From: Paraglaciecola sp. T6c
GTDB lineage: Bacteria; Pseudomonadota; Gammaproteobacteria; Enterobacterales; Alteromonadaceae
Length of the DNA: 64,000 nt
Direction: 5' to 3'
NCBI RefSeq assembly: GCF_000014225.1
Contig: NC_008228.1
Location: forward strand, 4,216,001-4,280,000
A program made the translations under genes and the position numbers. Shown here piece by piece: positions 1 through 64,000 of the stretch. Under the pieces are notes generated by a model. The model was not told the origin of the DNA and searched no databases. It was given only the letters and a program-made list of their open reading frames with translations. The first letter of the stretch is position 1; each line of letters begins with the position of its first letter.

Positions 1-399
1 ATCGTTGACGGTAATCACGTGCACACCCTTACCACTTAAAGCGTTTAAGTAGGCAGGTAGTGTAGAGGTAAGGGTTTTACCTTCACCGGTACGCATTTCA
101 GCGATTTGACCTGTGTGCAACACTTGACCACCAAGCATCTGTACATCGAAATGACGCATTGAAAACACACGCTTACTGGCTTCACGTACAACAGCGAACG
201 CTTCAGGCAATAAATTGTCTGTGTCTTCACCGTCTTGCAAACGCTTTTGAAACTCACCCGTCTTAGCTTTGAGTTGCTCATCACTCAGCGCCTCATACTG
301 TGCTTCTAGCTGGTTAACTTGCTCAGTAATTTTATTTAATTTTTTTAAAGTTCGGTCATTACGGCTACCAAAAACCTTGGTCAGAATACTCGAAAACAT
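1..399 (-). CDS. secA: Preprotein translocase ATPase SecA (N-terminal part, cut by window edge)
   Basis: The first 133 codons are visible; the rest lies beyond base 1. The start ATG is at 397-399 and the protein begins [15 protein letters not shown]. The visible part includes the SecA N-terminal helices and the region [28 protein letters not shown], described here in pieces: the Q-motif-like LGGQVLHTG and the Walker A MRTGEGKT, followed by LPAYLNAL. SecA is the motor that drives unfolded proteins through SecYEG. It is the last gene of the division/envelope block, on the same strand as lpxC and the M23 peptidase. The 174-base gap before it (400-573) probably carries its promoter; I saw no secM-like gene there, where Enterobacteria have one. 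Confidence 0.97.
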
Positions 400-573
400 G
401 GATTTACAGCTTCCAATCTAATAAATGAATGACCTTACAGCCTCGAAGGCATAAAAATCATGACTAAAGTAAGACAAATCGCTTTTAAAGAGCCGATTGC
501 CAATAAATAACGAAAAATGTTTCGTTGGGCGATATCAAACAGACTACCCTTGCTTAAGCCGACGCTTTAACAG

Positions 574-1473
574 CTAGTTGCGATATACAAAGGGTAATGG
601 GTCTTGTGGTTGCCCTTGTTTTATAACTTCATAATGTACATGAGCACCGGTTGAACGACCAGTATTACCCATCAAGGCGATTGATTGACCTTTGGTCACT
701 ACGTCACCCATCTTTACCTTTACGGACTTATTGTGCCCGTATCGTGTGACCAAGCCATTACCATGGTCAATTTCTACTAATTCACCGTAACCATATCGCG
801 TTGCCGCCCACGTTACTATGCCTGCGCCAGTGGCTAATACGGGCTCCCCTTCTGCACCGGCGAAATCTAACCCTTTGTGCATGGTGGGTTTACCGGAAAA
901 TGGGTCGGTTCTGATACCGTAATACGATGATAGCCAACCAGCCTCAATTGGGCGGCCCGCCAATGCGCTTTCTTCGGTTATATGGTGACTCATGAAGATA
1001 GATTCAAGCGCACCCAATTGCTTCTCTTTATCTGCTAACTCATCAAGCATGATTTCGATACGGGAAACCATATTGTATTGGCTCACGTCAACTGGCGTAT
1101 CAGGCAATACTTGCGCTTCTTCGCCACTCACTGAAAAACTAAATTCATCAGGGTTTAATTGAGCCTGCTCTACTAGCCTTGCGCCTAATGCATTCACTTT
1201 AACTAAGCGGCTTTCTGCTTCAGCTAATTTTTGCAGCACCGCTGCTAAACGTTGCTCAGTGGTGGTTTTAAGGTCGTCTAGCTGGGTCTGTTGCTGTTGT
1301 AAACCAGATTGCGCTAACGACAACCGAGCCAAGTTTTCATTGGGTAAATCTGTAGAGCGACTGGAAATAAGAAATAAACCGCATATGACAATAAAGCACG
1401 GCAATATCTGGCGCTTAGTAGGCCGATAAATAAAACGTGATTTTTTACTGCGATACAGTAGTGTCAGACTCAT
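574..1473 (-). CDS. M23 family metallopeptidase (LytM-type), membrane-anchored
   Basis: A probable periplasmic peptidoglycan hydrolase or amidase activator. An N-terminal membrane segment (about residues 23-39, LPCFIVICGLFLISS) is followed by a coiled-coil stretch rich in Q, L and E, then a C-terminal M23 domain. Zinc-ligand motifs are visible: HKGLDFAG (first His/Asp), and H-VHYEV near the end with GRSTGAHVHYE. A longer reading from a TTG at 1491 is possible, but ATG at 1473 is preferred because GGGAAA lies about 11 bases upstream. Its place between lpxC and secA is common in Vibrio/Shewanella/Alteromonas relatives. An LpxC terminator separates it from lpxC, so it probably has its own promoter. 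Which cell-wall bond it cuts cannot be told from sequence. Confidence 0.9.
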   Translation of the reverse strand: MSLTLLYRSKKSRFIYRPTKRQILPCFIVICGLFLISSRSTDLPNENLARLSLAQSGLQQQQTQLDDLKTTTEQRLAAVLQKLAEAESRLVKVNALGARLVEQAQLNPDEFSFSVSGEEAQVLPDTPVDVSQYNMVSRIEIMLDELADKEKQLGALESIFMSHHITEESALAGRPIEAGWLSSYYGIRTDPFSGKPTMHKGLDFAGAEGEPVLATGAGIVTWAATRYGYGELVEIDHGNGLVTRYGHNKSVKVKMGDVVTKGQSIALMGNTGRSTGAHVHYEVIKQGQPQDPLPFVYRN

Positions 1474-1570
1474 TATTGAACGATTTCCCAAAAGTTTGGA
1501 TGCTTTACATCTCTTGTGAGATGCAGTTTAACAAAGGGTTCTTGATATACAAAATCAATTCGTCTTAAAC

Positions 1571-1596
1571 AAAAAATGCCGCTTAAAGCGGCATTT
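1571..1596 (-). terminator. Rho-independent terminator after lpxC
   Basis: A 10-bp perfect stem, AATGCCGCTT / AAGCGGCATT, with a one-base loop sits 16 bases past the lpxC stop. Read on the minus strand it runs into TTTTTT. It closes the dcw-lpxC transcript and separates it from the M23 gene. Confidence 0.85.
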
Positions 1597-1611
1597 TAGT
1601 CGTAATTCAAT

Positions 1612-2526
1612 TTAGTTCGCTAAAATAGGTGATGCGAATCTAATAGGTAGCTCTTCGCTGTTGTCATAGCTGACAAATTCCCAACAAGCTTGGTTCTGCA
1701 GCAACGCATTAAGCAATTTGTTATTCAATCCGTGACCGGTTTTATAGGCAACTAACTCACCGATAATACTGTGGCCACCTAAATATAAATCACCAATGGC
1801 ATCTAGAATTTTATGCTTTAGGAACTCATCGCTATAACGCAACCCTTCAGGGTTAAGCACACGGTATTCGTCTAAAGCCACGGCGTTCGCCATGCTGCCA
1901 CCAAGCGCAAGGTTGTTGGCGTTCATGTATTCTAGATCTTTCATAAAACCAAACGTTCGAGCACGGCTCACTTCATCAACATAGGAAGATGAATCAAAGT
2001 CTAACACCATGTGTTGGCGCGTCTGACTGATCGCAGGGTGATCAAAGTCAATGCGAAAATCCACACGGAAACCGTCATGCGGGCGTAACTCTGCCCACTT
2101 GTCGCCGTCTTTCACTTTGATCGCTTTTTTGATCTTAATGAATTGCTTAGGGGCGTTAAGCTCCTCAATACCAACAGATTGCAGTAAGAAGATGAAAGGG
2201 CTAGCGCTACCGTCCATGATCGGCAATTCGTCACTATCAACTTCAACAATAATATTGTCGATGCCTAAGCCGGCAAGCGCTGAAGCCAAGTGCTCAACGG
2301 TGGAAATAGACACACCGTCAGCGTTGGTTATACACGTACACAACATCGTGTCACCCACCGCTTCGGCGCGAGCTGGAATATCCGCATGAGGCTCAAGGTC
2401 AACGCGGCGAAATACAATACCTGTATTCGCCGGCGCAGGCCGGAGAGTCATAGTGACCTTGTCACCTTTGTGCAGACCAATTCCAGTCTCTTGAACAGAT
2501 TGTTTAATGGTACGTTGTTTAATCAT
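1612..2526 (-). CDS. lpxC: UDP-3-O-acyl-N-acetylglucosamine deacetylase LpxC
   Basis: A zinc deacetylase that performs the first committed step of lipid A synthesis in the cytosol. At 304 residues it has the normal length. Visible signatures are MIKQRTIKQ at the start, the zinc-ligand region [17 protein letters not shown] with the downstream ELPIMDGSA, and [17 protein letters not shown] carrying the further zinc His/Asp and the catalytic His region. The gene is separated from ftsZ by about 176 bases, so it may have its own promoter, as in E. coli, while still lying in the same direction. It ends in a strong terminator. Confidence 0.98.
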
Positions 2527-2702
2527 TTTATTTCTTGGCTCTAGTTAACCTAATAAAAAGCGGCACGTATTATATGAATTAATGCGTCTATTGTCAAAAT
2601 AGTGTCATATTCACCCTTTTCAAGTCCATACAACAGGATAATCTGTTGTTTGATCTGAAGTGATAAGACAACGCATTAGTCTAATAATTCATAGACCCGC
2701 TT

Positions 2703-3875
2703 TTAATCAGCTTGCTTGCGTAAAAACGCAGGAATATCTAAATATTCAAGATCATTACCTGAGTCAGTTCTTTCTTCATTCACCACTGTACGGCTACTTT
2801 CAGTGGTCACACTGGTTTGTACATTGTCAGTACCGTTGGCTTGAATACGAACTTCTTGCTGTTCACTCGGTACACGTGCTGAAGTGCGGTTTGATACCAA
2901 AGAGATGTCAGGCTTACGCTCTGCACCAATACCTGTCGCCACAACGGTCACGCGCAGCTCATCAGACATTTCCATGTCGATAACCGTGCCCACAACCACA
3001 GTTGCGTTTTCAGATGCGAACGCCTTAACAGCATTACCCACGATTTCGAATTCATCAATTGAGAAGTCGGGGCCAGCTGTGATGTTAACCAAAATACCAC
3101 GGGCGCCAGACAAGTCGATGTCTTCTAATAATGGACACGCAATTGCACCTTCTGAAGCTTCTTCAGCGCGATCTTCACCAGAAGCACTGCCACTACCCAT
3201 CATGGCCGTACCCATTTCTGACATAACGGTTCTTACATCGGCGAAATCCACGTTGATTAAACCAGGACGTGTAATAAGCTCAGCTATACCTTGTACCGCT
3301 CCGCTTAAAATGTCATTCGCAGCACTGAACGCTTGCAGTAAAGGCGTACCTTTACCCATGACTTTCAGTAATTTTTCGTTCGGGATGGTGATCAGTGAAT
3401 CAACGTATTTTGATAACTCTTCGATACCTTGTTCAGCGAAATCAGTACGCTTACGGCCTTCAAAAGGAAAAGGCTTAGTGACAACCGCTACAGTCAAAAT
3501 ACCCAACTCTTTAGCGATTTTAGCCACTTCAGGCGCTGCACCTGTACCGGTACCACCACCCATACCAGCTGTGATAAATACCATATCGGCACCTTCCAGC
3601 GATTGGCGAATGGTTTCGCGGTCTTCTTCAGCTGCTTCACGGCCTATGTTAGGGTTTGCACCTGCACCCAAGCCTTTGGTAACACCAGAACCGATTTGCA
3701 GAGTCACGTTAGCCGCTGAGCTACGTAAAACTTGCGCATCGGTATTGATGGCGATGAATTCAACACCTTCAATACATTGTGACACCATGTGTTCGATAGC
3801 GTTTCCGCCACCTCCACCGACACCAATAACTTTAATGACGGCTTCTTCGCTATGACTATCCATTAATTCAAACAT
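2703..3875 (-). CDS. ftsZ: Cell division GTPase FtsZ
   Basis: The tubulin-like protein that forms the Z ring. The GTP-binding tubulin signature GGGTGTG is present in [15 protein letters not shown] (near residue 108), as are the N-terminal [12 protein letters not shown] and the T7-loop residues [15 protein letters not shown]-rich linker leads to the conserved C-terminal peptide [15 protein letters not shown], which binds FtsA, ZipA and MinC. The start is supported by GGAG seven bases upstream of ATG. An 83-base gap separates it from ftsA, the usual place for extra ftsZ promoters. At 390 residues it is a normal gammaproteobacterial length. Confidence 0.99.
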
Positions 3876-3958
3876 ATTTACTCTCCGGTTTTTGCGCTAA
3901 GACATGCAAACAAAATAGTTTGCGGCCTATAGTTTTTTAGGTTCATTTAAAAGCAGGT

Positions 3959-5188
3959 TTAAAACTCGCCCTTAAACCAACTTTGAATTCGTTCCCAAAC
4001 GCCTTCTGACGCTTTCGTTTTGGCCGCTGTTTTGGCCGTAATGTGTTCTTTTCCGTACTGAAGCAACCCAATCGCTGTGGCAAATGTTGGGTCTTCCACG
4101 TATTCCGACAAACCTTTGATAGATAATGGCTCACCCACACGTACAGGCATTTGAAAAATTTCTTCGGCGAATTCAATCGCCCCTTCCATTTTGGCAGTAC
4201 CGCCTGTTAACACGATCCCTGCGGCTATCTGCTCTTCAAAGCCGCTATTACGTATTTCTTTCTGCACCAATTCGAACAGCTCTTGATACCTTGGTTCAAT
4301 AACCTCTGCCAAGGTATGACGAGACATAGCGCGAGACGGTCTACCACCGACACTATGCACTTCGATGTTCTCTTCCATGCTAACCATGTCTTTTAGGGCA
4401 CAGGCATAATTAATTTTAATGTCTTCTGCATGACTGATAGGCGTGCGGAATATTTTCGCAATATCACTGGTAATTTGATTACCGGCAGCGGGAACGACAG
4501 CGGTATGCCTAATGGCGCCGTCTGTGTAAATCACAATATCGATAGTGCCACCGCCGATATCAACCACGCACACACCTAACTCTTTTTCATCATCGGTTAG
4601 TACCGCATAACTCGAGGCTAACGATGAGAAAATCAACTGGTCTGTCGTTAAGTCGCAACGCTCTACACATTTCACTAAGTTTTTAGCCATGTCGTCAGCG
4701 CAAGTAATAATGTGCGCTTGAGCTTCCATACGCACTCCTGACATGCCAATTGGGTTTTTTATCCCTTCTTGTACGTCAATCGTAAATTCTTGTGGCAATA
4801 CATGAAGCAAACGACGTTCAGCGGCGATAGGCACTGAGCGAGCGGCGTGGATCACGTTATCAACGTCTTCTTGGGTCACTTCTTTGTTATTGATGGGGAC
4901 CATGCCACTTTCATTTTGGCATTGAACATGACGCCCAGAGATCGACATAAACACTGACGACACCCGGCAATCAGCCATTAATTCCATTTCGCTCATGGCA
5001 CGCTGTACCGATTGAACCACTAAGTTCAAATCGTTTACGCCACCTTTATCCATCCCTTTAGATGGATGACTACCGACACCAATAACGCTGATCCCACCAT
5101 CGTCAAGTAGCTCACCGACGACGGCTTTTACCATGCTGGTACCAATGTCTAAGCCTACAATTAGCTTTCTATCTGTAACTTTAGACAT
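3959..5188 (-). CDS. ftsA: Cell division protein FtsA
   Basis: An actin-like ATPase that tethers FtsZ to the membrane. It begins LIVGLDIGTSMVKAVVGE (phosphate-1 loop), contains VVDIGGGTIDI (phosphate-2) and GIVLTGGTAKMEG (adenosine motif), and ends in the amphipathic membrane-targeting helix WERIQSWFKGEF. The 409-residue length is typical. ftsQ ends 21 bases upstream and ftsZ starts 83 bases downstream, as expected for the dcw order. Confidence 0.99.
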   Translation of the reverse strand: MSKVTDRKLIVGLDIGTSMVKAVVGELLDDGGISVIGVGSHPSKGMDKGGVNDLNLVVQSVQRAMSEMELMADCRVSSVFMSISGRHVQCQNESGMVPINNKEVTQEDVDNVIHAARSVPIAAERRLLHVLPQEFTIDVQEGIKNPIGMSGVRMEAQAHIITCADDMAKNLVKCVERCDLTTDQLIFSSLASSYAVLTDDEKELGVCVVDIGGGTIDIVIYTDGAIRHTAVVPAAGNQITSDIAKIFRTPISHAEDIKINYACALKDMVSMEENIEVHSVGGRPSRAMSRHTLAEVIEPRYQELFELVQKEIRNSGFEEQIAAGIVLTGGTAKMEGAIEFAEEIFQMPVRVGEPLSIKGLSEYVEDPTFATAIGLLQYGKEHITAKTAAKTKASEGVWERIQSWFKGEF

Positions 5189-5209
5189 ATCGTGCTGCTC
5201 TCACTTTCA

Positions 5210-5971
5210 TTAGCTCTCTTGTGTAGGTTGTTCAGGGGACTTCCATCCCACAGCTAAACCTGTGTCATAGCGTAAATCAACATAATCTACGGCTCTTTCG
5301 TTCTTCTTCAGCAAGGGATACAAGTCGATAAAACGTTGTAATCTCGCTATGTATTCGTTGCGTCCTAAATTCAGATTGATGCCATTGACTAAGCGCAAAT
5401 GCCAGGCGAAACGCTCACTTAAAAACAATTCATCAATGTTCATACCAGCACTTGCTAGTAACGCTTGCATAGAGTTGTACCCTTCAAGCGCGGTATGTTC
5501 GCTGCCGCCAGGCCCAAACAAACTTGGTAACTGAGGCGGCGTCGTGGCCTTGGCGAGCTCCCCAGCAAATACGTCACCGTATTGATTCAACACCAAGTCG
5601 TTGTTCCATTTCGCTGCTGGGGTTTGTTCCAGCACATATATTTTCAAACTATTTGGCCAGCGTTTACGGATTGATGCTCGGTAAACCCATGGCAAATTCT
5701 CAATATCTTGGTGCGCTTGCTCTACGTCTAGTTCAAAAAAACTGCCCGGCTGGGTTTTACGTATTAAGCTCTCAATCTCGCTTTGTTTAACAAAGCGTAA
5801 ATCACCCGACAAGGCAATATCGCGCACTGGCGCTTTTTGCTCGTCCTCGGCCCACACTTTTATGGTCCAAGCGCCGTATACAATGCCAGCGAGCAATAAC
5901 AACAAGAACAGCATTCCACCGATAAATCGGTAGTTGGGTTGCTCAGTCGTTACCTTCGCTTCGCTGGTCAT
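5210..5971 (-). CDS. ftsQ: Cell division protein FtsQ
   Basis: A bitopic division protein bridging FtsL/FtsB with early and late divisome parts. There is one transmembrane segment at about residues 17-36 (GGMLFLLLLLAGIVYGAW). A periplasmic POTRA domain follows (VRDIALSGDLRFVKQSEIESLI), then the beta domain containing WPNSLKIYVLEQTPAAKW, which is typical of FtsQ. The length of 253 residues is normal. It starts five bases after the ddl stop, indicating translational coupling. Confidence 0.97.
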   Translation of the reverse strand: MTSEAKVTTEQPNYRFIGGMLFLLLLLAGIVYGAWTIKVWAEDEQKAPVRDIALSGDLRFVKQSEIESLIRKTQPGSFFELDVEQAHQDIENLPWVYRASIRKRWPNSLKIYVLEQTPAAKWNNDLVLNQYGDVFAGELAKATTPPQLPSLFGPGGSEHTALEGYNSMQALLASAGMNIDELFLSERFAWHLRLVNGINLNLGRNEYIARLQRFIDLYPLLKKNERAVDYVDLRYDTGLAVGWKSPEQPTQES

Positions 5972-5976
5972 AGCAA

Positions 5977-6942
5977 TTAACCTGCCGTTGCCAACACAGC
6001 TAAGGAAAGTTGCTCAAAGCTCAACCCTGCTTGCTTGGCCGCTAAAGGCACTAAACTCTTTTCCGTCATACCCGGTACTGTGTTCGCTTCTAGTAAATAA
6101 AACTGCCCCAACATATCCTGCATAAAATCTACTCTTCCCCAACCTGAGCCTGCGACGGCATCGAATGCGTCCAACGCAAGACGCGCTAACAGCCCTTCTT
6201 GTTCCGCAGGCAAACCGCTAGGGCAAAAATACTCAGTCGTATTAGACTGGTACTTAGCCTCATAGTCATAAAAGTCTCGTGGGGTCGACATACTGATCGA
6301 GGGCATCGCTTCACCATTTAATAGGCTAACGGTGTACTCTGAACCTTGGATGAATTGCTCCAACAACACTTTATCGTCATATTCAAAAGCCTGTTGGATC
6401 GCTGCGGCGAGTTGTTGCGCATTTGACACTTTGGCCATGCCGATACTCGAACCTTCTTGAGCAGGCTTGACCATAACCAGATCTCCTAAGCGGGACATTA
6501 TATCGCTGCAGTTCGCGGCATTAAAGTCTCTTTTATCCGCAATTTCGTAATTGGCTGTTGGGAGTCCCAGACTCTGCCACACCTGTTTACTGCGTATTTT
6601 ATCCATGCATAAGGCAGAACCTAAGACGCCCGTACCGGTATAAGGCATGTTCATTTGCTGTAATGCGCCTTGTAGCGAGCCGTCTTCACCGCCACGGCCA
6701 TGAAGCATGATCAACACGCGATCAAATTTCTGTTCCACAAGTTGATGTAGCTCAGACTCAGCAGGATCAAAGCCATGGGCGTTTACACCAGCGCTGATCA
6801 ATGCGCTAAGCACAGCTTGCCCTGAGCGCAGGGATACTTCACGCTCGGCAGAGCGCCCGCCAAACATCACGGCGACCTTTCCAAAGCGTGCAATATCTAT
6901 TGCACTAGTGTGTGTTGCGTTCGCCAGAGTCACTTTGACCAC
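5977..6942 (-). CDS. ddlB: D-alanine--D-alanine ligase
   Basis: An ATP-grasp ligase that makes the D-Ala-D-Ala terminus of the peptidoglycan pentapeptide. Motifs seen are [30 protein letters not shown], the ATP-grasp residues [14 protein letters not shown], and GRVDFMQD...[15 protein letters not shown]. The start codon is a GTG at 6940-6942, which overlaps the 3' end of murC by 13 bases; a second GTG three codons later is an alternative. The symbol ddlB reflects dcw position, as in E. coli. Confidence 0.96.
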
Positions 6943-8384
6943 CCGGTACGCAACGCGCCCTTGTCTAACTTCATTTCTTGTAGCTCTTTGGCAATTTGGC
7001 CAATATTGCCAGCACCTTGGGTCAACAAAATATCTTGGTCTTTTAGGTTGTCTGCCAATAACTTAGGTAATTCGTTTTTGTCTGCTACATAAATGGGTTC
7101 AAGTTGACCACGTTGACGCATAGAACGGCACAGGGATTTACTGTCTGCCCCTTCTATTTTTTCTTCACCAGCGGAATACACATCAAGGAGCAACAGCACG
7201 TCTACTTGTGATAATACGCGCACAAAATCTTCGTACAGATCACGGGTTCGTGAATAGCGATGAGGCTGATAAGCCATAACGAGTCGTCTGTCAGGCCAAT
7301 TATTACGCGCTACCGCTATGGTCGCTTCAACTTCAGTGGGATGATGACCGTAATCATCAACCAGCAGCACGTCGCCCTCGCCTGTGGCAAATTCGCCCAA
7401 CATTTCAAAGCGACGGCCAATGCCAGAGAAATTCGCTAACGCGGCTGTGATTGCAGCATCTTCAATATTTTCATCCGTTGCCACGGCAATAGCAGCAAGA
7501 GCGTTAAGTACGTTGTGCTTCCCTGGCGCATTGACCACAACTTGTATGTCTTGGTGATCTTTGCGCTTTAAAGTGAATTCACTTTGATTAAATGTGTGCT
7601 TAACATGAGTCGCACGCACATCCGCGACTTCGCTGTAGCCATAGGTCAGGTATTTACGTTTTATGCGAGGGAGTAATTGCGTGATCACCGGATCATCAAT
7701 GCACAACACGGCTAAACCGTAAAAAGGTAGGTTGTGAAGAAAGTCAATGTAGGTGTCTTGCATCTTTTGGAAGTCACCTTGGTAAGTTTCCATGTGATCA
7801 GGCTCAATATTCGTGACCACAGACACCATAGGTTGAAGATGCACGAAGGACGCATCACTTTCGTCTGCTTCTGCAATAAGGTACTGACTCGAACCCAATC
7901 TAGCATTCGTGCCTGCACTATTAAGTAAGCCACCAATAACAAAGGTAGGATCAAGCTCTGCTTGAGCAAAAATAGTCGCTATCAAGCTAGTCGTCGTTGT
8001 TTTGCCGTGCGTTCCCGCGATGGCAATGCCATGTCTAAAACGCATTAATTCCGCTAGCATTTCTGCTCGGCGAATAACAGGAATACGCATTTCGTTGGCG
8101 GCGTTTACTTCTGGGTTAGTTGGGTCAATCGCACTGGACACCACTACCACATTGGCTTTCTCAACATTACTCGCTTGATGTCCAAAGAAAATAGTTGCCC
8201 CAAGGCCTGACAAGCGATCTGTCATTCCATTGGCTTGACGGTCAGAGCCGGATACCTGGTAACCTTCGTTTAATAACACTTCAGCAATACCACCCATGCC
8301 AGCACCGCCGATACCCACAAAGTGAATATTTTTAATTCGGCGCATCTCTGGCACATGGTAATGAACTTTATCGGGTGCGATCAT
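6930..8384 (-). CDS. murC: UDP-N-acetylmuramate--L-alanine ligase MurC
   Basis: A cytosolic Mur ligase adding L-Ala to UDP-MurNAc. Seen are [17 protein letters not shown] (Rossmann loop), the ATP loop [22 protein letters not shown], and [13 protein letters not shown]. The start is set at 8384: this ATG overlaps the murG stop as ATGA and has GGAGAAAG nine bases upstream. A reading from 8414 would overlap murG more and lacks a ribosome site. This gives 484 residues, close to E. coli MurC (491). Confidence 0.97.
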
Positions 8385-9529
8385 TGCGCTTTCTCCACTA
8401 ACAACTGGCAGCAATGAGTGACTCGTTGTACTGCATCTAATCTCGCTAACTTTCGGGCCTTGTTACCCATTTCCACTAGCATGTTTGGTTGTGCAAGACA
8501 GGCTTCTAACAATGAAGTTAACCCGCCTTGTACTAATTCATTTTGCGCCAACAAATAGCCTGCTTCATGCTCGACTAACGTTTGCGCGTTTTTGGTTTGA
8601 TGATCGTCCACAGCATGGGGCAAAGGCACGAAAATAGCTGCCACACCGGATGCCGCTACCTCAGCCACGGTCAAAGCGCCAGCTCGGCATATCACCAAAT
8701 CAGCCCATTGATAGGCCTGTGGCATATCCTCTACAAATTCATCCACCTGCCAATCACCGCTGTCGCCTAATTGATTTTGGTACAATTGGGTGACTGAGTC
8801 TAAATGGCCTTTTCCACATTGGTGGCGTACTTTAATTTCATTCTGCTTCGCTAACGCTAGAGGGACATTCTCATTCAACGCTTTCGCCCCTAAGCTTCCA
8901 CCGAGAATAAGGACATTTGTAGCGCGGCTAATACCGGATATTTGCTTGGGCATAATTGTGGCAAAGCCCGCGCGCACTGGATTCCCTACCCATTGATATT
9001 TTGCGGAATCACTTACGTCTTGCCCCTGACGGTCTGCTGTTTTTTGCGCATCGAATGTACCAGCAAATCCTGTCAGTACTTTATTCGCAATTCGGGCGAG
9101 TAATCTATTGGTCATACCTGGCGCTGCGTTTTGCTCATGTAAGACCAAAGGTTTGCCCATTAGCCAAGCTGCTACGCCGCCCGGGCCACTAGCAAAACCG
9201 CCCATACCGATCACAACATCGGGCTTAACCTGTTTGATAACACCCCTTGCTTGGATAACCGCTTTGATGATTTTGAACGGCGCCGCTAGCAAGCGCACTA
9301 ATCCGTTACCACGCACACCAGCGATATCAATAAAACTGATTTCAAACCCAGCCTTGGGCACTAGGTCTGCTTCCATTCGCTGCGCGGTGCCAAGCCAATG
9401 GATATGCCAATTCTGTTCTTTGAGTGCCTGTGCCACAGCAAGACCAGGAAAGACATGCCCCCCGGTACCACCAGCCATCACAAGCAAGGTATGCGTCATA
9501 ACAGAGTCAGATGCAATTCGATTAGACAT
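8381..9529 (-). CDS. murG: UDP-GlcNAc:lipid I transferase MurG
   Basis: A peripheral membrane glycosyltransferase making lipid II from lipid I. The N-terminal glycine loop is [21 protein letters not shown]; also seen are [28 protein letters not shown] and the C-terminal [10 protein letters not shown] and [12 protein letters not shown]. The start is placed at ATG 9529, six bases after a perfect AGGAGG and overlapping the ftsW stop by eight bases; upstream ATG codons (9535, 9589) have no good site. This gives 382 residues against about 355 in E. coli, the excess being a short N-terminal leader before [11 protein letters not shown]. Confidence 0.96.
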
Positions 9530-10985
9530 AGCCATCCTCCTGCTCTTCGTCCTTGCCACGCGGGGTTTTACTGGTGCTTTTGCTAGCACGTTTGGTTTGA
9601 TGGCTTACTGTTTGCGCAGATTCGTCTTGGGCAAAGTCATCCATGATAGAATCGATATCTTGTTCTTCGTCTTGCACGTCATCGACGACGGCGTAAGCCA
9701 CATCATCAAGCACAGTAGAGACTTTTTTCTTACCTGCACTACTGGCTGTTTTCGGTTTGTTTTTTCTGCTGCTCGATGTAGACGCTTTCGCTTTGCCGCT
9801 TCGGTCGATGGCTTGAATACCTTCAACGCGCATTTCAAAATCGATACGCACCAATAAACCCACTGCTGCAGCCATAATAATCAAACTAGAGCCGCCGTAA
9901 CTTAATAGCGGGAACGTAAGGCCTTTAGTGGGCAAAATACCGGCACTCGCGCCCACGTTCACTGCGGTTTGAAAGCTAAACCAAATACCAATGGAGTACG
10001 CAAGATAGGCATCAAAAGGACGTTCATTTTGCAGTGCTTTGCTACCCATTTTCATGGCTTTGAGCACTATGCATAGCATAAGTGCCAGCACCGTTAGCAC
10101 TCCAGCGAAACCAAGCTCTTCTGCTAAGATAGCCATGATAAAATCAGTGTGTGCTTCAGGTAAGTATTCCAACTTTTGTAAACTGTTGCCTAGGCCTTGT
10201 CCAAATACATCGCCACGTCCATAGGCCATCAGGGACTGAGTTAACTGGTAACCGCTGCCAAATGGGTCGGCCCAAGGATCTAAAAAGGAGGTAATTCGTT
10301 TCATGCGATATTCTTCGAACATGATCAAGAAGGTCACTGCTGCGCCGCCGGTAAACGCCAAGCCAAAGAACTGCCACAGTTTAGCCCCCGCCAAAAACAG
10401 TAACCCAATAGTGGTGCATAGCATGACCACAACGGTACCTAAATCAGGTTGAAGTAGCAGCAGTACAGCAAAGGCAAAGAACACCACTAACGGCTTCGCA
10501 AAGCCCTTAATGTTTTCAGTCACTTCCTCATAACGCCTAACCAAGTACCCCGCTAGATAGCAGAAAAAGAATAACTTAGCGGGTTCGGCCGCTTGAATAG
10601 TAATGGGTCCTATCGCTAGCCAACGAGTACTGCCATTGACACTGCGCCCTACTAATAAGACGGCAATCAACAGCACCAGACCTAACAGCAATAACCAAGC
10701 ATTACTGGTGCGCCACCACTGCATCGGGATCTGCATCACGGTTAAGGCCGCACCAATCGCCAATACGATATAGATGCCATGGCGGATAGCAAAATGAAAC
10801 GGGTTGTCAAACAAACGAGACGCCACCGGCATAGACGCAGACGTCACAATAACCAAGCCAATCGCCATTAACGACAGCGCCAGTAAAATCAAGCTCACAT
10901 CGTAAGGGCGAACCACCGCTGGGGCAGCATCATGTCGCTGAGCAAACATAGCGCGAAGAGGCGTCGCGAAAGTCGATGTGTTCAT
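9522..10985 (-). CDS. ftsW: Septal peptidoglycan polymerase FtsW with a long C-terminal tail
   Basis: A SEDS-family lipid II polymerase working with FtsI at the septum. About ten hydrophobic segments cover residues 27-395. Hallmarks are [26 protein letters not shown]-type residues in [15 protein letters not shown], and [12 protein letters not shown]. After the last TM (ending [10 protein letters not shown]) there is an unusual tail of about 95 residues, basic first ([16 protein letters not shown]) and then acidic ([16 protein letters not shown]), so the protein has 487 residues against 414 in E. coli. ATG overlaps the murD stop as ATGA, with AAGGAGG upstream. Confidence 0.96.
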
Positions 10986-12307
10986 CGCTGACCTCCTTGC
11001 TTAGCTACCAGAGTGTTTACCGCTTTTACGAATAAGTCGCCGCGTTGCTGATAGTTTTTAAACATATCCAAGCTAGCGCAAGCAGGTGACAGCAACACGG
11101 TCGCGTCGCCCTCTGCTAACGTAGCAGCCAATTGCACTGCATCGTCTAAGGTTGCAACCTGATGGCTGTTTGCCTTTAATTCAGCCAACTTAGGACCATC
11201 TTTACCTAGGGTAATTAACTCATTTACTTGTACGTTGAACCGCTCTTCCAGTGGCGAGAAATCAGCTCCTTTCCCGTCGCCACCCGCGATAAGGATCAAT
11301 TTGCCTTTACAGGTCGGTGATAGGCCATCGATGGCGGCAATAGTGGCGCCAACGTTGGTTGCTTTGGAATCATTTATCCAACGCACATGATGACTCACCG
11401 CCACGGTTTGACAGCGATGTGCCAGACCTGCAAAGCTGGTTGCTGCAAGCTTAATGGCAGTAAGATCAATACCCGCCAACATCGCCATGGCAGTGGCAGC
11501 TTGAATATTGAGCATATTATGCTCGCCTACCAACATGCAGGCATGGCTATCAAGGAAGTCTTTACCGTCCAGTAAAATATGCGCGGTGTCTTTATTCCAG
11601 CTCAGGCCACGTTCGCTGCTACTCAAACCAAACATGACATCAGGATTAATCGTCATAGGCCATGTGGCAGCGTCGTCACGGTTACACACGCTGAATCGTG
11701 CATCGCGATATATCCGCAGTTTTGCGCGCTGATAGCTCAGCATATCTCCGTGGCGATCCAAATGATCATCACTGAGATTTAACATGCAAGCCACGTGAGG
11801 GCGCAAGGTATAGGTGGTTTCCAGCTGAAAGCTCGATAGCTCTAAAACAATAATGTCAGCGTCTTTTTCTAACAATTCGAGGGCAGGAATACCAATATTC
11901 CCCCCTAATAACGCTTTTTTACCTGCCGCTAAACACATCTCGTAGGCAAGTGTTGCCACCGTAGATTTACCATTAGAGCCGGTAACCGCTAATACAGGTG
12001 TATTGTTGAACATGGCGAACAGTTCGATGTCGCCAATTACCTGCACGCCCGCGTCAATGGCGGCATTGATGGCCGGTGTTTTCAAACTCAAACCTGGGCT
12101 GACTACCAGCATGTCTGCGGCGCACAAACGGGCGCTATCCAGTTCACCGAGAAACACAGGAACGGATACACTGACTTCCAAATCTGCACGGGTATCCACT
12201 GCGCTCACATTGGCACCTTTAGCGACTAAAAATCTCACGCAGGACAAACCGGTCAAACCGAGTCCAACTACGATGATATTTTTATTTGCTAATGGATTAG
12301 CAGCCAT
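10982..12307 (-). CDS. murD: UDP-MurNAc-L-alanine--D-glutamate ligase MurD
   Basis: The second Mur ligase, adding D-Glu. It begins KNIIVVGLGLTGLSCVRFL (Rossmann), has the ATP loop AVTGSNGKSTVATL, LELSSFQLETT, LNLSDDHLDRHG and WINDSKATNVGAT, all diagnostic of MurD. The length of 441 residues is normal. It overlaps ftsW by four bases and starts 15 bases after the mraY stop. Confidence 0.98.
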   Translation of the reverse strand: MAANPLANKNIIVVGLGLTGLSCVRFLVAKGANVSAVDTRADLEVSVSVPVFLGELDSARLCAADMLVVSPGLSLKTPAINAAIDAGVQVIGDIELFAMFNNTPVLAVTGSNGKSTVATLAYEMCLAAGKKALLGGNIGIPALELLEKDADIIVLELSSFQLETTYTLRPHVACMLNLSDDHLDRHGDMLSYQRAKLRIYRDARFSVCNRDDAATWPMTINPDVMFGLSSSERGLSWNKDTAHILLDGKDFLDSHACMLVGEHNMLNIQAATAMAMLAGIDLTAIKLAATSFAGLAHRCQTVAVSHHVRWINDSKATNVGATIAAIDGLSPTCKGKLILIAGGDGKGADFSPLEERFNVQVNELITLGKDGPKLAELKANSHQVATLDDAVQLAATLAEGDATVLLSPACASLDMFKNYQQRGDLFVKAVNTLVAKQGGQR

Positions 12308-12322
12308 TTAACGCAATATCCT

Positions 12323-13405
12323 TTAACGTAATTTCAAGGTGGCTAAGCCAACCAAGACTAAAATGATGGAGATGATCCAGAATCGCACGATAACGCGAGG
12401 CTCTGGCCAGCCTTTTAATTCATAGTGGTGGTGGATTGGCGCCATTCTGAAAATCCGTTGGCCGCGCAATTTAAATGATCCCACCTGCAAAATAACTGAG
12501 AGCGTTTCCACCACAAATACGCCGCCCATGATCACCAGTACGATTTCTTGACGCACTAACACAGCGATGATCCCTAGCGTGCCGCCAAGTGCCAGTGAGC
12601 CAACATCGCCCATGAACACCATGGCTGGGTAAGTGTTGAACCACAAAAAGCCAAGGCCCGCGCCGACAATGGCCGTGCATACAATCACCAGTTCACTGGT
12701 CAAGGGTAAATACGGAATATTCAGGTAAGCGGAAAAGTTAATGTTACCTGTGGTGTAAGCAAAAATCGCGAATGCACCAGCCACTAGCACAGTAGGCACG
12801 ATAGCTAAGCCATCTAAACCGTCAGTTAGATTGACCGCATTACTGGTGCCGACAATCACAAAATAAGTCATCACAACGAAGAACATGCCCATTTGCGGCA
12901 TCACATCTTTGAAAAATGGCACGAGCAAGGCAGTTTCAGCTGGGTCTTGCTGGCTGGCGTATAAATACAAGGCGACACCAATAGCAATAACCGACTGCCA
13001 AAAATACTTCCAGCGCGCAATCAAGCCTTTCGGGTCTTTACGCACGACCTTACGGTAGTCATCAATAAAGCCGATAATGCCGTAACCGACAACGACACTT
13101 AACGTGACCCAAACATAGCGATTGGTTAAGTCTGCCCATAACAGTACACTTACCACAATCGCCGCCAAAATCAGTAAGCCACCCATAGTAGGTGTGCCTG
13201 ATTTGGCCAGATGAGATTGAGGGCCGTCATCACGCACCGTTTGACCAATTTGCATGGTTTGCAACCAACGGATCATCCGCGGGCCAATTAAAACGGCGAT
13301 TAACAGGGCCGTTAGCGTGCTCAAAATGGCACGAAGCGTCAGATACGAGAAGACCCTAAAGCTTGGCTCAAACTGTTGTAGCCAATCGGCCAGTAGCATC
13401 AACAT
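12323..13405 (-). CDS. mraY: Phospho-MurNAc-pentapeptide transferase MraY
   Basis: An integral membrane enzyme that links phospho-MurNAc-pentapeptide to undecaprenyl phosphate, giving lipid I. Ten predicted TM segments; signatures are the cytosolic [28 protein letters not shown] (catalytic Asp pair), [26 protein letters not shown] and the HHH motif in [11 protein letters not shown]. The length of 360 residues matches E. coli MraY. It overlaps murF by seven bases. Confidence 0.98.
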
Positions 13406-14814
13406 GCCATTAGCTCCCTAAAGCGTTCAAACTTTCCCACGGGGGATGCCTCCAAAGCTTCCACTACCAACTCCATACGCGCACTACGGGAGCCCTTTAC
13501 TAAAATGCTGATATCTCGTTTCTCCGCTGCTAAATGCTCGGCTAATGCCGCGACTAATTTGTCTTTATCACTAAAATGGTAACCGCTCTTTTGATACACA
13601 TCGCTGGCGCTTTGACTGAGCACGCCAAGAGTGTACAAGTCGTCTATGCCCTTTTCTTTGGCATATTCCCCTACTTGCTGATGATAAAAGCGTGCTCGCT
13701 CTCCTAGTTCAGCCATATCGCCTAGCACTAGAATTTTGCGCCCAGCAAAGCTGCCAAGTAAATCAATGGCTGCGTTTACAGAGGCCACGTTAGCGTTGTA
13801 TGTGTCATCAAGTACTTTAACTTGACCGCTTAGCTGCTTAACTTGTAAGCGACCACTTACTTGTGCCATGTACTGCAACCCAGCTTGCACATCTTGTAAG
13901 TTAGCACCTACTTCTATCGCCAATGCAGCAGAAACTAAGGCATTGCTGACGTTATGAATACCAGGCAAAGGCAAAGTGATGGACACCTTACCGATGGGCG
14001 TGACCATCAGAAAGTCTGCGCAACCACTTAAACCAAGTACGACATCCTGTGCGTAATAGTCGGCTTCACCTTGGGTCGAAAAACGCTGATTACGTAGATG
14101 TTCATACTTACCGTGCCAGAACGCGTAGAATTGGCTGTCGGCGTTGAAAATAGCTAGCCCGTCTTTTCCTAACCCTTTGAAAATTTCACTTTTAGCGCGT
14201 GCCACACCTAATAAGCTACCGAATCCTTCAAGGTGGGCAGCAGCAGCGTTAACGATTGTAGCCACATCTGGCTTTACCAACTCAGTGGTATAAGCAATTT
14301 CCCCAAGATGGTTAGCACCTAACTCAACCACGGCGAACTCGTGCTGCGCTTCAAGACGCAATAAGGTAAGAGGCACACCAATATCGTTGTTGAAATTGCC
14401 CTTCGTGGCGAGCACTTTACCGCGCCGAGATAAAATAGCAGCAACCATTTCTTTGACTGTGGTTTTGCCACTGCTACCGGTTATAGCCACCGTCTTTGGT
14501 GCTACCTCACGCTTTACTGCCTGTCCCAATAGTCCCAGAGCGGCTTTGGTATCACTAACTAATATTTGGGCTAACGGGGTCTCCACTTGACGGCTAACAA
14601 CTACCGCTATTGCCCCACTTGTTTGAGCCTGTTCGATAAATTTATGGCCATCGAAATTTGGTCCGCTCAAGGCAATAAATAAATCATCTGAATTTATATG
14701 ACGCGTGTCAGTGCTGACACCCTGAATTATGGCGTCTTCAGCAATACTGTTTTCACTGCGAATAATTTCGCCCTGCACTTGCTGCGCAATCCACGCCAAT
14801 GAAACCGGGATCAT
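13399..14814 (-). CDS. murF: UDP-MurNAc-tripeptide--D-alanyl-D-alanine ligase MurF
   Basis: Adds the D-Ala-D-Ala made by Ddl to the muropeptide. The ATP loop is [19 protein letters not shown]; also visible are [26 protein letters not shown] and [12 protein letters not shown], typical of MurF. It has 471 residues. The ATG overlaps the murE stop by four bases, so translation is coupled. Confidence 0.98.
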
Positions 14815-16403
14815 GTGATGTTCCTCTCAAACATTTGTTGTACGTATTCACGCTCGTCGTAAGCAACCGTTTGGTTGCCAATAATTTGGTAATCTTCGTG
14901 GCCTTTACCTGCCACTAAAATGATGTCATTCGCTGTCGCGTTCAATACGGCTTGTTCAATAGCCGCCTTGCGGTCAAGTACCACCTGCACTTTTTCTGGG
15001 TGTACACAGCCACTTAGAATATCGGTAGCAATCGCGGTGGGATCTTCCGAACGACTGTTGTCATTGGTAATGGTCATGTCATCTGCGTAGGTTTCAGCGA
15101 CCTCTCCCATCAAAGAGCGTTTACCTGTGTCTCTGTCGCCACCGCACCCAAAAATAACCGACAAACGCCCTTGGCTATGTTGGCGAAGCGCCACTAACGC
15201 TTGCTTTAAGGCATCTGGCGTATGGGCGTAATCTACTACCACGGTAGGCGAGTTGTCCCCACCAAAACGCTCCATGCGACCGGTGACCGGCACCAACAAA
15301 TGCGCATGCTTAGCGATATCATTTAGCGACTCACCTAGGCATAACTGACTCGCTATTGCAGCCAGTGCGTTAAAAATGTTAAAGCGCCCTAGTAGAGACA
15401 ATTGAATGTCACATTCACCCCATGAGCTCACCAATTTAAATCGGCACCCTTGGTTCGAATACACGACATCCTTGGCTAAACATTGATGCTCAGCGTCCGT
15501 TAGCATTAAGCTCTCGTCAGCGATCCCGTAAATAACAGGCGTTACCGCTGAAGGTAATTGCGCCAGCCAATGCTTGCTCTCAATTTCATTCCCGTTGAGT
15601 ACCGCGAATCTTAGCTCAGGTTGCTTCAATAACTCGCGTTTAGCTTGGGCGTAGGCTTGCATAGTGCCGTGATAATCGAGGTGGTCTCGCGTTAAGTTCG
15701 TCAACACAGCCACATCTGTTTTAAGCGCAGCAACGCGTTGTTGTACTAATGCATGAGAAGACACTTCAAGGGCGACTTGTTTAACCTGATCTTGTGCAAA
15801 TTGCGCCATCAATTTATGCATGCTGATAGCGTCTGGCGTGGTGTTCGCCGTTTCATTATGCGATGCGCATGCCCCTGATTGGTCAATCACACCCGAGCCT
15901 AATGTGCCAATTGACGCGGCGCGCTTGTTAAGTAGCGCTGCCAATTGACTGGTTAATTGTACTGTCGATGTCTTGCCGTTGGTGCCCGTCACGCCAATCA
16001 CTTGTATGGACTTGGCTGGGTAACCATAAAATGCAGCCGCAAGTGCGGATAACTGAGCAGATAAGTCATAAAAGCTGATGATTAACGATTGCTCGCGCAT
16101 ACTCGTATGCCCGTGCTCTGCTTGGGTTTCGCACTCGGCTATGATGACCTTTGCGCCTAAGCTAATCGCTTGAGGAATGAAATCTCGCCCGTCACGTACA
16201 TGGCCTTTGAGCGCAATAAATGCACTGTGAATAGCCACATCACGGCTATCAAGCACCAAAGATTCAATCGTAATGTCCCCGGCCTGAATACCAAATTCTA
16301 ACAGTAGCGGTTTTATACTCTGCGCTGTTTTTGAATGAGCCCGCTTTAATTGAGCTTGCTTTAATTGAGCTTGGTTAGTTTGCACTTGTTTGCTATCCAG
16401 CAT
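14811..16403 (-). CDS. murE: UDP-MurNAc-dipeptide--meso-diaminopimelate ligase MurE
   Basis: Adds the third stem residue, probably meso-DAP. The ATP loop is GVTGTNGKTSTVQL, with HETANTTPDA, VSSHALVQQRV, TNLTRDHLDYHG and VDYAHTPDALKQ. The DAP-specificity motif, usually DNPR, reads DNSRSEDP, so Pro is replaced but the DAP-contacting Arg remains. The start at 16403 has GGGAG six bases upstream and overlaps ftsI by 11; a longer form from 16448 has no ribosome site. The first 30 residues contain a repeated AQLKQAQLKRAH low-complexity stretch encoded by a 15-bp DNA repeat, making the protein longer (about 530) than E. coli MurE (495). Confidence 0.95.
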   Translation of the reverse strand: MLDSKQVQTNQAQLKQAQLKRAHSKTAQSIKPLLLEFGIQAGDITIESLVLDSRDVAIHSAFIALKGHVRDGRDFIPQAISLGAKVIIAECETQAEHGHTSMREQSLIISFYDLSAQLSALAAAFYGYPAKSIQVIGVTGTNGKTSTVQLTSQLAALLNKRAASIGTLGSGVIDQSGACASHNETANTTPDAISMHKLMAQFAQDQVKQVALEVSSHALVQQRVAALKTDVAVLTNLTRDHLDYHGTMQAYAQAKRELLKQPELRFAVLNGNEIESKHWLAQLPSAVTPVIYGIADESLMLTDAEHQCLAKDVVYSNQGCRFKLVSSWGECDIQLSLLGRFNIFNALAAIASQLCLGESLNDIAKHAHLLVPVTGRMERFGGDNSPTVVVDYAHTPDALKQALVALRQHSQGRLSVIFGCGGDRDTGKRSLMGEVAETYADDMTITNDNSRSEDPTAIATDILSGCVHPEKVQVVLDRKAAIEQAVLNATANDIILVAGKGHEDYQIIGNQTVAYDEREYVQQMFERNIT

Positions 16404-18153
16404 GAGACGCTCCCGTAATTGAGGCCAGTGAAGACACTGATTTGTCATCGGGGGGAACGTTTAACATTTGCAAACTATTAGACATAATTTTTGAGAACAC
16501 AGGCGCTGCGGTATCACCCGCATAATATAAGTCACCGCGGGGTTCGTTGATCAGTACCACTACCGCAAGTTGCGGGTCAGATACAGGCGCCACACCAGCG
16601 AAAATACTGACGTACTCTTCGCCGTAACCACCAGCGACCGCTTTTCGACTGGTGCCCGTTTTGCCTGCTACGCGATAACCAGGAACACGCGCTTTCGTGC
16701 CTGAGCCGCCTTCATTGACAACACTTTCCATCATGGTCAGTACTTCATGAGCGATGTCCTCGCTGAGTACTCGCTCTTCGGGCGCTTTTTGCTCACTCTT
16801 TATCACGCTAAGCGGGCGTTTAATGCCGCCACTGCCCAATACACTATACATTCTGGCTAGCTGGGCTGTGGTCACCGACAAGCCATAACCAAATGATAAG
16901 GTGGATAATTCAAACTCTGACCAGCGGCTGCGATCGTGAAATATACCGCTACTTTCACCAATAAGGTTCGAGCCTGTGTCGCTCATTAACCCCATGTTGT
17001 AATACTGATCTATCAAGAATTGCTTTGGCACAGATAAAGCCAACTTTGAGGTGCCCATATTACTCGATTTACGAATGATCCCGGTTAAATCCAACTCACC
17101 GTAGTTACGAGAATCTCGCACCATGCTGCCGCCCACGCGCATCCAACCAGGTGAGGTATCAATAACGCTGTCCATTTCTACTGAGCCAAATTCCAATGCG
17201 CTAAGCACCGCAATAGGCTTAATCGATGAGCCGGGCTCAAAAGCATCTGTAATCGCGCGATTACGAATCCTGTGACCAGAAACGCCGCTACGATTATTCG
17301 GGTTATAAGACGGGTTATTAACCATGGCCAGTATCTCGCCAGTTTGCACATCAACCACCACGGCTGAAGCGGAAGTGGCTTTGTAATACTGCACGGCTTT
17401 TTTCAATTCTTTGTAGGCAAAGGCCTGAATACGCTGGTCAATCGTCAACTGAATATCTTTTGGCTCTTCACCGGCTTCTTGCTCTAAAATTTCCACCTGA
17501 CGGCCTTTGCCATCACGACGAATTTTACGACTGCCGGGGGCTCCCTTCAGCCATTCGTTATATAACTTTTCGATACCCTCGATGCCCTGATCGTCAACAT
17601 TGGTGAAACCAATTAGCTGTGCAGACACTTCTCCTGTTGGGTAATAGCGACGAGACTCGTCTCGCAAATACACCCCACTGATTGAAAGCTGATCCACATA
17701 ATCAGCCATCGCGGGTGAAACTTGACGTTGAATGTACACAAAACGCTTTTTCGGATTTTTCACGCGTGAAACGAGCTTGGTGTAATCTTGACCTAACACG
17801 TCAGCGAGCGCCTGCCAGCGGCGCTTGTCATTTAATGAACCGTTTTCAACGATGGTTTTCGGGTCAGCCCAAATGGCTCTTACTGGCACACTTACCGCCA
17901 AATTCTGGCCGTTTCTATCGGTTATTAAACCTCTATGCACCGGCATATTTTGTGTGCGTAATGTGCGGTTATCCCCTTGCTTAATCAGCAAGTCAGGGTC
18001 AATAACTTGAATGTAAACTGCCCGCGCTGATAGCCCAACAAACACCAACATAATCACGCCTATCACGAGCAAATAGCGCCACTGCAAAGCAGTAGGGGCG
18101 ACATTTTGCTTCGCTTGCTGATTACGTTTTTTGTTGGTGCTAACTCGGCTCAT
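16393..18153 (-). CDS. ftsI: Septal transpeptidase FtsI (PBP3)
   Basis: A class B penicillin-binding protein that crosslinks septal peptidoglycan together with FtsW. One N-terminal TM (about 24-46, WRYLLVIGVIMLVFVGLSARA), a PBP dimerisation domain with RGLITDRNGQNLAVSVPV, and a transpeptidase domain containing the active-site tetrad SSIK in EPGSSIKPIAVL, the SSN triad in RKSSNMGTSKLAL, and KTGTSRKAV. The length is 586 residues. It starts on ATGA shared with the ftsL stop and ends inside murE. Confidence 0.98.
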   Translation of the reverse strand: MSRVSTNKKRNQQAKQNVAPTALQWRYLLVIGVIMLVFVGLSARAVYIQVIDPDLLIKQGDNRTLRTQNMPVHRGLITDRNGQNLAVSVPVRAIWADPKTIVENGSLNDKRRWQALADVLGQDYTKLVSRVKNPKKRFVYIQRQVSPAMADYVDQLSISGVYLRDESRRYYPTGEVSAQLIGFTNVDDQGIEGIEKLYNEWLKGAPGSRKIRRDGKGRQVEILEQEAGEEPKDIQLTIDQRIQAFAYKELKKAVQYYKATSASAVVVDVQTGEILAMVNNPSYNPNNRSGVSGHRIRNRAITDAFEPGSSIKPIAVLSALEFGSVEMDSVIDTSPGWMRVGGSMVRDSRNYGELDLTGIIRKSSNMGTSKLALSVPKQFLIDQYYNMGLMSDTGSNLIGESSGIFHDRSRWSEFELSTLSFGYGLSVTTAQLARMYSVLGSGGIKRPLSVIKSEQKAPEERVLSEDIAHEVLTMMESVVNEGGSGTKARVPGYRVAGKTGTSRKAVAGGYGEEYVSIFAGVAPVSDPQLAVVVLINEPRGDLYYAGDTAAPVFSKIMSNSLQMLNVPPDDKSVSSLASITGASHAG

Positions 18154-18470
18154 TTTATTCTCACCACCACTTCTTCATCAGCTTGCGGACGGCGCATGCC
18201 TAATTGCTTAGACACCAAATTCTCAATACGATTATGTTCGGTTAACGCGCTTTGCTCTAAAATCAGATTTCGCCATTGGACATCTAGCTGATCTTTCTTT
18301 TGCATCAGGCGCTCAAGTGCAATCGACGCCTGGCGATTATGGTGTGCACTCAAGATAACGGCACCCGCGCTAACTAACAGTGACAAAAACAACAAAACCC
18401 GCACGGGATGGCGGGCTAGGTCAGCAAGCAGAAAGCCGACGAGTTTGAAGTTAGTTTCTTGGGTACTCAT
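18150..18470 (-). CDS. ftsL: Cell division protein FtsL
   Basis: A small bitopic divisome scaffold that pairs with FtsB and FtsQ. It has 106 residues: a short cytosolic start, one TM at about 23-43 ([18 protein letters not shown]), then a periplasmic coiled coil ([23 protein letters not shown], here only described as heptads rich in L and Q). Sequence is weakly conserved in the family, so position between rsmH and ftsI is the main support. It overlaps both neighbours by four bases. Confidence 0.95.
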
Positions 18471-19402
18471 AATTTTTCGGCAACCCTGAGAACCGAACTG
18501 CGGGCACGGACATTTCGAGACAACTCATCACTTGAGGGTTTTATGGCTTTGCCTATGGCTTTCATGGCTTTATGAGAATCTATTTCAGCCTGCATAATGG
18601 GTAAACCATGGGGAACTTGAAGACCGCGACTTTGCTCTCGAATAAAGCGTTTTACTAGTCTGTCTTCCAATGAATGAAAGCTGATCACAGACAAGCGTCC
18701 ACCAGAATTCAAGCTATTTAACGCGGCTTTCAAACCCGTGCGAATTTCATCCAATTCACTGTTGATATAAATACGAATACCTTGAAAACTGCGCGTTGCT
18801 GGATGCTTGAACTTGTCTTTAACGGGGACCGCCAAATCGATAATTTCGGCCAATTGCGCCGTGGTGGTTATTGGTGCTTCTTGACGTGCGTTAACAATAC
18901 CGTGAGCAATACGTTTACCAAATTTTTCTTCACCAAATTCTTTGATGACCTGTGCAATATCTTGCTCTTCAGCATGGGCTAACCACTGGGCAGCACTTTG
19001 CCCTTTAGTTGGATTCATGCGCATGTCTAATGGCCCTTCACGCATAAAACTGAAGCCTCGCTCCGGCTCGTCTAGCTGGGGTGAAGACACGCCCAAATCC
19101 ATCAAAATACCGTCTACTTTGCCGTGCAGTTCAAGGGAGGTAAGCACGTCTTCCATTTCTGAAAAGTTACAATGATGTATACTGAAACGTGCATCATCCG
19201 CCAGCGCTTTAGCCGCTTCAATCGCTGAAGGGTCACGGTCAAGGGCAATCAAGCGTCCATTTGGCGATAACTGAGATAATATCTGCTTAGTGTGACCACC
19301 ACGCCCAAATGTGGCATCCAGATAGACACCGTCGGGTTTAATCGCTAACCCGTCAATGGATTCTTGCAGCAGTACAGATAGGTGTGATGGTTGCGTAGTC
19401 AT
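18467..19402 (-). CDS. rsmH: 16S rRNA (cytosine1402-N4)-methyltransferase RsmH (MraW)
   Basis: An SAM-dependent enzyme methylating C1402 in the ribosomal P site. It begins [19 protein letters not shown], has the SAM loop [40 protein letters not shown] and the C-terminal [13 protein letters not shown]. The length of 311 residues is normal. The start ATG shares one base with the mraZ stop (TAATG). Confidence 0.99.
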
Positions 19403-19860
19403 TAGAGTGAGAAATCCTGCAAGCGCTCAGTTAATTCAAAGGCTGCTTCTTGCTCAGTCGCAACATCTTGTTGTATTTGTTGTTGCCAGACACTGTGATC
19501 CCAAATTTCGAATTTGTTCAATTGGCCTACCAACATAATTTGTTTATCTAAATGAGCATGCTCGCGCAGCGGCGCAGTCAATAAAAAGCGACCGCTCTTA
19601 TCCATCTCCCCTTCGGTTGCATAACCGAGCAGTAAACGCTGTAATCTGCGCTCATGGGGATTCATACTGGATAGGCGCGAAAGTTTAAGCTCAATTTCTT
19701 CCCATTCAGGAAGTGGGTAAAGCAGCAAGCAAGGTTGCTGGGTGTCAATAGTACACACCAGTTGCCCCTGACAATCATCCAGCAAAGACTGACGATACTT
19801 CGTTGGTATCGTTACCCGTCCTTTTACGTCAAGATTGATTGCGTTAGCGCCGCGGAACAT
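19402..19860 (-). CDS. mraZ: Transcriptional regulator MraZ
   Basis: A DNA-binding ring protein of the AbrB-like fold that represses its own operon. It has two tandem SpoVT/AbrB-type halves: [23 protein letters not shown] at the start and [20 protein letters not shown] in the second half, carrying the DxxGR motif in each. The length of 152 residues is standard. It is the first gene of the dcw operon. A matching operator lies 65-90 bases upstream. Confidence 0.98.
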
Positions 19861-19924
19861 TTCCTAGCCTTTTTTATAATTCGTTACTGATTTAGAACCA
19901 TTTCTCACTAAATATGAGTTTTTG

Positions 19925-19950
19925 ATCCACTTTTTGCCACTTTTACCCAC
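19925..19950 (-). promoter_or_regulatory. MraZ operator (three 10-bp-spaced repeats)
   Basis: Read on the minus strand, GTGG occurs three times exactly ten bases apart (CCAC at 19947-19950, 19937-19940, 19927-19930 on the plus strand), with A-rich spacers. This is the layout of known MraZ boxes (TGGGN repeats with 5-base spacers). It lies just downstream of the predicted promoter, in the 5' leader, consistent with autorepression. Confidence 0.85.
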
Positions 19951-19957
19951 GATGCAC

Positions 19958-19987
19958 AGTTTAGGTACCTCATGTCCATCATGTCAA
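19958..19987 (-). promoter_or_regulatory. Predicted promoter of the mra/dcw operon
   Basis: On the minus strand TTGACA (19982-19987) is followed after 18 bases by TAAACT (19958-19963). The -35 box is consensus. Transcription would begin about 90 bases before the mraZ ATG, placing the MraZ repeats in the first 30 transcribed bases. The rest of the intergenic space up to about 20260 is AT-rich and holds no supported gene. Confidence 0.7.
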
Positions 19988-20268
19988 GGGATAAAACAGG
20001 CAATTTGACGATGCCCCAAGCCAGAGAAATCAAGGCGTTGGCTGAAGTGACTGATATGTGAAAGGAATTACTAAAAGTGACGCATTTTGGCATCACCGAA
20101 GGCAAATAAATCTCACTACTCGTTTGCGAAGGCAGGTAAGACGGCGGATTTTTAATCAGTCAGGGAAGGAAGTCACACACAAAAAGGGGTAAATATGTAA
20201 ATAAAATGGGTTAAATTTGAAAATAAATAATATTATAATATATATGTACATAAGAAACTGTCCGACGT

Positions 20269-20298
20269 TGGTGATTGAACCACGTGTTTGCTTATAAT
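20269..20298 (+). promoter_or_regulatory. Candidate promoter and operator of the galactose-oxidation operon
   Basis: A perfect TATAAT is at 20293-20298, 30 bases ahead of the preferred SDR start. Just upstream is a small inverted repeat, TGGT-N6-ACCA (20269-20282), overlapping the expected -35 zone. FadR-type GntR regulators often bind TGGT/ACCA half-sites, although usually with shorter spacing. The link to the GntR protein in this operon is inference. Confidence 0.45.
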
Positions 20299-20328
20299 GA
20301 CAGCCCTATCAATATCAATGAGTTAGTT

Positions 20329-21096
20329 ATGTCCAATTACGCTACTTACCCAAGCCTGAAAGGCAAAGTTATTCTTATAACCGGCGGTGCTACTGGTATC
20401 GGTGCGGTTATGGTAGAAGCGTTTATGCGCCAACAAGCCCGAGTCCTTTTTGTTGATGTGCAAGAAGAAGCTGCTCATGCATTGTGCAGCAAATTGCATG
20501 CAGAGCTGGGTGCAGCCCCCATTTTCAAGAACTTAGATACAACGCATATAGACGAACTACAGGCCTTTATAAGCTCAATTGGACACAGTCACGGGCGGTT
20601 AGACGTGTTAATTAACAATGTCGCCAATGACACACGCCACTCACCTCTTGATATCGACCAGCAAGGTTGGCGCGACTGTATGGCTGTAAACCTCGACTCG
20701 ACGTTTTTTGCTTGTCAAAGCGCGATCCGCCTAATGCGCGACAAACGTACCGGCAATATTATTAATATGAGCTCTATCAATGTGCTGATTGGACCAAAAC
20801 AAATGCCCGGTTACGTAGCGGCTAAATCGGCGTTAAACGGTTTGAGTAAATCCTTGGCCAATCAATACGGCGAATATGGCATACGAGTTAATACTATATT
20901 ACCCGGCTGGGTGGCCACTGACCGTCAGCTCGCTCTTTGGTTGACGCCAGAAGCAGATAAGGAATGGCAAAAATCCGTTGCCCTGCGCGGCAGCCTTGAA
21001 CCCATACATGTGGCTAATATGGCGCTATTTTTAGCAGCAGAGGACAGCGCAATGATTACTGGCCAGCAGTTTGTCATTGACGCAGGGCGAACCTGA
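20329..21096 (+). CDS. SDR family oxidoreductase, probable sugar (galactose) dehydrogenase
   Basis: A classical short-chain dehydrogenase of about 255 residues. The NAD(P) loop is LITGGATGIG; VLINNVAND carries the NNAG-like motif; the catalytic residues are in INMSS and YVAAKSAL (Ser, Tyr-x-x-x-Lys). The C terminus GQQFVIDAGRT is typical. The start is taken at ATG 20329 because a TATAAT lies inside the longer TTG reading. The next genes encode a 2-dehydro-3-deoxygalactonokinase and an SMP-30 lactonase, so it probably oxidises D-galactose (or a related aldose) to the lactone, the first step of the De Ley-Doudoroff route. Substrate is inferred from context only. Confidence 0.85.
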   Translation: MSNYATYPSLKGKVILITGGATGIGAVMVEAFMRQQARVLFVDVQEEAAHALCSKLHAELGAAPIFKNLDTTHIDELQAFISSIGHSHGRLDVLINNVANDTRHSPLDIDQQGWRDCMAVNLDSTFFACQSAIRLMRDKRTGNIINMSSINVLIGPKQMPGYVAAKSALNGLSKSLANQYGEYGIRVNTILPGWVATDRQLALWLTPEADKEWQKSVALRGSLEPIHVANMALFLAAEDSAMITGQQFVIDAGRT

Positions 21097-22052
21097 TGAA
21101 CATGCAGTCTGATATTATTATTTTGGGTGATTGGGGCACAAGCGTATGCCGTCTCTACTTGTGCCGCTTTCATCAACAAGAGCTCACCGTTTTGGCACGC
21201 ACCAAAGGCATGGGCATCAAATATATTAATAACCCTGAGTCTCGATTTTTTGAGTTATGCCAACCTTGGATAGAATTATACGGAAATGTGCCGGTATTTT
21301 TAATTGGTGCCGTCGGCTCTGACACCGGCTGGAAACAAACCAGCTATGTGCCTTGTCCCACAGATAAGAACAACTTATTGGCATTGAGTAAAAGTTTTTC
21401 AGCTCGCGGCTTGAACATCACCATTTTACCCGGTGTGTCTTGTCAGAACCGCCATCATCTGCCTGATATTATGCGCGGTGAAGAAACCCAAGTATTCGGC
21501 TTTTTGTCTCAAGTGCTTAACGCCTCCGATAAACGCTTAATTTGCTTGCCAGGCACCCATACCAAATGGGCATTATGTGAAGGTGAAAGCATTGCTTCTT
21601 TTGTGACCAGTCCAGTGGGAGAACTCTATGAAGTGCTGAGTCAACATAGTGTACTGCTTAGCCCTGCTTCTGTACCCAGTTGGTGTAAAAGCAGTTTTAC
21701 CAATGGATTACGGGTAGGCATGCATCAATCGAGTAACTTGCTGCATACCTTGTTTGCTACCCGGGCGTATCAGATCATCGACAAACGCACCAACGCAGAA
21801 GCTGCTGGTTATTTGTCAGGCTTACTGATTGGGTCAGATGTAAAAGCGGCTATGCAAGATTTTGATATTTTCTCGCATGTGGCAGTCATTGGCTCGGACC
21901 ATATCTGCGGTTTGTATGTTGAGGCACTAGAGTATATGGGGATCAGCACTGAACATTTTAGCAACGAAGATGCGACCTTATTAGGCCTACAAACCCTAGC
22001 TTCAGTAAAATGGCGCGACCTCGCCGCTAATACACCAAGCGAGCAATCGTAA
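21096..22052 (+). CDS. dgoK: 2-dehydro-3-deoxygalactonokinase
   Basis: Phosphorylates 2-keto-3-deoxy-galactonate in the cytosol. Features include the N-terminal ILGDWGTSVCRLYL, the conserved RGEETQVFGFL, LPGTHTKWAL and the C-terminal IGSDHICGLYVEAL, all characteristic of the DgoK family. It has 318 residues. It starts on the A of the SDR stop (TGATG), so the two are translated together. The partner aldolase (dgoA) and dehydratase (dgoD) are not in this window. Confidence 0.93.
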   Translation: MNMQSDIIILGDWGTSVCRLYLCRFHQQELTVLARTKGMGIKYINNPESRFFELCQPWIELYGNVPVFLIGAVGSDTGWKQTSYVPCPTDKNNLLALSKSFSARGLNITILPGVSCQNRHHLPDIMRGEETQVFGFLSQVLNASDKRLICLPGTHTKWALCEGESIASFVTSPVGELYEVLSQHSVLLSPASVPSWCKSSFTNGLRVGMHQSSNLLHTLFATRAYQIIDKRTNAEAAGYLSGLLIGSDVKAAMQDFDIFSHVAVIGSDHICGLYVEALEYMGISTEHFSNEDATLLGLQTLASVKWRDLAANTPSEQS

Positions 22053-22053
22053 C

Positions 22054-22983
22054 GTGAAGCCAATAAATCAGTCAAAAGACGTGAGTTTATATCGCTGCTT
22101 AGCAGTGGAAAACGAATTAGGCGAAGGCGTCATTTGGGATCCCAGGCAACGATGTGCCTTTTGGACAGACATACTAGGCAAACAATTCTATCGCTGGGAT
22201 TTTGATAACAAGGTGACTCAATACCCCTGCCCTGAAAGATTATGTTCTTTTGGCTTAACCCCTGAGCCAGATTGGTTTATCGCTGCGTTTGAAACGGGTT
22301 TTGCATTTTTTAATCCGATTGAACAAGACATCCAATGGATAAGCAAAATAGAAGCCGATTTACCTTACACTCGTATGAATGACGGCAAAGTTGACCGTCA
22401 AGGGCGTTTTTGGGCCGGCTCCGTCATCGAAGATGACAGTGTGGATGTCTCCACACTTGCAAACGACCAACAAGCCAAACTTTATCGCTTAGACGCTAAT
22501 GGCCAAGCGCGCACTATGTTAGATGGCATTTCCATCGCCAATGGGCTGGCGTTCAGCGCCGACAGTAAAACAATGTATTTCGCTGATTCAGCTAAGCAAC
22601 AAGTATGGCGCAGTGATTTTGAGTCTGAATGTGGCACGCCAAGTCAATTGGAGCATTTTTTTGCTACAACAGGCAACGCATTTCCAGATGGCTCGTGCAT
22701 TGACAATCAAGGTTACCTTTGGAATGCTCAGTGGGGAAGCGCTTGTGTAAAACGATACTCCCCATCAGGAACACTAGATTTCACCCTCCCCGTTGATTGC
22801 CAACAGCCGTCATGCGTAAGCTTTGGCGGCCCAGACCTTAATCATCTAATTATTACATCAGCACGTGAGGGGCTATCTCGTGAGGATGATGAAATCTATA
22901 AGCACAATGGGGCGGTAATGATTTATCACACACCGTTTAAGGGAATAGCGGAGCCAATATGTACAGTGCCTCGGCGGCAATAA
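22054..22983 (+). CDS. SMP-30/gluconolactonase family sugar lactonase
   Basis: A six-bladed propeller lactonase of 309 residues, likely hydrolysing the galactonolactone made by the SDR enzyme. Metal-site motifs are visible: NELGEGVIWDPRQ (Glu), RMNDGKVDRQGRFWAG (Asn), IANGLAFSADSKTMYFADS (Asn) and FPDGSCIDNQGYLWNA (Asp). The start codon is GTG, one base after the dgoK stop. Its position next to dgoK argues for galactonolactone as substrate, but SMP-30 enzymes are broad. Confidence 0.9.
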   Translation: MKPINQSKDVSLYRCLAVENELGEGVIWDPRQRCAFWTDILGKQFYRWDFDNKVTQYPCPERLCSFGLTPEPDWFIAAFETGFAFFNPIEQDIQWISKIEADLPYTRMNDGKVDRQGRFWAGSVIEDDSVDVSTLANDQQAKLYRLDANGQARTMLDGISIANGLAFSADSKTMYFADSAKQQVWRSDFESECGTPSQLEHFFATTGNAFPDGSCIDNQGYLWNAQWGSACVKRYSPSGTLDFTLPVDCQQPSCVSFGGPDLNHLIITSAREGLSREDDEIYKHNGAVMIYHTPFKGIAEPICTVPRRQ

Positions 22984-23050
22984 CACCGTCTCGGCGAAAC
23001 TGGCACTGTCAGCTCATTAATTAAAATAACAATGAAACGCGGAAAAAATA

Positions 23051-23785
23051 ATGGCAAGTAGAATGTTTAGCGGGAATTTTACCCGTCACATAGTGCAATC
23101 GTTGGGCAAGGCAATTGCTTTAGGTGAGTACCCACAAGGGGAGCCGCTTATGGCAGAAGCTGCGCTGTGCGAATCGTTTGATGCAAGTCGCACTGTATTG
23201 CGTGAAGCAGTAAAAATGCTAACCGCGAAAGGCATGTTAGATGCCCGCCCTCGCCGCGGCACCATAGTGTTACCAGAGTCACAGTGGAACTTGTCAGACC
23301 CTGATATTTTAAATTGGCTACTAGATCGAAAAGGCTCACTGCCAATTATTTCAGAATTCGCCGACATGCGCTTAGCCATTGAGCCTGCAGCTGCAGGGTT
23401 GGCGGCGCAAAATTTAACAGAAGAAAACCGGCAAACCCTGAACGCAGCCATTGAGCGTATGGAAGCAGCAGCAAGGGGAGAAGACGATCATCTCGATGCT
23501 GACATTGCTTTTCATGTTGGCATTTTAGAAGCCAGCGGAAATCGTTTTTTTTGGAATATGCGACATACCATTGAGGTTGCGCTACGTTTCAGTATTCGTA
23601 TTACCAACCGCCACAAAGGCGTAGACCGTGCAAGTGTGGAAGATCATCAAGAGATCCTAGATTATATTTTGGCGGGTGATCATCAGTCCGCTGAGAACCA
23701 AATGCGTAGCCTATTGTTAGAAGCAAAAACCCTTCTCAATAAAGCGCTAGACGATGAAAAGAACAGAAAATCTCAACAAAGTTAA
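23051..23785 (+). CDS. GntR family regulator, FadR (FCD) subfamily
   Basis: A winged-helix N terminus (residues about 8-75: [47 protein letters not shown]) is followed by an all-helical FCD ligand domain with [30 protein letters not shown] (metal-binding Asp/His) and the late [10 protein letters not shown] His. The length is 244 residues. It sits inside the sugar operon, so it probably senses a pathway acid such as galactonate and represses the operon. It lies 67 bases after the lactonase gene and 38 before the kinase. Confidence 0.9.
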
Positions 23786-23823
23786 CCTATAAAAAGTTAA
23801 CCTGTAAAAGGACCGAAATTGCG

Positions 23824-25317
23824 ATGCGGATCAAAGATTGTATATTAGCTATTGACCAAGGTACTACTTCAACACGAGCCATTATTTTTGCGCCCGACTC
23901 GAGCATTATTGCCGTAGCCCAACAAGAATTCACTCAGCATTACCCAAATGATGGTTGGGTAGAACATGACCCAGAAGATATTTGGTCATCAACCGTTGTG
24001 GTATGTCGCCAAGCTATTTCAGAAGCAATAGCAAAAGGCGCCCGTATCGCAGCGATTGGCGTTACGAATCAACGTGAAACTACGGTCGTGTGGGATAGAA
24101 ACACAGGCCAAGCTATTTACAACGCCATTGTATGGCAAGATAGACGCACCGCAAAAACGTGCCGAGAAATGCAAGACAAAGGCTTGTTTGACGTGGTGAA
24201 TTCACGCACAGGTTTATTGCTTGACCCATATTTTTCCGCCTCAAAGGTCGCATGGATTTTAGATAATGTTGAAGGGGCTCGTGAAAAAGCAGACGCCGGA
24301 GACTTGGCTTTCGGTACGATTGATTCGTTTTTGATCTGGCGGTTAACAGACGGACAGGTGCACGCCACTGATGTGACCAACGCCAGTCGCACCAACTTAT
24401 TCAATATCCATGACATGGCATGGGATCCAAAACTGCTAGAGGTCTTCAACGTCCCTAAATCAGTGTTACCCATGGTCAAAGAATGCGCTGATGACTTTGG
24501 CCATACTACCGAAGATTTATTCGGCTTTTCCTTGCCAATCCTAGGTGTTGCAGGAGACCAACAGGCCGCCAGCATTGGGCAATGTTGCTTCAAAGAAGGG
24601 GCGATAAAGAGCACCTATGGTACTGGCTGTTTTGTCATGCTAAATACAGGCACCAAAGCCTTTAACTCTAAAAATAAACTGCTCACGACCGTGGCTTACA
24701 CCATTAAAGGTGAAACCCATTATGCCCTTGAAGGCTCAATTTTTATTGCTGGCGCTGCCATTCAATGGCTGCGTGATGGTTTAGGCGTCATTAAAAGTGC
24801 TTCAGAAACTGAAGACTTAGCCAAGTCATTGGATGACGATCATGGTGTATACATGGTGCCGGCCTTTGCAGGACTAGGCGCGCCACATTGGGCGCCAGAT
24901 GCTCGCGGTGCCGTATTCGGTTTAACTCGAGGCACCACTAATGCACACTTCGTGCGCGCGGCCCTTGAGTCAGTGTGTTATCAAACCTCAGATTTGCTGC
25001 ATGCCATGGCAGAAGATGGCGTATCACTGGATAAGATTCGCGTCGATGGCGGTATGGTTGGCAATAACTGGTTATGCCAATTCTTGGCTGGCATTTTAGA
25101 TGTCACAGTAGAGCGGCCTAAAATCATGGAAACCACAGCCCTAGGCGCGGCTTATCTTGCCGGTCTTAAAGCGGGCATCTACGCGTCATGTGAGCAGCTA
25201 GCCAGTATGAACGAAGTAGAAAGCAGCTTTGACGCTAAAATGCCTTCTTCTCAGCGCCGAAAATTAATTGCGGGCTGGGAAAACGCGGTACAAAGCACAT
25301 TAGGTTATACGAAATGA
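23824..25317 (+). CDS. glpK: Glycerol kinase (FGGY family)
   Basis: Phosphorylates glycerol to glycerol-3-phosphate. Signatures are [15 protein letters not shown] (phosphate-1), [70 protein letters not shown] and [16 protein letters not shown], all close to the GlpK pattern rather than xylulose or gluconate kinases. It has 497 residues. Its presence inside a galactose-oxidation operon is unusual and is discussed in the findings. No glpF or glpD is present. Confidence 0.9.
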
Positions 25318-26396
25318 TCAAACATCGTCTTTTTGGGACGCTGCCTGACGGACAGAAAGTCACTGAATACAGCTTGCGAAATAAAGTCGGAATGCAGGTA
25401 GATATTCTTGATTTGGGCGGCATCATTCGTCGCTGGTTAGTGCCAGATGCAGAACCGTTAAAATCAGATGCGCCGCAGGCACCAGTGGATATCGTGCTTG
25501 GCTTCGATACTCTCGAAGATTATATCGCTGACCAAGCTTACGTAGGGGCACTTGTTGGGCGCTACGCAAACCGTATCGCCAAAGGACATTTCGCTTTAAA
25601 CGATGTAAATTATCAGTTAGATGTGAATCAAGGTGGTAACAGCTTACATGGCGGTTTTGAAGGGTTTAATCGCCGAGTTTGGCAAGCGCAAACACTAGAT
25701 AATGACGCTGAAGCCTCCTTGATGCTAACGCTTACCAGTGACGATGGCGATCAAGGCTTTCCCGGTCGATTAGAAGTCAATGTGACTTACACTTTGCATG
25801 AAACGGGTTTGAAAATAACCTACCGCGCAAAAGCAGCGCAAGACACGGTGTTCAATCCTACCCAACACAGTTACTTTAACTTAGCCGGACATAACAGCGG
25901 CTCCATTGAAGATCATCAAGTGCAAATTTTGGCCAGTCATTACACCCCAACCGATGAGAACGCTATCCCCACGGGGGAATTGGTTGATGTAAATAACACG
26001 CCGTTTGACTTGCGTGAAATGACGACACTTAAGAGCCCATTGCAGTCCAGCCATAAGCAGATAAAACTTGGTAATGGCTTTGATCACAACTGGTGCTTAG
26101 ATGCTTACCAAGCCAAGATGAATGCGCCAGAGCTGGTCGCTAAGGCTTTCGAGCCAAAAAGTCGGCGCACTATGCGTGTTTTGACCACTATGCCTGGCAT
26201 GCAGCTTTACACAGCAAATTACGTTGGACCAGAGCCCATTGGAAAAGGCGCAACAGAGTATCAAGGCAAACAAGCATACTGCTTTGAAACGCAGTTCTAC
26301 CCAGACTCACCTAATCAAAGTCATTTCCCCAGCGCCACGCTTAAGGCCAATGAAGAGCATTACTCGGTGACCGAATATCGTTTATCCTTTTCGTAG
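25314..26396 (+). CDS. galM: Aldose 1-epimerase (mutarotase)
   Basis: Interconverts alpha and beta anomers of galactose or glucose. Family motifs seen are [31 protein letters not shown] (catalytic His region), [14 protein letters not shown] (second His), GFDHNWCLD and [15 protein letters not shown] (catalytic Glu). It has 360 residues with no signal peptide, so it is cytosolic. ATG overlaps the kinase stop by four bases, and a terminator follows. It would supply the anomer used by the galactose dehydrogenase. Confidence 0.94.
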
Positions 26397-26434
26397 ATAG
26401 TTTGCAAAGTATCTTATCCACAAAGGTATAAACG

Positions 26435-26464
26435 AAAAACGCTGCCATTTGGCAGCGTTTTTTA
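26435..26464. terminator. Bidirectional terminator between galM and the DUF2167 gene
   Basis: The stem ACGCTGCC / GGCAGCGT with an ATTT loop is flanked by AAAAA on the left and TTTTTT on the right. It can stop both the plus-strand sugar operon and the convergent minus-strand gene ending at 26477. Confidence 0.9.
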
Positions 26465-26476
26465 ACTAAAGCTTAC

Positions 26477-27469
26477 TCAACTTTCGGCGGAGGAATCAGA
26501 GCTTTCTTGTGCTTTTGATTTACGGCCTTTATACAATTTTCGCATAAACGCCCCGAGCCCGAGAACGATGATCACCCCAAACTTCTTCAAAAATATCAAT
26601 GCAGCCGCGATTAGCCCCGTTTTTGCAAGCACTTTGCCAGCCACCAGCGCACCAATCCCATATGCTGCCACATCGTCTATATCTGGGTTAAAGTCAGCGT
26701 ATTTTGACCCCTCTTTAAAGTCAGCGATAGCCAGCACACTATCGAGGTTTTGATTGATCAGCGGCAATTGATCCATGCCCGCAATAAAGTTCAGTACTAA
26801 AACTCCCTTTCGGCCTAACACACGAATATTGTAATTAAGCGTATTTACCGGCGCATCACCAAATTTAATCTCTTTGGCCCAGTGCAACTTATTCGACGCT
26901 TTATCGTAGTAGGGCTTCGCAGCCCAGCCTACTAATGATATAGCGTCGTAACCTTGTGCAACGCGCTCTTCACTGTTGAGTGAGGTGTCTTCTTTCATTT
27001 GAGTCAGCAAGTCATCGTAATTGATGTCGTCAGCATCGTCGTCTGTGACATAACCATCTTGTTCATACTCAATAGTGACGCCCCAAGAGCTTGTTTCAAA
27101 CGGAGTCGCGCCTGTTGGAAAAAGCATCCCTAACATGGTCTCTGCACTGCCTGGTGGATTGCCCCATATATCTTCCAATACCTTACGGGAATCCGCAGCG
27201 TTTAAAAAATAGAATGTATCTGGCACGTTTAGCTCTGCGACATCCCCTGGTAGCGATATATTACCTGTTTTCGGCTCCATCGAGTCCCATAACGCATTGG
27301 CCCACTTTATGTATTCTTGCTGTTCTATATCTTGGGGGGTTAGCGCTTGTTGATCTAGCTCTTGTTGAGCCAGCTCGCTTGATTGTTGACTGGGTACGGC
27401 GTCTTGAGCTCGTGCGTTCATCGTTGCGATAAACAGCAAAGTACAAAACACTCTAACTAATAATTGCAT
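26477..27469 (-). CDS. DUF2167 family membrane protein
   Basis: Function is not known. An N-terminal signal peptide (LLVRVFCTLLFIATMNARAQ) is followed by a Q-rich linker, the DUF2167 body (GNISLPGDVAELNVPDTFYFL, ILGMLFP-like GMLFPTGATPFETSSWGVTIEYEQDGYVTDDDA in pieces, and LVGWAAKPYYD), and two closely spaced hydrophobic segments at the C terminus (VAAYGIGALVAGKVL, AALIFLKKFGVIIVLGLGAF) before a basic tail. The length of 330 is normal for the family. It stands alone between terminators. Confidence 0.85.
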   Translation of the reverse strand: MQLLVRVFCTLLFIATMNARAQDAVPSQQSSELAQQELDQQALTPQDIEQQEYIKWANALWDSMEPKTGNISLPGDVAELNVPDTFYFLNAADSRKVLEDIWGNPPGSAETMLGMLFPTGATPFETSSWGVTIEYEQDGYVTDDDADDINYDDLLTQMKEDTSLNSEERVAQGYDAISLVGWAAKPYYDKASNKLHWAKEIKFGDAPVNTLNYNIRVLGRKGVLVLNFIAGMDQLPLINQNLDSVLAIADFKEGSKYADFNPDIDDVAAYGIGALVAGKVLAKTGLIAAALIFLKKFGVIIVLGLGAFMRKLYKGRKSKAQESSDSSAES

Positions 27470-27604
27470 AACATCCCTATTAAAATAATCGGCTTTTCAT
27501 GATCCCTAGCCTACCTATCGCAGATACCTAGCTCACTGATCCGTAAGCTTTTTATATCAGAGCCCGAAGACCTAGTCCAATTTTCATGGCATAAAGATTA
27601 AGCA

Positions 27605-27643
27605 CAAAAAAGACCATAGAGAGTTAAATAACTCGGCTATGGC
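27605..27643 (-). terminator. Terminator after the ABM-domain gene
   Basis: An interrupted stem (CCATAG...CTATGG with an inner GAGTTA/TAACTC) followed on the minus strand by TTTTTT lies about 70 bases beyond the stop of the gene ending at 27715. The rest of the 245-base gap shows no gene. Confidence 0.7.
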
Positions 27644-27714
27644 CAATAGGAAGTCACACTCGATGACACACAACTTTGTACTGCAGATTCGGGGGTAGAG
27701 CCTACTTAGTAACC

Positions 27715-28347
27715 CTAAAACTCCTTGACGAAATTCATGTATTGTTTCATGTCGCCCACTATGGCTTGCTCTAACAGCTTGCCGGTATCGATGGCATAAG
27801 GCTGATTAAAATGAATATCCCAAACGTCAGACTCTGTACGCCAATGCTCATATACGACTAGGGTGTCGTCTTGCCCCTCGATAGTATATAAGTCAAACAC
27901 TAAGTTTCCTGGCTCTTCACTTCTCGTATGCACAATGTGACTGGAAAATTGTTTAAGCAGCTGCTCTCGATACTCAAGCTTAATCTTAAATATAAAAAAG
28001 ATACTGAAGACTTCATCTTGGGGCTGCACCTGCTTAGGGTTGCTTTCATGCAATGGCGCTGGATGAGTATCCTTTAAATTTAGCACTTCCAAGGGCGACG
28101 CAAGAGCCGTTTCAGCCAGCTCAAATAGCGCTTTTGCGTACGGTTGATTCGCATGCGTTTGGTGAGCTTCAGCACTTGCCCAGCGCTCGTAAGCAAAAAT
28201 GGTCGTTGGTGAATCCTTCCCCTCAAAGAAACGCATTTCCAGCATCCCCGGCTCGTTCTGTGAACCTAGTTTATTATCATTTAAAACCTGTTTGAACGTT
28301 TCGAGTTGTTCGGGCTTTACATCAAATTTTACGATCAGAGTGAGCAT
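27715..28347 (-). CDS. Tandem antibiotic-biosynthesis-monooxygenase (ABM) domain protein
   Basis: Two ABM/dimeric alpha-beta barrel domains in one chain of about 210 residues. Domain 1 (1-95) shows LIVKFDVKPEQLETFKQVL, EPGMLEMRFFEG and YERWASAEAHQTHANQPY; domain 2 (about 110-210) repeats the pattern with FIFKIKLEYREQLLKQF, EEPGNLVFDLY and YEHWRTESDVWDIHFNQPY. The fused form probably replaces the usual dimer. Such proteins act as quinol/small-aromatic monooxygenases or detoxifiers; the substrate is unknown. The ATG at 28347 has AAGGA eight bases upstream and is preferred to the ATG at 28377. Confidence 0.85.
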   Translation of the reverse strand: MLTLIVKFDVKPEQLETFKQVLNDNKLGSQNEPGMLEMRFFEGKDSPTTIFAYERWASAEAHQTHANQPYAKALFELAETALASPLEVLNLKDTHPAPLHESNPKQVQPQDEVFSIFFIFKIKLEYREQLLKQFSSHIVHTRSEEPGNLVFDLYTIEGQDDTLVVYEHWRTESDVWDIHFNQPYAIDTGKLLEQAIVGDMKQYMNFVKEF

Positions 28348-28524
28348 GGTCAAGTCCTTTCTATTGAAATATTTCATTGGGTTTAAAGGCAGCGTCTGTC
28401 ACTTCATGTTGCCGCAACAGGTCTGCCTCAGTCAGTGATGAAATACTATCTTTCATTGCTATATTGAAAAACCAGCAGAATGCAGAAAGACTTTCAATGA
28501 AAATTTGATAACGAAATGCGGAAC

Positions 28525-29151
28525 TCAGCAGTGCATGCTCTGCCTGCTGCGTTCAATACCGAGAATAATCCCGTTTTTGCCGAACCTTACGTCGACAAAG
28601 TCCCCCTGATGAAACCGACCTTCAATCTGCTGAATGTTACGAAGAGCATCGATTAAACGTTGAGAAACTCTGACAATTTGCACGTCGCAGGTTTGCAGTT
28701 GCCAGCCGTCGCTTACTTGGGCTAACACAGCATGCTTTTGGTGGTGCATAACCAATACTTCTCGCTGTGCTAAATAGTCAGCGTAATGCGTGGCAAAACG
28801 TTCTGAAATCGCCTCCGACTGTTTAGTTGAAGCTAATGAATGCAACGTGACCTGGGTATATGTTTTATTAGCAAATACCTGTGATGAATCATCCCAAGCG
28901 CTGTGGTGCCAGAACGTGATCAGCACTAGAAGCAGTGTACTTGCGGCTAACGCAACATTTCCAAGGCGTTGCCAAACGTGTCTATTCTGCAATCCAGAGC
29001 GCTGGGCGTTAAACGTAGAGCGCTGGGCGTTAAGCGTAGAGCGCTTAATTGCTGGTGGCGCTTTGATCTGTGCTTTGCGCGCTAGATATAAACTCGCTAG
29101 TGACGAATCGTTTAATTCATTTTGATTGTGTTTCTCTTTTTGCTCAGACAT
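28525..29151 (-). CDS. Single-pass membrane protein, probable anti-sigma factor
   Basis: Not recognised by family. A polar N-terminal region (residues 1-60) precedes one TM at about 64-81 (LGNVALAASTLLLVLITFW) and a C-terminal domain of about 125 residues, presumably periplasmic. Its start lies inside the 3' end of an ECF sigma gene (8-base overlap), which is the usual place for an anti-sigma factor. There is no HxxxCxxC zinc anti-sigma motif. Residues 39-52 contain a repeat (RSTLNAQ, RSTFNAQ) encoded by 21-bp DNA repeats. The anti-sigma role is inference from position and topology. Confidence 0.6.
   Translation of the reverse strand: MSEQKEKHNQNELNDSSLASLYLARKAQIKAPPAIKRSTLNAQRSTFNAQRSGLQNRHVWQRLGNVALAASTLLLVLITFWHHSAWDDSSQVFANKTYTQVTLHSLASTKQSEAISERFATHYADYLAQREVLVMHHQKHAVLAQVSDGWQLQTCDVQIVRVSQRLIDALRNIQQIEGRFHQGDFVDVRFGKNGIILGIERSRQSMHC
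28996..29045. repeat. 21-bp direct repeat inside the anti-sigma-like gene
   Basis: Two copies, 28996-29016 and 29017-29037, differing at one base, followed by a partial third copy to 29045. They encode the RST(L/F)NAQ heptads in frame, so the repeat length preserves the reading frame. A similar RSTLNAQ/RSTFNVQ pattern is a common translation of short intergenic repeats in other bacteria. Confidence 0.85.
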
Positions 29152-29713
29152 GCTTGTGTCCTAACCCCTCTTTCAATTGCTCGCGCAGCGATGCTTTGGC
29201 ATAACGCAGTCGACTCTTAACGGTTTCCTGACCGCAGTGGGTGATTTGCGCAATTTCTTGCATGCTGAACCCTTCTTGTTGTAAACAAAAAGCTTCTCGC
29301 TGCACAAACGCTAACGAATTCAACGCTCCATCAAAGCGCGCTAGCAGTGAGCATGATGTGATAGCAGGAGCAGCAGCCCTATCGATTGGCGCACTTTCGT
29401 ACACCAAACGTTTTGTTTCGCGATACTCGTCAATCAACAGGTTTCGCGCCAAGGTAAATAACCAGGCTTTAAAAAGCCCTGTGTCCTGATATAAATGTCT
29501 TTTCTCAATAACCTTGAGCCACGTCTTTTGACTGATATCTCTTGCCAAGGTGCTGTCCGATAATGTCAGCAGAAAGTGATATAAATCGTCTCCACAATCA
29601 TCATAGAGTTTGGTTAATACGCCTTGGTCACCTGAAACGGCATATCGTCGCATCAAACGCTCATTACTGTTTGATTGACTAAACCAAGATTTCAGCGCTA
29701 AGTTAATCGTCAA
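29144..29713 (-). CDS. ECF-type RNA polymerase sigma factor
   Basis: A two-domain sigma factor of 189 residues. Region 2 is seen in YDDCGDDLYHFLLTLSDSTL, DISQKTWLKVIEKR and LFKAWLFTLARNLLIDEYR; region 4 in LAFVQREAFCLQQEGFSMQEI, then THCGQETVKSRLRYAKASLR (helix-turn-helix). It overlaps the membrane protein gene downstream and is preceded 65 bases upstream by a TonB-family gene on the same strand. The target promoters are unknown. Confidence 0.92.
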   Translation of the reverse strand: MTINLALKSWFSQSNSNERLMRRYAVSGDQGVLTKLYDDCGDDLYHFLLTLSDSTLARDISQKTWLKVIEKRHLYQDTGLFKAWLFTLARNLLIDEYRETKRLVYESAPIDRAAAPAITSCSLLARFDGALNSLAFVQREAFCLQQEGFSMQEIAQITHCGQETVKSRLRYAKASLREQLKEGLGHKHV

Positions 29714-29778
29714 TAGCGTTCCCTCTAAATACGTTCTTTCAACGGTCGTATATCACTTTTACTATGCCAGAGCGTGCG

Positions 29779-30438
29779 CTAATGGGATAGTTTGAAATCG
29801 AGTACCACCGTTAAGCCATTTTGCTGCTGTGGTTTGCCCGCTACGATTTGCGGTTTGTACTTCCATTTCCCCAATGCTCTTCTGGCTTCGCGATCAAATG
29901 TTCTTTTGGGCTGGGCATCAATCACTTGCACATCCATAACTTGCCCTTGCGTACCGATAGAGAACGTCAACTTTACCCACCCTTCAATACCATCGCGAGC
30001 GGCTTGAGGCGGATATTTAGGCTCTATTCGTACCACTGGACGCGCTTCACCTTCATCCAGCGTTATTTGTGTGCCAATTGGGCCTGATGGCCCGGCAATA
30101 GTGATATCAGGCACGTACTTAGAGATTAGCGCGGATTTATCAGGCGCTTCTTCTTGAGGCTTGATTTGCTCTGTGGGAATAGGAACAGGCTTCGGTTTAG
30201 GTAAAGGTCTTACTTTTTCAATGACTGGATTTTCTTCAAACTGTTGATAAAGATTAATTATCGGCAAAGCCTCCACTGACGTCACGCCGGTTGCGTTGTT
30301 TTCGATTAGTTTTTGCATCGCCACAAATAACCCAAAAGTTACGGTGCAGGCTATTAGCAGGCTGCCCGCTAAACGCGCCATAACTTGAAGGGAAGGATGT
30401 GTTAATTGAGGTGAAACTAAATCAAGGGTTGTGTGCAT
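29779..30438 (-). CDS. Energy transducer TonB family protein
   Basis: A TonB-like protein that would couple the ExbB/ExbD proton motor to outer-membrane receptors. One N-terminal TM (about 20-42, LAGSLLIACTVTFGLFVAMQ), a Pro/Lys linker (PLPKPKPVPIPTEQ) and a C-terminal TonB domain with VVRIEPKYPPQAARDGIEGW and ALGKWKYKPQIVAGKP. The start at 30438 has AGGAGA seven bases upstream. No exbB/exbD accompany it. Its place ahead of the sigma gene may mean a shared transcript. Confidence 0.88.
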   Translation of the reverse strand: MHTTLDLVSPQLTHPSLQVMARLAGSLLIACTVTFGLFVAMQKLIENNATGVTSVEALPIINLYQQFEENPVIEKVRPLPKPKPVPIPTEQIKPQEEAPDKSALISKYVPDITIAGPSGPIGTQITLDEGEARPVVRIEPKYPPQAARDGIEGWVKLTFSIGTQGQVMDVQVIDAQPKRTFDREARRALGKWKYKPQIVAGKPQQQNGLTVVLDFKLSH

Positions 30439-30623
30439 CGCTTTTCTCCTATTGTTTAATGGAGTAACGACGCACAACGCCAAAAGGGGTTAAATTAATT
30501 TACACTTAGGCACATTAGCATGTGAAACAACAATAGCATTACATAATATGTGACAGAACCATAAGCGCCGTTGAAGTGTTCAGCGATGATGAAAACGGCA
30601 CTTAAGATAGGGTACAGCCCTGC

Positions 30624-32060
30624 TTATTTCCCCGCTTGAAATATGCTCCAGTTGCTGGACAGCTCTAGACTGAATTGGTCAATATTGAGGTTAAAGCGAG
30701 CAGATTTACCAATTAACTGGGTGTTGTCCCATTGTTGGTGAGACACCAAGGCGATAACATTGTCGCCTGATCGAAATAGCTCACTGGGTATAGCAATCTT
30801 TAACGGATTATACTGCCAATCTTGGCTATTGAGTGCCTTTCCGTTGATGTAAATATGCTTGATTTGATTTGCCTTTCCGACACTTAAACTCACCACTTCT
30901 GGGTCAATTGCGAAGTGCACGTGCTTTCGAGCGATCAGAGTTTCACCTGTAGCAGCCCCTTCCATAGACGCTAGATTCATGAGCGGCCACTGGGAATCAT
31001 CAAACTGAGGTTGCAGCCATTCACTCTTCACAGGCGTAGAAGTTGAAGGCGGAGTTGAACGTGAAGTTGAAGGTGAAGGTAGCACAGGTTTGGCTTCTTC
31101 TTTGTCCATAGCGACGGATTGAAGTGGCTCTACTGGGCGCTTGGGTTTGTTCGCCAATGCCCCATCTGACACGGTTGCAGCGGGTTCGCCCGTGGTACTA
31201 GCATTATCCAGAGACACTTTTTCAATCCCCTGAGTTGACGCTTTATCTGCAGTAGCTCTTGGATTAGCTCTTAAAATAACGTTGTTTTTCGCGTCTGCCT
31301 TGGCCACGCCAACGTCTGGCTTAACAGGTGTGACTTTCTTCACATCTGCATGACCAATAATAATACCGTTTACGGTCTTAAAGTGTGTGCTATCAGTAAC
31401 AGTCAACTTAAATGGGCCGCCAGCTTTCTGTCCTGGCATAGTCACATGCCACAGACCATTGCTGCCTGCTTGCACCCTGGCCATCGTGTAGGTTTCTTGT
31501 TCTTTAATCAGCTTTATATCAACGGTTCGCCCTGGTTCGGCAAGGCCACCAACGTTAATTTTTTCACCGGGTTGAAGTAACATATTATCGCTTAAGCGGG
31601 TGGATAGAATAATGTCCCCCTTTGGATTTCGCATACTAGGCTCAGCATTACCCACGTAAATATCATGCAGATACTGGGTCTGTTCACCGTCGCTAATAAG
31701 GAACTGATAAGGCCCCCCAGGAGGTTGCTGAGCAAGTGATACTTGCCACTGCCCTTGGGTGTTTATGTGCGCTCTGGCCATAGTAACCGTCGTGCCGTCT
31801 TTGAGCAGTTTAACATCGACTGTGCCACCTTCAGGCCCCAGACCTTTCAGAGCAATGGCTTTGTAAGCAGGTACACTTTCGCCAACGATTAGTTGTGCCG
31901 TTAACTGGGTAGATAATTGAGCAGTTAATCTTGCTGTCGACGCTTCGCTAACGCGTTGCGCGGCCTGAGCTGCTGTGGTCACAGTCGCGATCAACAAAAC
32001 CGCAGCAAACGCCTTTAAGCGACCGCTAACTAAAAATTTGATCTCCCGCAGGCTGATCAT
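30624..32060 (-). CDS. Secreted protein resembling non-catalytic parts of sialate O-acetylesterase
   Basis: A signal peptide (FAAVLLIATVTTAAQAAQ) precedes two similar Ig-like units of about 95 residues: GESVPAYKAIALKGLGPEGG...GQWQVSLAQQPPGGPYQF and LSDNMLLQPGEKINVGGLAEPG...GLWHVTMPGQKAGGPFKL. This LQPG / GLAEPG / GGP(F/Y) pattern matches the N-terminal domain of sialate O-acetylesterases, but the SGQSNM catalytic block expected next is missing. A low-complexity linker (PSPSTSRSTPPSTSTPVKSEW) leads to a C-terminal jelly-roll-like domain (FDDSQWPLMNLAS, IKHIYINGKALNSQDW) also found in that family. The start at 32060 has AGGAG upstream. The likely role is glycan binding or scaffolding in the periplasm; this is inference. 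Confidence 0.6.
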   Translation of the reverse strand: MISLREIKFLVSGRLKAFAAVLLIATVTTAAQAAQRVSEASTARLTAQLSTQLTAQLIVGESVPAYKAIALKGLGPEGGTVDVKLLKDGTTVTMARAHINTQGQWQVSLAQQPPGGPYQFLISDGEQTQYLHDIYVGNAEPSMRNPKGDIILSTRLSDNMLLQPGEKINVGGLAEPGRTVDIKLIKEQETYTMARVQAGSNGLWHVTMPGQKAGGPFKLTVTDSTHFKTVNGIIIGHADVKKVTPVKPDVGVAKADAKNNVILRANPRATADKASTQGIEKVSLDNASTTGEPAATVSDGALANKPKRPVEPLQSVAMDKEEAKPVLPSPSTSRSTPPSTSTPVKSEWLQPQFDDSQWPLMNLASMEGAATGETLIARKHVHFAIDPEVVSLSVGKANQIKHIYINGKALNSQDWQYNPLKIAIPSELFRSGDNVIALVSHQQWDNTQLIGKSARFNLNIDQFSLELSSNWSIFQAGK

Positions 32061-32424
32061 GCTTTTCACTCCTCTTGAGCGTGTAGCCAAGCAGATACAC
32101 TCGGCATTCCATTTAAGGTTGTTAAGTAGATATTGTGTGTATTGACCGAGCATAGAATGAACATCGACGGGGTGCTTACACGCACTAAATAGCGCGTAGC
32201 GACTAACGAATGTCAGAATACGATCCCCTAAGCAACTATCCGTCGCTGTCTGTTATTCGTTAGCTGGTTTTCAATAGGAAGGGCTTTAGCAAATTTCACG
32301 CCGAGAATTAGTCGCAGGGCCTGATATAGTAAGTACACGGCGCCTCGCCGCGCGATATGGACCTGAGCGAGCGCTTTGTTAAGAGAGTGCAATGCCCGTA
32401 AGTGCGCCATGGTTGCACTTCACT
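32061..32424. other. Intergenic region, no supported gene
   Basis: This stretch between the sigma54 regulator and the esterase-like gene presumably holds the latter's promoter. A 60-codon minus-strand frame at 32228-32410 exists but lacks a ribosome site and recognisable features. Confidence 0.5.
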
Positions 32425-32499
32425 TTCATTTCAGATTGCTTCTTTTCAAGTCACTTCTTTTCAGATCGCTTCTTTTCAAATCAATTCTTTTCAGATCAT
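32425..32499. repeat. 15-bp tandem repeat at the 3' end of the sigma54 regulator gene
   Basis: Four consecutive copies of TTCTTTTCARRTCNN (from 32440, 32455, 32470 and 32485) and a weaker fifth at 32425. The array begins within the stop codon region of the regulator gene and extends downstream. It has no terminator shape. Confidence 0.8.
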
Positions 32500-35400
32500 A
32501 CAGCCGTTTGGATCTGCTGAATGATTTTGCGTAACGTGGGCTGAGTGACGTCTAGCAGCTTGGCTTTATGTTGCTGACTCAAATCTTGCTGTAACACCAG
32601 TTGCTGCAATGAAGATTCAATTACTGGCCACGAAGCACTGTGCGGCTTATGCTCAAGTATCTCGGTAAAAATTCGACTGCATAGCAGAGTTAACTCAGCG
32701 AGATCGAGATGATCAAAATCCTGTTTGTTCAGCTTGGCATAGCGCCGCCTGATGGTCGATTCTGATTGATCAAGCTGCAAAGCGACCTGGTATAAACTGC
32801 CCCACTTTACTACGCACTGATTCAACCACTGCTTTTCCAACCAACCACTGATTGAGAACAGTTGATTTTGTTGACATGCAAAGGCAATTGTTTGTGTTAG
32901 CAGCGCCGAAATCTGCTCTAATGTCACGCTATCAGGTTTAGTCCCTGCGGTGAGTAAATCTGGCATCTGAGCAGATGAATTGGCACTGCTTTTTAACGAG
33001 ACGTCGTCTCCCTGTTCCTGCAAGATTAAATGCTCAGGCTCCACATATGCACCGGCGCAAAGTATGACCGCACGCATCATACAATTACGTAACTCTCGCA
33101 CGTTACCCGGCCATGTATATGCGCTCAGCTTGTCTATGGCTGTGGCAGAAAAATCCAAAATATCTTTGTGGTATTGCCGGCTAAACTTACGCAAAAAATG
33201 CCGACACAAGAGCAGAGGATCATCCCCTCTGTCGTTCAATGCTGGCAAGTTAAGGGTGAATACATTAATACGGTAATAAAGATCTGCTCTAAAGCGGCCT
33301 TGTGCTACTTCGTCTGGCAAATTTCGATTTGTGGCCAATACTAAGCGCACGTCAACCTTTCTGACACGTTGGTCACCTACCGCAACAAAGGTTTTTTCCT
33401 GAACAAAACGCAGTAATTTTGATTGGATGTCCAGCGGTAGTTCACCCACTTCATCCAAGAAAAGAGTACCGCCATCTGCTTGGGCAATCTTGCCTGGTTG
33501 GTCAGTTGTTGCCCCAGTGAAGGCACCTTTTCTATGACCAAATAGCTCACTTTCAATTAAATGCTCGACTATGGTGGAGCAATCGACCGTGATAAACGGC
33601 TTATCAGGGTGCAGGCTGTGATTATGCAACTGCTGAGCAATGACCTCTTTTCCTGTTCCAGACTCCCCAATGATTAGCACAGACGCGTCAGTGGGAGCGA
33701 CTAGTTGTACTTGCTGCATTAAGGTACGCATTGCTGCTGATTCAAACAGCAATTCATGCTCTGGGGATGGATCTTTGTCTGCTACAACGCGGCGATTCTC
33801 ATCTTGTTCAAGTAGCATAATACGGTCAATAGCAGCCGCTAAGTTAGGAGTGACTTGCGCTAACTGCTCAGCGCATTTGTGTGCGTTTTCCTTTCCATTT
33901 GGCGTCCAGCAAACCACTAAAAAGCCCAAGCATTGGGCTCTGGTTTCCAATGGGATAACAGCGCATTGAAATTCAGATAAATCTGTTATTGATTGCGCTA
34001 AACGCTCATGCGTAGAAGAATTCGTTATATTACTATTTACCCACTGGTGTATTCGCTGAACCTCGATGTCCGCAATGGCTGCGCTATGAGATAAACATGA
34101 CAAGGCTTCACCTTGTTGGATATACAGACCAGCAAACATGCTCTGTAATCCGCTGGCCAGTAATTGACAGACTTGGGATGAAAAATCTTTTAAAGAATGG
34201 GTATTACCAATAAGGCGAATAATATCCCACTGCAAGTTCATCAATCTGAAATCATCGCTGGGTGCTTGTGAGAACTTACCGCTCATACGGTCAAGATTGG
34301 CTAAAATATTAGCGTCAAACTGTGGTTGCCAACTGACAAGTTTACCGCCCCCTATGCTACGCGCAGCTTGTAGCGCTGCGTTCGCTCGACGAAATAATTC
34401 CAGCGGTGACTGTTCTCCTAACTGCTCTTCTGAATCTAACGACGCTAAGCCTAGGCTAAATTCTAGTTTCAGCTTTTTACTTGTAAATGACATAGAGCGC
34501 AGGCTCTGTAACATCCTCGTGGCGAGGATCTGGCCCTGCTTTTCGTTTGTTTCAGGTAAATGCGCGGCAAACACAGCCCCACTGTAACGACTGGCAAAAT
34601 CATTGCCTCTCAATACAGCCGAAATAGACTGCATCACTTCTTTGAGCACCTCGTCGCCAATTTCACGCCCATGAACACGATTAAGCTCTGCAAATTCGTC
34701 AGGATTAATCAGCAGCAAGGTGACAGGGGTACTTTGCTCACTCAACTGAGCAACCCATTCTTGGCTTTGCCACTGAGCCACTTCGCGCAAAATGAGCAAG
34801 GTTTCATCATTGGGTAACGGCCCGACAAACCCATCTACCATCAATACGGTTTTGTCTAATTGAATGGGAAATGGCGGTAGACGCGTCATGGAATGCGTAA
34901 GCCCTAAGTCAGACAATATATGCTGCAGGCGCTTTTTCGCTGTAGAAGAGGGAATATGCAAGCTGCTAAGCCAATTTTGCCCTATCGCTGATAACCCTTT
35001 GGTTCCCAGCATAGACAACAACTCAGGGTTAATATCTTTAATTTCCCCACTGGCATTTAAGGTTAACGACAGATCTCCTAAACAATCTGACAATAGGTTT
35101 AGTTTATGCTCAACATACACTTTATCTTGGCTAATGCTGGCTTGTTGTCTCAACAGTGAAAGCATCATCGCTAATACACCGCTTGCTCGCCAATCAACGA
35201 ATATATGCCCAGGAACGGGCTGAGTATCTTGCAAGGCTGCGGTGTCAGCGGTTAGCCAATAAACGTCTTGCTCGAGCAGTTCGTATTTGTCAGTTAATGC
35301 GATTGCATGCTCTTCACTATCACATGCCACTAACAAAGGTGCTGATTGATCACTCTTAATCGCGTTGACGGCTAGGCTAAGTGGCGCAATATCAAACATA

Positions 35401-35525
35401 AATTCAGTATTGGCAGTGTGCTTTTTTAGCTCTCGAATATGTATTGTATTTGGTTTATCCACGAACAATTGGATACGCTCAAATTCATCTGCTAGCTGGA
35501 CGAAGGCGGGAGACATTTTCATCAT
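32496..35525 (-). CDS. Sigma54-dependent activator with PAS-like, degenerate GGDEF and GAF-like domains
   Basis: 1009 residues. Residues 1-240 include a PAS-like part (LNASGEIKDINPELLSMLG). Residues about 255-390 form a GGDEF fold (LLLINPDEFAELNRVHGREIGDEVL) in which the signature is replaced by RYSGAVF, so it should not make c-di-GMP. A GAF-like region follows (about 430-570). The AAA+ domain (about 600-830) is intact: GESGTGKEVIAQQLH (Walker A), GAFTGATTDQPG (sigma54 contact), LFLDEVGELP (Walker B), ADLYYRINVF. The C terminus shows two helix-turn-helix-like stretches (LYQVALQLDQSESTIRRRYAKL and QHKAKLLDVTQPTLRKIIQQI). ATG overlaps the upstream response regulator by four bases. Confidence 0.85.
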   Translation of the reverse strand: MMKMSPAFVQLADEFERIQLFVDKPNTIHIRELKKHTANTEFMFDIAPLSLAVNAIKSDQSAPLLVACDSEEHAIALTDKYELLEQDVYWLTADTAALQDTQPVPGHIFVDWRASGVLAMMLSLLRQQASISQDKVYVEHKLNLLSDCLGDLSLTLNASGEIKDINPELLSMLGTKGLSAIGQNWLSSLHIPSSTAKKRLQHILSDLGLTHSMTRLPPFPIQLDKTVLMVDGFVGPLPNDETLLILREVAQWQSQEWVAQLSEQSTPVTLLLINPDEFAELNRVHGREIGDEVLKEVMQSISAVLRGNDFASRYSGAVFAAHLPETNEKQGQILATRMLQSLRSMSFTSKKLKLEFSLGLASLDSEEQLGEQSPLELFRRANAALQAARSIGGGKLVSWQPQFDANILANLDRMSGKFSQAPSDDFRLMNLQWDIIRLIGNTHSLKDFSSQVCQLLASGLQSMFAGLYIQQGEALSCLSHSAAIADIEVQRIHQWVNSNITNSSTHERLAQSITDLSEFQCAVIPLETRAQCLGFLVVCWTPNGKENAHKCAEQLAQVTPNLAAAIDRIMLLEQDENRRVVADKDPSPEHELLFESAAMRTLMQQVQLVAPTDASVLIIGESGTGKEVIAQQLHNHSLHPDKPFITVDCSTIVEHLIESELFGHRKGAFTGATTDQPGKIAQADGGTLFLDEVGELPLDIQSKLLRFVQEKTFVAVGDQRVRKVDVRLVLATNRNLPDEVAQGRFRADLYYRINVFTLNLPALNDRGDDPLLLCRHFLRKFSRQYHKDILDFSATAIDKLSAYTWPGNVRELRNCMMRAVILCAGAYVEPEHLILQEQGDDVSLKSSANSSAQMPDLLTAGTKPDSVTLEQISALLTQTIAFACQQNQLFSISGWLEKQWLNQCVVKWGSLYQVALQLDQSESTIRRRYAKLNKQDFDHLDLAELTLLCSRIFTEILEHKPHSASWPVIESSLQQLVLQQDLSQQHKAKLLDVTQPTLRKIIQQIQTAV

Positions 35526-37294
35526 AATTCTGACATCAGATACGTAAAGTCTTGGCTAAGCAAAGGACCAATATAATCTGCCGCTACAGGCCTAGAAAAT
35601 AGATAGCCTTGTAACAGTAAATTACTGGTGTTTTTGAGGATGGTAATTTGACTGCAGTACTCTATACCTTCGGCGATAACCCCGAGTGTTAAGCTCTCAG
35701 CCAGCGCCAAAATGGCTTCCACTATCGCCACATCATCTGGGGCCGAATTTACATCACACATAAAAGAGCGATCTATTTTGAGAATATCGATTGGAAAACG
35801 CTTGAGATAACTCAACGAAGAGTACCCTGTCCCAAAATCGTCTACGGCAAGCGAAACCCCAAGGGATTTAAGCTCAACCAGACGGGCGATGTTTTCCTCG
35901 GCGTCACTCATGATCACCGACTCTGTCAACTCCAATTCTAATAACGAGGGAGGAAGCTGACTCTGGGCTAAAACCTTAGCAACCGTTTGGGTAAAATCGA
36001 GCTGCCTAAATTGATGCGCAGATACATTGATGGCCATACGCACTGAGTGACCTGAATCTAACCATTGCTTGGCTTGATAGCACCCTTGCTCAAGCACGAG
36101 TCTTCCCAGTTCATTGATAAGGCCTGTTTCTTCAGCAATAGGAATAAACTCATCAGGAGGAATAATCCCTCCCTTTAACGGTAACCAACGAACAAGCGCC
36201 TCAACCCCAACAATGCGCCCCGTTTTGGCACACACTTGTGGCTGATAAAAGGGTACGATTTCGTTACTTTTTAGTGCTTGTCGAAGATCTTGCTCTAATT
36301 GCAGGCGTGCCGCGGCTTTAGAGTTCATGGAGTCTTGGTAAAATTTGTAACAGCAGCGGCCAGATTGCTTGGCAAAATACATAGCAGTATCAGCATTTTT
36401 TAGCAGTGTTTCAGCATCTTCACCGTCATTAGGAAATGTCGAAATGCCAATACTGGGGGTTACCACCACTTCGTATTGCTCTAACTGGAATGGTGTACTG
36501 AAACTACGAATAACCCGCTCCGCCACCAGCATGGCTTCATTTGGATCATTCAAACGGCTAAGGAAAATAGTGAATTCGTCACCACCAAAGCTAGATAATT
36601 GAGGGGCTTCCTTGTTTTTTTCAGCGGCGACGCGCGCAAATGTATCACTGTCTCGTAAATTAGCTTGTAAGCGATGTGCGACCTTGCGTAACAGCTTGTC
36701 ACCATAGCTGTGACCCATGGTATCGTTAATTCGCTTAAAGCGGTCTAAATCTATAAACAGCATCGCGGCTTGATACTTGTTGCGCTTGGCCATAGCTAAA
36801 AAGCGCTTTAAATCTTGCATCAAATATTGACGATTGGGCAACCCTGTCAACGAGTCATAAAACGCTAGCTGATGCAATTCTTGTTGTTGAGTGACTAAAT
36901 CAGCGAACGCTTGACTAGCGCGTAAAATATACTTAACTCGCTCTCCCAAAATGGGCCATTTAATCGGTTTGGCGATAAAGTCTGTGGCGCCTACCGCATA
37001 GGATTTATGGATTGAATCAATATCATCTGAGCCCGTCACCATAATGATGGGGATGTGCTTACCATTTTTATGCGTACGAATATATTCACAGACGTCAAAA
37101 CCGTTCATTTCAGGCATGGAAACATCTAGCAACAGCAAGGCAGGATTATGCTCTTCAAATTGCTCTATCGCGCGTTTACCATTTTCAGCTTCTAGTACTT
37201 CAATGGTGTCACTGGCGAGTGTTTCCCTCATTAAGATCCGTGCAGTGAGATCATCGTCACTGACTAGAATCTTAACCTTTCCTTCAATCGACAT
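35522..37294 (-). CDS. Response regulator with GGDEF and EAL domains
   Basis: 590 residues: REC (about 8-125) with phospho-acceptor Asp in [12 protein letters not shown] and Lys in [13 protein letters not shown] (about 165-325) with intact FGGDEF; EAL (about 345-580) with [29 protein letters not shown] and ILKIDRSFM, all consistent with an active phosphodiesterase. It could both make and break c-di-GMP under phosphorylation control. It lies between a hybrid kinase (11-base overlap) and a sigma54 activator (4-base overlap), implying a coupled pathway. Confidence 0.93.
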
Positions 37295-40200
37295 GTCTGA
37301 ACGTCTCCAATTTTTCGCAGCTGATGATAAAAGTCGCTTGAATACGCTGAGCTAACGAAAGCACTTCCTGTACTTCATTATTCTTTACTTTGCTCTCTAA
37401 CTCCCTACACAATTCGTATAAGGCCTTCGCGCCAGAGTTACCGGACATCGATTTAAGTGCATGGGCGATTTCCTCGGTAACGGCTAGATCTAACGGCGCT
37501 GTTTGTGAAAGTTGGGCCAATTGCTCAACCAGTTTTTCCGCCTCTTGGGTAAAGGCATCAAGTACTTTCGCAAACACCGGGTTACCGGTATCTCGAGAAA
37601 TATTGAGTAACGTATCCACAGTCGACATGTCTAACAGCGCGAGTTGCTCTTGGCTCTCATCAGTCTCTTTAAGTGCATCGTGAGGTGGCTCTTCATCTGT
37701 GATTAGCCCATCTTTAGCAACAGGCGTTTCCAAGAAGCGCGATAAGGTTTGCTCTAATTCTTGCAACGAATAAGGTTTAGACATGACATCGTTCATGCCG
37801 GAGTCCAAGCACTGTTGCCTCAGGTTATCGCCCATGCCTGCGGTCAGCGCTATAATAGGAATATTCGGCCAATTCTGGCGAATAGCTTTAGTCGCAGCGT
37901 AACCATCCATGACGGGCATTTGACAGTCCATCAACACCAAATCAGGTTGTTGCAAGTTCACTTGCTCTACTGCTTCGGCACCATTGTCAGCTAACCAGGC
38001 TTCACACCCCAATAGCCCGAGCATACTTTTGGCGACTTCTTGATTGGTCAAACTGTCTTCTGCCACTAAAATATTGGCAGAAAAATGCTGATGATTGCGA
38101 TGTTCGTCATCAGCTCGACTCGACGGGATGTTTTCAATGCCCAGCGCTCTATTTAAACTCTTATACAAGCCTCTAAAATGCACCGGAAGAGGCAAAACAT
38201 TGCGCGTGTCGTTCTCCTGCCATTGGGAAGTCGGCACCAGACAAATCCAATTATCCAAAGGAATGCCCGCTTCTTGGATAGACGACTGGTATTCACCTTG
38301 GCTGATCCATAAGCCCTGTTTGGCGGAGGCAAGTTCAGATTTAACCCGTTGCACGTGCACCAAGTTGATATCTAATTTACTGAGCATGGTTTCTATCGCA
38401 TGCCCCAACCCACCGTTTAAATTAACTAAGTACACAGTCGGACAGGCTAATATTGGCGCAGGTTGGATCAATGAGGTGTCCGAAAGCGGTAAATCAATCT
38501 TAACACTGAAGCGACTGCCCTCCCCAATGTTGGATTGCACGCCTATTTGCCCCCCCATAAGCACAGTAAGCTGCTTACAGATAGCCAAGCCTAGACCTGT
38601 CCCGCCGTATTTACGTGTGGTTGACGCATCTGCTTGCGTGAACATTTCGAAGACCTTTTGCTGGCGATCTGGTGCCATACCAATGCCGGTATCCTGTACG
38701 CAAAATACGAATCCGCTGTACTTGTTGTTACCCTCATGTTCAGTATCATGACAGGCGACTCGCCTGATACTGACATTGACTTCTCCACGCTCAGTAAATT
38801 TGATCGCATTACTGGTTAGATTGGCGATGATCTGGCGCAGGCGAGCAGGATCGCCGTAGACCTGCGGCAAAGGCTCAGGGGATAAAATGGCGTTAATGTT
38901 GAGACCTTTGTTGTACGCAGCCTCACTAAATAGATCGCACACTTCCTCTATCAGTGCTTCTAGGTCAACAGGCACTGACTCCAGCGTCGCTTTACCCGCC
39001 TCCAATTTTGAAAAGTCCAAAATGTTATTAAGTAAATCCAACAATAGCCTGCCAGATCGGTACACCAGCTGGGCAAAGTGCTGCTGTTTTGGTTTCAGAT
39101 CTGAGCTTAATAAGACCTCGGTCATACCTAAGACGCCATTCATTGGAGTACGAATTTCGTGGCTCATAATAGCTAAAAAGTCACTTTTCTCTTTACTGGC
39201 TTGTTCAGCGAGTCTACGGGCTTTTTCGGTCTCTACTACTGCTTGCTCAAGCTGGCTATTAGCATGACTTAATTCCTTGGTACGCTCGGCAACTTTTTCT
39301 TCCAACTCTATGAGTTGTTGCAGTTCCTTTTGCCGTTTTCTACGATATCGCCATATAACGTTGAGGATAATTAGCAGCGCTATCAAGCAATATAAACTGT
39401 AAGCCCAAAGGGTTTTCCATGGCGGAGGCAACACAGATATGGGCAATTCAACCCCTTGGGTATTCCACAAGCCTTGGTTGTTGCTCGCCTGTACTTTTAA
39501 AACGTATTCACCTGGGGGCAAATTAGTAAAGGTAGCCAAGCGTCTGTGCTCCAGTTCAATCCAACTAGGATCAAGTCCCTCTAGTTTGTATCTATATTGG
39601 TTTAGGCCAGGCGCGTTATAATCTAAAGCAGCAAATTCAAACGAGATGAAATAATCTGTGTAATCCAACTCCAGATTTTGTAGACGCTGGTAAGGGACAT
39701 CGAACCACACTTGCTCATTGAGCTTTTTAATGCGCACCAATACCACAGGCGGCACGACATCGTTGTCTTTTATATCATCAGGGTGAAAACGCACAACGCC
39801 TTCATTGCCACCGAAATACATTACGCCTTGACTGTCTTTGAACCCCGCGCCGAAATTAAACTCGCTATTTTTGAGCCCTTGTGAGGTGTCGAAATGGCGA
39901 ACCTTGCCGCTTTCTGGATTCAACCGCGTTAAACCCGCCGTGCTGCTCAGCCATAAGTTGTCATTTTTATCATTCAAAATAGCGTAAATATGACTACTGG
40001 GTAGCCCACTGAAACCGTCGAAACGAGTAAAGTGATTTCGTAATTGTCCAATATCACTCGCAGACCACTTGTTTAAGCCGCCGCCTTGAGTACCGACCCA
40101 AAGTTGTGCTTTTGAATCCTGGTAAAAAGCCCACGCCATAGGTGCAGATAGACTATCGAAGTCGTTCGGTTGATGCTCTATATGATCAAAATTCAGCGAT

Positions 40201-41780
40201 ACCGGATCAAGCATATTAATGCCCGCAACCGTGCCGACCACTATGGTTCCATCAAGAAGTTGGTAGATAGCGAGCACACGATCGCTATTGAGGCTGCGTG
40301 GGTCATTTTCGTCGTAGCGATAGTGCACAAATTCTTCACTGCCTGCCGCCAAGTAATTAAGCCCGCCGCCGAATGTCCCGACCCAAATATTGCCGGCACT
40401 GTCAGGAAAGACACTGGTGACACCATTAAAACTCAGGCTTTTCGGATTTTGAGGATCATGCACATAATAATCAATGTGCTGAGTATCGACATTGAGACGC
40501 CCCAGTCCACCACCTCGGGTACCAAACCACAGCATGTTGTTATCACCACGCACTGTCATCACTCTGGCATCACGTAATGCAGGGGTGCTGTCTTTATTAA
40601 TAACATCTTGCACTTCGCCTTGGGCGTTTAATCGCGATAAGCCACCATAAGTCGCCACCCAAATAGCACGCTCCCCTTTTGATGACTGCGTTTCCGCAAA
40701 TCCCAGTACAACATTATTGGCCAAGCCCTTAGTAATATGCTCAAAGGGCACTTCTATATTTTTGGTGATCCCGTTGAATGTTCCAAACCACATTAACCCA
40801 GAAGGATCTTGCAATATCGACAGCACTTTATTGTCGTTCAATCCGTTTTCTGTGGTGTAGGTAGTAAACATGTTACGCCCGTTCCACAAGCTTGCACCGG
40901 ACTCAGTACCCAACCACACTCGCTGACGTTGATCCTGATAAATACTATGTACTAGATTTGCCGCAAGGCTACCTGCCTGCTCGTTTTCATGTTGCCAAGT
41001 GGTAAACCTAGTGCGCTGAGGGTCCAACATACTTACCCCTGCATCGTGACTGGCTATCCACAAGCGTTGCTGAACATCAATGAAAACTTGCGTTAATTTG
41101 TCACTGAACAGTGGTTCGTTTGAGCCTGCATGAATACGCGTCAGCGTTCTGTTTTTTTTATCTAATTTGAGTAGGCCATTGCCGTCGGTCGCCAACCAAA
41201 TACAGTTGCCATCTTCCACTAGCGACATGACCGCGGCGTCTTTGTCCAACTCAGGCAACAGAGCACGGGTGTCAAAATGTTCAAATGTCATATCTTGGGG
41301 ATTGAACCGACTAAAGTTACCGTCGCGATAACCTATCCAGATGTAATTTTCTGCGTCGTGATAAAGAGATTGCTGTCTGTTTGATAATGGTGACTGGCCA
41401 GAGTCTTTAGCATCTTGCCAGACGGTGAAGGTCTGCTTGGCTGAATCAAAAAGATTCAGTCCCCCACCATCAGTCGCAATCCATAGTCTTTTTTGCTCAT
41501 CTTCTAATATTGCGCGTACATTATCTGAACCGAGGGAGTTCGGTTGCCGCGGATCGTGTACAAAACTAAGGAGCTGATAACCATCGTACCGACTGAGGCC
41601 TTCTTGCGTGACGATCCACAGGTATCCGGTACTGTCCTGATAAATCTGGCGTACGGTTTTTTGCGATAATTCTTTGTTTAATTCAGCGGACGTAAAACTG
41701 AAATTAGGGCTTTCAGAAGCGTGAATACCCATAGCGAACGTGAAGAAAAATAGAACGCCAAATACCTTACTCATGACCAT
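37284..41780 (-). CDS. Hybrid histidine kinase with periplasmic two-component-regulator propeller
   Basis: 1498 residues. A signal peptide ([16 protein letters not shown]) precedes a long sensor of repeated [13 protein letters not shown] / [11 protein letters not shown]-type blades, about 14, forming two seven-bladed propellers, then a Y_Y_Y Ig-like domain ([25 protein letters not shown]) and a TM near 787-806. Cytosolic domains: HisKA with [14 protein letters not shown] (His about 874), HATPase with TSNAIKFTE and GGTGLGLAI, a poorly conserved middle region, REC with [10 protein letters not shown] (Asp about 1283) and HPt with AHALKSMSG (His about 1439). Such BvgS/HTCS-like kinases often sense polysaccharide fragments in marine bacteria; the ligand here is unknown. 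Confidence 0.92.
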
Positions 41781-41967
41781 ATGCGTGCAGTGACTTATTA
41801 TTTTTTAAAAAACAGACTACCCCATCGCTGTAGAATTGCCAACAGATACAGCAGCTTGGCAACCTCTCATGGCGCCATAATCCGCAGTTATCCCTCCAAT
41901 TAAGCTCAAGAAGTACGCTTTAAGCAGAAATAAAAGAATGTTGCATTTTTAATTATTGAAAATAGAA

Positions 41968-42013
41968 AAGCCCCTTATCGCTATGAACCTAGGCTCAAAG
42001 TGATAAGAGGCTT
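41968..42013 (-). terminator. Terminator after the subtilase gene
   Basis: Minus-strand AAGCCTCTTATC pairs with GATAAGGGGCTT across a 20-base loop and is followed by TTTTC. It lies 28 bases past the stop of the S8 peptidase gene. The remaining 190 bases up to the hybrid kinase start contain nothing else I can support. Confidence 0.7.
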
Positions 42014-42040
42014 ACCGCATACCTCTAGGAAATTAGGTCG

Positions 42041-44176
42041 TTATTCTTGCAGCATGAAGTTTTCTTGGTTCATGTGTGCTTCTTCCCACATGAAGGCTTC
42101 TTCCCACATGAAAGCTTCTTCCCACATGAAGGCTTCTTCCCACATGAAAGCTTCTTCCCACATGAAAGCTTCTTCCCACATGAAGGCTTCTTCCCACATG
42201 AAAGCTTCTTCCCACATGAAGGCTTCTTCCCACATGAAAGCTTCTTCCCACATGAAGGCTTCTTCCCAAACTTCAAACTCAAACCCTTGAATGTAGTAGT
42301 TGCCGTTTTCATCTTTTCGAGCTGCGCCCATATAATGTTGGTCGCCACTAATATCGGCCGCTATGTCCATGCCATTATTCGCACAACCTGATTCATTGGA
42401 ATCTACGGCTTTTATTGCATTAACACTGCCTGAGCCCTGTTGAAATGGGCTGTAAGCCAGTTTGCCATTCACTTGAGCCATAGTCGTACTGGTCATCAAG
42501 CGACATTTCACATCGTTCGCACTGAGACTTGGATCGTCTTGTAACATTAACGCGACTACGCCACTGACCACACCTGAAGCTTGTGACGTACCGGACATGA
42601 TAAAGCGGTCTTTACCAACCATATACTGAGGGTATTTAGCAGGCACATACATGTCTTCGTTCGCTAAGCTAAACATATGGCCGCCAGGTGCCACCATATC
42701 AGGCTTTATAAAGGCCTCGTGAGTTGGGCCCTGAGATGAGAACGAAAGCAAGGTGTCATCATTTGCATTGTCCTGAGTGTAATTATCGCTGATTGCCCCC
42801 ACGCTTATTACGTAAGGTACGTTTGCAGGTACGCCAATGGTCATTGCACTTGGGCCTGTATTGCCCGCTGATGTCACCACAATGACGTCTTTTTCCCATA
42901 ATGCCATTACCGCTTGGTTAATGGGATCATCCCAGTAATTTGAACGAGGCGGCGCACCAAAGGAAAGGTTTACTACCCTTATATTTAACGCTTCATGGTT
43001 ATCAGCTATGTACTGTAGGCCGCGTAATGCGTCTAAGTAAGTACTATGACCGTCTTCGTAAAAGGCTTTTACGACCACTAGGTTTGCGTCCGGTGCAACA
43101 CCTTGATAATAACTGCGCATTTGGCCGTCTACGACCGCACGGTCACTATTGGCAATGATGCCTGTAATGTGAGTTCCGTGGCTGTTTTCATCAGTAAGAT
43201 TACTCACGTTCAGTTCCGTATCTTCTAAAGCATCATATGCCGCTTTAATACGTGTATTATTCGCCGTGTCATTCCCTAACGCGCTATGCGCAGCCCATAG
43301 GCCGCTGTCGATAACAGCAACGGTAACGTCTTTACCTGTAATGCCACGATCATGTAGTTCGTCAGCACCAATGTTATTCACATAATAACTGTTGCTATCA
43401 CCTTCATTTGCTTGGGTGTCGTACCCCTTCACTAGGCTGCGATCACAACCCTCTTTGAATTGAACATCCAAAGAAAAATCACGTTGTTGGTAATTTTTCA
43501 CGCCTTTTTTGGCAAAAGATACTTCAACCGTTACGCCTTCGAACGAATCTAGTTTGGCAAAACGTTTGAGTCGCTTAATATCAATCGACAGTTCACCAGT
43601 CTTCTTGCTGTACAAGCGCCAGTAAACAGTGGCACCGTTCACTTTTACAGAATAGATATGTCCCAGCTCTTCAGGCCATTTGAAAGACATGCTTTGCATG
43701 TTAGCTTCCATGTCACGGGCGTTATACAAGTTCCAGCGAATACTTCTATTGGTTAGCTCTGCTACGTGACTTCCATATACTAAACAGTGATCCAATGCGC
43801 TGGATGTATAAACGGCTTCGTTCTTTTTGATAGTAATAATGTCAGTCAACTGATTCAGCAAAACTAGCTGTGCGTCACTTACCCGAACGCCAATCCCGTT
43901 TATGAGGGGCAATTCATGTGTTATCACGCCGCCAAGCGTATTAATCACTTCAGTTAAGATACTGATTTCAGCCCCCTGAATAATCACTTCATTATTCAGA
44001 CCCACTAAACTATTAACGGTTTTAACTAATTGTGAAGTTCCGAGTGAACCTGGCTCAACAGTAGATTTGATGTCGTTAACTAAGCTGCTAACTTTTAAGC
44101 CCGCTGTTGCGAAAGCGCTAAAGCACACCATTCCCGCTAGCAGTACTGCTCGCTGCTTATTAAATTTTGGTTTCAT
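42041..44176 (-). CDS. Secreted S8 (subtilisin-like) serine peptidase with C-terminal MWEEAF hexapeptide repeats
   Basis: 711 residues from ATG 44176, which has AGGAAA upstream and gives a clean signal peptide (RAVLLAGMVCFSAFATAG). An N-terminal region of about 250 residues precedes the peptidase domain with an intact triad: Asp290 (VIDSGLW), His333 (NSHGTHITG) and Ser531 (MSGTSQASG). After the domain and a short segment (YIQGFEFE) come eleven six-residue repeats, one VWEEAF, nine MWEEAF and one MWEEAH, ending MNQENFMLQE. The repeat resembles in spirit the Trp-rich WG repeats at the C termini of some other bacterial subtilases; its function is unknown. The gene is monocistronic. Confidence 0.9.
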   Translation of the reverse strand: MKPKFNKQRAVLLAGMVCFSAFATAGLKVSSLVNDIKSTVEPGSLGTSQLVKTVNSLVGLNNEVIIQGAEISILTEVINTLGGVITHELPLINGIGVRVSDAQLVLLNQLTDIITIKKNEAVYTSSALDHCLVYGSHVAELTNRSIRWNLYNARDMEANMQSMSFKWPEELGHIYSVKVNGATVYWRLYSKKTGELSIDIKRLKRFAKLDSFEGVTVEVSFAKKGVKNYQQRDFSLDVQFKEGCDRSLVKGYDTQANEGDSNSYYVNNIGADELHDRGITGKDVTVAVIDSGLWAAHSALGNDTANNTRIKAAYDALEDTELNVSNLTDENSHGTHITGIIANSDRAVVDGQMRSYYQGVAPDANLVVVKAFYEDGHSTYLDALRGLQYIADNHEALNIRVVNLSFGAPPRSNYWDDPINQAVMALWEKDVIVVTSAGNTGPSAMTIGVPANVPYVISVGAISDNYTQDNANDDTLLSFSSQGPTHEAFIKPDMVAPGGHMFSLANEDMYVPAKYPQYMVGKDRFIMSGTSQASGVVSGVVALMLQDDPSLSANDVKCRLMTSTTMAQVNGKLAYSPFQQGSGSVNAIKAVDSNESGCANNGMDIAADISGDQHYMGAARKDENGNYYIQGFEFEVWEEAFMWEEAFMWEEAFMWEEAFMWEEAFMWEEAFMWEEAFMWEEAFMWEEAFMWEEAFMWEEAHMNQENFMLQE
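42078..42274. repeat. 18-bp tandem repeat array inside the subtilase gene
   Basis: Ten near-perfect 18-bp units (each containing CTTCTTCCCACATGAA, starting every 18 bases from 42078) plus a diverged eleventh from 42258. Units differ mainly at one base, G or A, which switches the Ala codon between GCC and GCT. The A/G types largely alternate, suggesting growth by 36-bp duplications. No frame of the unit contains a stop on either strand. Confidence 0.95.
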
Positions 44177-44674
44177 TATATTTTCCTTTTCAAATCCACT
44201 CGCCGAGTTCGAAGTAAATTCAGTTAGCACTATCGCTCTAACGGTAAAAAGCAAGCAGCATGCCAATTTGCAAAGCACTGATTTTGAAATGATTTATTTT
44301 AATATGAAAATAACGAACGGACCAAAATGAAATTATTGAATGAATAAAATGATAGCAATTAGACTTTTGGTTGCATTCATTTATTTCAATTTATTATTTA
44401 TAAGCGATACATAGGAGAGCTAAAACCTGACAATGAGACGAGTTCGAACACTGTTTGCGACTATAAAAGAAAATTTGAAAAATCGATTGAGAGTGGAAAG
44501 TTGCGAACTAAGTGGATTGTCAGAGCAGTACAAGTGGCAATCCCAAGATAAATCTACGTTTGTTGGCATTGGGTAAGTTTTCGCCTTTTCGGTTATGCAA
44601 GTTCAACTGGGCATTGAATATCCAAAACATGACACTGCTAACCGACTTGCTTACATCAGATTTTCCTTATTAGG
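44177..44674. other. Intergenic region upstream of the subtilase
   Basis: About 500 AT-rich bases between the subtilase start and the end of the next minus-strand gene. It should carry the subtilase promoter. The only candidate gene is a 47-codon plus-strand frame listed separately. Confidence 0.5.
44433..44576 (+). CDS. Possible small basic protein (47 residues), uncertain
   Basis: A plus-strand frame beginning MRRVRTLFATIKENLKNRLR and ending DKSTFVGIG. AGGAG lies about 16 bases upstream, which is rather far. The sequence is basic at the N terminus with an amphipathic look. It is isolated, with minus-strand genes on both sides, and I recognise no family. It could be noise. Confidence 0.2.
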   Translation: MRRVRTLFATIKENLKNRLRVESCELSGLSEQYKWQSQDKSTFVGIG

Positions 44675-46384
44675 CTATTTTTTATGATGCAGAGCCAGAA
44701 ACGCACTACATTTACTGACGTCCATTGGCATGCCGAGTAAATACCCTTGTAGCCTATCTAATTCGAACTTTTGGCATAGGCTTACTTGATTCTGTGTTTC
44801 TATCCCCTCAGCAACCACAATGAAATCCAATTTTTTAAGCATCAGTGCTAACGCTTCAAAAACTCTTAAGCGTTTATCTGTGATTTGCATAGTGGCTTGC
44901 ATACTCTTATCTAATTTAACAATGTCAATGGGGTAATCCATCAAGTGCGCGACCGACGAGAACCCCATACCAAAATCATCTAGCGCAATTTTGAAACCAT
45001 TTTCAGACAAGATATTCAAAGAGTGCGTTACCTTACTGTTATCTTTAATCAATGCGGTTTCAGTTATCTCTAATATGATGTTATTTGCTAACACGTTTTG
45101 CGCTTCAAGCGTGCGCTGAAACTCGCTCAGTAGCCCATCATTTTGCAACTGTACCGGGGAGATATTAATCGACAGGGTCAAGTTTTCATCAAACCGTTGA
45201 TGCCAGGTCGAAAGCTGTGCGATTGCGGTTTCAATGACCCATCGTCCAATTTGATCAATTAATTTACTTTGTTCTGCCACGGGAATAAACACATCTGGCG
45301 TGTAGCATATTTCTGCTTCTGGCCAGCGAATCAGTGCCTCAAAGCCTAGGAGTTTGTCACTTTTAGCACAGAAAATAGGTTGGTAGAATAACCTGAACGA
45401 GTCATTTTCGAGCACATTCGTCAAGGCATTATGAATAATATACCGTTGGTTAAATTCTATTTGGTAATGAGGCTCATAAAACCTAATGCCGTTTTTGCCA
45501 TCTTGCTTAGCGCGATACATAGCAATATCTGCACATTTCAACAGTGCTTGAGAATCACCTGAATCCACTGGGCATAGCGCTACACCTATGCTAACGCCGC
45601 ATACAAATTCTTTTCCTTGAATATTAAAGGGCTGCTTAAATGAATTGAGCACACGATTGCTAATGTTGTTTACATCCTCGACACGAGCGATGTCCCCCAG
45701 AATAATGGCGAACTCATCTCCTCCTAGGCGTGCGAACCCTTCATTATTGCGCAAACAACTGCGTATTCTCTTTACAGACTGCTTAAGCACACTGTCACCG
45801 GCTTCGTGTCCCATGGTGTCATTCACGTGCTTAAAGTTGTCCAAGTCCAATGCTAAAAGGGCAACATTGCTGCCGTCTCGTTTATTGCTAGCAATCATCA
45901 CTTTTAAGGTTTCTTCAAAATGGTAGCGATTTGACAGGCCTGTTAAGGGGTCCATTTCAGCCATTTTTTTCACTTCTAAATAACTCATGTGCATGCGCTG
46001 CTCGATTTCGAAGCGCTTATTAGCATGCAAAATCGCACGCTCTAACTTGGCTAACGTGATCTCATTTTTAGAAATATAATCTTGAGCACCCGCTTCGATA
46101 CATTGCAGCGCCAAAGCGGGATCGTCTGAGGCACTTATCATAACGACCGCAGTATTACCCATATCTGGCTTGGCATGCATATCAGTGACCATTTCAATGC
46201 CATCCACCTCCGGCATACGACAATCAAGTAAGATGACATCAAATTGATTGCCATCAAGTAGCTCAAGCCCTTCTGCAACAGAACTAGCCTCTTGCACTTC
46301 ATGATAGGTATCACCCGACGCGCTAAGCGTTCTTCTTACAACACGCCTGTCAACAGCATCATCGTCAACAATGAGTACCTTCAT
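44675..46384 (-). CDS. Response regulator with GGDEF and EAL domains
   Basis: 569 residues: REC (about 1-120) with VLIVDDDAVDRRVVRR and LLDCRMPEVDG; GGDEF (about 145-305) with intact RLGGDEFAIIL; EAL (about 320-560) with LGFEALIRWPE, ILEITETALI, LDDFGMGFSSV and IVKLDKSMQ. Both catalytic domains look intact. It is last in a four-gene signalling set, 52 bases after a histidine kinase gene, and is the likely output for c-di-GMP control. Confidence 0.93.
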   Translation of the reverse strand: MKVLIVDDDAVDRRVVRRTLSASGDTYHEVQEASSVAEGLELLDGNQFDVILLDCRMPEVDGIEMVTDMHAKPDMGNTAVVMISASDDPALALQCIEAGAQDYISKNEITLAKLERAILHANKRFEIEQRMHMSYLEVKKMAEMDPLTGLSNRYHFEETLKVMIASNKRDGSNVALLALDLDNFKHVNDTMGHEAGDSVLKQSVKRIRSCLRNNEGFARLGGDEFAIILGDIARVEDVNNISNRVLNSFKQPFNIQGKEFVCGVSIGVALCPVDSGDSQALLKCADIAMYRAKQDGKNGIRFYEPHYQIEFNQRYIIHNALTNVLENDSFRLFYQPIFCAKSDKLLGFEALIRWPEAEICYTPDVFIPVAEQSKLIDQIGRWVIETAIAQLSTWHQRFDENLTLSINISPVQLQNDGLLSEFQRTLEAQNVLANNIILEITETALIKDNSKVTHSLNILSENGFKIALDDFGMGFSSVAHLMDYPIDIVKLDKSMQATMQITDKRLRVFEALALMLKKLDFIVVAEGIETQNQVSLCQKFELDRLQGYLLGMPMDVSKCSAFLALHHKK

Positions 46385-46436
46385 ACGCCACCCCCAATGG
46401 ATGCATAGCGTCTTACGTTATAACTGAAACATGTTC

Positions 46437-47993
46437 TCATCCCTGCTCTACTCCATGTTTAGGTTTTGGCCAATACACAGTAAATGTAGTTCCATTTTCG
46501 CCATCAGAGTCAACTTCTATTTTGCCACCGTACTGGTTCAGGTGCTTGAGCACAACAGAGAGTCCTATCCCACTGCCTTCTACTTCATCTCTGGATTTCA
46601 ACGTTTGAAAAAGTTGAAAGATACGCTCAAAGTGTTTTGGATCTATACCTGGGCCATTATCTTCAATACCTACGACGTAAAAATGTTGCATTTCGCGAAA
46701 GCTAACATTGATTTGTGGGCTTGATTTATCGTTGTGCTTAACTGCATTTCCCAATAAATTTAGCATGATCGTTTTAAACGGAACGGGGGCGACCGTTAGC
46801 TCTGCAGGCTCAACATTGATAGTAAACTCTTCTGGGGCGTCTAAGAGTGGCGTTAAATCTGCTACCAGAGTTTCCAACACAATGCGCTTTGTGGTTGTAT
46901 CTTTACGACCAATTTTGGCAAATGAAAGTAAGTCGTCTAAAAGCTGATACATCCTATTGGCACGATTGACAACTAAGCGAAGATTCTCTTGCGATTCCGT
47001 TGGCAGAATATTGTGGCAATCTTCCTCAATCCAACCAAGGAGTCGACGTATGGCATTTAAAGGGGCTTTTAAGTCATGAGAAGCGATATGGGTAAAATCA
47101 TCTAAATCATCATTAGCGTTTTTCAACTGCCGAATCAGATTTTCGCGATCTGTGATATCTCTGCAAATACATAAAATATGCGGCTTTCCGCTGGCGTTGT
47201 AAAATCGCCTTTTTATCGTTTCATATACCATCCTTTGACCTGCTGATGAGTACGCCTCTTGTATACTGACACACTGGCCATCTTTGAACGCTTTTTTGTC
47301 TTGGTTGAGTATATCCTTAGCCTCTTGGCCACTAGGCTCTTTGACATTGGTATTGCCAATAACCTCATGCTGTCTATCTTTAGGGAAAAGTGACATGAAC
47401 GCTTGATTGGCGTAAATGAACCTAAATTTGGCGTCTTTAACGTAGATCCAATCCTTATTATATTCAGAGACAAGCTGGTCAAGTTCGCGTGCTTGGTGAG
47501 ATTCGATAATATGTTTGTGCTGCTCAAGATGGCTAGTAATGCCGCGTACTAACACATTTAAGGTAGATATATCCTTGGGCAAAAATTCACGTTTTTGACT
47601 GTAATATAACTCTAAATAACCAAAGGGTACCTTGCCATCAGCGGCGTCACCAAGAACGATTGGCATACTTACGCGATGATAATCGTCGTCAATGCAAACC
47701 CAGTTCGCGTCTGTTAACTCTGTGGTGTTTACCTGATCTCGATAATACAACGACTGTCGAAAAGAATGGGTATCTGCGAGCATTTGCGCTGTGGCATTTC
47801 CGCTGTGGGCGACGGGGATAGCGATATTTTGATAGTGACATGCCAATCTGCAGTAAAGTGGCTCGAGCGTTAGCAAAACAAGTTCGCAGATATTATTGAG
47901 GTTGACCAGTAAGGAGGGATCTAAATTCAGCTGCCATTCTGAATCTTCTGCAGCCAGATTAGGTCTTCCGATGTAATGTTCAATCTCTAGCAT
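46437..47993 (-). CDS. Cytosolic PAS-domain sensor histidine kinase
   Basis: 518 residues with no TM. A GAF-like N-terminal region (about 20-165) is followed by a PAS domain (LDQLVSEYNKDWIYVKDAKFRFIYANQAF in pieces, with ICRDITDRENLIRQL at its end). The kinase core has FTHIASHDLKAPLNAIRRLL (phospho-His), LNLLGNAVKHND (N box), VGIEDNGPGIDP (G1) and GSGIGLSVV (G2). The ASHDLKAP form of HisKA is typical of phytochrome-like kinases that phosphorylate stand-alone REC proteins, and one lies 29 bases upstream. Confidence 0.9.
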   Translation of the reverse strand: MLEIEHYIGRPNLAAEDSEWQLNLDPSLLVNLNNICELVLLTLEPLYCRLACHYQNIAIPVAHSGNATAQMLADTHSFRQSLYYRDQVNTTELTDANWVCIDDDYHRVSMPIVLGDAADGKVPFGYLELYYSQKREFLPKDISTLNVLVRGITSHLEQHKHIIESHQARELDQLVSEYNKDWIYVKDAKFRFIYANQAFMSLFPKDRQHEVIGNTNVKEPSGQEAKDILNQDKKAFKDGQCVSIQEAYSSAGQRMVYETIKRRFYNASGKPHILCICRDITDRENLIRQLKNANDDLDDFTHIASHDLKAPLNAIRRLLGWIEEDCHNILPTESQENLRLVVNRANRMYQLLDDLLSFAKIGRKDTTTKRIVLETLVADLTPLLDAPEEFTINVEPAELTVAPVPFKTIMLNLLGNAVKHNDKSSPQINVSFREMQHFYVVGIEDNGPGIDPKHFERIFQLFQTLKSRDEVEGSGIGLSVVLKHLNQYGGKIEVDSDGENGTTFTVYWPKPKHGVEQG

Positions 47994-48022
47994 TTGCCTT
48001 CCTTCTCAGCTATCCATCATTT

Positions 48023-48439
48023 TTAGCCGAGCGCTTGAATCGTTTCATCAAGCACTCCTTGGTTTAATTCACCTTTTACTAAATAACGTTGAACGAACTC
48101 ATACTTCAAAGCCCGCTCTTTATCTTCACGTCGCTCAGAAGATGAATACATCACGACCACACAAGACAATATGGCTAATTGCGTACGAAGAATGGCAAAC
48201 TCTTTCAAAAAATCGAACCCGTTTACTTTAGGCATATTTATATCTAAAAAGATGACTATGGGCGGATATTTGTCGGGGTGTAACCGTAGATTCCGTTCGT
48301 AATCTCGCAGGTATTCAAGAGCGGTTGAGCCATCGTCCTTTTCTTCCACTTTATCAACACCTAACTCCCTTAACTGACGGCGTAGAATATATCGGTCGAG
48401 CTCACTGTCATCTACGATAAGTACTTTTACTGTTTTCAT
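48023..48439 (-). CDS. Stand-alone response regulator receiver protein
   Basis: 138 residues, REC only: VLIVDDSELDRYILRRQL, phospho-Asp in IVIFLDINMPKVNGFDFL, the Thr/Ser position in VVMYSSSERREDKE, and Lys in YLVKGELNQG. The inserted EYLRDYERNLRLHPDKYPP before the Asp is typical of Rcp1-like regulators paired with ASHDLKAP kinases. Two such kinases flank it, the upstream one only two bases away. Confidence 0.92.
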   Translation of the reverse strand: MKTVKVLIVDDSELDRYILRRQLRELGVDKVEEKDDGSTALEYLRDYERNLRLHPDKYPPIVIFLDINMPKVNGFDFLKEFAILRTQLAILSCVVVMYSSSERREDKERALKYEFVQRYLVKGELNQGVLDETIQALG

Positions 48440-48441
48440 AT

Positions 48442-49902
48442 TTACACCTGTTTAGGCAATGTAATAGCAAAAGAGGTGCCACGCTCTGATGTCTCTACCG
48501 ATATGGTCCCCTTTAAAATTTCCACATGTTTCTTCACAATCGCTAGGCCCAAGCCTGAACCTGAACTTACCTTGGGGTGAAAACGTTTGAACATCTGAAA
48601 AATTTCATCTTTTCGAGCGCTTGGAATACCTAAACCGTTATCTTCAACCACTATCTGGTATTCACCCTTTACACAGCGTGACGATACCTTCACATATGGC
48701 TCAGTCTCTTTAGAGTCATCTCGATACTTCCACGCATTTGATATCAAATTCTCTAATATCTGCACAATACGCACTTCGTCACTGAATAGCGGCTGGGTCA
48801 TGTCGTCTTTTAAGTGAACAAATCCCTTGGAGATATTTTCAGGTCCAAAAAGTCTCTGCTCTATTGATTCTACGACCGCATTCAATGAGATATTAGAGTA
48901 GTGACCATTTTCTGCATCTGCTGAAGTCAACGACAAAATACCGATTACCAAAGCCTCAAGACGCTCCATTTGATCATGAATTTTATTGGTATCAATGATG
49001 GCATTGGCATAGTTGCCATTCTCAATGTCTTCGACAATAAACTGGGTCAGCATCTTTGATGAGGTGAGCGGTGCTTTAAGATCGTGAGAAGCCCGATATG
49101 CAAATTGTGCTAACTCATCATTTGCTCGTAAAAGGCTGTTTGTGCGTTCTTCTACTAGGCGTTCGAGCTTCTGGTTAATCTGGGCAGTCAGCATTTCATT
49201 AGCAATACGTTTTTTAGCGACTTTTAACAGTGTTTTCAGCTCTCCTGGTGTACGTTTTTCTATCTGCTCAAACAGAATTTGCGTGTCGTCAGTGCGTCGT
49301 AGTAATTTAATTGTGTTTCGGATAGAAGAAGAAATCGTTTTCGACATGTAACTAATAAAGAGGATATTAAACAAGGAAATACAGATAACAAAAGGGATCA
49401 TAGTGCGCATAACAAAAGATACAGTATCTGCAACTGGCTTCTCAAAATCCGCAGAGTTTCGATTAAATCTCAGTGCAACGTCTCTCAGATCAGTAATAAA
49501 GGTGTCACGCTCTATCAAACCTTGAGCGTAATTATCGATAACGCTCAATGCAAAATTGGCGTCATTGATATCTTTTTTACATATTTCTACTGCGTGGAAA
49601 GTACCTATTTGGCGCATGATAAAACCGTTGACAAAATCCACGGTATCTAAGCATTCAGTGGGTTGCTGGCGAACATTTTTGACTGCCATCCGCAACTGCT
49701 CTAGGTCACTTTCTCTTTCATCTACTTGGTCTTTTTCCAACGTCGAAATATATGTTGAAAATTGAACGGTGTACTTAAGATGCAAGGAGTTCAACTGATG
49801 AAACTTGGCGCCTTTGGAGATCTCAAGTATCGAAAATAGCGTGAGCGTTATTTCGAAAATGGTCAACACAACGATAAGCAGGAGTTTACTGGAGATTTTC
49901 AT
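48442..49902 (-). CDS. Membrane sensor histidine kinase
   Basis: 486 residues. TM1 at about 7-27 (LLIVVLTIFEITLTLFSIL) and TM2 at about 166-188 (MIPFVICISLFNILFISYM) bracket a periplasmic domain of about 140 residues with three Cys; the fold is not recognised. The core shows QFAYRASHDLKAPLTSSKML (phospho-His), ENLISNAWKYRD (N), VVEDNGLGIPSA (G1) and GSGLGLAIV (G2). It is first in the four-gene set; the next gene is a REC protein two bases away, suggesting direct phosphotransfer. Confidence 0.9.
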   Translation of the reverse strand: MKISSKLLLIVVLTIFEITLTLFSILEISKGAKFHQLNSLHLKYTVQFSTYISTLEKDQVDERESDLEQLRMAVKNVRQQPTECLDTVDFVNGFIMRQIGTFHAVEICKKDINDANFALSVIDNYAQGLIERDTFITDLRDVALRFNRNSADFEKPVADTVSFVMRTMIPFVICISLFNILFISYMSKTISSSIRNTIKLLRRTDDTQILFEQIEKRTPGELKTLLKVAKKRIANEMLTAQINQKLERLVEERTNSLLRANDELAQFAYRASHDLKAPLTSSKMLTQFIVEDIENGNYANAIIDTNKIHDQMERLEALVIGILSLTSADAENGHYSNISLNAVVESIEQRLFGPENISKGFVHLKDDMTQPLFSDEVRIVQILENLISNAWKYRDDSKETEPYVKVSSRCVKGEYQIVVEDNGLGIPSARKDEIFQMFKRFHPKVSSGSGLGLAIVKKHVEILKGTISVETSERGTSFAITLPKQV

Positions 49903-50060
49903 TGGTATCTCTATGGGTGCGGTTTTAAAGGCTTTAATTTTTTATTATCAATGATTTACAGTCGTCCACCCTTTAACTTTAGTCAAGTAAATTAAAATGT
50001 GTTGGTTATATCGTTATTTATTAACATAATCGGCGCTGGGAATGTTTCCAACTTTATATC

Positions 50061-50270
50061 AGCAACGCCGCTCGTCTTCGTTATGTTGATGAAGTAGGAG
50101 TGTGGGAAGCCCGCGCGTCGTATAAAATCAATAGCAATATACGGGTGAAAGTAGAGGCGATTAACCTATGTAGCGCACCGAAATCTCAGGACTACTATGT
50201 GCAAGGTAACTTGGGAGAAGTAAACGATTACCGCCCTCGTTTATTCGCAGGTGTCAGCGTTAAATACTAA
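50061..50270 (+). pseudogene. 3' remnant of a TonB-dependent receptor
   Basis: A plus-strand frame of 69 codons without a start, ending in TAA, reads ARLRYVDEVGVWEARASYKI, VKVEAINLCSAPKSQDYY, GEVNDYRPRLFAGVSVKY. This is the ending of TonB-dependent outer-membrane receptors: final beta strands with the terminal aromatic residue. An in-frame stop at 50022-50024 and no upstream body show that more than 90 percent of the gene has been lost. A plus-strand terminator still follows. The remaining intergenic space 49903-50060 shows nothing else. Confidence 0.8.
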
Positions 50271-50321
50271 CTGCAAGGCGTCAATTGCTATGCACATAGC
50301 AATGAACGTCTAATACAAGTC

Positions 50322-50366
50322 AATGCCGCTCAGTTCTGTTAAGCAGAAGACCTGAGCGGCATTTTT
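50322..50366 (+). terminator. Terminator of the lost TonB-dependent receptor gene
   Basis: A 12-bp stem AATGCCGCTCAG / CTGAGCGGCATT is followed on the plus strand by a T run. On the minus strand no U run follows, so it fits the dead plus-strand receptor gene better than the DUF748 gene ending at 50405. Confidence 0.8.
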
Positions 50367-50404
50367 GTATTTATCACTAATATGACTACGTGCTCGTCAG
50401 CTTG

Positions 50405-53400
50405 CTAGTTAGCTTCCAGAGTGAGCGTCACACCGCTCTCATCTCGCTGTAAATGCTGGCGACTATTGAGTAAAAATAGACGATTGGTATCAACATTGGC
50501 AGAGTTAACTAAAAAGGTTTTAACCGCTTTAGCCCGCGTATCGGCCAGTTTGCCCAGGGCATGCGGAGGAATATCAATACTGCTTCTCACCTGATTGTAC
50601 ATGGCAATAACTAGGGCTTGGTCCAACTGCTCTTGAGTGATAGTGCTTTGGCCATCAACTGCATCAGGCTGGTCTTGCAACAATTGGGCTTTTACGGTGA
50701 GTCTTTCTTCATCCACTTGTTTATTCGTCGCGCTAGTAAACATAGTGGTTAATGCACTTCCAAACGGACTGGCTAGTACTAGCGTACTTGAAGATAAATC
50801 AACAGGAAGAGCAGCCTCCCCAGACACATCAAGTAACTGTTGCTGCAATTTTTGTTCGGCCAATTCGAACGCATCTGGCACCTCGTTCACTGTCCCCTCA
50901 ATGTTAACTCGCAGGCCTGGGCGCTTAGCCAAAGCTTCAGCTAATGTATTCAATTTTTCAGATATATCCTCGTTCAGCGCAGCAGAGCCAGAGGAAAACG
51001 CAACTTCGTTCAACTCGTCGTCACTGCCGACTAAATTAGCCAATAAGGAAAAAGGCGCGGTGACGGCTTTGGTAATTAAGTTGCCGAGCGCTTTTAAGAT
51101 GATAGAGCCAAAACCGAAGCTAGGGTTATTCAAATCACCTGACACTTCCATGCCTAAGTCAATCACTCCATCTGAGTCTTGTAACAACGCAATAGCGAGC
51201 CCCAGTGGTAGGCTAAGCGCCTGATCTGAATCTGTTTTTCTCCCCAAGGTTAGCTGGTCAATCACCACATGGTTGTCACCTCGTAACTGATTGTCCTGCA
51301 GGGAATATTTCACATCCAGAGACAACAACCCTCTATCAATAAAGTGCCCCATGTATGTGCCTGAATAGGGATTAACCGAGGTCAGCTCTGCGCCACTGAC
51401 TGAAAAATTCAAATCAAGAAACATGTCCTCAAGCAGAGGGTTAATCGCCCCATTTAATGCAACAGGCGCATAGCCATCAATTTTGCCAGCAATATCCACT
51501 TCTGCAGGGTTATCAGCACTAGACGACAACCCAGCAATACTCCCATTGAGCGCCTCGATACTGGATGCAAAACGCGGCCTTAGTGAATTATCTTCAAAGT
51601 AAGCGCTGCCACCGAGCAGGCGAATTTCACCGATATTAATCGCCATTGCAGGTGCTGTTTCAAGTGATGTTTGCTGGTCAGATTGATGTGCTGTATCACT
51701 ACTGTCATCAGTTGCTGGTGCATGCTCAGTGATCCCATCATTTGCAGCTTGCTGTACAACCAAATCACTGATATTGGTATTTTTATCTTTATCAATCACT
51801 AGTTTGGCGAAAGGCTTATCAAAGGCGATTTTTTGTAGTGAGAATGCGCGTTTCTGTGAGTCGTATTGAATGCCAGCCACTTGCATATCTTGCCATTTAA
51901 GCAGCGGCTCTTGCTTGGGGCCGTCGGTGACCACAAGCGCACTCACGCCAGCCTGCCCCGTAAAGCTAATAGGGCTATTTGCACCAGCAGCAAATGTACC
52001 CGATACGCCAGCGTCTCCCTGTTGCATGTTGACGTTTAAATACTGTGAGATGTAAGGCTGTAATTGCGACAAGGCGAACTGGCTAAAATCTACCGAACCG
52101 GACAGTTTTTGCTCCGCAACCATAACCTTACCGTTAGTCGCAAACTTACCTGATGCACTCGTTGGGCGCTTAGTAGCATCACTTGCTACCCCGAGCTGTA
52201 ATGTATAATCAATAGGGCTTTCAAAACGCGTATCGATTACCCCTGTCGAGGCATTGATATCAAACACGCGCCAGTGAACGTCGTCAGCAACCATACTTTC
52301 ATTTACATCAACCCCACCATTATTTAATGCAAATGATTGCAAGATGACACGCCATGCGGGCTCGGCGGGCTTGGGTGAAACAGATGCAGCCTGTGATTCC
52401 GTTCGAGACTCGTTTTGTGGCTCTGTGCCCTGAGCAGTTTTAGCCTCTGGCTCAGGCTCTGATTGTGGCTTCGTTTTAGGTTCAGCTATCGATTCTGTAT
52501 TGAATTCAGCGTTCGAAGCAGAAGATGTTTCTGATTTCGGCGTCAGTAAAGCAACCAGATCCACACCGTTTTTATCGAGGCTCGCTTCAAACCACGGTTC
52601 ATCGATTCGAATACTATTAATATCAATCTGCTGCGTAGCAGTATCAAGTTCAAAATCGTTTATGTGTATACCTGCGATATTAATTTTAGGCTGACTCGTC
52701 GCATCACTCATCGTCAAGTCCGAAACGCGCAGTTGCGCACGGTTAACTTGTAAATGCATGTCGCTATCACCCTGTGTCACGGCATAGTTCAAATTAAGAT
52801 CTAACAGTCCGCTTGTGAGTTTTGCTGCCATTAATGCATTCGACAATGGCCACAAAGGCGGCAGGGCAATACTCTCTAATTCGATTTTCCCTTTGACGTC
52901 AACGGGCGACAATTGAAATTGCCCGTCAAGATGAACCGCCCCGCCCTCATCGGTTAGTAAGGTAAACGCATAGTGATTTTCGGGTAGAAGGGCATCCCTC
53001 TTTGTGGCAGGTACCGTGATTGACGCGAGTGTATCTAGGTCGGTTAATTCGAACCCTAACTCTGGGTAATTGATTTGAGTGCCTGTCACCTTGTCTGACA
53101 GCATCACGTGGCCGTTTGAAAGTCGGAATAATCCAAGGCGAATATGTGGGATTTCGCTAGTCGCTTCATCCTCCTGCGGTTGCTTATCGCCATTTTGAGA
53201 AAGCGCTTCAATCATACCAGTGAAATTAAAACGAGTATTATCGCCACCCGCTGTGCGTGCTACGTGAGCATATGGCTTTTCTATAAACACATGTTCAACC
53301 GCTGGTGTCAGGTGTAATAACGATTGCCAAAATCCTGCATCTAGCTCTAATAACGCAACGCGCACAAAAGGCTCATTGCTAGCTTGTTCGTTAATTTGAA

Positions 53401-53629
53401 TATTCGTTACCCGGACGCGCAATAAAAAGGGATTAATGCGTATTTTTTCGATGTTTACATCACGCCCTGTTTTTTCACTTAGCACACTGGGCAACTGAGA
53501 TTGCAACACCAGCGGCGTGATAACACCTAAAATCAGTGCATAAAGGAGATAAGCAATAACCAGATAAGTAGCAATACGTACCCACTTTGCTTGCTTGCTG
53601 AACGTTGAAGCTAAATTTTTGAATGACAT
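50405..53629 (-). CDS. DUF748 (AsmA-like) envelope protein
   Basis: 1074 residues. One N-terminal TM (about 17-38, WVRIATYLVIAYLLYALILG) anchors a long periplasmic beta-rich chain with the DUF748 signatures LPSVLSEKTGRDVNIEKIRINPF and WQSLLHLTPAVEHVFIEKPY near the start and DLNFSVSGAELTSVNPYSGTY further on, followed by LGLAIALLQDSDGVIDLGMEVSGDL in pieces. A Glu/Pro/Thr-rich linker is near residues 375-420. The C-terminal part (VAFSSGSAALNEDISEKLNTLA) looks like an OmpA-type domain. The family is related to AsmA/YhdP-like lipid-transfer proteins; the role here is inferred. Confidence 0.88.
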   Translation of the reverse strand: MSFKNLASTFSKQAKWVRIATYLVIAYLLYALILGVITPLVLQSQLPSVLSEKTGRDVNIEKIRINPFLLRVRVTNIQINEQASNEPFVRVALLELDAGFWQSLLHLTPAVEHVFIEKPYAHVARTAGGDNTRFNFTGMIEALSQNGDKQPQEDEATSEIPHIRLGLFRLSNGHVMLSDKVTGTQINYPELGFELTDLDTLASITVPATKRDALLPENHYAFTLLTDEGGAVHLDGQFQLSPVDVKGKIELESIALPPLWPLSNALMAAKLTSGLLDLNLNYAVTQGDSDMHLQVNRAQLRVSDLTMSDATSQPKINIAGIHINDFELDTATQQIDINSIRIDEPWFEASLDKNGVDLVALLTPKSETSSASNAEFNTESIAEPKTKPQSEPEPEAKTAQGTEPQNESRTESQAASVSPKPAEPAWRVILQSFALNNGGVDVNESMVADDVHWRVFDINASTGVIDTRFESPIDYTLQLGVASDATKRPTSASGKFATNGKVMVAEQKLSGSVDFSQFALSQLQPYISQYLNVNMQQGDAGVSGTFAAGANSPISFTGQAGVSALVVTDGPKQEPLLKWQDMQVAGIQYDSQKRAFSLQKIAFDKPFAKLVIDKDKNTNISDLVVQQAANDGITEHAPATDDSSDTAHQSDQQTSLETAPAMAINIGEIRLLGGSAYFEDNSLRPRFASSIEALNGSIAGLSSSADNPAEVDIAGKIDGYAPVALNGAINPLLEDMFLDLNFSVSGAELTSVNPYSGTYMGHFIDRGLLSLDVKYSLQDNQLRGDNHVVIDQLTLGRKTDSDQALSLPLGLAIALLQDSDGVIDLGMEVSGDLNNPSFGFGSIILKALGNLITKAVTAPFSLLANLVGSDDELNEVAFSSGSAALNEDISEKLNTLAEALAKRPGLRVNIEGTVNEVPDAFELAEQKLQQQLLDVSGEAALPVDLSSSTLVLASPFGSALTTMFTSATNKQVDEERLTVKAQLLQDQPDAVDGQSTITQEQLDQALVIAMYNQVRSSIDIPPHALGKLADTRAKAVKTFLVNSANVDTNRLFLLNSRQHLQRDESGVTLTLEAN

Positions 53630-53711
53630 GGCAGGCTTGATGTTAAAACGAGAAGAGTATTATAGGCTGGCGAGCCGACCACAGATAGACAATAAGCCCG
53701 CCAAACGATGA

Positions 53712-54311
53712 TTAAAGTAAAGAGGTTAACTTACCTAACCCAGATTGAAGCAATGCTTGGGTGTCGCTGTCACCGCTTAAGTAAGCGTTGATTTGGGTCA
53801 CAAAACTACTGATCATGTCAGAATCTAAGCCAAGGGCTTCAAATTGCTTCTTCAATTCGTTAATGCTGCTTAACGAAGAGCTATATTCAGAAGCCTTGTC
53901 TAACAAGCCTGACATGGCAGAGCTTTTCGACGATGAGTCAGAAGACACGTCTGGAACGTAATCCATTAGACCATCTAAGCCAGGAATACTCGAAGCAAGC
54001 TGGGTGTAATCACCACCCGATAGGTTCTCTTTAGCATAATCAAAAATGGATGCAACACCGCCTTGAGACTGCTCTTCACTCACCCCTAAATTATCAGACA
54101 CCATGCTAACCAAGCTTGCTATATCTAATGATTCAGATGCCTCTGAAGCGTCACTCTGCGTTGTTTGGACTGACTCAGTGTTGCCGGATTTACCTAGCAA
54201 ACCTTTCAATTTATCTACTGTGTCATTCGCAAACGCCTGTGACGACAAGCTCAACGTGGTAATAAGTAAAATAGAAGATAGTTTCGTGCTGCTTTTCATA
54301 CTGCTTTTCAT
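53712..54311 (-). CDS. Secreted DUF2780-like protein
   Basis: 199 residues with a signal peptide (SSILLITTLSLSSQAFAND). The mature part is Ser/Gly/Leu-rich and helical: KLKGLLGKSGNTES, VSMVSDNLGVSEEQSQGGVAS, GLDGLMDYVPD, and LKKQFEALGLDSDMISSFVTQ, LQSGLGKLTSLL at the end, the DUF2780/VcgC-type pattern. Function unknown. The first codons contain a 12-base duplication (ATGAAAAGCAGT twice), giving two possible starts, 54311 and 54299. Confidence 0.8.
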   Translation of the reverse strand: MKSSMKSSTKLSSILLITTLSLSSQAFANDTVDKLKGLLGKSGNTESVQTTQSDASEASESLDIASLVSMVSDNLGVSEEQSQGGVASIFDYAKENLSGGDYTQLASSIPGLDGLMDYVPDVSSDSSSKSSAMSGLLDKASEYSSSLSSINELKKQFEALGLDSDMISSFVTQINAYLSGDSDTQALLQSGLGKLTSLL

Positions 54312-54557
54312 ATATATAAATCCTTAAATTGTTCAATAGAGTGAGTATTTGGGCTGAATACATGTCACATACCACTAGAAACGCGACGTAAATAGGCACC
54401 CGCTCCCCTTCATGCTCGTTTTAGAATGCGATATGTGTATAAAGTTCGATTTTGCCCGTTCGGTTAAGACCGCTCTGTTGATAAATTTCGGTTAATAAAG
54501 TGAAGTGTCATTAAACGGTATATGTTAACGCAGATTACAGCGGTTTACTCCAACCAG
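54312..54557. other. Intergenic region upstream of the DUF2780 gene
   Basis: No gene or clear signal seen apart from AT-rich sequence that should contain the DUF2780 promoter. The rest of the 430-base gap holds the inverted repeat and terminator listed next. Confidence 0.5.
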
Positions 54558-54580
54558 AGTGTAAAGGTTGTCTTTACACT
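54558..54580. promoter_or_regulatory. Perfect 9-bp inverted repeat, possible operator
   Basis: AGTGTAAAG-GTTGT-CTTTACACT, with no T run after it in either direction. The half-sites recall TyrR boxes (TGTAAA-N6-TTTACA), but the spacing here is seven, so that assignment is not supported. It may be an operator of another regulator or a plain hairpin. Confidence 0.4.
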
Positions 54581-54600
54581 TCAAGGGTCGCAAGTAACGA

Positions 54601-54630
54601 AAAAGCCCTGAATTACTGCACTTCAGGGCA
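54601..54630 (-). terminator. Terminator downstream of the VOC gene
   Basis: Stem GCCCTGAA / TTCAGGGC with an eight-base loop, followed on the minus strand by TTTTT. It lies about 110 bases beyond the VOC-family stop codon. Confidence 0.75.
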
Positions 54631-54740
54631 TAGAGTTTTACACAAGCATCACGGGATTGACTGCTGTATCAGCTCAGCATGATTTGCTCAGCTTTGCTTA
54701 CTCAGTCAACAGACTGATGAAAGCAAATTTACTAATAGGC

Positions 54741-55127
54741 CTAGCTCACTATGCAAAAAGCATTGAGCTTATTGCCATCTAGGTCCCTGAAATATCCTGC
54801 ATAAAAACCCGATTTGGCATCCGCTGGGCGAAAGCCTACATCGCCCTCAGTGGTGGCCCCCAACTCTAATGCCTTTAAGTAAAACGCATCCACTTGTTCT
54901 GGGGTTTCTAGTGCAATCGCCACCATAGTGCCATTACCCACAGTGGCGGGCTCTTTATTAAAGGGCAATGCCACTCCAAGAGATGCCTCTCCCTGGGCTT
55001 TGGCCCATGCAATAAAGTAGTTAGGCTCTTCCATAAATCGCGTCGCCCCTATCGTTCCTAACAACGCATCATAAAATGCACCTGACTTCGCCAAGTCAGC
55101 TGTTCCAACCGTTACGTAACCAATCAT
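54741..55127 (-). CDS. VOC (glyoxalase/bleomycin-resistance fold) family protein
   Basis: 128 residues. It begins MIGYVTVGTADLAKSGAFYDALLG and ends FYAGYFRDLDGNKLNAFCI, the beta-alpha-beta-beta-beta pattern of a single-chain VOC protein acting as a dimer. The metal-site Glu at the end of the fold is not obvious, so enzymatic activity is uncertain. It is divergent from a WYL regulator; a shared palindrome lies between them. Confidence 0.88.
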   Translation of the reverse strand: MIGYVTVGTADLAKSGAFYDALLGTIGATRFMEEPNYFIAWAKAQGEASLGVALPFNKEPATVGNGTMVAIALETPEQVDAFYLKALELGATTEGDVGFRPADAKSGFYAGYFRDLDGNKLNAFCIVS

Positions 55128-55176
55128 TGCGCTCTCCTGTAAGTTATTAATTAACGCAACTTCATAGTAGCCATTG

Positions 55177-55201
55177 ACTACTGACAGCTAATGTCAGTAG
55201 T
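55177..55201. promoter_or_regulatory. Perfect 10-bp inverted repeat between VOC and WYL genes
   Basis: ACTACTGACA-GCTAA-TGTCAGTAGT. It lies 50 bases before the VOC start and 49 before the regulator start, the ideal place for an operator controlling both. Binding by the adjacent WYL regulator is inference. Confidence 0.7.
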
Positions 55202-55249
55202 GTTTGAATAACATAACGTCAGGTATTCACAACGCCAAAGCAATCAAAT

Positions 55250-55966
55250 ATGCGCAAAGCCGAAAGACTCAACGATATTGTTCATCACTTACGCAGAATG
55301 CACCAAGCAGTGACGGCGCAAACCTTAGCTGAAACATTAGAAGTAAGTCACAGAACCATTTATCGCGATATACAAGACCTGATTGATTCCGGTGTGCCGA
55401 TTTTGGGTGAAGCGGGTGTAGGGTACGTGATTGATAAAAAGTACCATTTACCTCCCATCATGTTTGATGCCGATGAACTAGAAGCAATCGCCTTGGGCAT
55501 TGGTATGGTGAGTAACTGGACTGACGAAAAGTTCGCTGAAAAAGCGCAAAGTGCTTATCGCAAAATACAAGCAACTCTGCCCGCCCCTTTAATCAACGAG
55601 CTTCATCAAATCAGTACGTTTTCGGCCCCCAGTCGCTATAAAATCCCATGGCAGGTGAACTTCACCGAAGTGCGAGAATGCATAAGGCGCAAGCACCTTG
55701 TAAGCTTTACCTATACAGATTTAAGCGACCAACAAAGCCAGCGTACTATCCGGCCTCTGGCGTTAATTTCTTTTAGTCCTATTTGGCTACTCGCCGGCTG
55801 GTGCGAACTGCGCGGTGCGTATAGAAACTTTCGCCTCGACCGAATATCCGAATTTACAAAACTCAATACACGCTACCAAGACGAAAAAGACAAGAGCCTC
55901 GCAACCTACCTTAAGATGGTAAAAGATGAGGAAAACAAAGCGAACAAGAGCAATGGAGATTGTTAA
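55250..55966 (+). CDS. YafY-type HTH/WYL transcriptional regulator
   Basis: 238 residues. An N-terminal HTH_11 domain (ERLNDIVHHLRRMHQAVTAQ, VSHRTIYRDIQDLIDSGVPI, GVGYVI) is followed by a WYL domain (IRRKHLVSFTYTDL, RTIRPLALISFSPIWLLAGWCEL, FRLDRISEF), where the WYL-position residues read WLLAGW. The C-terminal extension is Lys/Asp/Glu-rich. Divergent placement with the VOC gene and the intervening palindrome suggest it controls that gene, possibly in response to a small toxic metabolite. Confidence 0.92.
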   Translation: MRKAERLNDIVHHLRRMHQAVTAQTLAETLEVSHRTIYRDIQDLIDSGVPILGEAGVGYVIDKKYHLPPIMFDADELEAIALGIGMVSNWTDEKFAEKAQSAYRKIQATLPAPLINELHQISTFSAPSRYKIPWQVNFTEVRECIRRKHLVSFTYTDLSDQQSQRTIRPLALISFSPIWLLAGWCELRGAYRNFRLDRISEFTKLNTRYQDEKDKSLATYLKMVKDEENKANKSNGDC

Positions 55967-56076
55967 TACAGATAGTGAGATATAGCTGCGTGTTATCTTC
56001 AGGCTCATGATGCAAAACGCTGATTGAAGATCTGGCCTAGTCATCACATTCAGCTAATTGAGACAACGCTTGCAGA

Positions 56077-56676
56077 TCAATTCACACTTCTAGTGTGCGG
56101 TACGTACCTAGAGTTAGCATGCCTAAAAAATAAGTTACATTGCGTTAGCTCGAGTCCTTGCTCGGTTTCCTGCACATAAGGGTTTAGTTCTACTACGACA
56201 GAGACGTGTTCGGTTTGCCCTAAAGAAACAGCTAAGATTGATTTGTATAATTGATATTTCAAGGTCAAATCAACACTTGAAGGGACCCAAGGCATGCGCA
56301 GAATCAGATTAGAATTGCAATTTGGTGCCTGAATTGGGAAAGCGCTCTTTTTTAAAAGCACTTCAAACTGCCCACCATTTTGCTCGAATTCTTGCACTGT
56401 ATAGCGCTCTACTTGCACCACGTTTTCGATATCAAGCGTAAAACTCAAGTGATAGTACGGCTTGCCTGACGCGCTAAAATTAGTCACGTATTTAGGTTTT
56501 ATATCAATTACTTGAGTAGCAGAATTCTCTATCTGCTGGGTTGACCGTTCTTGTTGGTTGGGCTGGCTGCTTGTTGAACAAGCACTCAAACATGGCAAGA
56601 GAACCCATAAACCGACACTAAGGGTTTTTCGTGTTCCAAATGTTACTTTCCTCAAGATACTGTTCCCACTTTTCAA
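56077..56676 (-). CDS. Predicted outer-membrane or periplasmic lipoprotein
   Basis: About 199 residues, family not recognised. A basic start, a hydrophobic stretch and a lipobox LSAC (in WVLLPCLSACSTSSQ) indicate a lipoprotein. The mature part has a Q/N/S-rich linker then a beta-rich domain (YYHLSFTLDIENVVQVERYT). The frame overlaps the upstream lysozyme-like gene by 59 bases; a TTG start at 56676 with AAGGG nearby is the likeliest, but a later start is possible. It is last in a three-gene minus-strand set. Confidence 0.6.
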   Translation of the reverse strand: MKSGNSILRKVTFGTRKTLSVGLWVLLPCLSACSTSSQPNQQERSTQQIENSATQVIDIKPKYVTNFSASGKPYYHLSFTLDIENVVQVERYTVQEFEQNGGQFEVLLKKSAFPIQAPNCNSNLILRMPWVPSSVDLTLKYQLYKSILAVSLGQTEHVSVVVELNPYVQETEQGLELTQCNLFFRHANSRYVPHTRSVN

Positions 56677-57130
56677 TGAATTCCCTTGGTTTACCCTTAC
56701 CCAGCGGCGTATTGTAATATTGTTTCCAATAGTTTGCCTGCGCCTTTACATCTCCCGCATCAGGTAACTTTTCTGGTACCCGCATATAGTGAATTCGCGC
56801 CATTGCCGTTGCGTATTTGTCGTTGCCCTCAAGCTCTGCAATTTTGTCCGCATCGGGCGAGCTAAGAAAGGCAATAGCCTTGGCAGCAAGCTCACTGCGA
56901 TATCTTAAATAGTTGTCCCAAATATCATTATGAGTGGCCGGTTCGATTTGATAATAACTCAGCGCAGGCCCACCGCCCATTTGAACGCGATATTTTAAAA
57001 ACAAACTTTCCTGAATAGCTGTACCCAATAACAACTCTTCCGCGGCTATGCTCGAGGCGCCCATTTGGTTTAATACCGGCTTAATGATACTTTGCCGAAA
57101 ATCGATTATTTTTCTGATATCCATTTTCAT
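56618..57130 (-). CDS. Lysozyme-like protein (phage-type muramidase/transglycosylase-like)
   Basis: 170 residues without a signal peptide. LLLGTAIQESLFLKYRVQ contains a Glu in the position of the catalytic Glu of transglycosylases/goose-type lysozymes, followed by GGGPALSYYQIEPATHNDIW, whose YQIEP matches the GxxQI(E/M) motif after the catalytic Glu. ARIHYMRVPEKLP and YWKQYYNTPLGKG follow, a pattern seen in phage-encoded proteins. It starts five bases after a four-TM gene and overlaps the lipoprotein gene. Muramidase activity is inferred from the motifs only. Confidence 0.6.
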   Translation of the reverse strand: MKMDIRKIIDFRQSIIKPVLNQMGASSIAAEELLLGTAIQESLFLKYRVQMGGGPALSYYQIEPATHNDIWDNYLRYRSELAAKAIAFLSSPDADKIAELEGNDKYATAMARIHYMRVPEKLPDAGDVKAQANYWKQYYNTPLGKGKPREFIEKWEQYLEESNIWNTKNP

Positions 57131-57135
57131 TTCTC

Positions 57136-57696
57136 CTATTTTTGATCTTCGTTTGACGTCACTACTTCAATGGTGGTGTTTGATTCTTTTACCCTGATTT
57201 CAGTTTCAGCCTGATGAGATAGTTTATCGAGAATGTTGGGGATCATTTTTTCGGAAAAACCAGCGATAAACGCCCACAATAAGGCTTTGGCTGCATCTAT
57301 AGTGTGTTGCGGTTGAATTTGGAAAACACTTTTGAGGCCGTTGTACTCATGCTCCTTGTTTACAAATTCCGGAAACAACGGCCCGCTAAGCATGTCGGTA
57401 ATAAAAAAGGCGTAACAAATCCAACCAAGTAATCCGGCAATAATCGGAGAAATATATATTTGTAGGATCGCGTTTGCCTCGACTCTAGCTGAGACCACGC
57501 CCTTTAAGCGAAAGTAGGTACTTATTATGCCTCCGCCCGCCCCGGTAATAAAAATTGCCATGGTTAACGGGAACTCCACTTCACCATTTGCTGGTGTCCA
57601 TAATGACACGGCTAACAGCACGAAGATAATGAGTGGTGGCATACACGCATGGAAGAATACGTTTCTTGAAATGCGAAAAGCGTTCGGTTTAAGCAT
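57136..57696 (-). CDS. Four-TM membrane protein of unknown function
   Basis: 186 residues. Predicted TM segments at about 10-31 (CMPPLIIFVLLAVSLW), 42-63 (LTMAIFITGAGGGIISTYF), 76-102 (IYISPIIAGLLGWICYAFF) and 136-157 (LLWAFIAGFSEKMIPNIL). The last segment with AGFSEKMIP is a motif I have seen at the end of several uncharacterised bacterial membrane proteins, often in accessory regions. A polar tail follows. It heads the three-gene set with the lysozyme-like protein and lipoprotein. Function cannot be assigned. Confidence 0.7.
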   Translation of the reverse strand: MLKPNAFRISRNVFFHACMPPLIIFVLLAVSLWTPANGEVEFPLTMAIFITGAGGGIISTYFRLKGVVSARVEANAILQIYISPIIAGLLGWICYAFFITDMLSGPLFPEFVNKEHEYNGLKSVFQIQPQHTIDAAKALLWAFIAGFSEKMIPNILDKLSHQAETEIRVKESNTTIEVVTSNEDQK

Positions 57697-57715
57697 TGTT
57701 ATTTCAACTTAGTCG

Positions 57716-58111
57716 ATTAACTCTTCTAGTAATAGCGAATAAACCCCAATCTGACCAGTTACCACGCTAATCGCTGTTTCGTAACCCGCTATAGCAATAC
57801 CTTCAAGTGCCAGTGTTTTGGTAACTTGATGTATCGCTATACGTTTCCCATTTTGCAAAGGTGAGCATCAGCGACACCATTTCACCTGTATTGACAGTGG
57901 TCTCATTAGCAAACAACTCTAAATCTTCGTCTGAGTCTTTTCCAAGAGAATGTGAAATCAAATATCAAGCACAATAAAACCGACTTGAGGGTAAAGCTCG
58001 TTCTTTTTAGGAACGAAGTGTCGTCGGCCCCATCCACATAGATGACATCGAGAGAGTAGTTCCCTCAAGAGCGCCTTTACCAATTTTTGAGTCATTAATT
58101 TTCGTCGCCAT
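57716..58111 (-). pseudogene. Broken minus-strand gene interrupted by a 50-bp repeat
   Basis: From ATG 58111 the frame reads MATKINDSKIGKGALEGTTL then, after the repeat at 57970-58019 (which brings stop codons), continues in the same frame as SHSLGKDSDEDLELFANETT, GEMVSLMLTFA. A frameshift near 57860 moves to a frame ending ALEGIAIAGYETAISVVTGQ, LLLEELID, stop at 57716-57718. The three pieces look coding and make a protein of about 115 residues. No family is recognised. It lies directly upstream of the four-TM gene on the same strand, so the original operon may have had four genes. Confidence 0.5.
57970..58019. repeat. Left copy of the island repeat
   Basis: A 50-base segment starting CACAATAAAACCGACTTGAG and ending GGAACGAAGT matches 62174-62222 at about 45 positions with one indel, same orientation. 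The two copies bracket the membrane protein/nitrilase cassette at a distance of 4.2 kb. Confidence 0.85.
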
Positions 58112-58294
58112 ACCCTCTGGCTATTCGAGAACGAGGCTTAATGTGTTATTGAAAACTTGAAAAGCAGAAGTCGATATACTAGATTCTGGCTGTCTACGTG
58201 TAATAGCTGTCGCGTAATATTTTTATGGATGAAAGGGACAGCAACGTGAATTCCTCAACATCAACACTCCCACTTTCTTACTTCTCTGCTTTTA

Positions 58295-59128
58295 GTGGGG
58301 TGCATTCAAATGCTTGAACTTCTAGGCATCATTATCGCTTTTGCCTCAATCATGCTGACACTGAGTTTACTCGTGACCACTACTTTGACAGCCTTAAATA
58401 CCGGCGATGTCGTTAAATATTGGATTATGAAACAAGGTATGAGGAAGCTAGCCGACTGCATCGCAAAAGAAACAACTCAGGATGACGAAATCCAGAACAG
58501 AATAAAATCGTCTATCGATAGTGTTATTGGTAAAGGCATCGCCCGTTCACGCAATGCGTACACATCTTTTGATGAGCTGTTAAACGCATATCAACAAGCT
58601 AACAATAAATCAAATCTCCTTCCCGATAATGTTGAATTAGATAAGGATAAACTGGCGCGCTGGTTTTCGTTGGTAGAAGATGAAACGCGAGGAAGATATA
58701 AGGGCTATAGCGACGTTATGTCGATTCTTATTGCTTCTGTGTTTGTCATTGTACTTCAACTTGACGCCATCACACTTATTAAAGATCTTAGTGATCAGAT
58801 GAGACAGAATTCTGTTTTTAATTTATCGGAAGAACACACCAAGCCTGGGCAGGCCACTAATTTACTTGTCAGCGAGTGCAATATTCCCAATGCAAACATC
58901 GCTAGATGCCCCACTCATAATAAACTTTATTTGGAAAACCATATGCCACTTAGGCCTTTTCCCCATAACTGGTCTTGGAATGATTATCGGAGTCATTTGG
59001 GGGGGTTATTGCTCAGTACCATACTCATAAGTTTAGGGGCTCCATTTTGGTTTAACACCTTGAAAAACATCTTGGGGCTAAAAGATGCTGTCGCCATGAG
59101 ATACGAGACAAAAAAGAATAAAAAGTGA
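58295..59128 (+). CDS. Three-TM membrane protein, partner of the nitrilase-domain protein
   Basis: 277 residues from GTG 58295, or 272 from ATG 58310, which has GGGG upstream. TM1 at about 8-32 (LGIIIAFASIMLTLSLLV), TM2 near 148-166 (VMSILIASVFVIVLQLDAI) and TM3 near 236-258 (LLLSTILISLGAPFWFNTL), with a soluble helical region between TM1 and TM2 and a Cys-containing loop between TM2 and TM3. The SLGAPFWFNTLKNILGL ending is found in uncharacterised membrane proteins of accessory regions. The nitrilase gene begins 27 bases downstream. A 30-codon leader frame (58225-58317) overlaps the start. Function unknown. Confidence 0.75.
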   Translation: MGCIQMLELLGIIIAFASIMLTLSLLVTTTLTALNTGDVVKYWIMKQGMRKLADCIAKETTQDDEIQNRIKSSIDSVIGKGIARSRNAYTSFDELLNAYQQANNKSNLLPDNVELDKDKLARWFSLVEDETRGRYKGYSDVMSILIASVFVIVLQLDAITLIKDLSDQMRQNSVFNLSEEHTKPGQATNLLVSECNIPNANIARCPTHNKLYLENHMPLRPFPHNWSWNDYRSHLGGLLLSTILISLGAPFWFNTLKNILGLKDAVAMRYETKKNKK

Positions 59129-59155
59129 ATTCACGGAATAAAGCAAGGGATTATA

Positions 59156-61927
59156 ATGAGCGGAAAATCAAACAACACTATAAATCAGTTTATGCAAGAC
59201 ATTTACGGGCCAGACAATAGTAGAAAGGCTGATGCCAAGTCGAAAGTTAACTGGTTTTCCTGGCCCCCGGATATTTTCTGTATTACATCCATATTATTTG
59301 ATACCTCAGGTTGGTATCGACTCGTTGTTGAGAGTCCACCGGTATTTCTAACAAAAATTCACAAGTATGAAATTTCATGCTGGTTAACTAACCCTGAATG
59401 GACAGAGGAAATTCAGGAATACGCCAATGCGTGGCGACTTTGGCTGCACATGGTACAACTAAAAAAAATCAATAAGTTAAAAAAGATAGATATATTGGAG
59501 TGCGACCCAACGGAGATTAGTAACCAAAGGCTTACGGCAACCATAAAATCTATAGAAAAATCGACACCTAATTCAATTAAGCACGTTAAGTCTAAAAGTT
59601 TTAGACGCTTATTGGAGAAGTTTCATCGTTTTTGGGAAGGAACTAAAGCCAGATATCTTGATGAATTGGTAGAGGATGACAGTCTCTTTTACGACACACG
59701 AAAAAGTGATGAACTAAATAAAAAAGATAAAAAATACGTCGAATTTATAGTCGACGTGATAGAAATGCATGCCATCGCAGATTTAGTTTCCGTTAATTTG
59801 GGTGTTGTCCGCCCCAGTGAAGCACAACGCGGTGTCTTGGAACTTGAAGCCAATACCATGCTTCTGTCGAAAGGAACTCTATCACGTATTTCTAAAGCTC
59901 ACGGTATCGTACTACCTAAACTTCGCACACCTAAAGTAGGTTTGTCCCTTAGGTCCATGTCACACAACCTCTCTTTCATCAAGTCAGAAGTTGAAGTTGT
60001 ATGGCGAACTCTCCCCTGGATGAATCTCGATGAAAACACGTTAAATATCGTCATTATTCCCAAACCTAATGAAATAAGTAAAAGCTGGTTTAAACCTATC
60101 ACTCCGCGTTTTAGGGCTTCTTTCGACAGTGCTAGATACTTTAGCTTTGAGCCGCAAGAGGCCGTTGAAAATCGGGATGCTGCATTCGTGCGAGAGGTTC
60201 AGAGAATTATCGAGTCTAGTCGCAAGCACTGCAGACGTGTGCATATGCTGGTTCTGCCTGAACTCGCTATTTCTGAAGCGGAATTGAATCACTTGAAGGA
60301 ATATTTATTCCTCAATTCATCAAACGATCAAATTCCATTGGTTATGGCCGGCGTCAGATCCTCACGCAGTAGTGTTGAGGATGACGATAATGGCGATACT
60401 CGATGTGCTAAGACAGTGAGCAACAGAGTAGTATTGAGTGCATATTTTGCTGGAAGATGGTACGACCTATATCAGGACAAGCACCACCGCTGGAGGTTAG
60501 ATTCAAGCCAAATAGAAAATTATGGGCTTTCTGGTTTTTTGCCAGGGGGGGGAAGTTGGTGGGAGAACTCATCAATTCCTAAACGAAAAATAGCGTTTCT
60601 CAGTGCCACGGGATGGTTCACATTATGCCCTTTGATCTGCGAGGATTTAGCAAGAGTTGAGCCGGTATCTAGAGTCATTCGAGGAGTAGGTCCAAACCTT
60701 GTGGTTGCAGCTTTGTTAGATGGCCCTCAAATGAAAGAGAGGTGGCCAGCCCGCTACGCTACTGTTTTAGCAGAAGATCCAGGGTCATCGGTACTCACGG
60801 TAACTGCGTTAGGAATGTGTAAGCTATCTCAGCCGAAAGGAAAGTCATTTAAACCCATTATTGCACTTTGGAAAGATCAAGCCGGCTCGTTTGAAGAAAT
60901 ATCAATAGAAGAAGGTTCCGCTGCAGTAATGCTAACAATAGAGGGAACAAAAGATACAGAATATACTGCTCATGGGATAGGGGATAATGCCGCCGCTGGT
61001 GTACTCGCTTTGCGTAACGTACATCAAATTAAACTACCAGTAGAAGATGAGTCGGAAAAAAAAGAAGAAGTCAGATACTCAGAACACAGTCCCTGTATTA
61101 AATATCTCGAAGCCTTTATAAACGATGACGCAGACTCCCGTGAAAATAACTTGAAAGAACTGTCGATGTTTACCTATTTGATTAATTTTTTTCTTTTCAC
61201 CTCCACTGAACTCGTTTCTAGCCAAACAATTGATGACGGAAAAAGTCCTTTGGACAAGGAAGCTGCAAATGAAGAACCAGATAATGGCAGTCTGTCGAGC
61301 AGTATTATTCTCTACCTCTTCTATAAAGTTTGCTGTCTTACCCGAGAAGCAAAACACACTAACAAAACGGATAGGAAAAAGACAACTAGAGAAATTAAAG
61401 AAAAGATTCAGCAACTTGCCAATGAATCCAAAACAAAGGAGCCGGGCCAAAACATTTTACCCTTACTTTTTGTTTGCTGCTTAGTTTGTGATTTTTTTGA
61501 TATAGCGAGTTTAGAACGTGATGCTTTCCTGCAGTTTAAGAAAAGTGACAATGAGCCTGAATTCGAAAATGTTAAGCAAAGAACAACACTTAAAATATCT
61601 TACCTTGAAAAACTAAAAGACACCGTAAAGGGCTTTATTCCAGAAAATTATAGACCGCTCAAATATACTGAGTTGAAAGAAGGCATAAACGGGATGCTAC
61701 TCAGTAGTGCTGTAGTAGATGAGCTTGAGAAACTGGGACATATGTGGGTGGTGAGATATGCCCAATCGGTTTCATTGGGCATTTTATGGGGAATTTACCT
61801 TCACCTTTCGACTACAACTAACATTAGTGCAAACGACACCAAAGCAAATGCACTTATGGAAGAAATTGAAACCTTATTTGCGTTCACTGATAAACCCTTT
61901 GATGTTAACGGACAACCTGATATTTAA
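59156..61927 (+). CDS. Large protein with a central nitrilase (CN-hydrolase) domain
   Basis: 923 residues. Residues 1-330 are not recognised (basic, helical; LSLRSMSHNLSFIKSEVEVVW near 270-290). Residues about 330-600 form a nitrilase-like domain with all three catalytic positions: Glu369 in VLPELAIS, Lys442 in YQDKHHRW and Cys495 in PLICEDLAR, plus GSAAVML. Residues 640-923 are helical, charged, with a hydrophobic segment (FTYLINFFLFTSTEL). Nitrilase domains are fused to reverse transcriptases in the DRT1 defence family, but no reverse transcriptase is present here. With its membrane partner in a repeat-bounded cassette at a tRNA, a defence role is plausible but unproven. Confidence 0.8.
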   Translation: MSGKSNNTINQFMQDIYGPDNSRKADAKSKVNWFSWPPDIFCITSILFDTSGWYRLVVESPPVFLTKIHKYEISCWLTNPEWTEEIQEYANAWRLWLHMVQLKKINKLKKIDILECDPTEISNQRLTATIKSIEKSTPNSIKHVKSKSFRRLLEKFHRFWEGTKARYLDELVEDDSLFYDTRKSDELNKKDKKYVEFIVDVIEMHAIADLVSVNLGVVRPSEAQRGVLELEANTMLLSKGTLSRISKAHGIVLPKLRTPKVGLSLRSMSHNLSFIKSEVEVVWRTLPWMNLDENTLNIVIIPKPNEISKSWFKPITPRFRASFDSARYFSFEPQEAVENRDAAFVREVQRIIESSRKHCRRVHMLVLPELAISEAELNHLKEYLFLNSSNDQIPLVMAGVRSSRSSVEDDDNGDTRCAKTVSNRVVLSAYFAGRWYDLYQDKHHRWRLDSSQIENYGLSGFLPGGGSWWENSSIPKRKIAFLSATGWFTLCPLICEDLARVEPVSRVIRGVGPNLVVAALLDGPQMKERWPARYATVLAEDPGSSVLTVTALGMCKLSQPKGKSFKPIIALWKDQAGSFEEISIEEGSAAVMLTIEGTKDTEYTAHGIGDNAAAGVLALRNVHQIKLPVEDESEKKEEVRYSEHSPCIKYLEAFINDDADSRENNLKELSMFTYLINFFLFTSTELVSSQTIDDGKSPLDKEAANEEPDNGSLSSSIILYLFYKVCCLTREAKHTNKTDRKKTTREIKEKIQQLANESKTKEPGQNILPLLFVCCLVCDFFDIASLERDAFLQFKKSDNEPEFENVKQRTTLKISYLEKLKDTVKGFIPENYRPLKYTELKEGINGMLLSSAVVDELEKLGHMWVVRYAQSVSLGILWGIYLHLSTTTNISANDTKANALMEEIETLFAFTDKPFDVNGQPDI

Positions 61928-61944
61928 GAAGGGAGAAACCTGTG

Positions 61945-62435
61945 CCGAGCTGAACGACCAGACATGGATCTCTGGGCTGGAGGAACTTCATCAGGAACGT
62001 GTTAACTCTGTACTCAATAAATCCAATAATCCAAATCCCAGACACAAAAAAGCCACATAAAGTCGGTTTGTGTATCTCTTTGTGTAGACAACAAAGAGAT
62101 GGTACCAGTGGGCGGGCTTGACGGGACCGACCTTCGGCCGACACGCGTGCGTGGCGACTTCGTGAATTTCAGACACAAAAAAACCGACTTGAGGGTGAAG
62201 CTCGTCTTCTTAGGAACGAAGTTCCGCCGAGTTGCACGACACCGCATGGATGCGGTGGCTGGGGGAATTTCATCAGGGATGTGTTAACTCTGTATCCAGT
62301 ACATCCAATAAACCAAATCCCAGATACAAAAAAACCAACTAAAAAGTTGGTTTAAATGTTTGGTACCAGTGCGGGCTTGATGGGACCGACCTTCGGCCGA
62401 CACGCGCGCGTGGCGACTTCGTGGATTTCAGACAC
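61945..62435. repeat. Tandem degenerate repeats with tRNA-Leu 3'-end remnants
   Basis: Two related units of about 260-280 bases. Each has a segment with GTGTTAACTCTGTA and CCAAATCCCAGA (61945-62051; 62227-62330), a hairpin with A run, a copy of the tRNA-Leu 3' end TGGTACCAGTG (62100; 62361), and GGGACCGACCTTCGGCCGAC followed by the palindrome CACGCGCGCGTG or a variant (62124; 62382). The second is followed by the complete tRNA gene. The units also include the repeat shared with 57970-58019 (62174-62222). No integrase is present. Confidence 0.8.
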
Positions 62436-62460
62436 AAAAAAACCGACTTGAAGTCGGTTT
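62436..62460 (-). terminator. Terminator of tRNA-Leu
   Basis: Stem AACCGACT / AGTCGGTT followed on the minus strand by TTTTTTT, 30 bases after the tRNA 3' end. Confidence 0.85.
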
Positions 62461-62489
62461 GTGTACTCTTTGTGTAGACAACAAAGAGA

Positions 62490-62575
62490 TGGTACCAGTG
62501 GGCGGACTCGAACCGCCACGCTTATTCAGCAACGGATTTTGAATCCGTCATGTCTACCAATTCCATCACACTGGC
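62490..62575 (-). tRNA. leuX: tRNA-Leu(CAA)
   Basis: 86 bases with CCA encoded. The acceptor stem GCCAGTG pairs with CACTGGT, the anticodon arm is ACGGA-TTCAAAA-TCCGT giving anticodon CAA, there is a long variable arm as expected for Leu, and the T arm reads GGCGGTTCGAGTCCGCC. This is the same isoacceptor as E. coli leuX, a well-known genomic-island insertion site near lptFG. Confidence 0.95.
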
Positions 62576-62616
62576 AAAGGTGCTTTCAGGTTGCGTGCAA
62601 CCTTTAAGAGCGCCGC

Positions 62617-62644
62617 ATTATAGCGATTTACCTGAAGCGCGCAA
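62617..62644 (-). promoter_or_regulatory. Promoter of tRNA-Leu
   Basis: Minus-strand TTGCGC (62639-62644), 16-base spacer, perfect TATAAT (62617-62622), then a GC-rich GCGGCGC discriminator as seen in stringently controlled tRNA promoters. Start of transcription would be about 35 bases before the mature tRNA. Confidence 0.75.
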
Positions 62645-62818
62645 GTGATTTTTTGCCTTGCTGTTTTAATTGCTCAACTTATCATCAACTTTACCATTTT
62701 TGCTATCGTCCCTACCCTAACCCTCATTAACTATGCGAAACTATGAGTAAGTAACTATTGCCTTAAAACGCTTACTTTTTTGTATGCTGAATTTCGCTTC
62801 ACCTGAGAGAACGCCCTT

Positions 62819-63325
62819 TTGACTTCTGAGCATTATTACCGCGCTGGTTTTTTTCGTCGCTTAGCCGCGATTATTTACGATATTTTGGTCGCTGTTGCTG
62901 TGGGTATGTGCGCCGCTATGGTGATGTTGGTGGCTATGTTGTTATTGGTTGAAAACAACGTGCTGGACAACCACGGCTACGAGCATTTCAGTGATTTGAT
63001 TCAGCATGCGCCTGTTTATCAATACGTATTACAAGGTTGGGTTGGCGCTTGGGTTATCGCGTTCTTTTTATGGTTTTGGCGCAACGGCGGCCAAACGATT
63101 GGTATGCGCGCTTGGCGTCTGCGTATCGTGAGCACGAATGAAAACCCGTTAACGTATCCCCGCGCATTTTTACGCATGGTGACGTCATTCTTAGGTTTGG
63201 GTACCTTGTTGGTATTACTCGACTATAAACATAAGCAATCGCTGCAAGATCGCATTGCGGGTACCGAAGTGATTTGCCTAACGAAAGAAGCCAACCACCA
63301 TCGCAGTTGGCGTCATCTGAACTAG
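62819..63325 (+). CDS. RDD family membrane protein
   Basis: 168 residues. YYRAGFFRRLAAIIYDILV carries the R/D residues that name the family, followed by TM1 (VAVAVGMCAAMVMLVAMLLL), TM2 (GWVGAWVIAFFLWFW), the GGQTIGMRAWRLRIV motif and a third hydrophobic segment (LGLGTLLVLLDY) with KQSLQDRIAGTEV. The start appears to be TTG at 62819 (no ATG nearby). It is convergent with lptG, an arrangement common in Shewanella/Alteromonas relatives. Exact function is unknown; some RDD proteins move ions or osmolytes. Confidence 0.88.
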   Translation: MTSEHYYRAGFFRRLAAIIYDILVAVAVGMCAAMVMLVAMLLLVENNVLDNHGYEHFSDLIQHAPVYQYVLQGWVGAWVIAFFLWFWRNGGQTIGMRAWRLRIVSTNENPLTYPRAFLRMVTSFLGLGTLLVLLDYKHKQSLQDRIAGTEVICLTKEANHHRSWRHLN

Positions 63326-63351
63326 CTGTTTAGTCATGACTGAAAGCGCCT

Positions 63352-64000
63352 CTAGCGGCGCAAAAGATGGATCGATATACCGGTAAATACCACACTTGGC
63401 AAAATAGCACCGATAAAAGGCGGTATGTGGTACACAGTACTTAATGAACCGAACACTTCATTACTGACGAAAAAGCCAAATCCCGTCAGCACCCCCATTA
63501 TCACTCGGGCCCCCATGGTCACACTGCGCAGTGGCCCAAAAATAAACGACAAGGCCATCAATAACATGACCCCAACCGAAATCGGTTGCAGCACTTTACG
63601 CCATAATGCCAAACGGTATCGCTCAGAGTTTTGGCTGTTGTTCTCTAAGTAATTCACATAATCAATCAACCCACGGATGGACAGTGCTTCAGGCTTCACT
63701 GTGACCACACCTAATTTATCTGGCGTTAATGACGAAGCCCATGCCCCGTCAGCCGCGTCTTGTACTTGAATGCGGTTATCGGAAAACTCAGTAGATTGAA
63801 CATGGCTCAACTCCCATGTTTTGTCTTGATACGTAGCGCTTTCTGCGGTGGTAATTTGGCGCAAATACAATTCGTTATCGAACTCGTAAATACTCACATC
63901 CCGCAGAGTATCTTTATCAACCACTTCGCCGATACTCACGAAGTTATCACCGTCTTTAGCCCACACTAATCTGTCAGATGAGAACAAACTACCGCCCGAT
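63352..64000 (-). CDS. lptG: LPS export ABC permease LptG (C-terminal part, cut by window edge)
   Basis: About 216 codons of the 3' part; the open frame continues past the window end. The beta-jellyroll part (VSIYEFDNELYLRQITTAES, SLTPDKLGVVTVKPEALSI) is followed by RGLIDYVNYLENNSQNSERY and three C-terminal TM segments (SVGVMLLMALSFIFGPL, VIMGVLTGFGFFVSNEVFGS, FIGAILPSVVFTGISI). This is the LptG ending of the LptB2FGC transporter that extracts LPS from the inner membrane. lptF should lie further right. Confidence 0.96.
   Translation of the reverse strand, partial: SGGSLFSSDRLVWAKDGDNFVSIGEVVDKDTLRDVSIYEFDNELYLRQITTAESATYQDKTWELSHVQSTEFSDNRIQVQDAADGAWASSLTPDKLGVVTVKPEALSIRGLIDYVNYLENNSQNSERYRLALWRKVLQPISVGVMLLMALSFIFGPLRSVTMGARVIMGVLTGFGFFVSNEVFGSLSTVYHIPPFIGAILPSVVFTGISIHLLRR

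Follow-up and report, generated by a model that had tools for sequence, protein, structure and literature searches.

The window (the whole 64,000-nt stretch of Paraglaciecola sp. T6c DNA that was analysed) carries a two-gene cassette beside a tRNA-Leu gene, in which a gene for a three-TM membrane protein is followed by one for a 923-aa protein with a predicted nitrilase core. A defence role for the enzyme is supported, though unproven, by its DRT-like profile together with the prophage and defence neighbours of some of its relatives, and it makes a good candidate for an anti-phage device of a new kind. Our leading explanation, in which we place about as much belief as doubt, is that the cassette encodes a reverse transcriptase (RT)-free abortive-infection effector of the nitrilase type, which a recruited membrane partner tethers in this case. 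The 923-aa protein would be an amidohydrolase-type effector and an RT-free relative of the DRT1/UG5 nitrilase effector domain. The signal of infection would reach it through its N- and C-terminal regions, the partner, or both; its nitrilase active site would then cleave a C-N bond in some essential small molecule, bringing growth to a halt. The upstream three-TM protein is most readily understood as a regulator or membrane anchor that this lineage recruited. Defence activity, substrate, sensing and the interaction of the two proteins are all features that we infer.

Layout and surroundings of the cassette

Both ORFs, and the 27-nt spacing between them given in the initial annotation, were verified, and the two genes are co-directional on the + strand. 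The membrane gene has a GTG alternative start at 58295, but as an in-frame ATG follows at 58310 the first protein is probably 272 aa long (58310..59128, +), the ATG being the likelier start as read from the sequence. Three hydrophobic segments were detected by a simple Kyte-Doolittle scan, in agreement with the three TM segments originally predicted, and the C-terminal GAPFWF motif is conserved. The nitrilase-domain gene lies at 59156..61927 (+), as supported by its ORF, sequence and predicted model, and the intergenic gap contains a Shine-Dalgarno-like AAGGG (59145..59149, +; read from the sequence) shortly 5' of the ATG at 59156. A promoter scan gave 5 hits against 9.8 expected.

The tRNA-Leu site with its repeats was likewise confirmed. 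The tRNA-Leu (CAA) gene is at 62490..62575 (-) and was the sole match of an Rfam search, the direct repeat has its left copy at 57961..58026 and its right copy at 62165..62229, and a copy of the tRNA-Leu 3' end with adjoining spacer (62076..62121) matches 62466..62511 at 96%. Adjoining the cassette is a three-gene unit (56077..57696, -), consisting of a lipoprotein-like gene (56077..56676), a phrog_3108 protein (56618..57130), which is the only one of the three to match a phage family, and a two-TM protein (57136..57696). This trio was considered as part of the cassette and ruled out; all three homologues occur together in genome G272 (L132), where no nitrilase was recognised in the 19 kb read.

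The nitrilase domain and its distant kinship

The nitrilase core covers residues about 245-640 (59888..61075, +), as delimited by the predicted model, structure matches and profile comparison. It is preceded by an N-terminal region (residues 1-240; 59156..59875, +), which the model shows as helical (low confidence around residues 111-190), and followed by a C-terminal extension (residues 641-923; 61076..61924, +), modelled as helical with low confidence. Ten-residue blocks of the core mostly had pLDDT values of 80-98, with values of 64-72 at 331-340, 401-420 and 631-640. Many relatives matched residues about 33-97, which shows that the N-terminal region occurs beyond this protein; the C-terminal extension was reached by few of the 81 alignment rows, and blastp likeness to it was found in L013 only (E 0.010).

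The three catalytic residues named in the initial annotation, which form the Glu-Lys-Cys triad of the nitrilase superfamily, are present and unchanged in 81/81 aligned sequences: Glu369 (codon 60260..60262, +), Lys442 in a KHHRW motif (60479..60481, +) and Cys495 in an ICEDLA motif (60638..60640, +). Glu470 (60563..60565, +) is also kept in all 81 and, on sequence grounds, is a possible second catalytic Glu. The conservation of Cys495 was partly selected for, because the genome-scan patterns by which the aligned sequences were gathered held either the Cys motif (ICEDLAR) or a DGPQ motif, whereas E369 and K442 are free of that selection. In the model Cys495 is the first residue of a helix following a strand, at the strand-helix junction.

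With the predicted model as query, 63 PDB chains matched at E<=1e-3, and among the 50 listed all contain a nitrilase-superfamily domain (best E 5.4e-6, identity about 8-15%, rmsd at least 4.9 Å); the alpha-beta-beta-alpha nitrilase fold is thus what the model predicts for the 923-aa protein. Pfam and NCBIfam gave it no name. Pfam CN_hydrolase did not match the window protein and matched two of 30 family members (best E 0.032), a phmmer search of PDB sequences returned three chance-level matches (best E 0.34), a search of the same sequences with the family profile found none, and the viral structure library held no match at E<=0.001.

Kinship to DRT nitrilases was visible at the level of the family. 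Among 30 sequences hand-chosen for spread out of the 81, PADLOC profiles at E<=0.01 matched seven (RTasNitrilase), six (RT_UG5-nitrilase) and four (Drt1a). The window protein alone matched RTasNitrilase only (E 3.5e-4), and neither the UG5 nor the Drt1a profile. By HHalign the core profile scored 95.6% against six DRT nitrilase domains and 41.6-94.5% against single DRT sequences, the closest being a UG5 sequence (L135, 94.5%), compared with 6.9% against a profile of three nitrilases from its own genome and 0.4-7.2% against that genome's six taken singly. The core accordingly reads, distantly and on family-level evidence, as a relative of the DRT-type nitrilase domain, and the kinship of the window protein itself is weak in sequence. 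No RT domain was found in the 923-aa protein, which is not a fusion of the DRT1/UG5 kind. The RT_UG5-nitrilase profile misses it in its own genome, where the sole match lies about 2.2 Mb away, in an RT part. The absence of an RT nearby, as first proposed, and the distant kinship were both borne out.

These comparisons bear on whether the enzyme instead serves metabolism, as an amidase or nitrilase that travels as accessory cargo and processes nitriles, amides or cell-envelope precursors; we consider this improbable. The nitrilase superfamily is mostly metabolic, the structures matched by the model are amidases and Nit2-like enzymes, and some relatives lie among metabolic genes; one DRT-type nitrilase without an RT (L137) is in an apparent polysaccharide locus, so domains of this type need not be defensive. 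Set against this are a profile nearer to the DRT domains than to any of the six nitrilases that the genome itself encodes, the prophage and defence-like neighbours described below, and the rarity of the gene. Among 295 genomes in the order, its own alone gave a match to the single sequence, and among 398 in the phylum three, its own included, matched the profile.

Relatives, neighbourhoods and partners

The 923-aa protein belongs to an unnamed family with 182 relatives in one genome scan, spanning nine phyla among the relatives examined. A single-sequence scan of genome contigs found nothing, and an alignment built from plasmid matches was needed; no match to the protein was found in 50,697 phage records. 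The plasmid records H4, H5 and H11, which hold nitrilase relatives, were left out of the neighbourhood reading.

Some relatives were found near prophage or defence-like genes. On viral contigs, of which PHROGs typing covered L091 and L092 and not the third (L093), tail genes, a repressor and an integrase surround the relative in L091, and portal, terminase and integrase genes lie within 10 kb of that in L092. Neighbours elsewhere include TIR, cyclase, E2 and SIR2 genes (CBASS-like/SIR2; L009), a metallophosphoesterase-HATPase (PDC-S60) with RT_UG10_large (L017), and ORC-CDC6-like, HD-CE and CARF6 genes (L016). Other neighbourhoods look ordinary, with nif genes in L005 and DNA-repair polymerase genes in L002. 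In L001 an AAA-TPR gene lies 58 nt downstream of the relative; a VapC-type pair is also found near this locus. At E<=1e-10, the 116 neighbours closer than 3 kb (taken at random from 320) hit 139 PADLOC families, and the 128 lying farther than 6.5 kb (taken from 173) hit 42. These figures do not amount to a defence-enrichment rate, since families and not proteins were counted (one restriction-modification gene matches many models), the ORF caller was crude and some of its calls may be false, and far genes may share islands with near ones. Contexts were not mainly housekeeping among the homologues examined, but the membrane partner was absent from them, so that the refuting test set by the initial annotation was half borne out.

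That absence concerns the part of the proposed defence cassette that was not supported. The nitrilase, its DRT kinship, the lack of an RT, the tRNA site and some of the contexts are supported; the dedicated membrane partner is not, as its gene was found in 0/92 other nitrilase-family loci (many only partly covered) and the recognisable genes adjacent to its own family encode unrelated hydrolases. The membrane protein shares its TM layout and C-terminal motif with an unnamed three-TM family (alignment A3), which we have called 'GAPFWF'. Membrane relatives occur on 12 plasmid records, of which seven were opened. A patatin, amidase or lipase is adjacent or fused in 5/14 loci opened: a patatin adjoins in L102 and L176, an amidase in L103 and L104, and a lipase is fused in L098. 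A haloperoxidase lies near L100 and L101, four members (L105, L106, L172 and L174) have no evident partner, and none of the relatives opened adjoins a nitrilase.

The nitrilase could be a defence effector that works from one gene, with the membrane gene as independent cargo of the same site; we rate this as unlikely. The membrane family's absence from the other loci and its partnerless members favour this, as does blastp clustering of all neighbours, in which no family was represented more than three times at a distance of up to two genes from the nitrilase and the largest clusters were ABC-transporter-like and scattered. Against it are the 27-nt spacing in one orientation, the report of a TM partner for a UG5 RT-nitrilase (PMC9122126), and a Vibrionaceae/prophage group in which a small gene lies directly 3' of the nitrilase in 6/93 loci (L007 and L070 come from one species), indicating that the enzyme does take partners. 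The small gene overlaps the nitrilase gene by 4 nt in four of the six, and a profile from five of them recovered these 6/93 loci alone at E<=0.01. Co-oriented ORFs of 60-180 aa lie within 80 nt downstream in 33/93 loci and upstream in 8/93, as ORF counts that are mostly not established homologues.

A partner gene that restrains the enzyme, in a toxin-antitoxin-like or element-maintenance module, would fit the mobile location with direct repeats, the small gene of that other clade and the VapC-type pair near L001. No conserved partner was found as a possible antitoxin, however, and such a module is very improbable.

Comparison with known systems

Housekeeping nitrilases (PF00795) share the modelled fold and the E-K-C triad with the 923-aa protein, which differs from them in having no CN_hydrolase match and in its extra N- and C-terminal regions; it shows no specific profile similarity to the six in its own genome. 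A P4 hotspot system consisting of a UG5 RT-nitrilase and a one-TM protein protected against phage, according to PMC9122126, where the membrane protein is reported as a partner. The present cassette has no RT, and its three-TM protein comes from a family that elsewhere accompanies different enzymes. The short stretches read for the UG5 loci L135 and L136 showed no neighbouring TM gene.

DRT1 (a class 3 UG/Abi RT with a C-terminal nitrilase) falls in the same distant nitrilase group, and its Glu, Lys and Cys motifs align with those of the window protein, although the KHHRW and ICEDLAR motifs differ by eye from those of the six DRT proteins. Its nitrilase domain acts in abortive infection, according to the DRT1 structure paper (PMC13275509), in which nitrilases are described as uncommon among anti-phage systems and the substrate of the nitrilase is not settled. 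DRT1 has an RT and the cassette has none, so protein-primed DNA synthesis is not available here as a control on the nitrilase.

With a family of this type that lacks the RT, nitrilase chemistry could be studied on its own and the effector examined apart from the sensor; such a family would also contribute a widespread candidate immune enzyme that has so far gone unannotated. More tentatively, and with rather more doubt than belief, the large RT-free branch of DRT-type nitrilases, present in at least nine phyla and on plasmids and prophages, may be an unrecognised class of immune effector with one core and differing sensors or tethers. If so, these would be the membrane protein here, the small protein in Vibrionaceae prophages and AAA-TPR in Deinococcus, and in DRT1/UG5 the part of the controlling partner would be played by a fused reverse transcriptase.

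A two-gene cassette beside tRNA-Leu

The window (contig positions 4216001-4280000 of the 5.19-Mb single-contig genome) carries a two-gene cassette as the initial annotation had proposed, with a membrane-protein ORF at 58295-59128 (277 aa, or 272 aa from an ATG at 58310) and a large-protein ORF at 59156-61927 (923 aa), both on the plus strand. The claimed 27-nt spacing of the genes holds, and AAGGG is located just ahead of the ATG of the 923-aa gene. Neither protein was given a name by Pfam, NCBIfam or PHROGs. In PADLOC, the 923-aa protein had one weak match, to RTasNitrilase (E 3.5e-4, residues 294-383).

The cassette site bears marks of mobility. The tRNA-Leu(CAA) gene starts 562 nt past the 923-aa gene, and its 3' end recurs at 62076-62121. 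On either side of the cassette, at 57961-58026 and 62165-62229, there is a spacer repeat, in agreement with the description of a tRNA-Leu site bracketed by repeats. The G+C content is 0.39-0.45 in the cassette, 0.46-0.47 on its right side and 0.42-0.48 on its left. The tRNA and RDD/LptF sequences occur together in some relatives (e.g. genomes G676, G667 and G668), and in G272, G663 and G670 left-side genes are found on different contigs. Among the ten proteins surrounding the cassette, none could be recognised as an integrase. By eye, a second partial copy of the tRNA-Leu 3' end and spacer was seen near 62361, within the region 62076-62511 beside the intact gene; the partial copies are perhaps the scars of successive integrations.

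Outside the cassette, a minus-strand trio at 56077-57696 encodes a lipoprotein-like protein, phrog_3108 and a two-TM protein. Its counterparts are found together in G272 (stretch L132). The viral contig L092, which bears a nitrilase gene, has a counterpart of the phrog_3108 gene with 45% identity. The trio may be a separately mobile, phage-related module.

Predicted nitrilase fold and distant kinship to DRT-type enzymes

Relatives of the 923-aa protein were detected in twelve plasmid records, and those of nine were aligned with the window protein (alignment A1). The residues Glu369, Lys442 and Cys495, which are present as claimed, are invariant throughout. Scanning genome contigs with A1 returned 225 stretches, 182 of which encode a relative; the best 80 of the 182 were kept, and a viral-contig scan gave three more. 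Alignment A4 joins the window protein to 80 of the 83 relatives gathered in this way; omitted were L043 and L081, which are short (under the 480-aa limit), and L070, which nearly duplicates L007. E369, K442, E470 and C495 are found in all 81 sequences. Because the patterns used for the scan, ICEDLARx[DE] and [ML]DGPQ[LM]xxRW, favour the Cys motif, conservation of Cys495 does not count as independent evidence; neither pattern contains E369, K442 or E470.

The AlphaFold model built on A4 has a mean pLDDT of 74.6, with ten-residue blocks from ~240 to 630 mostly at 80-98 (64-72 at 331-340 and 401-420); it drops below 50 for residues 763-849. Foldseek comparison of this predicted model to the PDB gave 63 matches at E<=1e-3. 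Those listed, 50 in all, are Nit2/Nit3, formamidases, amidases, other C-N hydrolases, beta-ureidopropionases, vanin and NAD synthetases, with a best E of 5.4e-6, target TM-scores mostly of 0.43-0.61 and identities of 8-15%. The glutaminase domain of NAD synthetases is nitrilase-like. Cys495 is placed at a strand-to-helix passage in the model. The A4 profile had no match among PDB sequences.

For 30 of the 81 A4 sequences, hand-picked for spread, PADLOC matches at E<=0.01 were to RTasNitrilase (7), RT_UG5-nitrilase (6, best 2.9e-6) and Drt1a (4, best 2.8e-6), RTasNitrilase alone being matched by the window protein; Pfam CN_hydrolase matched two of the 30, with a best E of 0.032. Profile comparison was performed with HHalign against six domains from DRT1/UG5-type defence reverse transcriptases (RTs), comprising the last 400 residues of UG5 proteins L135 and L136 and the longer L138-L141, which match the UG5 profile in their RT and nitrilase parts and are DRT1-like by layout only. 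The housekeeping set comprised six CN_hydrolase proteins from the window's own genome (L155-L160). The family core matched the profile of the six DRT domains at 95.6% probability (E 1.3e-8) and that of three own-genome nitrilases at 6.9%, both target profiles being small (built from six and from three sequences, respectively). In the DRT alignment the Glu, Lys and Cys motifs line up. Against single sequences, the probabilities were 41.6-94.5% for the DRT domains and 0.4-7.2% for the six own-genome nitrilases. By this measure, the family has its distant kin among DRT-type nitrilases, not among these housekeeping enzymes.

The absence of an RT was also confirmed: there is none in the cassette, and the sole UG5-profile match in the whole genome, at 2.08 Mb and ~2.2 Mb from the window, is to the RT part of the profile. 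The 923-aa protein truly belongs, as a divergent member, to an RT-free nitrilase family related to the DRT enzymes. Separately, L137 encodes a standalone 293-aa DRT-type nitrilase (1339-2220) located, by eye, between flippase-like and glycosyltransferase-like genes, and DRT-type nitrilases may therefore have non-defence roles.

Distribution and gene neighbourhoods

In a 90-row core tree the window protein is grouped with the long proteins L001 and L011-L017 into a set of nine (support 100/99) that comes from Acidobacteriota, Myxococcota, Bacteroidota and one Deinococcus plasmid. The rows span nine named phyla, going by record titles and including many metagenome-assembled genomes, and the usual length of relatives is ~530-720 aa. 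The N-terminal stretch 33-97 is widely matched; few A4 rows extend as far as the C-terminal extension, which in blastp was resembled by L013 only (E 0.010). One Myxococcota contig, L012, carries tandem long paralogues (9869-12625 and 13265-16135) with similar C-terminal ends. The family is rare: a single-sequence search of the order found it in the own genome only (1/295), and a profile search of the phylum in three of 398 genomes including the own, one being a weak partial match.

The neighbours of the nitrilase relatives are varied. They include cyclase, E2, TIR and SIR2 genes (L009), DGQHR proteins (L003), ORC-CDC6-like, HD-CE and CARF6 genes downstream (L016), a metallophosphoesterase-HATPase gene (PDC-S60) directly upstream with RT_UG10_large on the opposite strand (L017), and an AAA-TPR gene 58 nt downstream (L001). 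Ordinary-looking contexts are also seen, for example among nif genes (L005) and beside ImuA and error-prone polymerase genes (L002). In the viral contig L091, which also has tail genes and a repressor, the nitrilase and a small gene come ~0.6 kb past an integrase, and in L092 portal, terminase, integrase and phrog_3108 genes are within 10 kb of the nitrilase; however, no family match was found in 50,697 GenBank phage records, which speaks against a phage link.

A family of small proteins (85-108 aa, helical-looking by eye) is encoded directly downstream of short nitrilases in L007, L060, L070, L077, L091 and L092. It is a fixed neighbour in this Vibrionaceae/prophage group (6/93 loci, L007 and L070 being from the same species), with a 4-nt gene overlap in four of the six, and is possibly a partner or regulator of the nitrilase.

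The membrane protein and a proposed role

Single-sequence searches with the membrane protein found one plasmid relative (E 0.01) and, apart from its own genome, two of 295 genomes with a relative. With further plasmid hits added, these make up an unnamed three-TM family marked by a C-terminal GAPFWF motif (alignment A3); of 249 genomes sampled from the phylum, 8 have it, the own genome among them. Fourteen loci were opened (seven of twelve plasmid records and seven other genomes), and in five a hydrolase is adjacent to or fused with the membrane protein. L102 has the membrane gene 11 nt after a patatin gene, L103 and L104 have it 1 nt ahead of an amidase gene, and in L098/L134 it is fused to a class 3 lipase; the next gene in L176, 20 nt downstream, is patatin-like by eye. 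In two more loci, L100 and L101, a vanadium haloperoxidase is nearby. No such neighbour was recognised in the remaining opened loci, some of which are short. The family, found beside or fused to lipid- or peptidoglycan-hydrolysing enzymes in five of the 14 loci, is a candidate generic membrane tether.

The suggestion of a dedicated membrane partner was not upheld, as a six-frame search with the membrane-family profile found the gene in none of 92 other nitrilase loci, many ended early by contig ends. The pairing therefore appears to be a local combination, as far as seen, rather than a conserved system, though perhaps a functional one.

Defence is the predicted, likely role of the enzyme. Titles and abstract openings on nitrilases and defence, a partial coverage that is not proof of absence, yielded work on DRT1 and UG5 and no RT-free nitrilase defence system. 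The DRT1 nitrilase domain is reported as an abortive-infection effector that is active as a tetramer and has an unknown substrate (PMC13275509). Beyond fold and kinship, we infer the steps of a mechanism from this analogy: like DRT1, the window enzyme would hydrolyse a C-N bond of a small molecule and so halt growth, and would be controlled by its own flanking regions and a membrane tether.
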